42,492 nt of DNA from Actinomycetota bacterium. GTDB taxonomy: Bacteria; Actinomycetota; CADDZG01; WHSQ01. This document shows, piece by piece, positions 1 to 42,492 of this stretch. Under the pieces are notes generated by a model, which made no database searches, was not told where the DNA came from, and saw only the letters and a program-made list of their open reading frames with translations. The position numbers and the translations under genes are program-made. Each line of letters opens with the position of its first letter. Positions within the stretch are counted from its first letter, which is position 1. The stretch spans positions 1 to 42,492 of the forward strand of contig JACDDL010000002.1 in assembly GCA_013817045.1 (NCBI GenBank), read 5' to 3'.

Positions 1-2308
1 GGCCACGCTCTCCTGGGCGACCGCGGCCACGGTCCCTGCCGCCGTCACGACGGGGGCCCCTGTCGCCCCCGCTGCCGCCCACGGCCGACGCACGAGCTTC
101 CTCGATCGACTGGCCCTGAGCCACCTTTCTATCGAGCCACGCCACCGGCGTCAGCGAGATGCGGCCCTGGCGGTCGAGCTCGGTTATCTCTACCTCGATC
201 TGATCGCCGGCGTTGACTGCGTCTTCGACGCGTTCGATCCGGCCCTCACCCAGCTTGGAGATGTGGACGAGCCCGTCCCGGCCCGGTGCGATGTTGACGA
301 ACGCTCCAAAGGGCATGATCTTGACAACGCTGCCGAGGATCCTTTCGCCAACCTCAGGAAGCCTCGGGTCGACCAGATCTTCGATGAGCTTGGCCGCTTG
401 CTGCGCCGACTCCGAGTCTCCCGAACCGATGCGGACGGTGCCATCGTCATCGATGTCGATCTCGACACCGGTCGTCGCCGTGATCATGTTGATGTTCTTA
501 CCCTTAGGGCCGATCACCTCGCCGATCTTGTCGACGGGAACCTTCAGACTCACCACCCGAGGTGCGTAGGGCGCAAGCTCCGGCCTGGGTGACTCGAGCC
601 CCTTGTTCATCTCCGAGATGATGTGCAGACGCGCCTCGCGGGCCGCTTGAAGAGCCTGCCCGAGAACAGAGGCCGGAATACCCGAGATCTTCGTATCCAG
701 TTGCAGAGCGGTGACGACCTCGTTCGTGCCGGCGACCTTGAAGTCCATGTCGCCGAACGCATCTTCATCCCCGAGGATGTCCGTCAACGTGACGTAGTCG
801 TCCCCTTCGGCGATAAGTCCCATGGCGACTCCGCCCACGTGGGTCCCGCCCCGAATCGGCACACCCGCATCCATCAGCGCGAGCGAGGATCCGCACACGC
901 TCGCCATCGATGTGGATCCGTTCGACGACAGTATTTCAGACACGACGCGCAACGCGTAGGGGAAGTCCTCTTTCGAGGGGACGACCGGAAGCAGAGACTT
1001 CTCTGCAAGCGCACCGTGACCGATGTCACGGCGCTTTGGGCCCCGCATGAACCCAGCCTCGCCGGTGGAGTAAGGGGGAAAGTTGTAGTGGTGCATGTAG
1101 CGCTTGCGCTCGTCCATGGAGAGGTCGTCGATCATTTGCTCCATCCGCTGCATGCCCAAGGTGGCAACCGACAGCGCCTGGGTCTCGCCCCGGGTGAAGA
1201 GCGCACTGCCGTGCACTCTCGGTACCACTCCGGTCTGCACCCAGATCGGCCGCACCTCATCGGTGCTTCGCCCGTCGAGCCGCACGTTGTCGTCGACTAT
1301 CCGCCTGCGGACGAGCTTCTTGGTCAACGCGCGCAGCGCCGGCTTGATCATGTCAACCTGTCCCGGAAACTCCTCGGCAAGTCTTTCGGTCACTGCATCC
1401 GTTGTAAGGGCGAGCCGGCGGCGGCGCTCGCCCTTGTCGGTAATCGCGATCGCTTCGCGCACATCCGCTTCACTCTCGGCCCGGACACGTTCGAAGATCT
1501 CATCGGTGTAGTCGACGAGCAGCGCGAAGTCGGGCTGCTCGCCGTCAATGGTGCCCTTGGTCACGTCGACCAGTCCGGCGAGCTCCTCCTGAACGGCGAT
1601 AACCTCGGCGATGTAGCCCTTGGCCGCCTCGATGCCCTCGGCGAGAAGCCGCTCATCGGGCGCGGTGGCGCCGGCCGCGATCAAATCGAAGCACTCTTCG
1701 GAAGCGGCCGACTCGATCATCATGATGTCGATTTCGCCGGTGGAGTTCTTGCGCCCCGCAATCACCAGCTCGATGGTTTCTTCCTCGCGCTCCTCGTAGC
1801 TCGCGTTGGCAACCCAGGATCCGCCGATGTGCGACAACCGAACCGCCCCAACCGGGCCCTGGAAAGGCATCGGTGAAAGCGCCAGCGCAGCGGACACCGC
1901 GTTGATAGCGAGGATGTCGGTGGGGTTCGCGTTGTCCACCGCGAGGATGGTCACGACGCAGTGAACCTCGTTTCGAAAGCCCGCCGGGAACGACGGGCGC
2001 ATCGGCCGGTCGATGAGGCGGGCCTGTAGCGTCGCCTTCTCAGAGGACTTGCCCTCTCGGCGAAAGAATCCGCCCGGTATCTTGCCCGCTGCGTACATCC
2101 GCTCTTCCACATCGACGGTCAAGGGAAAGAAGTCCCCTTCCCCGCGCGGTGCAGAAGAAGTAGCGGTGGCCAGCAGCATGGTCTCTCCCGTCGACGCAAT
2201 CACTGCGCCGTCGGCCTGGCCGGCGACCCTGCCGGTTTCCAGCTTCAATGTCTGGTCCCCGATCTTTCGCTCTACGGCGTTTGATTCGGGATTCATTGGT
2301 CTAGCCAT
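1..2308 (-). CDS. pnp: Polyribonucleotide nucleotidyltransferase (PNPase), 3' end beyond window
   Basis: Phosphorolytic 3'-to-5' exoribonuclease of mRNA decay, which also adds 3' tails. I translated it by hand from the ATG at 2308; it stays open to the window edge, giving 769 visible residues without a stop. Visible parts are the N-terminal RNase PH domain, the second RNase PH domain (SNGSTSMASVCGSSLALMDAG near residue 463 is a family hallmark; the start of that run is quoted), a KH domain with VIGPKGK near residue 599, and an S1 domain (VKIMPFGAFVNI, GLVHISKL) near 645-715. After about residue 716 the protein becomes a Gly/Arg/Asp-rich tail that runs off the window. An AGGAAGGA ribosome-binding site precedes the ATG by about 8 bases. 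It lies downstream of rpsO, the usual order. Confidence 0.96.
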   Translation of the reverse strand, partial: MARPMNPESNAVERKIGDQTLKLETGRVAGQADGAVIASTGETMLLATATSSAPRGEGDFFPLTVDVEERMYAAGKIPGGFFRREGKSSEKATLQARLIDRPMRPSFPAGFRNEVHCVVTILAVDNANPTDILAINAVSAALALSPMPFQGPVGAVRLSHIGGSWVANASYEEREEETIELVIAGRKNSTGEIDIMMIESAASEECFDLIAAGATAPDERLLAEGIEAAKGYIAEVIAVQEELAGLVDVTKGTIDGEQPDFALLVDYTDEIFERVRAESEADVREAIAITDKGERRRRLALTTDAVTERLAEEFPGQVDMIKPALRALTKKLVRRRIVDDNVRLDGRSTDEVRPIWVQTGVVPRVHGSALFTRGETQALSVATLGMQRMEQMIDDLSMDERKRYMHHYNFPPYSTGEAGFMRGPKRRDIGHGALAEKSLLPVVPSKEDFPYALRVVSEILSSNGSTSMASVCGSSLALMDAGVPIRGGTHVGGVAMGLIAEGDDYVTLTDILGDEDAFGDMDFKVAGTNEVVTALQLDTKISGIPASVLGQALQAAREARLHIISEMNKGLESPRPELAPYAPRVVSLKVPVDKIGEVIGPKGKNINMITATTGVEIDIDDDGTVRIGSGDSESAQQAAKLIEDLVDPRLPEVGERILGSVVKIMPFGAFVNIAPGRDGLVHISKLGEGRIERVEDAVNAGDQIEVEITELDRQGRISLTPVAWLDRKVAQGQSIEEARASAVGGSGGDRGPRRDGGRDRGRGRPGERG

Positions 2309-2568
2309 TCGTTGGTTCCTTCCTGAAGAAGTCTTAGGCGCGCGCTGTGCGTCGCCCGGGACGGTGTTGGAGGAGAGGAGCCGGCCGATTTTCAGTGGTA
2401 AGACCGCCGAGGCTCATGGGAGCTTCAGACGGGCTTGCGACTGAACATCGACCGGTGGCTGTCCTCTCCGGTGTTGATCAGTTGGGCTCGAGGCCGGGGC
2501 TCTCCTTTCTCTCGATCACCGGTTCGCCAAGACAACGGTGCTCGCCCGAGGATCGCAGAGGGACCACG
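2309..2568 (-). other. rpsO-pnp intergenic leader region
   Basis: This 260-base spacer separates rpsO from pnp. In many bacteria the pnp leader carries processing and autoregulation signals. Here I see only the pnp Shine-Dalgarno (AGGAAGGA) next to the start and a weak CACCG/CGGTG inverted repeat near rpsO. No hairpin followed by a T-run was found and no coding frame is convincing. Confidence 0.4.
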
Positions 2569-2838
2569 CTACCGGCGAAGGCCCAACTTGGAGATGAGCG
2601 CACGATAGCGTTCGACGTCCTCGCGCCTCAGATACGCCAACAGGCGGCGACGGCGTCCGACCATTCTGAGGAGCCCACGGCGTGAATGGTGGTCTTTGGG
2701 GTGCGTTCGCAGGTGCTCGGTCAGTTGGGTGATCTGATGGCTCAACACCGCCACCTGCACCTCGGGGGAGCCTGTGTCGCCCTGGCCCCGGGCATTTTCT
2801 TCGATCAGCTGTGTCTTCTCTTCTTTGAGCAGCGCCAT
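2569..2838 (-). CDS. rpsO: Small ribosomal subunit protein uS15
   Basis: Primary 16S rRNA-binding protein of the 30S platform. Starting at the MALLKEEK methionine gives 89 residues, the standard S15 length; a longer upstream frame exists but would add 23 residues foreign to the family. Hallmarks are the [15 protein letters not shown] segment and the [19 protein letters not shown] core, where the His-His-Ser-Arg-Arg-Gly run contacts rRNA. It is followed downstream by pnp and preceded by ribF, a common actinobacterial order. A short CCCTG/CAGGG inverted repeat lies at 2872-2882 in its leader, without evidence that it is regulatory. Confidence 0.96.
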
Positions 2839-2925
2839 ACGCGCCTGTCTCCGTCCCTTCTGCAGTTGCTTCCCTGACAGGGCTGTGGGATACATCCACC
2901 AAGCCAACCCTCAGGGCTCGAGCGG

Positions 2926-3906
2926 TCATAGTAGCAGGTCATCGGGCGCGGGGCCCGTCGCCGACCCTTCGACCACCTTCCGGGTGGCGAGGACGTCACG
3001 GCCGATCTGGGCAACGAGATCCTCGGCGGAGTCGAACCGGATCTCGTCGCGCAGGCGCTCCCACAGCTCGACCCGCACCGGGCGCCCGTACAGATCACCG
3101 CTGAAACCGATCAGATAGGCCTCCAACCGGGGATGGACCGGCGCCTCGGAGGCGAACGTTGGGTTGACCCCGACATTGACCGCTGCCGTGAACCACTCGC
3201 CGCCGGTCCCGGCCCTGCCCGCATACACGCCGCTTGGCGGTTGTGCCAGCAAGGGGCCCAACCTCACGTTCGCAGTCGGGTACCCGAGCGACGTCCCCCT
3301 GCGGTCACCCCGCAACACGACGCCGTCCAGGTCCCACGGCCGGCCGAGAAGCCGTCTTGCCCCGGTAAGATCACCGGCCGCGATGGCCGCCCGCACGCGG
3401 GTGCTCGAGACCGGAGAACCCTCGAGCTCGAGCAGGTCCTCTATGTGCACCCTGAAGCCCAGGCCCTCCCCCAGCCTCTCCAATCGGGCGGCGTCTCCTG
3501 CCGCCCCGTGGCCAAACCTGAAGCCCCGGCCCACCCCTACGGCGCGAGCGCCGAGGCCCTCCGCGAGGACCTCGGTCACGAAACGCTCGGGGGCCCACGT
3601 TCTGAACGACTCGTCGAACGCCAGCACCACGAGCACCTCCAGTCCCAGCGCGGCCAGGAGCTCCTGCTTGCGGGCGAGGGGGGTGATGAGGGGCGGCACC
3701 TTGGCCGGGGCGAGCGTCTGGGTGGGATGCCGGTCCCAGGTCACGCCCGAGGACACCCACCCGCCGGCGCGGGCGCGGGCCACCCCGGCCCCCACCAGCC
3801 TCCTGTGCCCGAGATGGACTCCGTCGAAGGTCCCGATGACGACGGAGGCCTCTTTCGATCCCAAGGCCTCGGCCCGCAGCGCCTCGAGGCCGTGGATGGT
3901 CTTCAC
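2926..3906 (-). CDS. ribF: Bifunctional riboflavin kinase / FAD synthetase
   Basis: Converts riboflavin to FMN and then FAD. The GTG at 3906 overlaps the truB stop by four bases (GTGA), indicating translational coupling, and gives 326 residues, the normal RibF size. The N-terminal nucleotidyltransferase domain has GTFDGVHLGHR near residues 25-35 and later SSTRVR. The C-terminal flavokinase domain has LGYPTANV and GVYAG, followed by NVGVNPTF and LEAYLIGF. A long open frame upstream of this GTG is the wrong frame of truB and was ignored. Function is confident from both domains and the truB-ribF-rpsO context. Confidence 0.95.
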   Translation of the reverse strand: MKTIHGLEALRAEALGSKEASVVIGTFDGVHLGHRRLVGAGVARARAGGWVSSGVTWDRHPTQTLAPAKVPPLITPLARKQELLAALGLEVLVVLAFDESFRTWAPERFVTEVLAEGLGARAVGVGRGFRFGHGAAGDAARLERLGEGLGFRVHIEDLLELEGSPVSSTRVRAAIAAGDLTGARRLLGRPWDLDGVVLRGDRRGTSLGYPTANVRLGPLLAQPPSGVYAGRAGTGGEWFTAAVNVGVNPTFASEAPVHPRLEAYLIGFSGDLYGRPVRVELWERLRDEIRFDSAEDLVAQIGRDVLATRKVVEGSATGPAPDDLLL

Positions 3907-4805
3907 ACGGGGACGACCCGTTCGGGGATCAGGGTGCCGGCGCGCCGGCGATAGACGGCCAGAAGCTCGCCGCCCGAAACCACGGCGACCGGCCCGTCGC
4001 CCGGGCCCTCCCCCCCGTGTCTCGGCTCGAGCAATTCGAGTGGCAGCGGCCGGCCGTTGGCCACCATCGCCCGCGCGGCGTCGTCCACCTCGACCCGCCC
4101 GAGGCCCCTTACCGCCTCGACGAGGGGCCGCAGGTGCCCGGCGCCGATCCGGTCGAGGGGCACGGAATCCGCCAGCGTGAAGCCGCCGGCTTCGGTGCGC
4201 CGCAGCGCCCGCAGATGCGCGCCGCAGCCGAGCTGCGCTCCCAGGTCGTGCACCAGGGCCCGCACGTAGGTGCCCGCCGAGCAGGTCACATCGAGCGTCG
4301 CCTCGGGGCGCGGGCCGGGCCGCCATCCGACCAAGCGGAGGGCGTGAACGTAGACCTGTCGCTCGGTGCGCTCGACCTCCTCACCCCGGCGCGCCTTGAC
4401 GTGGAGCCGCTCGCCTTCGTGCTTGACCGCCGACACCATGGGTGGGACCTGGAGCACCGCACCGGTGAATCCGGGGAGGAGAGCCGCAACGTCCTGCTCC
4501 GAGGCGAGCACCGGACGCTCCTCGATCACCCGCCCTGAGGCGTCCTGGGACGAGGTCGTCACCCCAAGAGCGGCGTGGGCCAGATAGCGTTTGGGCACGC
4601 CCTGTGAGTAGGACAAGAAACGCGTCGCCTTGCCGAGCCCGCAGACGAGCACACCCGTTGCGTCGGGATCCAGCGTGCCGGCGTGCCCAACCTTCTTCGT
4701 GCGGAACCGGCGGCGCACCTCGTCCACGACGTCGTGCGAGGTCATCCCCGGTGGCTTGTCCACCACAAGCACGCCGTCGACCGAGGCCCTTGCGCCCGAG
4801 CCCAT
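3903..4805 (-). CDS. truB: tRNA pseudouridine(55) synthase
   Basis: Isomerises U55 in the T-loop of tRNAs. The 300-residue protein starts MGSGARASVDGVLVVDKPPG, where the DKPPGMTSH stretch is the family N-terminal motif. The catalytic aspartate is D46 in GHAGTLDPDATGVL. Further conserved pieces are KRYLAHAALGV, PPMVSAVKHEGERL and the CSAGTYVRAL motif. The C-terminal 80 residues resemble the PUA-like tail of actinobacterial TruB. The stop overlaps the ribF start (GTGA). It is part of the rbfA-nrnA-truB-ribF translation block. Confidence 0.96.
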   Translation of the reverse strand: MGSGARASVDGVLVVDKPPGMTSHDVVDEVRRRFRTKKVGHAGTLDPDATGVLVCGLGKATRFLSYSQGVPKRYLAHAALGVTTSSQDASGRVIEERPVLASEQDVAALLPGFTGAVLQVPPMVSAVKHEGERLHVKARRGEEVERTERQVYVHALRLVGWRPGPRPEATLDVTCSAGTYVRALVHDLGAQLGCGAHLRALRRTEAGGFTLADSVPLDRIGAGHLRPLVEAVRGLGRVEVDDAARAMVANGRPLPLELLEPRHGGEGPGDGPVAVVSGGELLAVYRRRAGTLIPERVVPV

Positions 4806-4810
4806 CGCGT

Positions 4811-5785
4811 TCAGCGTGAGAGATCCCGGCGGATGCCCACGACCGTGGCGTCGACATCGTCGGCGGTGAAACCGGCGGCGAGCTCGTGTCCGCCTCCGCC
4901 TCGGGCCCGTGCGATCTCTCCGACACTCCGAGGCCCCTTGGATCGAAGGCTCACCCGGAACTTGCCGTCGTCCTGCTGTTTGAAGATCGCTGCGACGTCG
5001 GCGTCCCGGGTGGAGCGAAGCGCATCGATCAGCCCCTCAGCCTCGTCCAGGCTCGTCCCCGTCGCCTCGAGATCCTCGAGGCGGACCCAGGAGTAGACAA
5101 ACCCGGCGTCGGCCAGCAACTTGGCGCGCCCGAGCACGAGCCCGAGAAGCCTCAGGTAGGCAAACGGAAGCGATCCCCAGATCTCGCCAGCCAGGTCCGG
5201 TGCGGGAACGCCGAGCTCGAGCAGCTCGGAGGCCAGCCTGAGGGTCTCCGGAGAGGTGTTCGAGTACTGGAAGCGCCCCGTGTCGGTGACGACACCGGTC
5301 CAGAGACAGGTTGCGATGGCGCGGTCGATCTGAACTCCGCAATCCTGCAACAGCCGCATCATCAGCTCAGCGGAGGACGAAGCCGTGGGCACCACCAGGT
5401 TCAAGTTGCCGAACTGGTCATTGCCTGGATGATGATCGACGTTGATCGTGCATCTGCTGTCCGAGGCGCGCCCTTCCAGCTCGCCGAGACGGTCAGCGGC
5501 GCCGCAGTCGAGCGCCAGGAAGGTGTCTGTACGAGGGAGCGCCGCCGGTTGGGTCAGTGCCTCGTCGACGTGAAGGAAGTCGTAGCCGTAGGGGGACTTG
5601 GCAGGGCTGGTGCCCCAGCTCGCGAAGGCCCGCTTGCCGAGTTGCCGCAGCCCGAGGTACGCCGCCATCAGCGATCCGAGTGCGTCCCCGTCGGGGTTCA
5701 CGTGGCACGCAATCGCCACCTCGTCGGCGGCGCACAGCGCCGACACCGCGGCGTCCCAGTCGGCCAGGTCATAGCGTGCGCTCAT
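4811..5785 (-). CDS. nrnA: DHH-family bifunctional oligoribonuclease / PAP phosphatase (NrnA-like)
   Basis: Manganese-dependent phosphoesterase of the DHH/DHHA1 family; characterised members degrade nanoRNA or pApA and dephosphorylate pAp. The 324-residue product starts at the ATG at 5785, which overlaps the rbfA stop (ATGA). Metal-binding motifs are CHVNPDGDALGS near residues 27-38, ALDCGAADR, and NVDHHPGN, the DHH signature. The C-terminal DHHA1 domain ends with RARGGGGHELAAGF. Position between rbfA and truB is typical of actinobacteria and Firmicutes. Whether nanoRNA, pAp or pApA is the main substrate cannot be told from sequence. Confidence 0.93.
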   Translation of the reverse strand: MSARYDLADWDAAVSALCAADEVAIACHVNPDGDALGSLMAAYLGLRQLGKRAFASWGTSPAKSPYGYDFLHVDEALTQPAALPRTDTFLALDCGAADRLGELEGRASDSRCTINVDHHPGNDQFGNLNLVVPTASSSAELMMRLLQDCGVQIDRAIATCLWTGVVTDTGRFQYSNTSPETLRLASELLELGVPAPDLAGEIWGSLPFAYLRLLGLVLGRAKLLADAGFVYSWVRLEDLEATGTSLDEAEGLIDALRSTRDADVAAIFKQQDDGKFRVSLRSKGPRSVGEIARARGGGGHELAAGFTADDVDATVVGIRRDLSR

Positions 5786-6126
5786 CGCTCTTCGAGGTGG
5801 ATCTCGCGGAGCAGCGTCTCGACGCGCTCGGCCGTCTGGGCACGCCGATCCAGCTCGAAGGCGAGCTCGGGTAGATACTTCAGCCTCACCTGCCGGCCGA
5901 GCTCGCTCCGGATATACGGAGTGGCGCTCCTCAGCCCGGCCATCGTCCGCTCCTCTTCCTCCGGAGACCCAAGGACCGACACGAGCACACGAGCATGTCG
6001 TAAGTCGGTTGTCATGCGCACTCCGGTCACTGTTGCAAAACCGATGCGGGGGTCTTTGAGGTTCTGGATCGTCTCGCCGAGAACCTCTCGAGCGACCTCC
6101 TGGGCGCGTGCGACCCGCTGGCTCAC
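5782..6126 (-). CDS. rbfA: 30S ribosome-binding factor A
   Basis: Late 30S maturation and cold-adaptation factor that binds near the 5' helix of 16S rRNA. It has 114 residues and a GTG start at 6126 that overlaps the DUF503 stop (GTGA). The KDPRIGFATVTGVRMTTDLRHA region (KH-like fold, about residues 24-45, partly quoted) and SATPYIRSELGRQVRLKYLPEL are typical of the family. Both ends are joined to neighbours by 4-base overlaps, so it is translated as part of the infB-DUF503-rbfA-nrnA chain. Confidence 0.95.
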   Translation of the reverse strand: MSQRVARAQEVAREVLGETIQNLKDPRIGFATVTGVRMTTDLRHARVLVSVLGSPEEEERTMAGLRSATPYIRSELGRQVRLKYLPELAFELDRRAQTAERVETLLREIHLEER

Positions 6127-6425
6127 AGATCCTCCAAGGCAACCACTTCGACCGACCGGTCGATGATCTCAGCGCTTCCCAAAGCAACTCGCCCCATAGT
6201 CTTCTCGACCTCCTGGAGGACCTTGCGACAATGCCCGGACGACTCGGCGACACAGCTCACTCCGAGAGCGCTTCGCTGCCACAGGTCCTGGTAGTCGACC
6301 TCGGCTATCGAGACATTGAACTTGTTCTGTACATTCGCAACCACCGATCGCACCACCTGGCGCTTGCCTTTGAGCGACCTGCAGTCCGGAATGAAGATGT
6401 CGAAACGGGCCACACCTATGAACAC
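6123..6425 (-). CDS. DUF503 family protein (YlxP-like)
   Basis: A conserved protein of unknown function, usually found between infB and rbfA and thought from context to serve ribosome biogenesis. It has 100 residues and a GTG start 15 bases after the infB stop. The SLKGKRQVVRSVVANVQNKF stretch near residues 17-36 is the DUF503 signature. Its last codons overlap the rbfA start. No catalytic motif is visible. Confidence 0.88.
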   Translation of the reverse strand: MFIGVARFDIFIPDCRSLKGKRQVVRSVVANVQNKFNVSIAEVDYQDLWQRSALGVSCVAESSGHCRKVLQEVEKTMGRVALGSAEIIDRSVEVVALEDL

Positions 6426-6440
6426 TGACGACCCGTTGTC

Positions 6441-8510
6441 TTAACGCGCAACTTCCTGCTCATCGAAGGCTTGGATCAGGTCGCCCTCCTTCACATCCTG
6501 AAAGCCTTCGAGTCCGATTCCACACTCGAAGCCCGTGGCGACCTCGCGCACGTCGTCTTTGAATCGTCTCAGGGACGAGACCCTGGTCTCGTAGATGATC
6601 GTCCCGTCGCGCACCAGGCGAGCCCTGCCGTTCCTGCGGATGACCCCTTCGAGGACCATGCAGCCCGCCACGAGCCCGAGACGCGGAACCCGGAACGTGG
6701 CCCTCACCTCTGCCTGGCCCAGAGGCACTTCCCGCACCTCAGGCCCAAGAAGGCCTCGCGCCGCATCGGCGATGTCCTGCACCGCTTGATAGATGACCCG
6801 GTAGGTGCGGATGTCTACGCCTCCGGCCTCCGCAAGCGCACGCGCCTGGGAATTCGCAACGACGTTGAATCCGATCACGATCGCATCGGAGGCCTGGGCA
6901 AGCGTGACATCGTTCTCGCTGATCCCGCCCACGCCTTTTCGCACGACGTTCAGCGACACCACACTTTGATCCATCTTGACCAGTTGGTCGTCCAGCGCCT
7001 CGACCGAGCCGTGCCCGTCGGCCTTCAGCAGGAGATTGAGCTCGGGCACCTCTCCCTCGCGGGTGGCGGCAAGCAGCGTCTGAAGCGATACCCCTCGGGC
7101 CGCACCCTGCTCGGTGATGCGGCGTTGGTGATCGCGTTCGCCGGCCAGACGACGAGCCTCCCGTTCGTCGTCCAGGGTGATGAACTCGTCCCCCGCCTCG
7201 GGAACCCCCTGCCAGCCCAGAACCTGCACGGGACGACCCGGTCCGGCAGCGGGCACAGCGTCGCTCCGCTCGTCGAGCATGGCTCGGACCCGGCCCCAGG
7301 CTGCGCCGGCGACGAGGGCATCGCCGGCGAAGAGCGTCCCTCGTTTGACCAGCAGGGTCGCCAGAGCACCTCGGCCACGATCGAGGTTGGCCTCGATCAC
7401 AACGCCGCTCGCCTCCGCATCGGGGTTGGCCTTGAGGTCGAGCTGGATGTCGGCGATGAGCAGGATGTTCTCGAGCAGAAGATCGAGGTTGGTGCCCTGT
7501 TTGGCCGACACGTCGACGTAGACCGTCTCACCGCCCCATTCCTCGGGCAGAAGCCCGCGGTCGGCGAGCTGCTGCCTGACGCGGCTTGGATCGGCCTCCG
7601 GTCGGTCCACCTTGTTGACCGCCACGAGAATGGGGGCCCCGGCGGCCCGCGCGTGGTCGAGCGCCTCGACCGTTTGCGGCATCACGCCATCGTCGGCGGC
7701 AACGACCAACACGACGATGTCGGTCACCTGGGCGCCCCGCGCCCTCATGGAGGTGAACGCTTCGTGTCCCGGCGTGTCGATGAAGGAGATCACACGGTTC
7801 TCGAAGGTGACCTGATAGGCGCCGATGTGCTGGGTGATTCCCCCCGCCTCGCCGGCGGTGACCTCGGTCTTGCGAATTGCGTCCAGAATCGAGGTCTTGC
7901 CGTGATCGACATGGCCCATCACGGTGACGACGGGCGGGCGTGGCGCAACGTCCTGGTCCTCCTCGGGGGTGGGCGACGGGGCGCCCACGGTCGCCTCGGG
8001 CTCCCCGGGCTCGACAATCCGAATCGGCGCGCCGAGCTCGTCTCCCAACAGGACCAGGGCCTCGTCGCCTATGGACTGCGTGACGGTGACCATCTCGCCC
8101 ATACCGAGCAAGACCTTCACGATCTCGGCCGGCGATCGCCCCACCGCATCGGCGAAGTCCCTGACGCTGACTCCCCTGGCAACGGTTACCGGGTCGGGCC
8201 CCGGCGGGGCTTCGGTCACCTCGATCGCGGGATCCGGGGCTTCAGCAGGCACCGGGGGTGGCGCCGGCACCGAAGCGTCTTCGACGACCGGCGCAGTGGC
8301 AGGCTCGGGCGCCGGCTCCGCGGCCGTCGCATCCGCCTCGACCGGGGTGGCGCCGTTGCTCAACTCGAGGCGCAATCTCTCCGCCAGGGGCTCGTCTATC
8401 GCGGAGGAATGACTCTTTGCGGGTTGGCCGATGGACTCGAGATGAGCCAGGACCTCGCGTGAGGAGATCCCCAGCTCTTTCGCCACCTCATGCACCCTCG
8501 GCCTGGCCAT
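6441..8510 (-). CDS. infB: Translation initiation factor IF-2
   Basis: GTPase that positions fMet-tRNA on the 30S and promotes subunit joining. It has 689 residues, compact for an actinobacterium, whose IF-2 proteins often exceed 900. Residues 1-50 form the N-terminal IF2_N helical domain, 55-105 an Ala/Pro/Glu linker, and a second IF2_N-like segment lies near 111-165. G motifs: G1 GHVDHGKT at 199-206, G3 DTPGHE at 245-250, G4 NKVD at 299-302, with SAK following. Domains II to IV are complete, ending with [19 protein letters not shown] ribosome-binding AAAGGA precedes the ATG. nusA is upstream with no ylxR between them. Confidence 0.97.
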
Positions 8511-8684
8511 AGCTTCCTTTCTCCACCTGCCTTGCAGACACTCTTCTTCGGCTCGCGGACCGGTCGGCTCGGCGCGGCCTCGCCTCCGCCTGCGAACGTA
8601 CCCGTCATGGGCGTGCTCGTTCGGCCCCGTGGTACCCGAACCATCTTAGACGGCCCGATAAGCGGCCACCCCCAGACGCGCCCG

Positions 8685-9770
8685 TCAACCACCAGCCTGC
8701 GGAGCGGACTCGGGTTGAGAAGTTTGCTCCTCCGCCGGCTCTGTTGCGGCTGCAGCGGCAGCGGCTTCCTCGGTCTCCCGCCGGACCTGGGCCTCCGACT
8801 TGATGTCCACCCTCAGGCCCGTAAGCCGCGCGGCAAGCCGTGCGTTCTGGCCCTCCTTGCCGATGGCCAGAGAGAGCTGGTAGTCCGGGACTATGACGAG
8901 GGCGGTCCCGCCGTCGCCGTCTATCTTCACCTGCTTCACCTTGGCCGGCGAAAGCGCGTTCGCCACGAACTCTTCGGGGTTGTCGACCCACTTGATGATG
9001 TCGATCTTCTCGCCCCGCAGCTCATTCATCACCATGCGCACTCGTGAGCCCTTCGCCCCCACACACGCGCCGACGGGGTCCACGTTGCGATCGTTGGACG
9101 CAACTGCGAACTTGGTGCGATGCCCGGGCTCACGCGCTACCGCCTTGATATCGACAACGCCTTCGAGGATCTCGGGTACCTCGAGCTCGAACAGTCGCTT
9201 GATCAAACCAGGGTGGGTGCGGGAAACGATGATCTGTGGCCCCCGAACCGACTTGCGGACCTCGACGATGTAAGCCTTCAGCCGCGCTCCATGCTCGTAG
9301 CGCTCGTGCGGAATCTGCTCGGACGGCGGCATCAGCGCCTCCGTCTTGTTGAGCTCGAGGATCGTGTAGCGGTGATCGTGCTGCTGCACGATGCCGGTGA
9401 CTATGTCACCTTCCCGGCCTGCGTACTCCCCGAAGGTAATGTCCCGTTCAGCTTCCCGCAGACGTTGAAGGATCACCTGCTTTGCGGTCTGAGCTGCAAT
9501 CCGCCCGAAGTCGGCAGGAGTGTCCTCCCACTCCTTTTCGACCGTGACTTCTTCGGTGTCCAGATCGATCTCGAGATCTTGGGCGTACACCGTCACATGC
9601 CCCGTCTCGCGTTCGATCACCGCCCGCGCGCCGCGGGTCTCGTCCTCCTGGGCGTTCTTGACCCGCAGGTATGCCTGAGCCAGCGCCCTTTCGATAGCTT
9701 CAACAAGGGTGTCGAACGAAACCCCGCGCTCCCGTTCGAGCTCGCGCAGAGAGTCCATGGGTATGTTCAT
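8685..9770 (-). CDS. nusA: Transcription termination/antitermination protein NusA
   Basis: RNA polymerase-binding factor for pausing, termination and antitermination. I start at MNIPMDSL (9770), preceded by AAAGG at 8 bases; an in-frame ATG at 9791 lacks a ribosome-binding site. The product has 361 residues. Order: N-terminal domain (to about 120), S1 domain with EGDIVTGIVQQ, KH1 with VGACVGAKGSRV, KH2 with LAIGKEGQNARLAARLTG, then an Ala/Glu-rich tail. This is the short actinobacterial form lacking the enterobacterial C-terminal repeats. It sits 29 bases after the rimP stop. Confidence 0.95.
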   Translation of the reverse strand: MNIPMDSLRELERERGVSFDTLVEAIERALAQAYLRVKNAQEDETRGARAVIERETGHVTVYAQDLEIDLDTEEVTVEKEWEDTPADFGRIAAQTAKQVILQRLREAERDITFGEYAGREGDIVTGIVQQHDHRYTILELNKTEALMPPSEQIPHERYEHGARLKAYIVEVRKSVRGPQIIVSRTHPGLIKRLFELEVPEILEGVVDIKAVAREPGHRTKFAVASNDRNVDPVGACVGAKGSRVRMVMNELRGEKIDIIKWVDNPEEFVANALSPAKVKQVKIDGDGGTALVIVPDYQLSLAIGKEGQNARLAARLTGLRVDIKSEAQVRRETEEAAAAAAATEPAEEQTSQPESAPQAGG

Positions 9771-9798
9771 GACGCTTGCCTTTCGTCGCATGGGAGTC

Positions 9799-10281
9799 TC
9801 ATTCGGACTGCCATTCGAAAACCGTCCGGGCCATCTTCACCTGGTCGTACGGCACCTCGACCTGCGGCTCGCCGGAGTCGTCGGCGCCTTCCAGCACGAT
9901 TTGCACCGCCGCCGTGCCCGCCGACCGAATCAGGCCGTCGATCCGGTGACTGCTTCCATTGAGCGGCCTCTTCGTCTTCATCGTCACCTTCTTGCCAACC
10001 GAGGCCGAAAAGTGCTCGGGCCGCTTGAGGCTCCTCTCGAGACCCGGCGACGACACCTCTAGCACATAGCGCCCGGGAAACGGATCTCTCAGGTCCAGTC
10101 CGCGCGAGAGCTCTTGGGATATCTCTGCCACCGTGTCGAGATCGACACCCTCCTCGCCGTCCACATACACCCGGACCACCGAGTTGCCGCGCCCTCCGCT
10201 CATCTCGACATCCCACAGCCTCAGATCGCGACGACCGGCCACGGACTCGGCGAGGTCTCGCACCTCCTCGAGTGCGCCCAT
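9799..10281 (-). CDS. rimP: Ribosome maturation factor RimP
   Basis: Assembly factor for the 30S subunit. An AGGAGG run (AGGAGGGGGAG) about five bases before the ATG at 10281 fixes the start and gives 160 residues; a longer frame upstream is noncoding leader. Typical motifs are VRVYVDGEEGVDLDTVAEIS in the N-terminal domain and YVLEVSSPGLERSLKRPEHF, the family signature (first part quoted). The SH3-like C-terminal domain follows. It heads the nusA-infB block. Confidence 0.94.
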   Translation of the reverse strand: MGALEEVRDLAESVAGRRDLRLWDVEMSGGRGNSVVRVYVDGEEGVDLDTVAEISQELSRGLDLRDPFPGRYVLEVSSPGLERSLKRPEHFSASVGKKVTMKTKRPLNGSSHRIDGLIRSAGTAAVQIVLEGADDSGEPQVEVPYDQVKMARTVFEWQSE

Positions 10282-10353
10282 CTCCCCCTCCTCTCGGCCG
10301 CCCCGCCTGCAGGCTCTTCGACGCTTTCCGGATGCCGGTCCACCCAACAGATA

Positions 10354-10373
10354 GGCCCCTCTTTCGAGGGGCC
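10354..10373 (-). promoter_or_regulatory. GNRA-capped hairpin in the rimP leader
   Basis: A perfect 8-bp inverted repeat, GGCCCCTC and GAGGGGCC, encloses four bases that read GAAA on the minus strand, a stable GNRA tetraloop. It lies about 70 bases before rimP. There is no T-run on its downstream side in either direction, so it is not a standard terminator; a T-run lies on the wrong (upstream) side. A 5'-end protecting or regulatory structure is an inference. Confidence 0.5.
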
Positions 10374-10516
10374 CCACTTCATTTGAAAAAAGACACTGAA
10401 CCGCCGGCGACTTCGGACGCTTGTCACGAAGATGTTATCACAGAGGGTGCTGCGCAGCCTGTAGTTTGGGCCCCGTCGACGGCAGGTCCCACCCCACCCA
10501 GCACTGGAGAACGGCA

Positions 10517-10600
10517 ATGGGCAAGAAGGCACGCAAGCGGCGGGCGCGCCGCAAGAACAAAGCCAACCACGGAAAGCGACCCCTCGCCGGCCGGAAGTAA
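10517..10600 (+). CDS. bL37-like very small ribosomal protein (27 aa)
   Basis: A 27-residue, extremely basic protein with 16 Lys or Arg residues. It begins MGKKARKRRARRKNK and contains KANHGKRP. From memory, that last motif is shared with bL37, the 24-residue protein found in the large subunit of the Mycobacterium smegmatis ribosome, which has the same layout of a basic N-terminus followed by KANHGKRP. GGAG stands 8 bases before the ATG. It is the only plus-strand gene in the first 24 kb and its stop is 13 bases from the convergent ispG stop. Its size makes it easy to miss in automatic annotation. Identification as bL37 rests on recalled sequence, not on a search. Confidence 0.8.
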   Translation: MGKKARKRRARRKNKANHGKRPLAGRK

Positions 10601-10613
10601 GGGGGGCCCCGGG

Positions 10614-11786
10614 CTACTCCCCCGGCGGTCCCATCCCGATGGACATGGTCGGCGGACGCCGGCCGGCGCCTGTCACGACCGCGGCGTCACCGGTCGCCGT
10701 GGTGCCCGACGCCCTGATCTCATCGCCTATGCGCTGGGCCTCCTCGAGGACGCTCTGAACCAGCCGGTCGTGGGGCACCCAACCGATCTGCTTGCCCTTG
10801 GAGAAGAGCAATCCTCGCCCCGGGCCCGCAGCGATGCCGATGTCTGCGTCGCGCGCCTCGCCCGGCCCGTTCACCTCGCAGCCCATGACCGCTATCTGCA
10901 TGGGCGGAAGATCCATCTTCTCGAGGGCGGCCTCGACCTCCTCGGTCAGGGCGACGACATCCAGCTCGGCGCGCCCGCACGAAGGACACGCCACCAGGTC
11001 CCCGGTGTCCTTTCGCAACCCGAGAGCGTTGAGGATCTGCTTGCCGTACTTCACCTCTTCGACCGGATCGGCGGTCAACGAAACCCGGATGGTGTCGCCG
11101 ATGCCCTCGGCCAGGAGCGTCCCAATCCCCAGGGTGGACTTGACCACACCCTGTTTCGGGGTGCCCGCCTCGGTGACGCCCAGGTGAAGGGGGGCGTCGG
11201 TCCGATCGGCGAGGAGCCTGTAAGCCGCGATCATCTCGGGCACGTTCTGGTGCTTGACCGACACCTTGATGTCGTAGAAGCCCTGCTCTTCCAGCAGCCC
11301 GATCTCGTACAGGGCGCTCTCCACCAGGGCCTCGGCGGTGGGGCGCCCGTACTTGGCCACCAGCTTCCTGTCCAGCGAGCCCGCGTTGACGCCGATGCGG
11401 ATGGGGATGCGGCGCTCCTTCGCGGCGTCCGCCACCTCCTTCACGTGTCTGGGGTTCCGGATGTTGCCCGGATTGAGGCGCAGGGCCTGGACGCCCGCTT
11501 CGACCGCCATCATCGCCAACCGCACCGAAAAGTGGATGTCGGCGACTATCGGGACCCCTCCCTCCTGAACGATCAGGGGAAGCGCCTTTGCGTCGGCTTC
11601 GTGCGGAACCGCGACCCTGACGATGTCGGCGCCCTGGGTCGCGAGCTCGTGGGTCTGGATCAGCGTCGCCTGGACATCATCGGTCTTGGTGGTCGTCATC
11701 GACTGGACCGACACCGGCGCGCCGTCACCAACCGGAACCGAGCCGACCATCACCCGCCGGGTCTTGCGACGCTCGAACGGAGGCAC
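10614..11786 (-). CDS. ispG: 4-hydroxy-3-methylbut-2-enyl diphosphate synthase (flavodoxin/ferredoxin)
   Basis: Iron-sulfur enzyme of the MEP isoprenoid pathway, converting MEcPP to HMBPP. It has 390 residues with a GTG start immediately after the rseP TAG. The N-terminal TIM barrel has [10 protein letters not shown] and LRLNPGNI. The [4Fe-4S] ligands are in ACPSCGR (two Cys) and [10 protein letters not shown] (one Cys), with the glutamate of the same motif. The last 40 residues are a variable tail. cdsA, rseP and ispG form one set, but dxr, often present with them, is absent here. Confidence 0.96.
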
Positions 11787-12965
11787 CTAGAACGGGACCC
11801 TGATCGGACGAGCGAGGTCGAGGTAGAGCACGGCGAGGAACAGCAGCACGAAGAACGAGATGACCGCCGCGGCCACGGGAATCAGGCGTCTGAGGTCGAC
11901 CGCCTTGCCGGTGACGCCCTCCCAGGCGAGCACCGCGAGGTGACCACCGTCGAGAGGGGGAAGCGGCAGCAGGTTCATGATGCCGACGAAGATCGTGAAG
12001 CTCACGATCAGGCCCACGAACGCAAGGTACTGGCCGCGGGCGACGCTCTCTCCGGCGATCCGGCCGGCACCGACCAGCCCGAGGGGGCCTTCGTCCACCT
12101 CGCGCCGGCCCTCTCCGGTAATCGCGTCAAGGAGCTCGCCGCCGAAAACCATGCCGAAGACATCGCCGATACCGCGCACCGACATCACGCTGATCTCCCA
12201 GGTCCGGGTGGCGGAATCGGCCAGCGCCCCCGGAAGTGACTTCGTCTGATATTCGGGCTCGGGCTCGACCCCCAGGAAGCCCACCTTCTCCTCGCCGGCT
12301 CGGGCCGGCCGGAGATCCTCGCCCGGCCCCGCATAGGCGACGGGCCGCCCGTCTTTGAAGATCGCCTGCCCCAGGGTCGCCGTGACGTCGCGCCTGACGT
12401 CACCTCGCTCGACCGTGAAGGTCGCCTCTCGGCCGGCCCGGGTACGGATGTAGTCGCGTATGTCCGCCCATGAATCGGTGGGGCGCCCACCGACTCCGAC
12501 GATGCGGTCCCCGGGGCGGATGCCGGCGGCCAGCGCCGGAGTGGCCGGCCCCCCGCCCCGCTGGACGGCTGCAATCTCGTTGCTTATTGCGCCCGTCGGG
12601 AACCCGATCGCCATCGCGGCGAACACCAGGATGACGAAGGCGACGACCCAGTGGGTGCCCGAGCCCGCAAGCAACAGGAAGGCGCGCTGCCACCGGGGCT
12701 TGGCCTGGTATGACCGGGTTCGGTCCTCGGGGGCGATGTCCTCGTAGGGATTCATCCCCAAGATCTTCACGAAGCCGCCGAGCGGCAGGGCTTTGATCCC
12801 GTATTCGGTCTCGCCCCTCTGAATCGACCAGATGGTCGGGCCGAATCCGACAAAGAACTGGGTGGCCTTGAACCCGAACGCCTTGGCGACCAGGAAGTGG
12901 CCAGACTCGTGGATCATCACCACGATCAGAATGGCGGCGATGAATAACAGGACTCCGGGGCTCAC
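11787..12965 (-). CDS. rseP: Site-2 membrane metalloprotease (RseP/RasP family)
   Basis: Zinc protease that cuts transmembrane segments, typically of anti-sigma factors or remnant signal peptides. The GTG at 12965 with AAGGAG five bases upstream gives 392 residues. The first transmembrane helix carries HESGH at residues 19-23, the zinc site. A PDZ domain follows (ALAAGIRPGDRIVGVGG), and the second metal motif is LPPLDGGHL near residue 336. At least three more hydrophobic helices are visible. It sits between cdsA and ispG, as is usual. The substrate is unknown; no anti-sigma gene is present in the window. Confidence 0.93.
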   Translation of the reverse strand: MSPGVLLFIAAILIVVMIHESGHFLVAKAFGFKATQFFVGFGPTIWSIQRGETEYGIKALPLGGFVKILGMNPYEDIAPEDRTRSYQAKPRWQRAFLLLAGSGTHWVVAFVILVFAAMAIGFPTGAISNEIAAVQRGGGPATPALAAGIRPGDRIVGVGGRPTDSWADIRDYIRTRAGREATFTVERGDVRRDVTATLGQAIFKDGRPVAYAGPGEDLRPARAGEEKVGFLGVEPEPEYQTKSLPGALADSATRTWEISVMSVRGIGDVFGMVFGGELLDAITGEGRREVDEGPLGLVGAGRIAGESVARGQYLAFVGLIVSFTIFVGIMNLLPLPPLDGGHLAVLAWEGVTGKAVDLRRLIPVAAAVISFFVLLFLAVLYLDLARPIRVPF

Positions 12966-13100
12966 ACACGCTCCTTGCTTCTCATAGGCCGTCTCGATCG
13001 GTCGTCGACGTTCCACTATCCGCAACCTGGCGAAGGGAGGCCCCCTTCCCGGCGACAGGCCAATTGTCACACGCCAGGCGGGCAACGTGAGGGGAGAGGA

Positions 13101-13982
13101 TCAGGCCAGTTCGGCGACGAAGCGCAGGTACAGGAACACGACCGGTGCGCAGAGGATCATCGCATCCAGCCTGTCCAGGAACCCGCCGTGCCCGGGGAGC
13201 AGCCGCCCCGAGTCCTTGATCCCCACGGTTCGCTTGACCAGTGACTCGGCCAGGTCACCGACCGGTCCGAAGACCCCACACAGCGCGCCGAGCGCGATCC
13301 CGTCCGCGACTCCGAGGGGCGCCAACACGACCGCACAAATCCCTCCACCCACAAGCGAGCAAATGAGCCCGCCCGCGAAGCCCTCCCAGGACTTCCCCGG
13401 GGAGATCGAGGGGGCCATTCTGTGGGCGCCGAAGCGCGTCCCGGTGAAGTAGGCGCCGATGTCGTCGAGGGCTGCGATCAACACGAAGGCGACGAGCAAT
13501 TGAAGGCCGTCGGGCCCCAGCACCAGAATCGAAGCCGCCCCGGCGGCGCCCCCTCCTATCCAGGTCACCCCGAGCACCGTCCAGGCCACATCGGAGGCCG
13601 CGTTGTGCCCCCTGCCCGGCCGGAGCGCCAGAAGGAAGGCGCCGAACATCGTGACCACGAGCACTGCGCCGACCAGCCCGGGCCGTTCGAAGTAGGCGAC
13701 CGCAACCATGGCCCCGGCGCAGGCCAGGCCGAACGGCACGACCGGGCGCCCGCCGGCGCGCACCAGTCCGTCGAACAGCTCCCACAGGCAGACGAGTGCG
13801 ACGGCGACGATGAGCGCAAAGAAGGCGGCTTGCCCAAGGAGGTAAACGACTCCCATCGCCCCGAGCAGGACGCCGGCCGTCGCAACCGCCTGAGCAAGCG
13901 AACGGCCGGCCGGCCCCCCTTTTGTCTGCGGCGGCGCCGGATCCAGGGAAGGGCTCCCCTCGTCCCCTCCCCTCGCTCTCAC
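13101..13982 (-). CDS. cdsA: Phosphatidate cytidylyltransferase
   Basis: Makes CDP-diacylglycerol from phosphatidic acid and CTP in the membrane. It has 293 residues, a GTG start two bases after the frr stop, and GAGG as ribosome-binding site inside the end of frr. After a short cytoplasmic N-terminus there are about seven hydrophobic helices. The PROSITE CDS signature is complete near the C-terminus: SLVKRTVGIKDSGRLLPGHG continuing into GFLDRLD. Located between frr and rseP. Confidence 0.95.
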   Translation of the reverse strand: MRARGGDEGSPSLDPAPPQTKGGPAGRSLAQAVATAGVLLGAMGVVYLLGQAAFFALIVAVALVCLWELFDGLVRAGGRPVVPFGLACAGAMVAVAYFERPGLVGAVLVVTMFGAFLLALRPGRGHNAASDVAWTVLGVTWIGGGAAGAASILVLGPDGLQLLVAFVLIAALDDIGAYFTGTRFGAHRMAPSISPGKSWEGFAGGLICSLVGGGICAVVLAPLGVADGIALGALCGVFGPVGDLAESLVKRTVGIKDSGRLLPGHGGFLDRLDAMILCAPVVFLYLRFVAELA

Positions 13983-13984
13983 CG

Positions 13985-14551
13985 TCAGACCTCGGAAAGC
14001 TCTTCTTCCTTATGCTTCAGGTTGGCGTCGACTTCCGCCACATTCTGATCCGTGAGCTTCTGGAGGCGGTTTTCGGCCGCTCGCTCCTCGTCTTGGGAAA
14101 GGGAGCCGTCTTTCTTCATCCGCTCGAGATCCTGTTTGGCGTGGCGGCGAACACCGCGCACTGCGATGCGCCCCTCCTCGGCGCGCGTATGGGCCAGCCT
14201 GATGAGCTCCTTGCGGCGATCTTCGGTGAGCTGGGGGAAGGCCAGTCGCACCACCTGACCGTCGTTGCTCGGCATGATGCCCAGGTCTGATGCCTGCAGC
14301 GCCTTTTCGATTGCCGCGATGGAATTCGGGTCGTACGGCGCGATCACCAGCAGGCGCGGCTCTGGAACGGACATGTTCGCGACCTGATTCAGCGGCACCT
14401 GAGATCCGTAGTACTCGACCGAAATGCGATTCAGCAGTGAAGGGCTAGCGCGACCCGACCTGATCGAAGACAAGTCTTCTCGATTCACCGAGACGGCTTT
14501 CTTCATCTTGCCTTCGGCCTCCCTTAGGACTCCTTCTTTGTCCTCAACCAT
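13985..14551 (-). CDS. frr: Ribosome recycling factor
   Basis: Splits post-termination ribosomes together with EF-G. It has 188 residues, close to the usual 185. SSIRSGRASPSLLNRISVEY near residues 28-47 is the conserved tRNA-mimic helix start, and RRKELIRLAHTRAEEGRIAVRGVRR (first part quoted in family alignments) is in the second half. Ends with a charged helix rich in Lys and Glu. It follows pyrH by 33 bases and precedes cdsA by 2. Confidence 0.96.
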   Translation of the reverse strand: MVEDKEGVLREAEGKMKKAVSVNREDLSSIRSGRASPSLLNRISVEYYGSQVPLNQVANMSVPEPRLLVIAPYDPNSIAAIEKALQASDLGIMPSNDGQVVRLAFPQLTEDRRKELIRLAHTRAEEGRIAVRGVRRHAKQDLERMKKDGSLSQDEERAAENRLQKLTDQNVAEVDANLKHKEEELSEV

Positions 14552-14584
14552 CCCGGCCCCTTCTAGGTTGCTCTGGATGCATGT

Positions 14585-15325
14585 CTAGACATTCGAATCG
14601 GAATGCACCCAGGTGCCCACGTCATCTCCGGACAAGACCCTGACGATGTTGCCATCTTTCAAGGAGAACACGATGATCGGCAGATCGTTGTCCATGCACA
14701 GCGATATCGCGGTTGAGTCCATCACCTTGAGACCGCGCTGGAGGACCTCGATATAGGACAGCGATCTGAACATCTTGGCGCCGGGATTGACATGGGGATC
14801 GGAGTCGTAGACTCCGTCGACCTGCGTGCCCTTGAGGATCGCGTCCGCGCCTATCTCCAACGCCCGGAGGGCAGCGGACGTGTCGGTGGAGAAGTACGGA
14901 TTGCCCGTACCTCCGACAAAGATAACGACACGCCCTTTTTCGAGGTGTCGCATGGCGCGCCGCCGGATGTACGGCTCGGCCACCTCTTGCATCGAGATAG
15001 CGCTCTGGACGCGCGTCTGGACGCCCTCTTTCTCGAGAGCGTCCTGAAGCGCAAGCCCGTTGATGACCGTGGCGAGCATTCCCATGTAATCGGCGGTGGT
15101 CCGGTCGGTGCCCTGGGCGGAGGCGGAGAGCCCCCGCACTATGTTTCCACCACCTATGACGACGGCCAACTCGGTCCCGAGATTCTTGGCGTCGACCACT
15201 TGCCTCGCAATGGACACCACCGTTCGGGGATAGATTCCGACGCCAAGCTCCGGATCGGCGAATGCCTCTCCCGAAAGCTTGAGCAGAAGCCGTTTGAATT
15301 TGGGAGCAGCATCGACCGCAGTCAC
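14585..15325 (-). CDS. pyrH: UMP kinase
   Basis: Phosphorylates UMP to UDP; hexameric amino-acid-kinase fold. It has 246 residues with a GTG start 6 bases after the tsf stop. [10 protein letters not shown] near residue 16, [29 protein letters not shown] and [20 protein letters not shown] are family motifs. The [13 protein letters not shown] stretch is the UMP-kinase nucleotide loop. It stands in the conserved rpsB-tsf-pyrH-frr order. Confidence 0.97.
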
Positions 15326-15331
15326 AAGGCT

Positions 15332-15955
15332 CTACGCCCCTCTTTCTTCACCGACCCGTACACGGCAAAAGCGTCCAATAGACACGTTCTCGCCCATACT
15401 GGAGCGCGCCTCGTCGATGAGCACGGTGATCGTCTTGCTCTTGTCCTGGATCCACTCTTGATCCTGAAGCACGTTGGCCTTGTAAAACGCCTCGAGCTTG
15501 CCCTTTACGATCTTGTCGATCACCTGCTCCGGCTTCCCCGAATCCTTCGCCTGCTTTGCGTAGATCGCGGACTCTTCGACGATGACATCGTGTGGCACCT
15601 CGTCTCGCGTCGTCCAGGACGGATCGGCAAAAGAGATGTGCATCGCCAGACTTTTCGCCAGTCGTTCGAATTCCTCGGTCTTGGCCACGAAGTCCGTCTC
15701 GCAGTTGAGCTCGATCAACACCCCGAGCTTGGGCGGATAGTTGGGGTCCGGTTTGTGCATGTATGAGTAAACGATGCCTTCACTTGCCTGCCGCCCGGTG
15801 CGTCTCGCCGCGTCGGCAAGGCCCTTTTCGCGCAGAATCCGCTTTGCTGCATCGATATCCCCGTTGGTCTCGGTAAGTGCCTTCTTGCAATCCATCATCC
15901 CGGCGCCTGTCGCGTCCCGGAGTGCCTTTACATCCTGTGCGGTGAAGCTGGCCAT
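15332..15955 (-). CDS. tsf: Elongation factor Ts, short form
   Basis: Nucleotide exchange factor for EF-Tu. It has only 207 residues, against about 280 in Escherichia coli, matching the short Thermus-type form that lacks much of the C-terminal core. The N-terminal UBA-like domain reads VKALRDATGAGMMDCKKALT, and the EF-Tu contact motif TDFVAKTEEF is intact. The C-terminus closes with MGENVSIGRFCRV, the normal family ending, so the protein is complete and not truncated. It is 60 bases downstream of rpsB. Confidence 0.95.
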   Translation of the reverse strand: MASFTAQDVKALRDATGAGMMDCKKALTETNGDIDAAKRILREKGLADAARRTGRQASEGIVYSYMHKPDPNYPPKLGVLIELNCETDFVAKTEEFERLAKSLAMHISFADPSWTTRDEVPHDVIVEESAIYAKQAKDSGKPEQVIDKIVKGKLEAFYKANVLQDQEWIQDKSKTITVLIDEARSSMGENVSIGRFCRVRVGEERGA

Positions 15956-16015
15956 GTCGGTCGTTCTACCTTTCTCGCGTATTCGGCAAAGAGCCTGTCG
16001 TCTTGGTTCGCTCTC

Positions 16016-17002
16016 TCAAGCCCTTTGGGCCGCTTCTGTCGGGGCGGCCTCGTCGGAGATGCGCGCCGCCTCGTTCTGACCTGGAGGAGCTTCGTCCTGG
16101 GTTGTGGAGCCCGAGGGCTCTGTCCCCTCGGGAGAGGTGGGCTCCGGCTCCGCGGGGGCCCCGGCCGCAGGTGCGTCGGGGGTCTCGGTGCGAGCGGCTT
16201 CCTCCTCTGCCTCGAGTTGAAGCTCCCACTCCGCTTTTGGCTCCGATGCGACACCGGGAAGGACTTCGCCCGCAGATGGGGTCGCCGCAGCGCCCGCATC
16301 CTCTCCCGCCGCCGCCGGGCGCATGGATCTGCCTTCGATCGCAGCGTCGGCGATGATGCGGGTCAGCAAGGCGCCAGATCTGATCGCGTCGTCATTGCCC
16401 GGGATCGCATAGTCGACGTCGTCGGGATCACAGTTCGTATCCAGCACGGCCACGATGGGGATGCCGAGCTTCTTCGCCTCGCGGACTGCGATCTCCTCTT
16501 TCTTCGTGTCCAGCACGTAGATCGCATCGGGCGGCTTGTCCAGATCCCGCAGACCGCCGAGATTGCGGCTCAGCTTCTCGTACTCGCGCCGAAGGCTGAG
16601 GGCTTCTTTCTTGCTCATGGCGTCAAGCGAGCCGGTGGACACCATGTCTTCGAGCTCGCGCATGCGCTTTATGCGCTCGTGGATGGTGCGGAAGTTCGTG
16701 AGCATGCCGCCCAACCAACGGAAGTTGACGTAGGGCATGCCCGCTCTCTTCGCCTGGTCCTCGACCGCATCCTGCACCTGTCTCTTCGTCGCAACGAACA
16801 GGACGGTCCCCCCGCCCGCGACGAGATCTCGTATGAACTTGTATGAGCGTTCGATGCCCCCCATGGTCTGCTGGAGATCGAGAATGTAGATGCCGTTGCG
16901 CTCGGTGAATATGAAGCGCTTCATCTTGGGATTCCAACGACGCTTCTGATGGCCGAAATGAACTCCGGCCTCCAGAAGCTGCCTCATCGTGACGACGGGC
17001 AT
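16016..17002 (-). CDS. rpsB: Small ribosomal subunit protein uS2 with long acidic tail
   Basis: Late-assembling 30S protein needed for bS1 or mRNA docking. The start [19 protein letters not shown] has GAAGGAGG a few bases upstream and gives 328 residues. Motifs are [23 protein letters not shown] and [20 protein letters not shown]. The canonical core ends near residue 230; about 100 further residues are rich in Ala, Glu, Pro and Thr and strongly acidic. Extended acidic S2 tails are known in actinobacteria. First gene of the rpsB-tsf-pyrH-frr-cdsA-rseP-ispG run. Confidence 0.96.
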
Positions 17003-17059
17003 AGAAACATTCCTCCTTCGGTTATTGCCCGGCCTGGGCCGGATTCCTCCGTTCACCGA

Positions 17060-17075
17060 CTCGGGCGGGCCCGAG
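17060..17075 (-). promoter_or_regulatory. Inverted repeat in rpsB leader (proximal)
   Basis: CTCGGGC and GCCCGAG, a perfect 7-bp inverted repeat with only two bases between, about 60 bases before the rpsB ATG. In RNA it would form a 6-bp stem with a 4-base loop. No T-run follows on either strand. Confidence 0.4.
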
Positions 17076-17134
17076 ACCGAAAACCCCAGACGCGCTAATA
17101 GACCCGGGGTAGGTGAACGTGTGTATTTTTGTAA

Positions 17135-17155
17135 CCCTGTGGCAGCGCCACAAGG
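17135..17155 (-). promoter_or_regulatory. Hairpin in rpsB leader (distal)
   Basis: On the minus strand CCTTGTGGC, loop GCT, GCCACAGGG: nine pairs including one G-U. It lies about 130 bases before rpsB and 100 after the sigma-factor stop. The bases following (TTACAAAAATAC) are A-rich rather than T-rich, so termination is not supported. It may be part of an autoregulatory S2 leader or a transcription-factor site. Confidence 0.4.
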
Positions 17156-17254
17156 CTAACACGCTCCGATTCGGCCGGCCGGCGGAAGGGGCCTGGGTGC
17201 GGTGAGGTCTGGGCTGCGAAGAGGCCTGGGCTGTGGAGAGACTGTGCGCCCACC

Positions 17255-18097
17255 CTATCCGGCGTGGCTGGCCTCGTTGATGATCCCTCGCATGGCGAGC
17301 ACCGCCTTGGTATGCATTTGGCAAACCCGCGACTCAGTCACCCCCAGGACCTTGCCGATCTCCGCCAGCGTCATGGCCTCGTAGTAGTACAACGTGACAA
17401 CCCACTTCTCCCGCTCGGGCAGGCGATTGACCGCTCGCGCCAGGATCTCCTTCATCTCCTCGGACTCGTATGCCTCCACGGGCCCTACGGCCTTGGTGTC
17501 CTCGAGCGTCTCTACCAGGGAAAGCCGGTCCCCTCGCTCGCCGTCGACCGACATCAGCTCGTCCAGGGCAATGAGAGAAACGCTCGTCAGCTGGGTGTAA
17601 GTGTGATTGAGGTCGTCGAGCGAGACCCCGAGCTCTCCGGCGACTTCGTGGTCGGACGGCGGCCGCTTCAGCTTGTTCTCGAGGCTCGTATACGCCTTCT
17701 CGACCTCGCGGGCTTTGAATCGCACCGACCTCGGCACCCAGTCGATGGCCCGCAACTCGTCGATGATGGCGCCCCGGATACGGCTGATGGCGTAAGTCTC
17801 GAACTTGATGCCGCGCTCGAGCTCGTATTTGTCGATTGCGTCGATCAGCCCAAAGATCCCGTAAGAGATCAAGTCCGCCTGCTCGATGTTCGAAGGGAGC
17901 CCAGCGGCAACCCGGCCGGCGACGTATTTGACCAGCGGCGAATAGTTGAGGATCAACACATCCCGATCAGCCGGCAAGGCGTTCTCCTTGTATCTGGTCC
18001 AGGCCGCCGTCACCGCATCGGGCTTGTGGGCCTTACGGGGGCCTGGGGTGCCCGCGGGCACCGCCGCCACCCTACGCCCGGGGATGGGTTTGCTCAT
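17255..18097 (-). CDS. whiG: RNA polymerase sigma factor of the WhiG/FliA (sigma-28) family
   Basis: Alternative sigma factor. The start MSKPIPGRR at 18097 overlaps the end of xerC by 26 bases and gives 280 residues, the WhiG length; further ATGs upstream in frame are possible but lie deeper in xerC. Region 2 contains [20 protein letters not shown] and [20 protein letters not shown], followed by [21 protein letters not shown] (start quoted). Region 4 has [20 protein letters not shown] with the helix-turn-helix ending [10 protein letters not shown]. WhiG in Streptomyces also lies near rpsB. In swimming actinobacteria this family drives flagellar genes and in Streptomyces spore development; neither target set is visible here. 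Confidence 0.92.
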
Positions 18098-19001
18098 ATA
18101 CAGTCCGTAGTCGCTCGGTGGAGACATGGGTGTAGATCTGCGTGGTGGCAAGGCTTGAATGTCCCAGCATCTCCTGCACCGCCCTGAGGTCGGCGCCTCC
18201 GTCAAGGAGGTGGGTTGCGAATGAGTGCCTCAGGACGTGAGGGCTCACCACAGGCGCTCCTTCGGCGCGCAGGAGCCGGGCGAGGGACGCTCGCACGGTG
18301 CGGGGGCCGAGACGGGCTCCCCGAAGGTTCAAGAACAGCGCCTCCGGCGCCTGTCCTCCACCCCGTTCCAACAGCCGGGTTCGGGCGTCTTGCAGGTAGA
18401 GCTCCAGGGCCGCTACGGCGGGCTCGCTCATAGGGACCTGCCGCTGCTTACGACCCTTCCCGGTCACCCGCACGCCGGCGGCGGCGAGATCGACATCCCC
18501 AAGATCGAGGCCACACACCTCGGCGACGCGCAGGCCGGACCCGTAGAGCAGCTCCAGAAGGGCCCTGTCCCGTAAGCCGACGGGATCGTCGGTGGGGGGA
18601 AGCTCGCAGAGCCGGGCCGCCTCCGCCGCCTTCAGCACCTGGGGCAGGGGGCGGTCGAGCTTCGGCGCGCCGATGCCCTCGGCCGGGTTGGTGGGAATGA
18701 CGTCGTTGAGGACCGCCCAGCCGAGCAAGGAGCGGAGAGCGCTGACCTTGCGGGCGATGGACCGCCGCGCGTAGCCGAGCTGCGCCAGATAAGAGACATA
18801 TCTACGCAGGAGCTTTCGGTCGACCCCATCCAGCCCCGCCGTGCCCCCGCGCCCGGCCCAGGAACCAAAGCCGGCGAGGTCGTGGCGATAGGCGGCAAGG
18901 GTGTGCGGCGAGACGTCGCGTTCCGCCTCGAGAGCGGACAGAAAAGCCGCCGACGTCGCCGCTATCGAATCAGTAGCCGCCTTCAGCTCGCTGGAGTCCA
19001 T
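18072..19001 (-). CDS. xerC: Tyrosine recombinase XerC/XerD
   Basis: Chromosome dimer-resolving recombinase acting at dif with a partner Xer protein. Starting at MDSSELK gives 309 residues, a typical Xer length. The N-terminal SAM-like core-binding domain has [12 protein letters not shown]. Catalytic residues visible are R158 (GSGLRVAEV), K182 (TGKGRKQ), H255 and R258 (SPHVLRHSF), H281 (LGHSS) and the nucleophile Y290 (TQIYTHV). Lying between dprA and the sigma factor it has housekeeping context, not that of a prophage integrase. XerC versus XerD cannot be decided from one gene; the position favours XerC. Confidence 0.92.
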
Positions 19002-19288
19002 TTTCCGCTCTACTTCCTTCCGATGAGAGCTTCCGTGCGATTCTCGCGACGCGTCCGGGTAAGTGGGTAGGCTACTCGAATGCGCAGTGTACATGCTCAA
19101 TGACGCTGAGTAACTAGCCCCCTCTCAGCCTTGACCCCGGGCCACTCCCCGCATCGACCTCCTAACGCTCCGGATTCTGCCCCCGCACGGCCTGCTTTAC
19201 AACCCCCCTGCACACAGGTGCCCACGGGAACCCCTCTCGGGCTAACTCCAGCGGCCGACTCCGGAGCAAGGTTCACCCGGTTCGGTCG
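19002..19288 (-). other. Spacer between dprA and xerC
   Basis: 287 bases without a convincing gene. A weak promoter for xerC may lie at 19086-19113 on the minus strand: TTACTC, 16 bases, TACACT. No hairpin followed by a T-run was found after dprA. In-frame codons continue upstream of the xerC ATG to 19100 but have no ribosome-binding site. Confidence 0.3.
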
Positions 19289-20206
19289 TCATGCGAGGGC
19301 CCGTGCCCCGGACTCGGTCAGGAGGTAACCGCCCCGCCCTCTGCTCACCAGCCCCCTCACCTCGAGCTTGGCCAAGGCCAGGGCGGCGCGCCCCGGTTGA
19401 ACGTCGAGCCGGCCGGCGATTCCGTCCAGCGGGGTCGGCGTGTCCTCGAGGGCCGCCAGCACGTCTGCCTCGGCGCGATCCACGGGGACGGGCGACGGCG
19501 CCGAGCCCGGTGACGGCGACCACACCAGATTGGGCGCGAGGTCCTCGAGGATGTGGCGGGGATCGGTGATCAGGGAAGCGCGTGAGGTTCGAATCAACTC
19601 GTTGGGGCCGGCCGCCATCGGATTACGGGTGCTGCCGGGGACTGCGTACACAGAACGATCGAGGTCGAGAGCAAGCCGGGCGGTCACCAGCGCTCCGCTG
19701 GTTATGGCGCCTTCGACCACCACGACCCCGACGGAGAGCGCTGCGATGATCCTGTTGCGCGCCGGAAAATGCCGCTTCAGAGGCCCGACACCGGGCGGGT
19801 ACTCCGAAACCACGGTTCCGCTCAGCGCGATCTGCTCCTTCAGACGCAGGTTCGGGGCCGGGTAGCCGATGTCGAGTCCACAGCCGAGCACCGCAACGGT
19901 GGTCCCACCAACCTCGAGCGCGGCGGCGTGGGCGACCGCATCGATGCCGACCGCGAGGCCCGAGACGATCCCGAAGCCCGCCTGCGCCAGGGTTCCCGCT
20001 ATCGTGCGGGCGCTTTCGATCCCCGCCGCGGTCGGGCGTCTCGTCCCCACGACGGCCACCGCCGGTGCACTGTCGGCAAGCGGCGCACCGACTACGAAGA
20101 GCCGCTCGGGCGGCGACAGGGTCCCGGGCTCGGACAGGTGGGGCGGCCATTCCACATCAGACGGATGGACGGTGCGGTGTGGAGGCCCGGAGGGAACGGC
20201 CGTCAC
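19289..20206 (-). CDS. dprA: DNA-processing protein DprA (DprA/Smf family)
   Basis: Loads RecA on incoming single-stranded DNA during natural transformation; widespread also in non-competent bacteria. The GTG at 20206 overlaps the comM stop (GTGA) and gives 305 residues. The Rossmann core reads VAVVGTRRPTAAGIESA, IVSGLAVGIDAVAHAAAL, VLGCGLDIGYPAPNL, then FPARNRIIAALS and EGAITSGALVTARLA. The C-terminal 60 residues are a winged-helix domain (EADVLAALEDTPTPLDGIA). The neighbour comM belongs to the same pathway. Confidence 0.95.
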   Translation of the reverse strand: MTAVPSGPPHRTVHPSDVEWPPHLSEPGTLSPPERLFVVGAPLADSAPAVAVVGTRRPTAAGIESARTIAGTLAQAGFGIVSGLAVGIDAVAHAAALEVGGTTVAVLGCGLDIGYPAPNLRLKEQIALSGTVVSEYPPGVGPLKRHFPARNRIIAALSVGVVVVEGAITSGALVTARLALDLDRSVYAVPGSTRNPMAAGPNELIRTSRASLITDPRHILEDLAPNLVWSPSPGSAPSPVPVDRAEADVLAALEDTPTPLDGIAGRLDVQPGRAALALAKLEVRGLVSRGRGGYLLTESGARALA

Positions 20207-21729
20207 GCGCCCACCCCCATGTCGCCGTCGAGCGTGCGGTACGAGATGGCCTCGCCGACCTGCTCCTCGCCGATGTCGTCCGCTCCGGCAAGATCGGCAA
20301 GCGATCGCGCGACCCGCAGAACTCGGTCGATCCCCCGCCCGGAGAGTGCGAGGCTGTCGACGGCAAGCCCGACCATCGCCCGTGCTGCGGAGGAGAGGCG
20401 ACAGGCGTCCTCGAGCTGGCGCTTCGAGGCCGAGGCATTGGTGGTGCGGGCCGAGCCGTACCTGTCCACCTGGAGAGCGCGTGCGGCCCGAACCCGCCGG
20501 CGCACGGCCTCGGAGGACTCGCCTTGCGGCGGGCCGAGAAGGTCTGCCTTGGACGGACGCGCCATAGCGATCTGAATGTCGAAGCGATCGAGAAGCGGCC
20601 CCGATAGCCTTGCCCGATAGACCTCGAGGGCATGGTGCGAGCAGCGACAGGCCCTCACGGAGCTCCCCGCGTAACCGCAGGGACACGGGTTCATGGCCGC
20701 GATCAACGAGAACCGGCACGGGTAGCAGATGGCGCCGCCCGCCCTGGCAATGCGAACCTGCCCTTCCTCCAGCGGAGACCGGAGGCTTTCCAGCACGTCG
20801 GCGCGGTACAGCGTCAGCTCGTCGAGGAACAATACGCCGTGGTGCGCCAAGCTCGCCTCTCCTGGCCGCGCCAGACCCGGGCCGCCACCGATCATTCCGG
20901 GCAGCGAGATGTTGTGGTGAGGCGTCCGGAATGCCCGCGACCGGAGCAGATGGGCACGCTCGCCCAGCAGTCCGGCGACCGAATGCACCCGTGTGACGTC
21001 GAGCGCCTCGTCGACCCCCATCGGCGGCAGGATGCCCGGGAGCCGGCGCGCCAGCATCGTCTTGCCGGACCCGGGGGGACCGATGAGCAGAAGATTGTGG
21101 CCGCCGGCGGCCGCCACCTCGAGCGCCCGCTTGGCGGCCCCGTGCCCGCGCACCTCCGCGAGTTCCTCGATGTCCTCCTGTGGCTGCAGGCCGTGAGCCG
21201 GGAGCGGAGGAGGAGTCCACCGGCCCTGGGCCCAGGCAATGCAGTCACGCAGGGTCTGGACCGGCACTATCTCGATCCCTTCGACCAGGGCGGCCTCGGC
21301 CGCGTTGGTCGCGGGACACATCAAGCCGCGCAACCCCGCTGTGCGGCAGGCGATGGCTGCCGCCAGAACTCCGCGCACCGGACGGACGGCACCGTCGAGG
21401 GCAAGCTCGCCCACTGCCACCCAGCCCGCCAACCGGGCGGGCTCGATGCGGTCCCGAGCGCTCAGGATGCCCAGCGCGAGCGGAAGGTCGAAGTGTGTGC
21501 CCTCTTTTCGAAGGGCACCGGGGGCCAGGTTGGCGACGAGCCTCGCAGCCTTCCATTCCTCGTCGCTCGAGACAAGGGCGGCGCGCGTGCGCTGTTCGGC
21601 CTCCCGAACCGACTTCGCCGGAAGGCCGACGATGGTGAAGCTCGGCACCCCGGTGCCGATGTGGATCTCGACCTCCACCACGTGGGCGTCGGTTCCGACC
21701 AGTGCAACGGATTGGGTCTTTGCGAGCAT
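20203..21729 (-). CDS. comM: YifB/ComM family Mg-chelatase-like AAA+ ATPase
   Basis: Hexameric helicase that promotes branch migration during integration of transformed DNA. The MLAKTQSVAL start at 21729 matches the family N-terminus; an ATG three codons earlier (21738) is equally open. It has 508 residues. An N-terminal Lon-protease-like domain spans about 1-170, with the Walker A GPPGSGKT at about 217-224 and Walker B GVLFLDEL near 303. The CPCGYAG segment and a second pair in RACRCS form a likely zinc site. Coupled to dprA by a 4-base overlap. Confidence 0.94.
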   Translation of the reverse strand: MLAKTQSVALVGTDAHVVEVEIHIGTGVPSFTIVGLPAKSVREAEQRTRAALVSSDEEWKAARLVANLAPGALRKEGTHFDLPLALGILSARDRIEPARLAGWVAVGELALDGAVRPVRGVLAAAIACRTAGLRGLMCPATNAAEAALVEGIEIVPVQTLRDCIAWAQGRWTPPPLPAHGLQPQEDIEELAEVRGHGAAKRALEVAAAGGHNLLLIGPPGSGKTMLARRLPGILPPMGVDEALDVTRVHSVAGLLGERAHLLRSRAFRTPHHNISLPGMIGGGPGLARPGEASLAHHGVLFLDELTLYRADVLESLRSPLEEGQVRIARAGGAICYPCRFSLIAAMNPCPCGYAGSSVRACRCSHHALEVYRARLSGPLLDRFDIQIAMARPSKADLLGPPQGESSEAVRRRVRAARALQVDRYGSARTTNASASKRQLEDACRLSSAARAMVGLAVDSLALSGRGIDRVLRVARSLADLAGADDIGEEQVGEAISYRTLDGDMGVGA

Positions 21730-21841
21730 GGATCGCATCCGATCCCGGCTCGGGAAAACGCGGCTCCATCAAAGTAGCCGCCGGGTGTGACACCTCTCCT
21801 TCGCGCCGTCGAGGCAACCGCTGCCGAGCGCCCAGAACGGC

Positions 21842-22210
21842 CTAGAAGGCGTCCGCCAGTTGGATCACCCTCGGGGGCGCTCCCGGTAGGGCGGAAACCG
21901 TGACCACGTCGAAGCGGATCTCTGCCGGCCACGCCCGACGGGTCGCCAGCCAATGGCCGGCAAGCCGCCTGAGACGGCCCTGCTTGACGGGCCCGACCGC
22001 CTCGGAAGGGTCGCCCCAGCGATCGCTCGAGCGGGTCTTCACCTCACAGAAGACCAGCAGGGAACCTCTGCGCGCAACGATGTCCAGCTCCCCGATCCGG
22101 CAGCGGTAGTTGCGATCGACGATCGCAAAGCCCTGCCGGCGGTAGAGAGCGGCGGCGAGATCCTCCCCCGATTCGCCCAGCGCCCGGCGTGTGTCCACTA
22201 TGGCGCTCAC
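21842..22210 (-). CDS. yraN: UPF0102 / YraN family putative endonuclease-like protein
   Basis: Small protein with a restriction-endonuclease-like fold; biological role unsettled. It has 122 residues with a GTG start. The motif series GELDIVARRGSLLVFCEVKTR (mid part quoted: VFCEVKTR) contains the aspartate and the E-x-K pair of PD-(D/E)XK enzymes. It lies between rnhB-DUF2469 and comM, the usual actinobacterial neighbourhood. Confidence 0.9.
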   Translation of the reverse strand: MSAIVDTRRALGESGEDLAAALYRRQGFAIVDRNYRCRIGELDIVARRGSLLVFCEVKTRSSDRWGDPSEAVGPVKQGRLRRLAGHWLATRRAWPAEIRFDVVTVSALPGAPPRVIQLADAF

Positions 22211-22264
22211 GGTAACGGCCGAGTGTGACGGACACGCTGGGTAGCGGCTCGAGGGTGGGGGTCT

Positions 22265-22594
22265 CTATCGCTCGATCCCGGGAGGCTGCGGCAGCAGGTC
22301 CCGCTCGGACACCTGAGCGAGCTCCTCGACATTGAGGTCCCTGAAGGTAACCACCTTCACGTCCGAGACGAAACGGGCCGGCCGGTGCATGTCCCACACC
22401 CAGGCATCGTGGAGCTCGACCTCGAACCAGACCTTTGCGCCGAGGTGCCGGGTGTCCACCTTCACCTCGTTTGCCAGATAGAAGCGCCGCTCGGTCTCCA
22501 CGACGAACTTGAACATCGGCAGGACGTCTCGGTACTCCTTGTAGAGCTGGAGCTCCATTTCGGCCTCGTATTTCTCGAGGTCCTCGACGCTCAT
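22265..22594 (-). CDS. DUF2469 family protein
   Basis: Conserved actinobacterial protein of unknown function, 109 residues. The ATG at 22594 overlaps the rnhB stop (ATGA). It starts MSVEDLEKYEAEMELQLYKE and has RRFYLANEV, then DAWVWDMHRPARFV, the family hallmark. The gene is nearly always next to rnhB and yraN in actinobacteria, so it also serves as a taxonomic marker here. No enzymatic motif is seen. Confidence 0.92.
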   Translation of the reverse strand: MSVEDLEKYEAEMELQLYKEYRDVLPMFKFVVETERRFYLANEVKVDTRHLGAKVWFEVELHDAWVWDMHRPARFVSDVKVVTFRDLNVEELAQVSERDLLPQPPGIER

Positions 22595-23280
22595 GGCACC
22601 CCCTCTGGCACTGGGCAGGTCTCCTCCCCAAAGTGTCGCGCCTTGGACGGATCGAACGAGCCATCCTCGTCCGGAAATCCAGTGACCCCGTAGAAGGAAA
22701 GGCGATGGATGGGCGACGGCCCGAAGCGCTTCAAGGCCGCCCAGTGCTCCGATGTCCCGTATCCCACATTGGTCGAGAACCCGTATTCGGGATGCCGGCG
22801 ATGGTAGCGGCGCATGGACCTGTCCCGGTGGACCTTGGCGACGATCGAGGCGGCGGCGACGTTCTTCGAGACGGCGTCCGCCTTTTTTACCGCGAGGCCC
22901 GGCCATTGCAGGCGCTTCATCCTGAAGGCGTCGATCAGTACGTAGTCCGGGGTGAGCGAGAGGTTCTTGAGGGCCCTTCGGAGCGCCTGGAGATTGCATC
23001 TCTGCAGACCGGCGCGGTCGATCCTGGAGGGTTGCACCCGGACGATGGAGTATGCGAGGGCGAGGTCGAGGATTTGCCCGGCGAGGCGTTCCCTTTGCAA
23101 TCGTGTGCATAGCTTCGAGTCCTTGAGGCCCGGTATCTCGGCGCCGGGGGGCAGGATAACGGCGGCCGCCACCAGCGGCCCGGCGAGGGCCCCCCGCCCC
23201 ACCTCGTCCACTCCGGCAACCCGCATGAAGCCGGCCTCGGTGAGCCGTCTCTCCATCAGTCCCACCGCCTCAGAGGTCAT
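22591..23280 (-). CDS. rnhB: Ribonuclease HII
   Basis: Removes ribonucleotides from DNA and RNA primers. It has 229 residues. Active-site acidic residues are D25 and E26 in AGVDEVGRGALAGPLVAAAV, an aspartate in VLIDAF, and one in KKADAVSKNVAAASIVAKV, all in the normal order. NVGYGTSEHWAAL is the conserved C-terminal stretch. It is about 100 bases downstream of lepB and coupled to DUF2469. Confidence 0.96.
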   Translation of the reverse strand: MTSEAVGLMERRLTEAGFMRVAGVDEVGRGALAGPLVAAAVILPPGAEIPGLKDSKLCTRLQRERLAGQILDLALAYSIVRVQPSRIDRAGLQRCNLQALRRALKNLSLTPDYVLIDAFRMKRLQWPGLAVKKADAVSKNVAAASIVAKVHRDRSMRRYHRRHPEYGFSTNVGYGTSEHWAALKRFGPSPIHRLSFYGVTGFPDEDGSFDPSKARHFGEETCPVPEGVP

Positions 23281-23379
23281 CTCGGTACGGGACTCTAAAC
23301 GCGTCGCCCTCGGTCACGCGGTCCAGGGGCCGTTTGACCGGGCCGGGAGTGGACGGAGACGCCAGGGTATGCCCCCTGG

Positions 23380-24093
23380 CTAGAGGCCGGAGAAGTCGAC
23401 GGGCGGCCAGATCACCACGAAGGCGTGCCCCACGATCTTTTCCTGTTTGATGGGACCGATTACCCGTGAATCCTCCGAATTGCTCCGGTTGTCGCCCATA
23501 ACGAAGATCTTCTCATCCGGCACGAGGCAGCCGTCCTCTGCCACGGCCATGTCGAGCCGCTTGCACCCTTTCGAGGTGACCTCGGGACTTGACCGATCCC
23601 GGTGTTGGAGGTAGGGCTCAGACGCCTGCTCGCCGTTGATCCACAACCTACGCGGAGTTCCCTCGTAGCGGATCGTGTCGCCGCCCACGGCCACTATCCG
23701 TTTGATGTAGTCCTCCTCCGAGGCGCTCGGGAGGCCGAGCAACTCGCGACCGAAATTCCGTACATCCTCATACCAGGGCAGGTCCGGCAGCTCGCGACCG
23801 AAAACCGACTTGGCAAAGACCACGACCTGCTGACGCTGGGGGTCTCCCAAGGCATAGCTCACCTTCTCCACGAGCACTCTGTCGCCGATCTGAAGCGTCG
23901 GCACCATCGAAGCAGACGGGATGAAGAACGCCTGTACCAAGAAGGTCTTGATGATGATTGCTATCCCGAAGGCCAAGAGCACCAGGATCGGAAGCTCTGT
24001 CAGATAACCGATGACCGAGGAGCTCCTGTTCTTGCGCCCACCGTCGCGCTCGGCCGCCGCTTCCTTTACCCCGGTCATACCAACGTTTGCCAT
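23380..24093 (-). CDS. lepB: Signal peptidase I
   Basis: Membrane serine protease that removes signal peptides from secreted proteins. Starting at the ATG at 24093 it has 237 residues; an upstream TTG in frame at 24114 is less likely. A cytoplasmic N-terminus is followed by one transmembrane helix at about residues 34-54. The catalytic Ser is S62 in IPSASMVPTL and the general base K131 in YIKRIVAVGGD; GDNRSNSEDSR is box E. No Shine-Dalgarno stands before the ATG. The gene lies between rplS and rnhB, a common order. Confidence 0.95.
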   Translation of the reverse strand: MANVGMTGVKEAAAERDGGRKNRSSSVIGYLTELPILVLLAFGIAIIIKTFLVQAFFIPSASMVPTLQIGDRVLVEKVSYALGDPQRQQVVVFAKSVFGRELPDLPWYEDVRNFGRELLGLPSASEEDYIKRIVAVGGDTIRYEGTPRRLWINGEQASEPYLQHRDRSSPEVTSKGCKRLDMAVAEDGCLVPDEKIFVMGDNRSNSEDSRVIGPIKQEKIVGHAFVVIWPPVDFSGL

Positions 24094-24096
24094 AGG

Positions 24097-24127
24097 AAAA
24101 AGAGCGTAAGCCAAAGCGAGCGCTTAC
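24097..24127 (-). terminator. Hairpin plus T-run directly before lepB
   Basis: On the minus strand GTAAGC, a 10-base loop, GCTTAC, then GCTC and TTTTT, with the T-run ending three bases before the lepB ATG. This has the look of a weak intrinsic terminator or attenuator for transcripts coming from rplS. The overlapping TACGCT could instead be a -10 element placing a start site close to the ATG. Confidence 0.35.
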
Positions 24128-24192
24128 ACGAGGGCGCCCCTGCGGCGCTCAAGCACAGCTTCATATTGCCGCTGCGGTTGAGCAGGCGTACG

Positions 24193-24537
24193 TCAGTTGC
24201 GCCGCTCTTTCACCTTGGCCTTCTTGCCGACTCGGGAACGCAGGTAGTAGAGCTTGGCGCGCCTCACCTGGCCGCGGGTCCGGACCTCTATCTTGGCAAT
24301 CATCGGGGAATGGAGCGGAAAGGTGCGTTCGACTCCAACGCCGAATGAGACCTTGCGGACGGTGAATGTCTGGGAGAGCTGGCTCCCTCTGCGCCGGATG
24401 ACCACGCCCTCGAACACCTGGACGCGCTCGCGCTCTCCCTCGACCACACGCACGTGCACCCGCACCGTGTCCCCGGGCCGAAACTCGGGCAGATCGGTCT
24501 TCAGATAGGGCCGCTCGACGATGTCGGTCGGGTTCAT
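24193..24537 (-). CDS. rplS: Large ribosomal subunit protein bL19
   Basis: 50S protein at the subunit interface. It has 114 residues, the normal length, and an AGGAG ribosome-binding site 7 bases before the ATG. Motifs are [44 protein letters not shown] and RRAKLYYLR. trmD, rimM and rpsP, its usual upstream partners, are missing; the next gene upstream is an unrelated gene on the opposite strand. Confidence 0.96.
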
Positions 24538-24597
24538 TGCGCGCTCCTTTTCCTAGAATCGAGGAGCCAGTCCACAGGGACGGACTCGCCGAAGGTC

Positions 24598-24615
24598 GTA
24601 GCCCGGACGGGATTC
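24598..24615. repeat. 18-bp direct repeat, distal copy (att-like)
   Basis: GTAGCCCGGACGGGATTC, identical to 25947-25964. Bases on both sides differ between the copies, so the match is exactly 18. It equals the last 17 bases of tRNA-Glu plus one flanking base. Confidence 0.85.
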
Positions 24616-24727
24616 AGACCTCGAGGGGCGGGGCGATGTAGGCCCCCGACCTGGAGAATCGAACTCTTTTGCCTGGTCAGAGGGGGAGTTTAGCCTATGG
24701 GCCCCGGGTCTCGCGCGATCGCGGAGC

Positions 24728-24756
24728 TTGGGTGAGTGGGGTGACGTTGTGATTTA
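24728..24756 (+). promoter_or_regulatory. Candidate promoter of the secreted nuclease-like gene
   Basis: TTGGGT, a 17-base spacer and GATTTA in an unusually A/T-rich patch about 77 bases before the ATG. Spacing is good, match to consensus moderate. Confidence 0.3.
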
Positions 24757-24833
24757 ATCGCCCGGTTCGCTCCGCTGCCATGAGAGACGGGGGCCGGGTG
24801 GGGCGCCGTACGAAGGGCACTAGGGAGGTCGAC

Positions 24834-25865
24834 ATGGCACAGGACGGCGGCAGGAGGAGTGTCCCCAGGGTCTTGGTCAACTGGGCTGTTCTCGCTGGTC
24901 TCCTGATCTCGAGTCTTTCAGGTGTTGTCCCCGCCGCCGCTGCCCCTGCGGAGAAGGCCTCCCCGAACGGACAGGTCGTCGTGATCACGGTGAACGCTCG
25001 GCAGATTCTCAGACACAGCACAGCCCGAATGGAGCAGTTGGCGATCGCTTTGAGGAACCGTCCCACGGCCTCAGACGGCAATTACTATGCACCGGACGTC
25101 ATCCTCGTGAACGAGGTCTCGGCCGCCGACCTGGCGACCGTGAGGAACCATCTGAACAACCTCTTTTCCAGCAACTACAAAACGTTTGGGGCAACCTCGG
25201 ATGATGTCAAGACGAAGTTCTTGGTCAACTCCACGACGATGTCGACAACGTCGTCCCGGACCTGGGTCGACGACTGTATCTCCAGCGTCAAATACCAGCT
25301 CATCAATGTCAAAGAGGCATCGAGCGGCATTTCATTGACCGTCGGCGGCGTTCACTTCCGAGCGGATTACGGCGGTTCGGGCGGCAGCGTTTGCAAGAAC
25401 CAGAACGCAAAGAAGGCCCGCAAGCAACTCGGGAGTCAAGGGACAAAGGGCTCTGTCATCGGCGACTTCAACAAGCGGGCAATGCTTACGGAAAGAGAAT
25501 GCGACCCGGATGAGAGGTCGGGTGCTGAATCTTGGTACAAGGACATGACCGAGTATTCCTCCGTGGATCAACGTGCCTACGTCGATGCAGTGGGGGCCTA
25601 CAACCGAGCGAGTGGTCTCACGATGTTCAATGAGTGGACTCATGAGCAGGAGGACCTCACCACTCTTTGCAACGGGACGACCGGATATCGCCGGAATCGC
25701 ATCGACTACATCTTCGTCGGCACCACATTGCGGTCTCTCGAGGCCCACGCCGATCACCCAGGCTGGGCGAACGAGGCTCAGCCGGGAACCATAGGGTGCA
25801 CGCCGGCGCCTCAATGCAAGTACTCGGACCACCGCTTCGTCTGGGGCCGTATCAGATTGTCGTAG
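24834..25865 (+). CDS. Secreted endonuclease/exonuclease/phosphatase (EEP) family protein
   Basis: Predicted exported phosphodiesterase. GGGAGG five bases before the ATG at 24834 fixes the start; 343 residues. Residues 1-37 form a signal peptide: RR in the N-region, a hydrophobic core WAVLAGLLISSLSGVV and an AAAA cleavage area. EEP-fold motifs follow in order: VNARQ (N54), VNEVSAAD (E94, metal ligand), GGVHFRAD (H174), GDFNKR (210-215), RRNRIDYIF (D291) and KYSDHRFVWG (D332, H333). Six cysteines in the mature part may form disulfides. This set fits DNase I-like nucleases or phosphatases; the substrate cannot be inferred. It lies between tRNA-Glu-derived repeats, on the opposite strand to its neighbours and with lower GC, which suggests transfer. 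Confidence 0.85.
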   Translation: MAQDGGRRSVPRVLVNWAVLAGLLISSLSGVVPAAAAPAEKASPNGQVVVITVNARQILRHSTARMEQLAIALRNRPTASDGNYYAPDVILVNEVSAADLATVRNHLNNLFSSNYKTFGATSDDVKTKFLVNSTTMSTTSSRTWVDDCISSVKYQLINVKEASSGISLTVGGVHFRADYGGSGGSVCKNQNAKKARKQLGSQGTKGSVIGDFNKRAMLTERECDPDERSGAESWYKDMTEYSSVDQRAYVDAVGAYNRASGLTMFNEWTHEQEDLTTLCNGTTGYRRNRIDYIFVGTTLRSLEAHADHPGWANEAQPGTIGCTPAPQCKYSDHRFVWGRIRLS

Positions 25866-25929
25866 TGGCGAGCTGCAACTTTTTACGGGCCGCGTGCCGA
25901 ATCGCGACAGGGCGCGAGGGCGTTGATCG

Positions 25930-25943
25930 AGAGCAAAGGCTCT
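25930..25943 (-). other. Short hairpin after tRNA-Glu
   Basis: AGAGC, four bases, GCTCT, placed five bases beyond the tRNA-Glu 3' end. No T-run follows, so it is at most a weak processing or termination element. Confidence 0.3.
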
Positions 25944-25946
25944 GAA

Positions 25947-25964
25947 GTAGCCCGGACGGGATTC
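25947..25964. repeat. 18-bp direct repeat, copy inside tRNA-Glu
   Basis: Same 18 bases as 24598-24615. It covers the T-arm distal half, the 3' acceptor strand and the discriminator of tRNA-Glu, a favoured crossover segment of tyrosine-type integrases. Confidence 0.85.
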
Positions 25965-26022
25965 GAACCCGTGATCTCCGCCTTGAGAGGGCGGCGTCCT
26001 CGGCCAACTAGACTACCGGGCC
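25948..26022 (-). tRNA. tRNA-Glu (anticodon CTC)
   Basis: 75 bases read on the minus strand. The acceptor stem GGCCCGG pairs with CCGGGCT (first pair G-U). The anticodon stem CCGCC/GGCGG encloses the loop CTCTCAA, so the anticodon is CTC, reading GAG. The T-arm is ACGGG TTCGAAT CCCGT. Discriminator A; CCA is not encoded. It follows tRNA-Gln by 12 bases in the same direction. Its 3' end is duplicated 1.35 kb away. Confidence 0.95.
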
Positions 26023-26034
26023 ATGCCTCGTGCG

Positions 26035-26107
26035 CTGGGGCGCCTGGATTCGAACCAGGACTAACGGAACCAGAATCCGCCGGGCTGCCGGGTTACCCCA
26101 CGCCCCA
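26035..26107 (-). tRNA. tRNA-Gln (anticodon CTG)
   Basis: 73 bases read on the minus strand. The acceptor TGGGGCG pairs fully with CGCCCCA, and the first pair is U-A, as expected for tRNA-Gln. The anticodon loop TTCTGGT gives CTG, reading CAG. The T-arm is CCTGG TTCGAAT CCAGG. CCA is not encoded. It lies between gltX (upstream) and tRNA-Glu, all in one direction. Confidence 0.95.
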
Positions 26108-26259
26108 AAAAGCTCAAGAGGTCACCTGATTGTAGTGCCCGGCGAACGCCGTCATCCCGGCGACCACTGAAATATACCCTTCGAGCTGTTGGGCGCCGAT
26201 ACCCGGAGGGCTTCCCGGGACCGAGATCCGGCGCACAGGCCCCACAGCAGACACCCTCC

Positions 26260-27696
26260 TCACAGGGAGGAGAGCCGCGCCAGCGTTTCGGCGCGCCCCA
26301 GAATCTCGAGCGACTCGAACAGGGGCGGCGACACGAGCGTCCCGGTGACCGCCGCCCTGATCGGTTGAAAAGCCTGCTTTGGCTTTAGATCCCGCTCCGC
26401 CGCCACCCGGCGCAGGGTCTCCTCGATCGTTCCGGCGGTCCACTCCTCGGCGTGCCCCAGGGCGCCGGCGACCTCCTCGAGGTACGCTCCCTGGCCCTCC
26501 AGCAGCTTCGCCGCCTTGGCGTCGGGAGGAACCCGGCCGAACAGGAACCGCACCATCGGAGGTGCCTCCTCCAGTCGCTTGAGCCGCTCGTTCAGCAACG
26601 GGGCGACCGCAGCCAGGAGCCTCCTGCCCTCGTCCGAGTCGGCCGGAAGTCCCGCGTCGACGCAGACGGGTACGAGGCGCTCGGCCAAGGCCTGCGGGGA
26701 CAGCAGGCGAATGTAGTGGCCGTTCAGCCACTCGAGCTTGGGGACGTCGAAGATGGCCGGATTCCTGGTCACGCGCTCGAGGGTGAACTTCGCAACCAGC
26801 TCGTCGACCGAGAAGATGTTGGTCTTCTCGTCGAAGGACCACCCCAGCAGGGCCAGGTAGTTGACCACCGCCTCGGGAAGGAAACCCATCCGCCGGTAGG
26901 CGCTGACGGCGACGTCCCCCCACCTCTTGGACAAAGGTTTGCCGTCGGGCGCCACGAGGAGCGGAAGATGCGCGAACACCGGAGGGTCGGTGACGCCCAT
27001 CGCCTCGCGTATCAAGAGCTGCCTCGGTGTGGCCGCCACGAGATCCTCGCCTCGGACGATGTGGGTGATCTCCATCGCCACATCGTCGACCGCCGCCGCG
27101 AGCATGTACGTCGGCGAGCCGTCGGAGCGCTGGACGACGAAATCGGGGATCTGATCGGTGCGGGTGGCGATTGGACCGCGCACGACATCGTCGAAGGCGA
27201 TCGTGCGGCCCTCCGGGGTCCGGAAGCGAAGGGCATGGCTCCGCCCCTCGGACTCGAACGCCGCCCGCTCGCTGTCGGTCAGGTTGCGGCATCTGCCGTC
27301 GTATCCGGGGGTGCGGCGGGCAGCATGGGCGCTCGCCCTGCGTTGCGCGAGCTCCCCGGCGGTGCAGTAACAGCGGTAGAGGTGGTTTGCGTCCTCGAGC
27401 GCAGCCGTCACCGCTCTGTATCGGTCAGAGCGCTCACTCTGGCGATAAGGCCCGTAGTCGCCGCCTACCCCGGGCCCTTCATCCCAGCTCAGGCCAAGCC
27501 AGCGGAGATCTTCGATGACGGCATCGAAGGCGTCCTGAGTGACGCGGCTCTGGTCGGTGTCCTCCACCCGAAGAACGAATACGCCCCCGTGCCGGCGGGC
27601 GAGGAGCCAGTTGTACAGCGCCGTGCGGGCGTTGCCGACGTGGATGGAGCCACTGGGCGCGGGCGCTATGCGGGTTCTTACGGTCCCTGGAGGCAC
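26260..27696 (-). CDS. gltX: Glutamyl-tRNA synthetase, probably non-discriminating
   Basis: Charges tRNA with glutamate. It has 478 residues and a GTG start. Class I motifs: SGSIHVGNART (HIGH equivalent at 19-22) and KPLSKRWGD (KMSKS equivalent, LSKR at 255-258). VLRVEDTDQSR and the IVRGEDLVAATPRQ region belong to the Glu enzyme. No glnS is seen, while tRNA-Gln lies immediately downstream and gatCAB is encoded 7 kb away. From known actinobacterial biology this makes it likely that the enzyme also glutamylates tRNA-Gln for later amidation; that part is inference. Confidence 0.94.
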   Translation of the reverse strand: MPPGTVRTRIAPAPSGSIHVGNARTALYNWLLARRHGGVFVLRVEDTDQSRVTQDAFDAVIEDLRWLGLSWDEGPGVGGDYGPYRQSERSDRYRAVTAALEDANHLYRCYCTAGELAQRRASAHAARRTPGYDGRCRNLTDSERAAFESEGRSHALRFRTPEGRTIAFDDVVRGPIATRTDQIPDFVVQRSDGSPTYMLAAAVDDVAMEITHIVRGEDLVAATPRQLLIREAMGVTDPPVFAHLPLLVAPDGKPLSKRWGDVAVSAYRRMGFLPEAVVNYLALLGWSFDEKTNIFSVDELVAKFTLERVTRNPAIFDVPKLEWLNGHYIRLLSPQALAERLVPVCVDAGLPADSDEGRRLLAAVAPLLNERLKRLEEAPPMVRFLFGRVPPDAKAAKLLEGQGAYLEEVAGALGHAEEWTAGTIEETLRRVAAERDLKPKQAFQPIRAAVTGTLVSPPLFESLEILGRAETLARLSSL

Positions 27697-27804
27697 CGGT
27701 CGAGGTTAGCCGAGGCGAGCGCCTCTGGAGATGAGCGCGGACCCGTGTCGTGTCCCGCACGGTGAAGCCCTGTGCAGCCGGAAGAGCCCGATCCCTGTTA
27801 GCGC

Positions 27805-28218
27805 TCAGGTCGTCGGAAGCGAGGCGGGATGTGTGTATTGGAGATCCGGGATGCTCGCCAACGCCTCGTCCGCAGACACCAGAGCCTCAACCTCATGCCG
27901 TATTGCGCTGGCCGCCAGCACCGCGTCGAATGCACCGATGGTCCCTTCCTTGAACACCCGAAGGCCGAGATCGAGATCGTCCTCGTCGACGACGTGCAGA
28001 GGAGAAAGGAGATGGACGAAGTCCATTGCGATCCCTACTGCGTCGGAGCGCGGCCGTCGCCGGGCGCGCACGTGCACGAACTCCTGAATGACCTCGACGG
28101 TCGTGGTGGCGGCAATCCGTCCATCGGCCACCGCCTGGACAATCCGGCGACACGGGGCTCGGAGTGCGTGGTGATCACCGACGGCGTAGACGAGCACCGT
28201 CGTGTCGAGCAGGATCAC
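27805..28218 (-). CDS. PIN-domain toxin (VapC-like)
   Basis: Predicted Mg-dependent ribonuclease toxin, 137 residues. The GTG at 28218 overlaps the antitoxin stop (GTGA). PIN acidic residues are visible in order: D5 (MILLDTTVLVYA), E46 (VEVIQEFVHV), D98 (GAFDAVLAAS) and D117 (VSADEAL). The full quartet suggests activity. Characterised VapC toxins cut tRNA or rRNA; the target here is unknown. It sits between gltX and ilvE. Confidence 0.88.
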   Translation of the reverse strand: MILLDTTVLVYAVGDHHALRAPCRRIVQAVADGRIAATTTVEVIQEFVHVRARRRPRSDAVGIAMDFVHLLSPLHVVDEDDLDLGLRVFKEGTIGAFDAVLAASAIRHEVEALVSADEALASIPDLQYTHPASLPTT

Positions 28219-28466
28219 CTGCGTCGATCCCTCAGCGCCTCCAATTCCCTCCTGAGCCCCTCCGGACCGGGCACCTTCATGGGCTCGGCAGCAAGAATTC
28301 TGCGTCCCGCATCCTCCCGCCGTTCATCTCGAGGAGGAAGCGAACGGTCGATCGCCTCGCGAATGACCGAAGCAACGGAGACGCCCCTCTTACCTGCTCT
28401 TTCGGCAAGCCGCGCATAGCGCCCCTCATCGATGAGTATCTGTAGACGCCGGGACAACATACACAT
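28215..28466 (-). CDS. Ribbon-helix-helix antitoxin of the PIN toxin (VapB-like)
   Basis: 83-residue partner of the toxin. MLSRRLQILIDEGRYARLAE is a typical beta strand and first helix of the ribbon-helix-helix fold, followed by GVSVASVIREAIDRSLPP for the second helix. The C-terminal half (EPMKVPGPEGLRRELE) would be the toxin-binding tail. Two ATGs, 28466 and 28460, are possible; neither has a good ribosome-binding site. It is expected to bind its own promoter; a repeat cluster spans the start codon. Confidence 0.85.
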   Translation of the reverse strand: MCMLSRRLQILIDEGRYARLAERAGKRGVSVASVIREAIDRSLPPRDERREDAGRRILAAEPMKVPGPEGLRRELEALRDRRR

Positions 28467-28482
28467 ACAGTATCATACACAT
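28459..28482 (-). promoter_or_regulatory. Candidate operator/promoter of the toxin-antitoxin pair
   Basis: Two direct copies of ATACACAT, at 28459-28466 and 28475-28482, start 16 bases apart and flank the near-palindrome ATACAGTAT. On the minus strand the same patch contains TATGAT, a good -10. The cluster covers the antitoxin start, so transcripts would be leaderless or nearly so, and antitoxin binding would block the promoter. Confidence 0.4.
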
Positions 28483-28590
28483 GATGGCTCGCCGCCATCC
28501 CAGGATTCGCATCTTTCAGGCTTGCATCTGCTGCATCCTGGAGCTCGGAGACCGGGCTTGGGAGTGCAATGAAAGTTGGCGGGCGGGGTT

Positions 28591-29508
28591 CTACAGGACG
28601 AAGTCGAGCCAGTCGTGGTACTTCTCGTCCTCGCCTTTGACTATGGCGAAGAACTTCTGCTGGATCGTGGTGGTCACCGGCCCCGGCTCCCCGATGATGC
28701 GTTGGTCGATCTCGCGCACCGGCGTCACCTCGGCGGCCGTTCCCGAACAGAACATCTCCTCGGCGAGGTAGAGGTCTGCCCGGGTAAGGAGGGTTTCCGA
28801 GAACGGGATGCCGAGGTCTGCGGCAATCGTCTTGATCGTCTCGCGCGTGATCCCGGCAAGCGGTCCGGCGCACAGCGGAGGCGTCAGGATCACACCGTCT
28901 TTGACCACGAACAGGTTTTCGCCGGTGGCCTCGGACACGTAACCCTCGGGGTTGAGCATCACGGCCTCGTCGTAGCCGGCGTGCAGGGCCTCGACCTTCG
29001 CCATCGCCGAGTTGACATAGGCGCCGGTCACCTTCGCCTGCGGGGGAATGATGTTGTGGTCGTGCCGGCGCCACGACGACACGGTCATGCGAACCCCATG
29101 CTCGAGCGCTTCATCCCCCAGATACGCGCCCCAGGGCCACACCGCTATCGAGACCTCGACGGGGTTGTTAGAAGGGTTGACTCCCATCTCGCCGTAACCC
29201 CGTATCGCGATGGGCCGCACATAGCAGGATCGGAGCCCGTTGGAGCGAATGAGGTCGTGGGTGGCGTCGACGAGATCATCGACCGAATAGGGAATGTCCA
29301 TCAAGAAGATCCTCGCCGAACGCACCATACGATCCAGGTGATCGCGCAGCCGAAAAACCGCAGGGCCCCGCTCGGTCTCGTAGCACCTGATGCCCTCGAA
29401 CACACCCGTGCCGTAGTGGAGCGCATGGGACAGCACGTGAACCGTCGCGTCCTTCCAGGGCACGAGCTTGCCGTTCATCCACACGACGTCGACCGGTTGC
29501 AGTGGCAC
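28591..29508 (-). CDS. ilvE: Branched-chain amino acid aminotransferase
   Basis: PLP enzyme of fold type IV for the last step of Leu, Ile and Val synthesis. It has 305 residues and a GTG start with AAGGAG six bases upstream. HYGTGVFEGIRCYET near 31-45, K159 in PPQAKVTGAYVNS (PLP Schiff base), EGYVSEATGENLF and AGITRETI are conserved. It ends with the usual PVTTTIQQKFF. It follows serA by 14 bases, so serC, serA and ilvE probably share a transcript. Confidence 0.95.
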   Translation of the reverse strand: MPLQPVDVVWMNGKLVPWKDATVHVLSHALHYGTGVFEGIRCYETERGPAVFRLRDHLDRMVRSARIFLMDIPYSVDDLVDATHDLIRSNGLRSCYVRPIAIRGYGEMGVNPSNNPVEVSIAVWPWGAYLGDEALEHGVRMTVSSWRRHDHNIIPPQAKVTGAYVNSAMAKVEALHAGYDEAVMLNPEGYVSEATGENLFVVKDGVILTPPLCAGPLAGITRETIKTIAADLGIPFSETLLTRADLYLAEEMFCSGTAAEVTPVREIDQRIIGEPGPVTTTIQQKFFAIVKGEDEKYHDWLDFVL

Positions 29509-29522
29509 CTTCGTCTCCTTCT

Positions 29523-31106
29523 CTACTCGTCCAGGACGATCAGGCGGGCGTCGCGTAGCTCCGCTCCGCTGATGATGCTGGTCAAGACCTCGGGGGGTAT
29601 GGGCGAGTCGACCGCCATGCCCATGATCGCTTCTCCTCCTTCGGCGTAACGCCCTACCTGCATGTTGGCTACGTTAACCCCGGCCTCGCCGAGCAGCGTG
29701 CCGACGATCCCGATGATGCCCGGACGGTCTTCGTACCGGAAGAAAGCCATGTAGGGGGAAAACGCCATGTCGAGGTCGTGGCCGTAGATGCTGACCAGGC
29801 GTTCTGTATCTCGTTTGCCCACGAGCACTCCGGCGACCGAGACCATGTCGGAGGGCGAGCCGGCCTGCACCTGGATGTAGTTGACGTAGTCGAGGCTCTG
29901 GCTGGATTTGGACTCCTCGACCGAGATCCCCCGTTCGGAGGCCAGAAGCGGCGCATTGACGAACGTCACCGGCTCGTGCACGACCGAAGAGAACACCCCC
30001 TTGAGGCCGGCCAGCGTCAGGGCCCGTGTGTCGTGCTCGGCGATCTGCCCGAAATACCCGAATCGCAACGCTTCGATGCCGGGCCCCGCCAGCGAGGTGG
30101 CCACGCGCCCCAGCCGGTCGATCAAGCGAAGGTAGGGCCGGACGACGTCGGGGATGTCGGTCCCGACATCGAGGTTGACGGCGTACGGGACGAACTCACC
30201 GCGCAGCGCAAGACCCACCTGTTGGGCAATCGCGATGCCCGCCTTGTCCTGTGCTTCTGCGGTCGACGCACCAAGGTGCGGAGTCACCACGACATGGGGC
30301 AGCCCGAACAGGGGATGGTCGGTGACCGGCTCGTCCTCGAACACATCGACCGCAGCCCCCGCCACCCTTCCGTCCTTCAAGGCTCTCACCAGCGCGTCCT
30401 CGTCGACCAGGCCCCCGCGCGCCGTGTTGACCAAACGCAAGCCCGGGCGCGCCGCTGCAAGCTCGGGCTCGGAGATCAGACCAACGGTTTCTATGGTCCT
30501 CGGCAGGTGGATCGTCAGGAAGTCCGAGCGGGCGCACACCTGGGCCACGCCGGCCACCAGCTCGACGCCCATCTGGGCGGCGCGTCCCGGCGCCACATAA
30601 GGGTCGAAGGCAATCAGGCGCATCCCGAAGGCGCTCGCCCGCTGAGCCACCAGCGTCCCCACGCGTCCGAGCCCGATGATGCCCAGGGTCTTGCCGTGAA
30701 GCTCGACACCCTGCCACCGCTCGCGCTCCCACGAGCCCGCCGTAAGCGTCGCATGTGCCTGGGGGATGTTGCGCGCCAGCGCCAGCATCAGCCCCATGGT
30801 GTGCTCGGCCGCCGACAGCACATTGGATTGCGGCGCATTCACCACGAGGATGCCGTGGCGCGTCGCGGCGGCGACATCGACGTTGTCGAGCCCGATCCCG
30901 GCGCGCCCAACCACCTTGAGGTTCCCGGCCCGCTCCAGCAGGGCTGCATCGACCTGGGTGGCCGACCGGCTCACGAGAGCGTCGTAGTCGCCGATGATCT
31001 CGTTCAGCCCGCCGGCAGTCAGGCCCAGGCGCACGTCGACGTCCAGGTCCTCCCCGAGCATGGCGATACCCGCGGGTGACAGGTGTTCTGTGACCAGTAC
31101 CTTCAT
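29523..31106 (-). CDS. serA: D-3-phosphoglycerate dehydrogenase
   Basis: First enzyme of serine synthesis. It has 527 residues, the long actinobacterial type. The substrate and NAD domains include GRAGIGLDNVDVAAAT, LGIIGLGRVGTLVAQRA for NAD binding, LVNTARGGLVDEDAL with the catalytic Arg, and VTPHLGASTAEAQ with the catalytic His. An intervening allosteric substrate-binding domain is followed by an ACT domain (YEDRPGIIGIVGTLLGEAGV), the site of serine feedback inhibition in characterised homologues. It lies 43 bases after serC. Confidence 0.96.
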   Translation of the reverse strand: MKVLVTEHLSPAGIAMLGEDLDVDVRLGLTAGGLNEIIGDYDALVSRSATQVDAALLERAGNLKVVGRAGIGLDNVDVAAATRHGILVVNAPQSNVLSAAEHTMGLMLALARNIPQAHATLTAGSWERERWQGVELHGKTLGIIGLGRVGTLVAQRASAFGMRLIAFDPYVAPGRAAQMGVELVAGVAQVCARSDFLTIHLPRTIETVGLISEPELAAARPGLRLVNTARGGLVDEDALVRALKDGRVAGAAVDVFEDEPVTDHPLFGLPHVVVTPHLGASTAEAQDKAGIAIAQQVGLALRGEFVPYAVNLDVGTDIPDVVRPYLRLIDRLGRVATSLAGPGIEALRFGYFGQIAEHDTRALTLAGLKGVFSSVVHEPVTFVNAPLLASERGISVEESKSSQSLDYVNYIQVQAGSPSDMVSVAGVLVGKRDTERLVSIYGHDLDMAFSPYMAFFRYEDRPGIIGIVGTLLGEAGVNVANMQVGRYAEGGEAIMGMAVDSPIPPEVLTSIISGAELRDARLIVLDE

Positions 31107-31149
31107 GGGCCCGATGGTACTTCGGGCCGGCGGGGCCTCCCGGGCAGCC

Positions 31150-32271
31150 TCATCTCGCCAACACCCCGGTCACGTAGTCGATCGAACGGGTCAGCAGGCC
31201 GACATCGGCGGGTTCGACCGCCGGATACATCCCTACACGGAGTTGATTGCGCCCAAGCTTGCGGTAGGGCTCGGTGTCCACGATCCCGTTGGCGCGAAGA
31301 GCGGCGGACACATCCCCCGCCCGGATGGATTCGGCGAGGTCGATGGCGCCGACAACGGGACTGCGTGCCCGGGGGTCTGCGACGAACGGGCTCGCCCAGG
31401 CGCGGTCGTCGGCCCAGTCGTAGAGGATCTCGGCCGAGCGGGCGCAGCGGCCCACCGCCCACCCGAGCCCCCCGGAGGCGAGCAGCCATTCGATCTGCTC
31501 GACCATCAGGAACAGCGTCGCGAGCCCCGGAGTGTTGTAGGTCTGGTCCGCCCGGGAGTTTCGGAGCGCAGTCTGGAGGTCGAGCGACGGGGGGATGTAC
31601 CTGCCGGAGGAGGCGATGCGGCCGATGCGATCCAGAGCCGCCGGCGAGCACAGGGCCACCCACAGCCCCCCGTCGGAGGCAAAGCATTTCTGGGGGGCGA
31701 AGTAGTAGACGTCGAAGTCCTCTGCCCTCACGGGCAGCCCTCCGGCGGCCGAGGTCGCGTCGACGGCGGTGAGGCCCCCTCCACCCACCCGCTCGACCGG
31801 CATCGTCACCCCGGTGGAGGTCTCGTTGTGGGTCAGGGCGTAGAGGTCGACGGTCTCCGAGGGGTGCGGCTCGGGGTGCGAACCCGGCTCGGCCGAGATT
31901 TCCTCCGGGCCATCGAGCCACGGGGCGAGGCGTGCGGCGCCCGCGCACTTCGCCGAGAACTCCCCGAACACGAGGTGCTGGCTGCGCGCCTCGATGAGGC
32001 CGAAGACCATTGCGTCCCAGAACGCCGTCGAGCCGCCGTTGCCCAGCACCACCTCGTAGTCCTCCGGGAGATCGAAAAGCGCGCGCAGGCCGTCCCGGGC
32101 CCGCCCCACCATCGAGCGAACGGGAAGCTGCCGGTGACTCGTTCCCAGGTAGCCGGGCGCTGCCTCGAGGAGCGCGGCGACCGCCTCGGGGCGCACCTTC
32201 GAGGGGCCGGAGCCGAAGCGTCCGTCGGACGGGCGGAGCTCGGGTGGGATGACGATGTCCTGGGAATTCAC
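31150..32271 (-). CDS. serC: Phosphoserine aminotransferase, actinobacterial type
   Basis: Transfers an amino group from glutamate to 3-phosphohydroxypyruvate; second step of serine synthesis. GTG at 32271 gives 373 residues, as in mycobacterial Ser[21 protein letters not shown] near the N-terminus, [23 protein letters not shown] and K195 in [12 protein letters not shown] (PLP lysine) identify the family. The C-terminus has [15 protein letters not shown] longer upstream frame overlaps the divergent aminotransferase gene and was rejected. Confidence 0.94.
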
Positions 32272-32392
32272 GGTCCTCAAACCTACCGGGAGGGTGGGTC
32301 GGCCCGGTTTAGAGTCTTTATTGCACCGACGAGCCCGGATACCGGGCTTCAGGATGAAATGGAACTCCTGTGACGGCGAAAGGGCGGTTTTT
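32272..32392. promoter_or_regulatory. Divergent promoter region of serC and the aminotransferase gene
   Basis: 121 bases between two divergent starts must hold both promoters. A perfect inverted repeat AGCCCGG, ATA, CCGGGCT lies at 32332-32348, within the aminotransferase leader. An A/T-rich patch (TTTAGAGTCTTTATTG) near 32309-32324 is the likeliest core promoter, but no clear -35/-10 pair was found. Confidence 0.35.
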
Positions 32393-33592
32393 ATGCACAC
32401 CGAGGGGTTGTCTCGGCGGGTGGCGCAGATCTCGGAGTCCTCGACCCTTGCGATCGACTCGAAGGCCAAGGCGCTCAAGGCTGCGGGAGAGGACGTCATC
32501 GGATTCGGCGCCGGCGAGCCCGACTTCCCCACCCCCGAGCACATCGTCGAGGCCGCCGTCAAGGCCGCAGGCGACGTCCGCTTCCATCACTACACACCCG
32601 CCGGAGGTCTGCCCGAGCTGCGCGAGGCCATCGCCGACAAGACGGCGCGCGACTCGGGCCTCGAGGTGGACGCCTCACAGGTGCTCGTGTCCAACGGAGG
32701 CAAGCACGCCCTCTTCAACGCGTTCCTTTCGATCGTCGACCCGGGCGACGAGGTGCTGCTGCCCGCCCCCTACTGGGTGAGCTATCCCGAGCTCATACGT
32801 CTGGCAGGCGGGAGGGTCGTCGAGCTGCCGACCACCGAGGCCACCGGCTTCAAGCTGAGCGTCGAGGAGCTCGAGGCGGCGCGCACCGAGAACACCAAGG
32901 CGCTCGTGTTCGTGTCTCCCTCGAACCCCACCGGCGCGGTCTATCCGCCCGAGCAGGTCGCGGCGATAGGACGCTGGGCGGCGGAGCACGGCATCTGGGT
33001 CATAACCGACGAGATCTACGAGCACCTGGTCTACGGCGACAACAAATTCAGCTCGCTTCCGGTTCTGACGCCGGAGGCCGGCGACCGCTGCATCGTCATC
33101 AACGGAGTTGCGAAGACATACGCGATGACGGGATGGAGGGTGGGTTGGATGATCGGTCCGCCCGAGGTGATCAAAGCTGCGATGCGCCTTCAGTCACACG
33201 CGACCTCGAACGTCTCCAACATCGCACAGGCCGCCACCCTTGCTGCGGTCTCGGGCGACCTCTTTGCGGTCGCGATGATGCGCGACGCCTTCGACCGGCG
33301 CCGGCGCGCGATGCACCAGATGCTGAACGCCATCGACGGCGTCGTGTGCCATGAGCCCGAGGGCGCGTTCTACGCGTTCCCATCCTTCAAAGACGTTCTG
33401 GGCAGAAACATCGCCGGCACGCAGGTCGACGACGCATCGACCCTTGGCGAGGTCATTCTCGATCAGGCAAAGGTCGCAATCGTCCCGGGGGAAGGTTTCG
33501 GCGCGCCGGGCTACGCACGCCTCAGCTACGCGTTGGGCGACGACGACCTCGCCGAAGGAGTGCGCCGCATCGCAGAGCTGCTCGCGCGCTAG
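32393..33592 (+). CDS. aspC: Class I aminotransferase, aspartate aminotransferase type
   Basis: PLP-dependent fold type I transaminase. The ATG at 32393 has GAAAGGG about 9 bases upstream and gives 399 residues, the norm for the family; earlier in-frame starts would run into serC. Motifs: [52 protein letters not shown]241 in [15 protein letters not shown] (PLP lysine) and the ARLSYAL arginine. This is the class Ib group of Thermus and actinobacterial AspC. Substrate could also be another dicarboxylic or aromatic amino acid. Divergent from serC. Confidence 0.88.
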
Positions 33593-33632
33593 GGAAATCT
33601 CGGCCGCACTGCGATTCAGAGCCAGGCGAAGG

Positions 33633-34121
33633 TCAGGCGCGGCGCGCAGTGGTGCGGGCGCGCACCAGCCCGGCCAGGACGCGCACGTCGCGCATGAAGA
33701 TGCGGCACATGATCGGTTTGAACAGCGTCATCCCCAGCGCGCCGACGACACCGAGCGGCGGCGTGAAGTGCTCACGCCAAACCAAGCGCGTCGATCCGTT
33801 CGACGGCAGGAGCTTCATGTCGGCGTGCCCGGACACCCATCCCAGATGTGCGATACCGAGCAACTGCCCCGGCTCCCATTGGGTGATGCGCACGCGGTCG
33901 CGCGTCTTGATCCCGCCGATAGAGATGGTGGCCTCCGCTTCGACTCCTATGCCCTCCCGGTGTGAGGAGACCACGGCGAAGTCGCTTGCCTCCAACATCC
34001 AATCGTCCTGGTGCTCCCAGTCCGTGATGAGCTCCCACACGATTTCCGGCGGGCCGGGGAGCATCGCCCTCATCTCGAGATCGATCGGCCAGCCTCGAAG
34101 AAGGGATCCGGGCACGGTCAT
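33633..34121 (-). CDS. SRPBCC-fold (polyketide cyclase/dehydrase-like) protein
   Basis: START/SRPBCC ligand-binding fold, 162 residues. LPGPPEIVWELITDWEHQDDW near residues 20-41 is the usual first helix with the D-W pair, and TRDRVRITQWEPGQLLG forms later strands. No catalytic residue set is evident, so it may bind a lipid or other hydrophobic ligand. Its ATG overlaps the gatB stop (ATGA), so it is translated with the amidotransferase genes, although no functional tie is known. Confidence 0.75.
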   Translation of the reverse strand: MTVPGSLLRGWPIDLEMRAMLPGPPEIVWELITDWEHQDDWMLEASDFAVVSSHREGIGVEAEATISIGGIKTRDRVRITQWEPGQLLGIAHLGWVSGHADMKLLPSNGSTRLVWREHFTPPLGVVGALGMTLFKPIMCRIFMRDVRVLAGLVRARTTARRA

Positions 34122-35587
34122 CCCGCCAGCTTGGTGCGAAGCAGCTCGGTCACGAGCTTGGGGTTTGCGCTCCCCCCGGTCTTGCGCATGACTCTGCCGA
34201 CCAGGAAGCCGATCGTGTTGAGTTGGCCGGCACGCACCTTGTCCGCAGCTTCGGGGTTCTCGGCGATCACCTCTTCGACCACCGCGTCGAGGACCGCCGT
34301 GTCGGACTCCTGCTCGAGTCCTTTGTCCTGCACGACCTCGGCCGCGTCGTCGCCCGTCTTGAACATGTGTCCCAGCACCTCTTTCGCCTGTTTGCCGGAG
34401 ATCGCCCCGTCATCGACGAGCCCGACCAGGCCGGCAAGCTGGGCAGGCGCGATCTTGCATTCGGTCAGGTCGATGCCGGCCTCGTTCAACAGCCCGAAGA
34501 GATCCGCGATGATCCAGTTCACGATCTTCTTGGCATCGCCTCCGTAGGCCAACGCCGCTGCCTCGAACCACGCCGCCGTCGCCTTCGAGGACGCGAGCAC
34601 GGCAACGTCCCCCGGCGGCAGTCCGTACGTCTGCTTCCATCTCACTCTGCGCTCGGCGGGCAATTCGGGCTGGCTTGCCCTCAGAGCCTCGACCCACTCA
34701 TCCGCCGCTTCGAACGGGACCAGGTCTGGCTCGGGGAAGTAGCGGTAGTCGAACGCGTACTCCTTGGTGCGCAGCGAGGACGTCGTCCCGGTCTTCTCGT
34801 CGAAGTGACGGGTCTCCTGCACCAGCGTCTCACCCGCTTCGAGGGCCTTGCGCTGGCGTTCCTCTTCGTGCTCGAGCGCGCGGCCCACCGACCGGATCGA
34901 GTTCATGTTCTTTACTTCTACCTTCGCGCCGTGCTCGACCTCTCCGGCGCGCCGCACCGAGATGTTGGCGTCGACCCGCAAGGAGCCCTCCTCCATTCGC
35001 ACGTCGGAAACTCCGAGCGCCTCGACGATGGCCCGCAGCTCGGCGACGAAAAGGCGAGCCTGTTCGGCCGTGTGAAGGTCGGGCTCGGTCACGATCTCGA
35101 CCAACGGTGTCCCGGCGCGGTTGTAGTCCTCGAGTGAGTATTCGGAATCGGCGATGCGGCCCGAACCTCCGACGTGAAGGGACCCTCCGGTGTCCTCCTC
35201 GAGATGGACACGGGTTACGCCCACACTCACCGCCCCCGATTCACCATCCAAGGTGAGGTGCCCTTGCGTCGCCAACGGCAGCTCGTACTGCGTGATCTGA
35301 TAGTTCTTGGGCATGTCGGGATAGAAGTAGTTCTTACGCGCGAACAGGGACCGCTTCGCGATGCTGCAGTTGAACGCGACCCCGATCCGTGTCGTGTACT
35401 CGATGGCGCGCTCGTTCACAACCGGCAGTGAACCGGGCAGGCCCAGGCACACCGGGCAGGTGCGGGTGTTGGGCTCGCCGCCGAACGCGACCTTGCAGCC
35501 GCAGAACATCTTCGATGCAGTTGCAAGCTCGACGTGGATCTCGAGCCCGATGGTGGTCTCGAGTGTGTGCGGCGGAGCGACGCTCAC
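34118..35587 (-). CDS. gatB: Aspartyl/glutamyl-tRNA(Asn/Gln) amidotransferase subunit B
   Basis: Kinase-type subunit that binds misacylated tRNA and activates its carboxylate. It has 489 residues with a GTG start overlapping the gatA stop. ETTIGLEIHVELAT opens the catalytic cradle, and zinc ligands are C29, C31, C44 and C47. RKNYFYPDMPKNYQITQYE, LEEDTGGSLH and FDYRYFPEPDL are family signatures. The helical YqeY-like tail domain is complete to LVTELLRTKLAG. Confidence 0.97.
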   Translation of the reverse strand: MSVAPPHTLETTIGLEIHVELATASKMFCGCKVAFGGEPNTRTCPVCLGLPGSLPVVNERAIEYTTRIGVAFNCSIAKRSLFARKNYFYPDMPKNYQITQYELPLATQGHLTLDGESGAVSVGVTRVHLEEDTGGSLHVGGSGRIADSEYSLEDYNRAGTPLVEIVTEPDLHTAEQARLFVAELRAIVEALGVSDVRMEEGSLRVDANISVRRAGEVEHGAKVEVKNMNSIRSVGRALEHEEERQRKALEAGETLVQETRHFDEKTGTTSSLRTKEYAFDYRYFPEPDLVPFEAADEWVEALRASQPELPAERRVRWKQTYGLPPGDVAVLASSKATAAWFEAAALAYGGDAKKIVNWIIADLFGLLNEAGIDLTECKIAPAQLAGLVGLVDDGAISGKQAKEVLGHMFKTGDDAAEVVQDKGLEQESDTAVLDAVVEEVIAENPEAADKVRAGQLNTIGFLVGRVMRKTGGSANPKLVTELLRTKLAG

Positions 35588-37062
35588 AGGTTAGGCCGCC
35601 CCTCGTCGGATTCCGCCCATCCGAGGTCCTGCTCGAACGCGTAGGCCGCCTGGAACATCGACCGTTCGTCGAGCACGGGAGCGATGATCTGCAGGCCCAC
35701 CGGCAGCCCATCGTCCGGTGAGGTGCCACAGGGGACGCTCATGGCGGGAACCCCGGCGAGATTGACGGGAACCGTGTAGACATCCGAAAGGTACATGGAC
35801 AGTGGATCCGCGGTGCGCTCACCGAGCTTGAATGCGGTGGTTGGAGAGGTGGGGCACACGATCAGATCAACCCGCTGAAAGGCGCGCTTCAGGTCCTCGA
35901 CAATGAGCGTCCGCACCTTCTGGGCCTTGCCGTAGTAGGCGTCGTAGTAGCCCGCGGACAAGGCATAGGTCCCGATCATGATGCGGCGCTTGACCTCGGC
36001 GCCGAAGCCATCGGCGCGCGTCTTCGAGTTCATGGCGACGATGTCGGTGGCTACACGGCGCGGCCCGTAGCGAACGCCGTCGTAACGCGCCAGGTTGGAG
36101 GACGCCTCAGCCGGTGCGATCAGGTAGTACGCCGGGATCGCGTGCTCGAAAGAGGGAAGCGACACCTCCTCGAGCACAGCCCCGAGCCTCTCTAGGCGGC
36201 CGTAGGCGTCGTCGACCCGGGCCCTCACTCCCGGCTGTGATCCCTCGCCCCCGAATTCCTCGACCACGCCGATCCGTTTCCCGGCGATGCCCTCACCGAG
36301 GCCCTCGAGGAGATTCGGCGCGCCGTCCCGTATCGAGGTCGAGTCCCTGGGGTCGTGCCCGGCGGCCGTGCTCAACAGCGCAGCTGCGTCTTCAACCGAG
36401 CGCGTGAGGGGCCCCGCCTGATCAAGCGACGAAGCGAAGGCCACCATCCCGTAGCGGGATACGAGTCCGTAGGTGGGTTTGGCCCCGACGATTCCACACA
36501 GAGCGGCGGGTTGGCGCACCGAGCCACCGGTGTCGGTCCCCCACGCCCACGGGACAGCGCCCGCGGCCACGAGCGCGGCGGAACCGCCGCTGGAGCCTCC
36601 CGGCACCCTCGCCGGGTCCCACGGGTTCCTCGAGGGATGGAACCCCGAGTGCTCCGTGGAGGACCCCATGGCGAACTGGTCGAGGTTCGTCTTCCCGAAC
36701 AGAGGCATGCCCGCGGCGCTGCATCGCTCGACCACCGTTGCGTCGTAGGGGGGGACCCACCTCTCGAGGATGCGCGAGCCCGCCGTCGTCGGGACATCCC
36801 GGGTGACGAAGATGTCCTTGTAGGCGACCGGGATCCCGTCCCACGGCGTCAACGCCTCCCCCCGGGCGCGCCGCGCGTCGGCGGCGGCCGCCCCGGTGAG
36901 GGCTCGCTCGTCGGTGCGCTGCAGGAACGCGGCGATGTGCGGCTCGACGTCGTCGCACCGCCGGATGATGGCCTCGGTCAGCTCCACCGAGGTCAGATCT
37001 CCGGCGTCGAGGCCCGCCGCAAGCTCGGTCGCCGGCCGCCAGTGAAGCGCCGGCGGCGTCAT
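35584..37062 (-). CDS. gatA: Aspartyl/glutamyl-tRNA(Asn/Gln) amidotransferase subunit A
   Basis: Amidase subunit that frees ammonia from glutamine. It has 492 residues with an ATG overlapping the gatC stop (ATGA). The Ser-cisSer-Lys triad is K82 (VAYKD), S157 in PGGSSGGS and S181 in TDTGGSVRQPA, matching the positions in characterised GatA with a shift of three. GAKPTYGLVSRYGMVAFASS is the expected strand. The product is fully open with normal ends. Confidence 0.97.
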   Translation of the reverse strand: MTPPALHWRPATELAAGLDAGDLTSVELTEAIIRRCDDVEPHIAAFLQRTDERALTGAAAADARRARGEALTPWDGIPVAYKDIFVTRDVPTTAGSRILERWVPPYDATVVERCSAAGMPLFGKTNLDQFAMGSSTEHSGFHPSRNPWDPARVPGGSSGGSAALVAAGAVPWAWGTDTGGSVRQPAALCGIVGAKPTYGLVSRYGMVAFASSLDQAGPLTRSVEDAAALLSTAAGHDPRDSTSIRDGAPNLLEGLGEGIAGKRIGVVEEFGGEGSQPGVRARVDDAYGRLERLGAVLEEVSLPSFEHAIPAYYLIAPAEASSNLARYDGVRYGPRRVATDIVAMNSKTRADGFGAEVKRRIMIGTYALSAGYYDAYYGKAQKVRTLIVEDLKRAFQRVDLIVCPTSPTTAFKLGERTADPLSMYLSDVYTVPVNLAGVPAMSVPCGTSPDDGLPVGLQIIAPVLDERSMFQAAYAFEQDLGWAESDEGRPNL

Positions 37063-37352
37063 GCATCCTCGATTATGCGGGGAACCCTGAAGCGCCCGTC
37101 CTCGGCCTCAGGGGCGCTGCGCAGCGCATCCGATTGCGACAGCGACGGCGTGATCTCGTCCGGCCGGGAGGCGTTCACCAGGGGCAGCGGGTGGAGGGTC
37201 GGCTCGACCCCGTCGAGATCGAGGGCCTGGATACGCCCGGCGTGCCCGAGTATGTCGTCGAGCTCGGCCCGCATCCGGTCGCGCTCATCGTCATCGAGCG
37301 CCAGACGCGCCAGTCTCGCCACGTGGTCGACGGCCGCTCGGTCGATGCCCAT
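37059..37352 (-). CDS. gatC: Aspartyl/glutamyl-tRNA(Asn/Gln) amidotransferase subunit C
   Basis: Small subunit that ties GatA to GatB. It has 97 residues; DHVARLARLALDDDERDRMR near the N-terminus and LDLDGVEPTLHPLPLVNASR in the middle are typical. It is the first gene of the gatCAB set; ligA, often its upstream neighbour, is not here. Confidence 0.94.
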   Translation of the reverse strand: MGIDRAAVDHVARLARLALDDDERDRMRAELDDILGHAGRIQALDLDGVEPTLHPLPLVNASRPDEITPSLSQSDALRSAPEAEDGRFRVPRIIEDA

Positions 37353-37473
37353 GGCGAAGCATTTTAGGGGCTCGATGTGAACGCCTCAGACGGGCGCCGC
37401 GGCCGGCCTGCCCGAGCCACCCAGACACTTCTTGTCCGCTCCGTTCGCTTTCGGCGATCGAAGAGCCAAGGGA

Positions 37474-37509
37474 CCAAAAGAGTGGGGCCCGGCGCCAAGG
37501 CCGGGCCCC
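37474..37509 (-). terminator. Intrinsic terminator after the DUF4331 gene
   Basis: A perfect 10-bp stem GGGGCCCGGC/GCCGGGCCCC (37484-37509) with a 6-base loop, followed on the minus strand by ACTCTTTTGG. It lies about 45 bases after the DUF4331 stop and should close the operon before gatC. On the plus strand it is followed by TTCTTCG, a poorer T-run. Confidence 0.7.
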
Positions 37510-37552
37510 TTCTTCGCTCTCCTGGTGTTAGTTCGTCCCTTACTTGACTTCC

Positions 37553-38974
37553 TCAATCATGGGGTGAGGGGTCCGAGCCCGAATGCGGCAGAGCCATGAA
37601 CGGGAACCTGGCCAGGAAGGGCTTGTCGTTCGTGTCCACCGCGTCGAACGGTGCGACCCCGGCCGACTGGTTGTCGTCGCCCGTCAGGAGCGCCCCTTCG
37701 ACAACCTGAAGGGAGATGTCGACGACATCGTCCTCCAGACGGCGGCCGTTCGGGTAACCGGCGTTGTCGCCGCCGATCACGCCCAGGCGTGAGCAACCCG
37801 ATTGGCAGGGGTCGACCGACATGTTCAGGCGCAGCTGCTCGCTGGGGGTAACTCCAGGAGGCTGGTTGACCCCGTCGACGCCGGTCAGGAAGACCTCCAC
37901 GAGGTCGTTGCGGCAGCGCGGCGGGTTGGCGTCGTTTCCGCAGGTATCGGGAGCGGGAAGACCGTAGATCGCCTCGATCACCTCGGGAAGCTCGGGCTCG
38001 AGGACGTAGCTGGCGAACTGCCCGTCCTGACTCGGCCTGGATGCGTTCCATCTGTCCTTGTCCCCGACGGGGATGACGACCTCGTTCACGAGCGGGTTGC
38101 CCAGCCGTGAGACCTGCACGAAGCTCCCGGTTCGGCTCTGGTCGCCGTCTTCCTCCTGCACCGTGAGGCGCTGGCGCGCCGCCGTGCTCCACACGCCGAT
38201 GATCGGGTTGTCGCCCGGGTTGCGGCCCAATGCCAGCTCCCGCTTGGGGACCTGAAGGGCGAAGGTGTTCACGTTGAAGCCCGCCAGTGTGTCGTCGCCG
38301 ATCTCCGAGCCATCCGTGCCGTAGATCAGGTCGAAGACGCGCAGATCGAGGAAGAACGGGTCGTCGGCCTGTCCGGCGAAGCTCTTGCTGGTTCCGTTAT
38401 CGAAGGTGTAGATCCCTTCGTCTCGGAGAGCCTCATAGTCTGGCATCGATGCGTCGCCCACCCGGCTCGGGACGACGAACTTGTTGTTCAGGAGCTTCTC
38501 GATGTTGCCGTTGGGCCCGATGCGCGAGAGGTCGTAGGTCTGGTAGAAGAGCAAGTTGGGGTCGTTCAGGGACGTGACGGCGTTGTTGTTGTAGAGGAAC
38601 GACTCCGGGTCCCTGTAGTGGTTGGTGAACACCCAGCGGTATTTGATGTCGGGCACGGCGTCGCCGTCGTTGTCGATCTTGATCTCGTACCGGGTTCCAC
38701 GAGGGGCAAAGGAATAGAAGTTGGGGCCACCGGCCGGCTCCTGATTGGGAATCCAGTTGCTGATCAGCGCAACCCGATTCGGTGCATTGGGGTTGACGAA
38801 CGCATAGACATCGGTGTTGTCGATCTGGGGATCCGCCGCGGTCAACGGCGCCTCCCGGTGCGAAGAAGCGTTTCCGGGGATCGGCACGAGTGCGGCCGCC
38901 GCCAACATCCCCACCAGGAGCAGCGCCGCTCCCAGGATCACGCCCCGACGCAGCAAGAAGTTCCTCGAAGTCAT
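37553..38974 (-). CDS. Secreted DUF4331 family protein
   Basis: Exported protein of unknown function, 473 residues. The ATG at 38974 has GAAAGGGG upstream. Residues 12-30 are a hydrophobic signal sequence after RR. The mature part begins with ASSHREAPL (HREAP at 39-43), the DUF4331 signature, then DNTDVYAFVNPN. An EIKIDNDGDAVPDIKYRW segment looks like a calcium-binding acidic loop. Four cysteines form two close pairs (CGNDANPPRC, CQSGC). It lies 121 bases downstream of the transporter gene and ends in a strong terminator. Confidence 0.88.
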   Translation of the reverse strand: MTSRNFLLRRGVILGAALLLVGMLAAAALVPIPGNASSHREAPLTAADPQIDNTDVYAFVNPNAPNRVALISNWIPNQEPAGGPNFYSFAPRGTRYEIKIDNDGDAVPDIKYRWVFTNHYRDPESFLYNNNAVTSLNDPNLLFYQTYDLSRIGPNGNIEKLLNNKFVVPSRVGDASMPDYEALRDEGIYTFDNGTSKSFAGQADDPFFLDLRVFDLIYGTDGSEIGDDTLAGFNVNTFALQVPKRELALGRNPGDNPIIGVWSTAARQRLTVQEEDGDQSRTGSFVQVSRLGNPLVNEVVIPVGDKDRWNASRPSQDGQFASYVLEPELPEVIEAIYGLPAPDTCGNDANPPRCRNDLVEVFLTGVDGVNQPPGVTPSEQLRLNMSVDPCQSGCSRLGVIGGDNAGYPNGRRLEDDVVDISLQVVEGALLTGDDNQSAGVAPFDAVDTNDKPFLARFPFMALPHSGSDPSPHD

Positions 38975-39095
38975 CAGACCCCTTTCATCGGGGCGCGCCC
39001 TTCCTTGGACGCACCGTCGGCACACGTTAACGGTCGGTGACCGAGGTTGGCAAGAAAAAAACCTCCTCAAAACGGCTCCGGGCGGGCCCTCGAGA

Positions 39096-40658
39096 TCAAG
39101 GAAGGTTGAGGACCGCACGGGCGGTGAGCCAGAGGCCCACCGCGACGATTGCCGCGGCGCTCAGGACGGGCAGGAGGACCCCGGCGCGATGGCCCAGGCG
39201 GCCGGTGGCGAAGTCCCGCGCCCGCAGCACGAGAACGCCGACTGCGGTCAGTGCGGCCGCCAGGCCGATGCTGAAGGCGGTGACCAGGACGACGCCGAAG
39301 GCGATCCGGTCCAGGGCGACCGCACCCAGCAGCACGACCAGGGCCGTCGGCGACGGCAGCAGGCCACCCGACAGTGCAACCGCACCGAGGCCGCGCCACG
39401 AGAGCACGGGCGCGCCACCACCGCCTCGGGGGCCGTGGGAATGACCGCGGCCAACGGAATGAGCGGGCCCGGGCGGGTGGGCGTGACCGTGTGCGGTCGA
39501 GTCACCGTGGCCGGGCCCGGTCGAGTGAGGTGCCCGGTGCTCGTACGAATAGGCGCCAGGGTGCTCGTGGGAATGGGTGTGAGGGTGCCCGTGCTCGTGA
39601 GAGTGACCCCACTCCAGCCCGGCATTCAGTAGCGGGGCGGTACGGCTCGCCAGTAGCCACCCCCCCAGGCTGAGCACGACGACGCCGGTGGCCAGTGACA
39701 GCCACGGGTACACCGCCTCCGGGGCAAACAGGTTGGACGCCGCCAGGGTTGCCAACCCGAGGGCGACGACCGAGGCCGTGTGCATGAACGACACCGCCAC
39801 CCCCACCAGCAGGGCGTCCTGCACCCGGCCCTGCGCGCCGACGAGATAGGCGGCCATGACGGTCTTTCCGTGCCCGGGCCCAAGGGCGTGCAGCGCGCCG
39901 AACGAGAGCGCCAGGAGCACCGCAACAAAGAAGAAAGGGGGTGACAGGGGCCGCTCGATCAACGCGGCGAAAGAGCCCCCGAGGGCGTCCGGGCGGCCAC
40001 CCCCCTCGCTTGCCGAGCTCGATCCCCGGCCGCCGGCCGCCGCGGGGGCAACGATCAAATGAGCGGTGGTGACGTCGAACGGGCTCGACAGTAGGTCCTG
40101 AGGGTAGCGGCGCAACCGGTCGCTCGGGCTGGTGGACGGCACCGACGAGGATTCGATGCCCTGGCCGTCCACCGCCCGGGCGGTGACCTCCTTCCAGCCG
40201 AGCCGCTCGGGATCGGTGAAGTTGCGGTCCTCGTAGGCAAGCGCGGTGCGCTCCGAAGGCAGTTCCCCGCTGAAAGTGACTTCGATCCTGAGGGTGGATA
40301 GCCCGCCCTGGCCGGGACGAAGGCTCGCCCGGCAGTCACCGAGGGTCAGCGGCACCATCTCGCCGTCCGCAGTGAGCGTCACCTCCTGGATCAAGCTGCG
40401 GCCCAGCCCCTGTGCATAGCCGTCCAGCTCCTCACCGGCCAGGCCGCCGTCGCCATCGGCGTCGATACGGGGCTTCTCCTGGAAGGTGGGGATCTCGGCC
40501 ATGTCGACGGTATAGAGGACGGTCACCCGATCCATCGAGATGACGAGGGCGCTCGAGCGGTTGATGGTGAAGTTTCCGAGGGGATGCGCCTGGGCCGCGG
40601 GCGTCGCAACCGTCAGAGAGAGCAGAACGCCGGCCGCAACCCCGGCGAACATCTTCAC
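39096..40658 (-). CDS. NicO/RcnA-like nickel-cobalt transporter with EF-hand loop and His-rich segment
   Basis: Predicted metal transporter, 520 residues. The GTG at 40658 overlaps the TPR gene stop (GTGA). Residues 1-24 are a signal peptide (cleavage AQA-HP). An extracytoplasmic domain of about 210 residues carries one canonical EF-hand loop, D66, D68, D70, G71, L73, E77. The membrane domain begins near 241 and has the NicO motif HALGPGHGKTVMAAYLVG at 257-274. Residues 352-408 hold 17 histidines, probably metal-binding. The last 100 residues contain the remaining helices. Substrate (Ni, Co or another ion) and direction are inferred only from family. Confidence 0.82.
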   Translation of the reverse strand: MKMFAGVAAGVLLSLTVATPAAQAHPLGNFTINRSSALVISMDRVTVLYTVDMAEIPTFQEKPRIDADGDGGLAGEELDGYAQGLGRSLIQEVTLTADGEMVPLTLGDCRASLRPGQGGLSTLRIEVTFSGELPSERTALAYEDRNFTDPERLGWKEVTARAVDGQGIESSSVPSTSPSDRLRRYPQDLLSSPFDVTTAHLIVAPAAAGGRGSSSASEGGGRPDALGGSFAALIERPLSPPFFFVAVLLALSFGALHALGPGHGKTVMAAYLVGAQGRVQDALLVGVAVSFMHTASVVALGLATLAASNLFAPEAVYPWLSLATGVVVLSLGGWLLASRTAPLLNAGLEWGHSHEHGHPHTHSHEHPGAYSYEHRAPHSTGPGHGDSTAHGHAHPPGPAHSVGRGHSHGPRGGGGAPVLSWRGLGAVALSGGLLPSPTALVVLLGAVALDRIAFGVVLVTAFSIGLAAALTAVGVLVLRARDFATGRLGHRAGVLLPVLSAAAIVAVGLWLTARAVLNLP

Positions 40659-42010
40659 AGGCGGGCGCGCAGTCTCTGCAGCGTCCGGCGGGCCTGGGGC
40701 GCGTAGATCCAGGAGAAGTGCGGATTCATGGTCAACGCCTTCCGGAGGTGGTCGCGAGCTCCGGCCCGGTCGCCGAGACGCAGAGCGATCATCCCTGCGT
40801 GGTAGTGGAACAAACCGTTCCGTGTACCAAGACGCAGCGCCTCGTGCGAGTAACGGCGGGCCTCCCGGTAGCGGCCGGCCGTGTAGAGGGTCCACGCCAG
40901 TGCATCGGACGCCTGCACGCTGGGCCTCTTGGCGTAGCCGGAGCGCGCGTCCATCACCACCCGCTCGGACGCGAGACCATGGTCCGCGTTGAACAGGGCC
41001 ACTTCGAGGTCGGTGTCGACCCCGTTCGCCCGCAGGAGGCGTTGGGTGGCCCGGACGAGGTCGTATTGGGCCCGCGCCTTCCGGCGCTCGCCCGCCAGGG
41101 CAAAGAGGTCGCCCGCCAGGATCGCGAACTCCGGCGCGGGGTATCCCGTCACGACGTCGGCAACCTGCCGTGCGGCCGCCCGTGGATGCCCCCGTGCGGC
41201 GTCGATCTTCGCCAGCCCGACCGGGGGCAGCGGGTAATCGGGGGCAAGCGCAGCCCCGTGACGGTAGGCCTGCTCGGCGTCGTCTACCCGGCCGCTCCCG
41301 AACAGCAGCTCACCGAGCTGGTAGTACGCCCACGCCCCATCTTCCGGGCTGCCCGAGGCGACACCCGTCGCCAGCCGCATGGCCTCGACGGCGCCGCGCA
41401 CGTCTCCGGTCAGCTCCCGGGCGTAGGCGATGCGGGCATAGGAGGCGAGGTCGGGGCGCAGGTCGACCATGTCCTGGTACGCGGCCATCCCGTCCGAATA
41501 GCGCCCCAGCTCGAACAGAGCGTCTCCGATCAGACCCCGCGCGTAGGGGTTGTGGGGGTTGACCTGCTTCGCCCGCCGCCCCCACGCGAGGGCGCCCCGG
41601 AAGTCATGGCGGGCAGAGGCAAGCGCCCCCATACCCAGCATCGCCTCGTAGTTGTCGGACCGGTTGAGGGCGAGCGAACGCCGGAGCACACCGGCGGCCT
41701 TGACGTAGAAGCTCGGGTCGGCGCCGGCCCTGGCCTCCTGAAGGTAGGCGAGCCCCAGGGACGCGTACAGCCTCCAGTCCTCGCCCTCACCCTCCTTCAG
41801 CCGGCTCTGGAGCGCCGCGATCTGGCCGGCCGCACGGCCCCCGGTGGCCGGAGACAGAAGCGCGCCGGCATCCGGGGGGCTGCTTCCCCGCGCCTCCGGG
41901 GAGTTGCCCCGCAGAGAGGAGAGTGGAGCAAGGATTGCAACCCCCACGACCAGGGCCACGCCCAGCCCCACCGCCACCAGGATGCCGCCCGGTCTCCTCA
42001 TTGCCTCCAC
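40655..42010 (-). CDS. Membrane-anchored TPR-repeat protein
   Basis: 451 residues, GTG start at 42010 (an ATG at 42001 is also possible). One hydrophobic helix at about residues 9-30 anchors it, with the rest probably outside the membrane. A linker to about 60 is followed by around eight tetratricopeptide-like helix pairs, such as GDALFELGRYSDGMAAYQDM, YYQLGELLFGSGRVDDAEQA and IALRLGDRAGARDHLRKAL. TPR domains bind proteins, so a scaffold or chaperone role for the downstream transporter and DUF4331 protein is plausible but unproven. Confidence 0.8.
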   Translation of the reverse strand: MEAMRRPGGILVAVGLGVALVVGVAILAPLSSLRGNSPEARGSSPPDAGALLSPATGGRAAGQIAALQSRLKEGEGEDWRLYASLGLAYLQEARAGADPSFYVKAAGVLRRSLALNRSDNYEAMLGMGALASARHDFRGALAWGRRAKQVNPHNPYARGLIGDALFELGRYSDGMAAYQDMVDLRPDLASYARIAYARELTGDVRGAVEAMRLATGVASGSPEDGAWAYYQLGELLFGSGRVDDAEQAYRHGAALAPDYPLPPVGLAKIDAARGHPRAAARQVADVVTGYPAPEFAILAGDLFALAGERRKARAQYDLVRATQRLLRANGVDTDLEVALFNADHGLASERVVMDARSGYAKRPSVQASDALAWTLYTAGRYREARRYSHEALRLGTRNGLFHYHAGMIALRLGDRAGARDHLRKALTMNPHFSWIYAPQARRTLQRLRARL

Positions 42011-42150
42011 AGTCTCGGTTGAGTTTCATTGCACCCACAGGCCCGGTCAACGGGTCCGAATGTGCAAAGGAGCCCCAAGCCGGGCCGGCGCCTCCAGAGT
42101 CCCGGTAGATCCTCGCGCCACGGGCCGGCTACACCAATTGGTCGCGTCCC

Positions 42151-42492
42151 TTACGGATCATCACGGTCCCCGTCGCCGGCGCCCAGGATCTCGTGCGTCA
42201 GGTCGGTTGCGGCGATCGCAGCCGCCCATCCCTCGGCGGGGTGCTCCACGGCGAGCCGCAACGACCACCCCTCGTCGGGGGCTCCCTCATCGAAGCGGTG
42301 CCAGCGCAGGGGCCCCAGGGCACTCTCGACCACCTCGGCCGCCGCGGGCCAGCCGGTTGCAGCGGTGATCCCCGCCGTGTACCAGGCGAGCGAGCGCCCC
42401 AGTGCGGCGCCCCGGCGCCGCCCGTGCGCACCTCCGCTTGCGGCGGCCCACGCCATCCGCTGGAGGGCCTCCGCTGGCTCCAGCGCGCCCAT
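42151..42492 (-). CDS. Unidentified protein, probably truncated at the window edge
   Basis: 113 residues are visible. The first codon is the last three bases of the window, so the true start probably lies outside. I do not recognise the family. AAASGGAHGRRRGAALGRSL and LRWHRFDEGAPDEGWSLRLA look like conserved segments, and the protein is rich in Ala, Glu and Trp with an acidic C-terminus. It is 140 bases upstream of the TPR gene in the same direction and may or may not belong to that operon. Confidence 0.55.
   Translation of the reverse strand: MGALEPAEALQRMAWAAASGGAHGRRRGAALGRSLAWYTAGITAATGWPAAAEVVESALGPLRWHRFDEGAPDEGWSLRLAVEHPAEGWAAAIAATDLTHEILGAGDGDRDDP

Follow-up and report, generated by a model that had tools for sequence, protein, structure and literature searches.

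A duplicated tRNA-Glu 3' end around a predicted secreted nuclease gene: probable remnant of an integrative element in an uncultured actinobacterial genus

The window analysed here is a whole stretch of 42,492 nucleotides from an Actinomycetota genome (contig JACDDL010000002.1, positions 1 to 42,492), in which the 3' end of a tRNA-Glu gene is found twice, on either side of a single gene. We consider it probable (at roughly 0.8) that this unit is what remains of an integrative element. In an ancestor of the genus, the element would have used site-specific recombination to insert at the 3' end of tRNA-Glu(CTC); it would since have lost its integrase and left a nuclease gene behind. We read the unit as an old, integrase-less attL/attR remnant, similar to the cis-mobilizable elements (CIMEs) discussed below.

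Such a scar is familiar and ordinary in kind, not a novel type of system. The locus is of value chiefly as an example of element decay, the case being well bracketed and datable: the site is empty in ten genera, retains one surviving gene here and is nearly erased in the sister species.

Results and discussion

The repeat and its setting

The features of the locus are the following (G001 being the sister species):

24193 to 24537, minus strand: rplS, downstream of the insertion point (gene call)
24598 to 25946, no strand: insertion unit (distal repeat and foreign segment, 1349 bp), absent from the tRNA-Glu/rplS gap of 12 relatives
24598 to 24615, minus strand: attR-like distal repeat copy, 60 bp upstream of rplS (18/18 identity to the tRNA-Glu 3' end; 16/18 in G001)
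24616 to 24702, minus strand: element-side block adjoining the distal copy (79% over 87 bp in G001)
24687 to 24694, minus strand: GCTAAACT, candidate -10 element for a new promoter of rplS (suggested by its conservation in G001)
24834 to 25865, plus strand: gene for a predicted secreted EEP-family nuclease, 343 aa, catalytic motifs intact (motifs; dN/dS against a paralogue)
24834 to 24944, plus strand: signal peptide MAQDGGRRSVPRVLVNWAVLAGLLISSLSGVVPAAAA (sequence pattern, read by eye)
25947 to 25964, minus strand: attL-like proximal copy, part of the intact tRNA-Glu as its 3' end (repeat comparison, tRNA call)
25947 to 26022, minus strand: intact tRNA-Glu (CTC) (ARAGORN; Rfam, 68 bits)
26034 to 26107, minus strand: tRNA-Gln (CTG) (ARAGORN, Rfam)
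26260 to 27696, minus strand: gltX, upstream of the tRNA pair (gene call)

The two copies of GTAGCCCGGACGGGATTC constitute an exact direct repeat of 18 bp (24598–24615 and 25947–25964), in the same orientation and 1.35 kb apart, as an earlier note on this DNA had described; Rfam places the tRNA 3' end at 25948 (versus 25947). When the whole 3.03-Mb genome was scanned with up to two mismatches allowed, only these two sites were retrieved, and the 18-bp match is by far the longest that tRNA-Glu(CTC) has elsewhere in the window. A chance origin of the repeat is thus ruled out, both by the genome-wide scan and by the lengths of the matches between the tRNA and the window. The content of the interval (24598–25964) also proved to be as first described: a single coding gene, the nuclease, on the strand opposite to the tRNA and beginning with a signal peptide (recognized by eye), and no integrase. 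No transfer gene was found between the two repeats either.

Empty sites in related genera

In a sample of 16 genomes from this uncultured actinobacterial family, rplS and gltX were located and the gap between them was read (G005 and G010 are omitted from the count of empty sites). In 12 relatives, belonging to ten other genera, gltX, tRNA-Gln and tRNA-Glu are followed by rplS at a distance of 38–102 bp, and the gap contains no gene and one copy of the 18-mer (with a single mismatch in one genome). The earlier note had proposed to look in relatives for a tRNA-Glu lying directly before the sequence now below position 24598, and this is what these 12 genomes display. No second tRNA-Glu was detected at the gltX–rplS locus in any relative examined.

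As the distal copy is located 60 bp from rplS in the window, deletion of 24598–25946 gives back the arrangement that is usual in the family. Past the core, the distal copy continues as CTAC-GA, like four of the empty-site relatives, and the proximal copy as CTAC-TT; this minor point fits a distal copy that would be the original tRNA 3' end. Vertical inheritance of the gene as part of the core, which had been named beforehand as the outcome that would speak against an insertion, applies only in part: the insertion is old and common to the genus, but it is not core in the family.

The occupied site of the sister species

Only one other genome of the genus is available (G001), with an L19 protein 98% identical to that of the window species. 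Its contig C58 (L069) begins in tRNA-Gln and tRNA-Glu, with 127 bp identical to the window, and the site is occupied: approximately 0.4 kb separate tRNA-Glu from the distal copy, itself 54 bp from rplS. This insert retains the final 12 nuclease codons (25/28 bp), placed and oriented as in the window, together with the conserved block that adjoins the distal copy. The remainder of the G001 insert, including the segment from the tRNA to the nuclease stop, yielded no alignment to the window insert; independent deletions may be the explanation for this segment.

The nuclease remnant and the distal copy in G001 thus indicate that the insertion is older than the split of the two species, and that it was pared down separately in each of them. 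An insertion in the stem of the genus, with decay since then, is supported by these sequences for a genus sampled by two genomes. The ends of the G001 contigs C226 and C58, which lie in the tRNA region, overlap by 91 bp, and each contig breaks at the start of the run identical to the window, which we would guess to be an effect of co-assembly. Directly after tRNA-Glu in G001 (L069:139–150), a 12-nt stretch was also observed that repeats the anticodon-arm region of this tRNA perfectly in inverted orientation (AGGGCGGCGTCC), possibly by chance in GC-rich DNA.

The nuclease gene and its relatives

The best start of the nuclease gene is the ATG at 24834, which follows a good ribosome-binding site (GGGAGG) and was preferred to 24780. 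The Pfam model PF03372 (Exo_endo_phos) scores 20.9 bits on the window protein, below the cut-off of 24.5, and matches all nine of the nine subfamily members, with a best E of 1e-9. The EEP motifs are present (ILVNEV, GGVHF, GDFN, RIDYIFV and YSDHR), and residues H174, D211, N213, D291, D332 and H333 are invariant across the subfamily. We take the conserved N, E, H, D-x-N, D and D-H residues to have the catalytic roles that they are known for in the EEP family. The AlphaFold2 model (pLDDT 39) was too poor for the four-layer alpha/beta sandwich fold to be judged.

From these motifs and the signal peptide, the gene product is predicted to be a secreted EEP-type nuclease that cuts DNA or RNA, and its extracellular substrate would be nucleic acid or another phosphodiester. 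A dN/dS of approximately 0.13 against the paralogue C280, a comparison in which dS is saturated, indicates that the gene is under purifying selection. The protein shares its catalytic motifs with the EEP superfamily (PF03372; nearest solved relative, DNase I), the key residues being invariant in its subfamily, but unlike the superfamily at large this subfamily is restricted to one actinobacterial family, falls below the Pfam cut-off and is secreted. No description of it was found in the libraries searched; the predicted function is conventional.

Two further copies of the nuclease are present in the genome, C280 (65%) and C235 (50%). The window gene is sister to the pair formed by C280 and its G001 orthologue, with all other genera outside. 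On sequence grounds, the gene carried by the unit is the genome's third member of a secreted EEP nuclease group specific to the family, and its nearest relative is the chromosomal paralogue of the genus. The subfamily occurs in 6 of the 13 genera of the family, and no member was found outside the family among the 397 Actinomycetota genomes sampled. An origin of the gene in phages, plasmids or viral contigs was considered and rejected, no relatives being found in the phage, plasmid and IMG/VR collections searched. In the flanking DNA examined, no tRNA lies near C280, C235 or the homologues in G003, G007, G008, G010 and G013.

The GC content of the gene is indeed lower than that of its surroundings (58.7% in the coding sequence versus 66.3% in the window), as had been reported. 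However, the paralogues are equally low (58.8% and 55.2%), so that low GC is a trait of this nuclease family in the genome rather than of the insert; it provides no evidence for this insertion and is ruled out as a mark of recent transfer.

Several observations on the relatives of the gene can be added. Upstream of the C280 orthologue in G001 (L072:640–3750, compared with L004:6217–6764), segments of approximately 0.7 kb, 1.5 kb and 0.2 kb and a short inverted piece differ, and the C280 locus is thus plastic too. The relatives in G007 and G008 and the paralogue C235 (L087, L088 and L005) have extra C-terminal stretches, fibronectin-like by eye, and the window copy is a bare domain. A second nuclease copy in G007 (G007:C18:161897–162850) is split into several frames with a stop, and is apparently a pseudogene.

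Comparable elements at the same tRNA end

The 397 Actinomycetota genomes were searched with the 18-mer, one mismatch being allowed, for pairs of copies on the same strand. Such pairs were found in two further genomes (G172 and G196), from two other families. In G172 (L141:2710–11107), an exact repeat of 51 bp from the 3' part of tRNA-Glu(TTC) surrounds 8.3 kb. Beside its distal copy lies the gene for a tyrosine integrase, and the element also encodes a primase-polymerase, a DUF3631 protein and an HK97-type capsid protein; with these genes it is phage-satellite-like. The same tRNA 3' core (17/18) is duplicated in the same orientation as in the window, but the longer repeat, the larger size and the integrase, primase-polymerase and capsid genes set this element apart from the window unit, and it carries no nuclease of such kind. 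In G196 (L140:3596–8444), an exact repeat of 44 bp, starting at the anticodon of tRNA-Glu(CTC), surrounds an island of 4.8 kb with an HTH/ImmA-type regulator and genes of unknown function; it adjoins a dinB-like gene and lies close downstream of gltX and tRNA-Gln. No integrase was recognized among the open reading frames tested in this island.

These two genomes indicate that elements of the phylum use this tRNA end as an attachment site, and G196 is a further case of integrase loss. G172 was the only source of a complete element sharing the core, and it belongs to another family. In Actinomycetota, the gltX, tRNA-Gln and tRNA-Glu neighbourhood has received elements on more than one occasion, and in two cases no integrase is recognized any longer. 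The tRNA-targeted insertion first suggested for the window is thus well supported by the intact tRNA, the same-strand copy of its 3' end, the 12 empty sites and these longer-repeat elements.

Among described systems, CIMEs are decayed integrative elements (ICE or IME) that keep attL and attR and are devoid of genes for integration or transfer (PMC5704250). The window unit resembles them in its bounds, direct repeats of a tRNA 3' end, and in the lack of such genes, and differs in its size of 1.35 kb and its single cargo gene, its att sites being putative. In Dehalococcoides, islands inserted at ssrA are bounded by a 20-bp direct repeat with the insertion in the middle of the T-loop; 15 of them have no integration module, and some are thought to be fixed (PMC3146451). 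The window unit is likewise integrase-less, with a repeat of a tRNA-like 3' end and a boundary in the middle of the T-loop, but it concerns tRNA-Glu rather than ssrA, and a single old insertion rather than tandem arrays; the Dehalococcoides islands use a serine recombinase (PMC3146451).

Preferred and alternative explanations

In the course of events that we favour, site-specific recombination would have brought an integrative element into the 3' end of tRNA-Glu(CTC) on the stem lineage of the genus, with a tyrosine integrase as the probable agent, by analogy with G172. The tRNA would have been made whole again next to the element, and its original 3' end, along with the native flank, displaced to the far side, beside rplS. 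Each of the two known species would then have lost the integrase and the other genes of the element in its own way, and a single cargo gene, the nuclease, would survive intact and under purifying selection in the window species. Against this reading stands an identity of just 18 bp, versus 44–51 bp in G196 and G172, and no fragment of an integrase was recognized in the insert of the window species or of G001. The failure of the segment between the tRNA and the nuclease stop to align between these species also counts against it. The nuclease could also have entered an existing remnant later, since its nearest relative is the genus's own paralogue.

The earlier note had left two readings side by side, a cassette moved in trans and a decayed island, of which the island fits better, G001 being more decayed and no copy being known elsewhere. 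A minimal mobile cassette, in which the repeat–nuclease–repeat unit would itself be the mobile entity, cut out and inserted by an integrase supplied in trans, agrees with the survival of both flanking copies and with a unit that contains one intact gene and little besides; a helper is even conceivable, as the genome has about a dozen Phage_integrase matches. However, none of these integrases is linked to the tRNA-Glu site, the genus carries the insertion as a fixed feature, in decayed form in G001, the nuclease family was not retrieved from the phage, plasmid and IMG/VR contigs searched, and a search for the same unit elsewhere, as the note had advised, returned no second copy from the genome itself or from the relatives searched. 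We therefore hold such a cassette to be improbable, and still more doubtful is the idea that it is mobilized at tRNA-Glu by an integrase encoded elsewhere and spreads the secreted nuclease within the family. Least probable of all is a local duplication, in which the C280 nuclease would have been copied between tRNA-Glu and rplS by illegitimate recombination, with the repeat as a by-product of repair. The sister position of the window gene to the C280/G001 pair and the restriction of the subfamily to one family among the 397 genomes speak for it, but homology to the C280 locus is confined to the coding region (window 24969–25852, 71%), and a by-product would be unlikely to copy an exact tRNA end, the usual target of integrases, in the right orientation.

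The distal copy could instead derive from a second tRNA-Glu, the locus having once held two copies with the nuclease gene between them. Indeed, the G001 sequence upstream of the distal copy aligns weakly to the tRNA body (GGCCGA..CGCC..GCCCTC-CAAGG; p = 0.0075 over 110 nt, and p = 0.046 for the anticodon arm alone), in an alignment with shuffles that needs a deletion of approximately 13 nt. In the window, by contrast, the same tests gave p = 0.46 for the whole body and p = 0.25 for the anticodon-arm part, and the fall from 18/18 identity to approximately 25–40% without gaps (5/20, then 8/20) is too uneven for uniform decay. Moreover, Rfam finds no tRNA at the distal copy, the relatives have a single tRNA-Glu at the locus, and the G001 trace is explained equally well by an ancestral att core that was longer, like those of G172 and G196. 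Homology past 18 bp, which would have pointed to a decayed tRNA, is thus not seen in the window, where shuffled alignments and Rfam both leave a second tRNA unsupported, and we give this reading little chance, hardly more than the spreading cassette. With the two genomes of the genus and by analogy with the longer repeats, the G001 trace would fit an original core that began in the anticodon arm and reached the 3' end.

The region upstream of rplS

As a side effect, the insertion leaves 1.35 kb between the tRNA pair and rplS. A structured rplS leader that includes the displaced tRNA end was considered and rejected, as this region folds no better than its shuffles in both species (z approx. 0). 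A promoter scan upstream of rplS retrieved no -35 element or sigma-70 match; the conserved GCTAAACT may nevertheless be the -10 element of a new rplS promoter.
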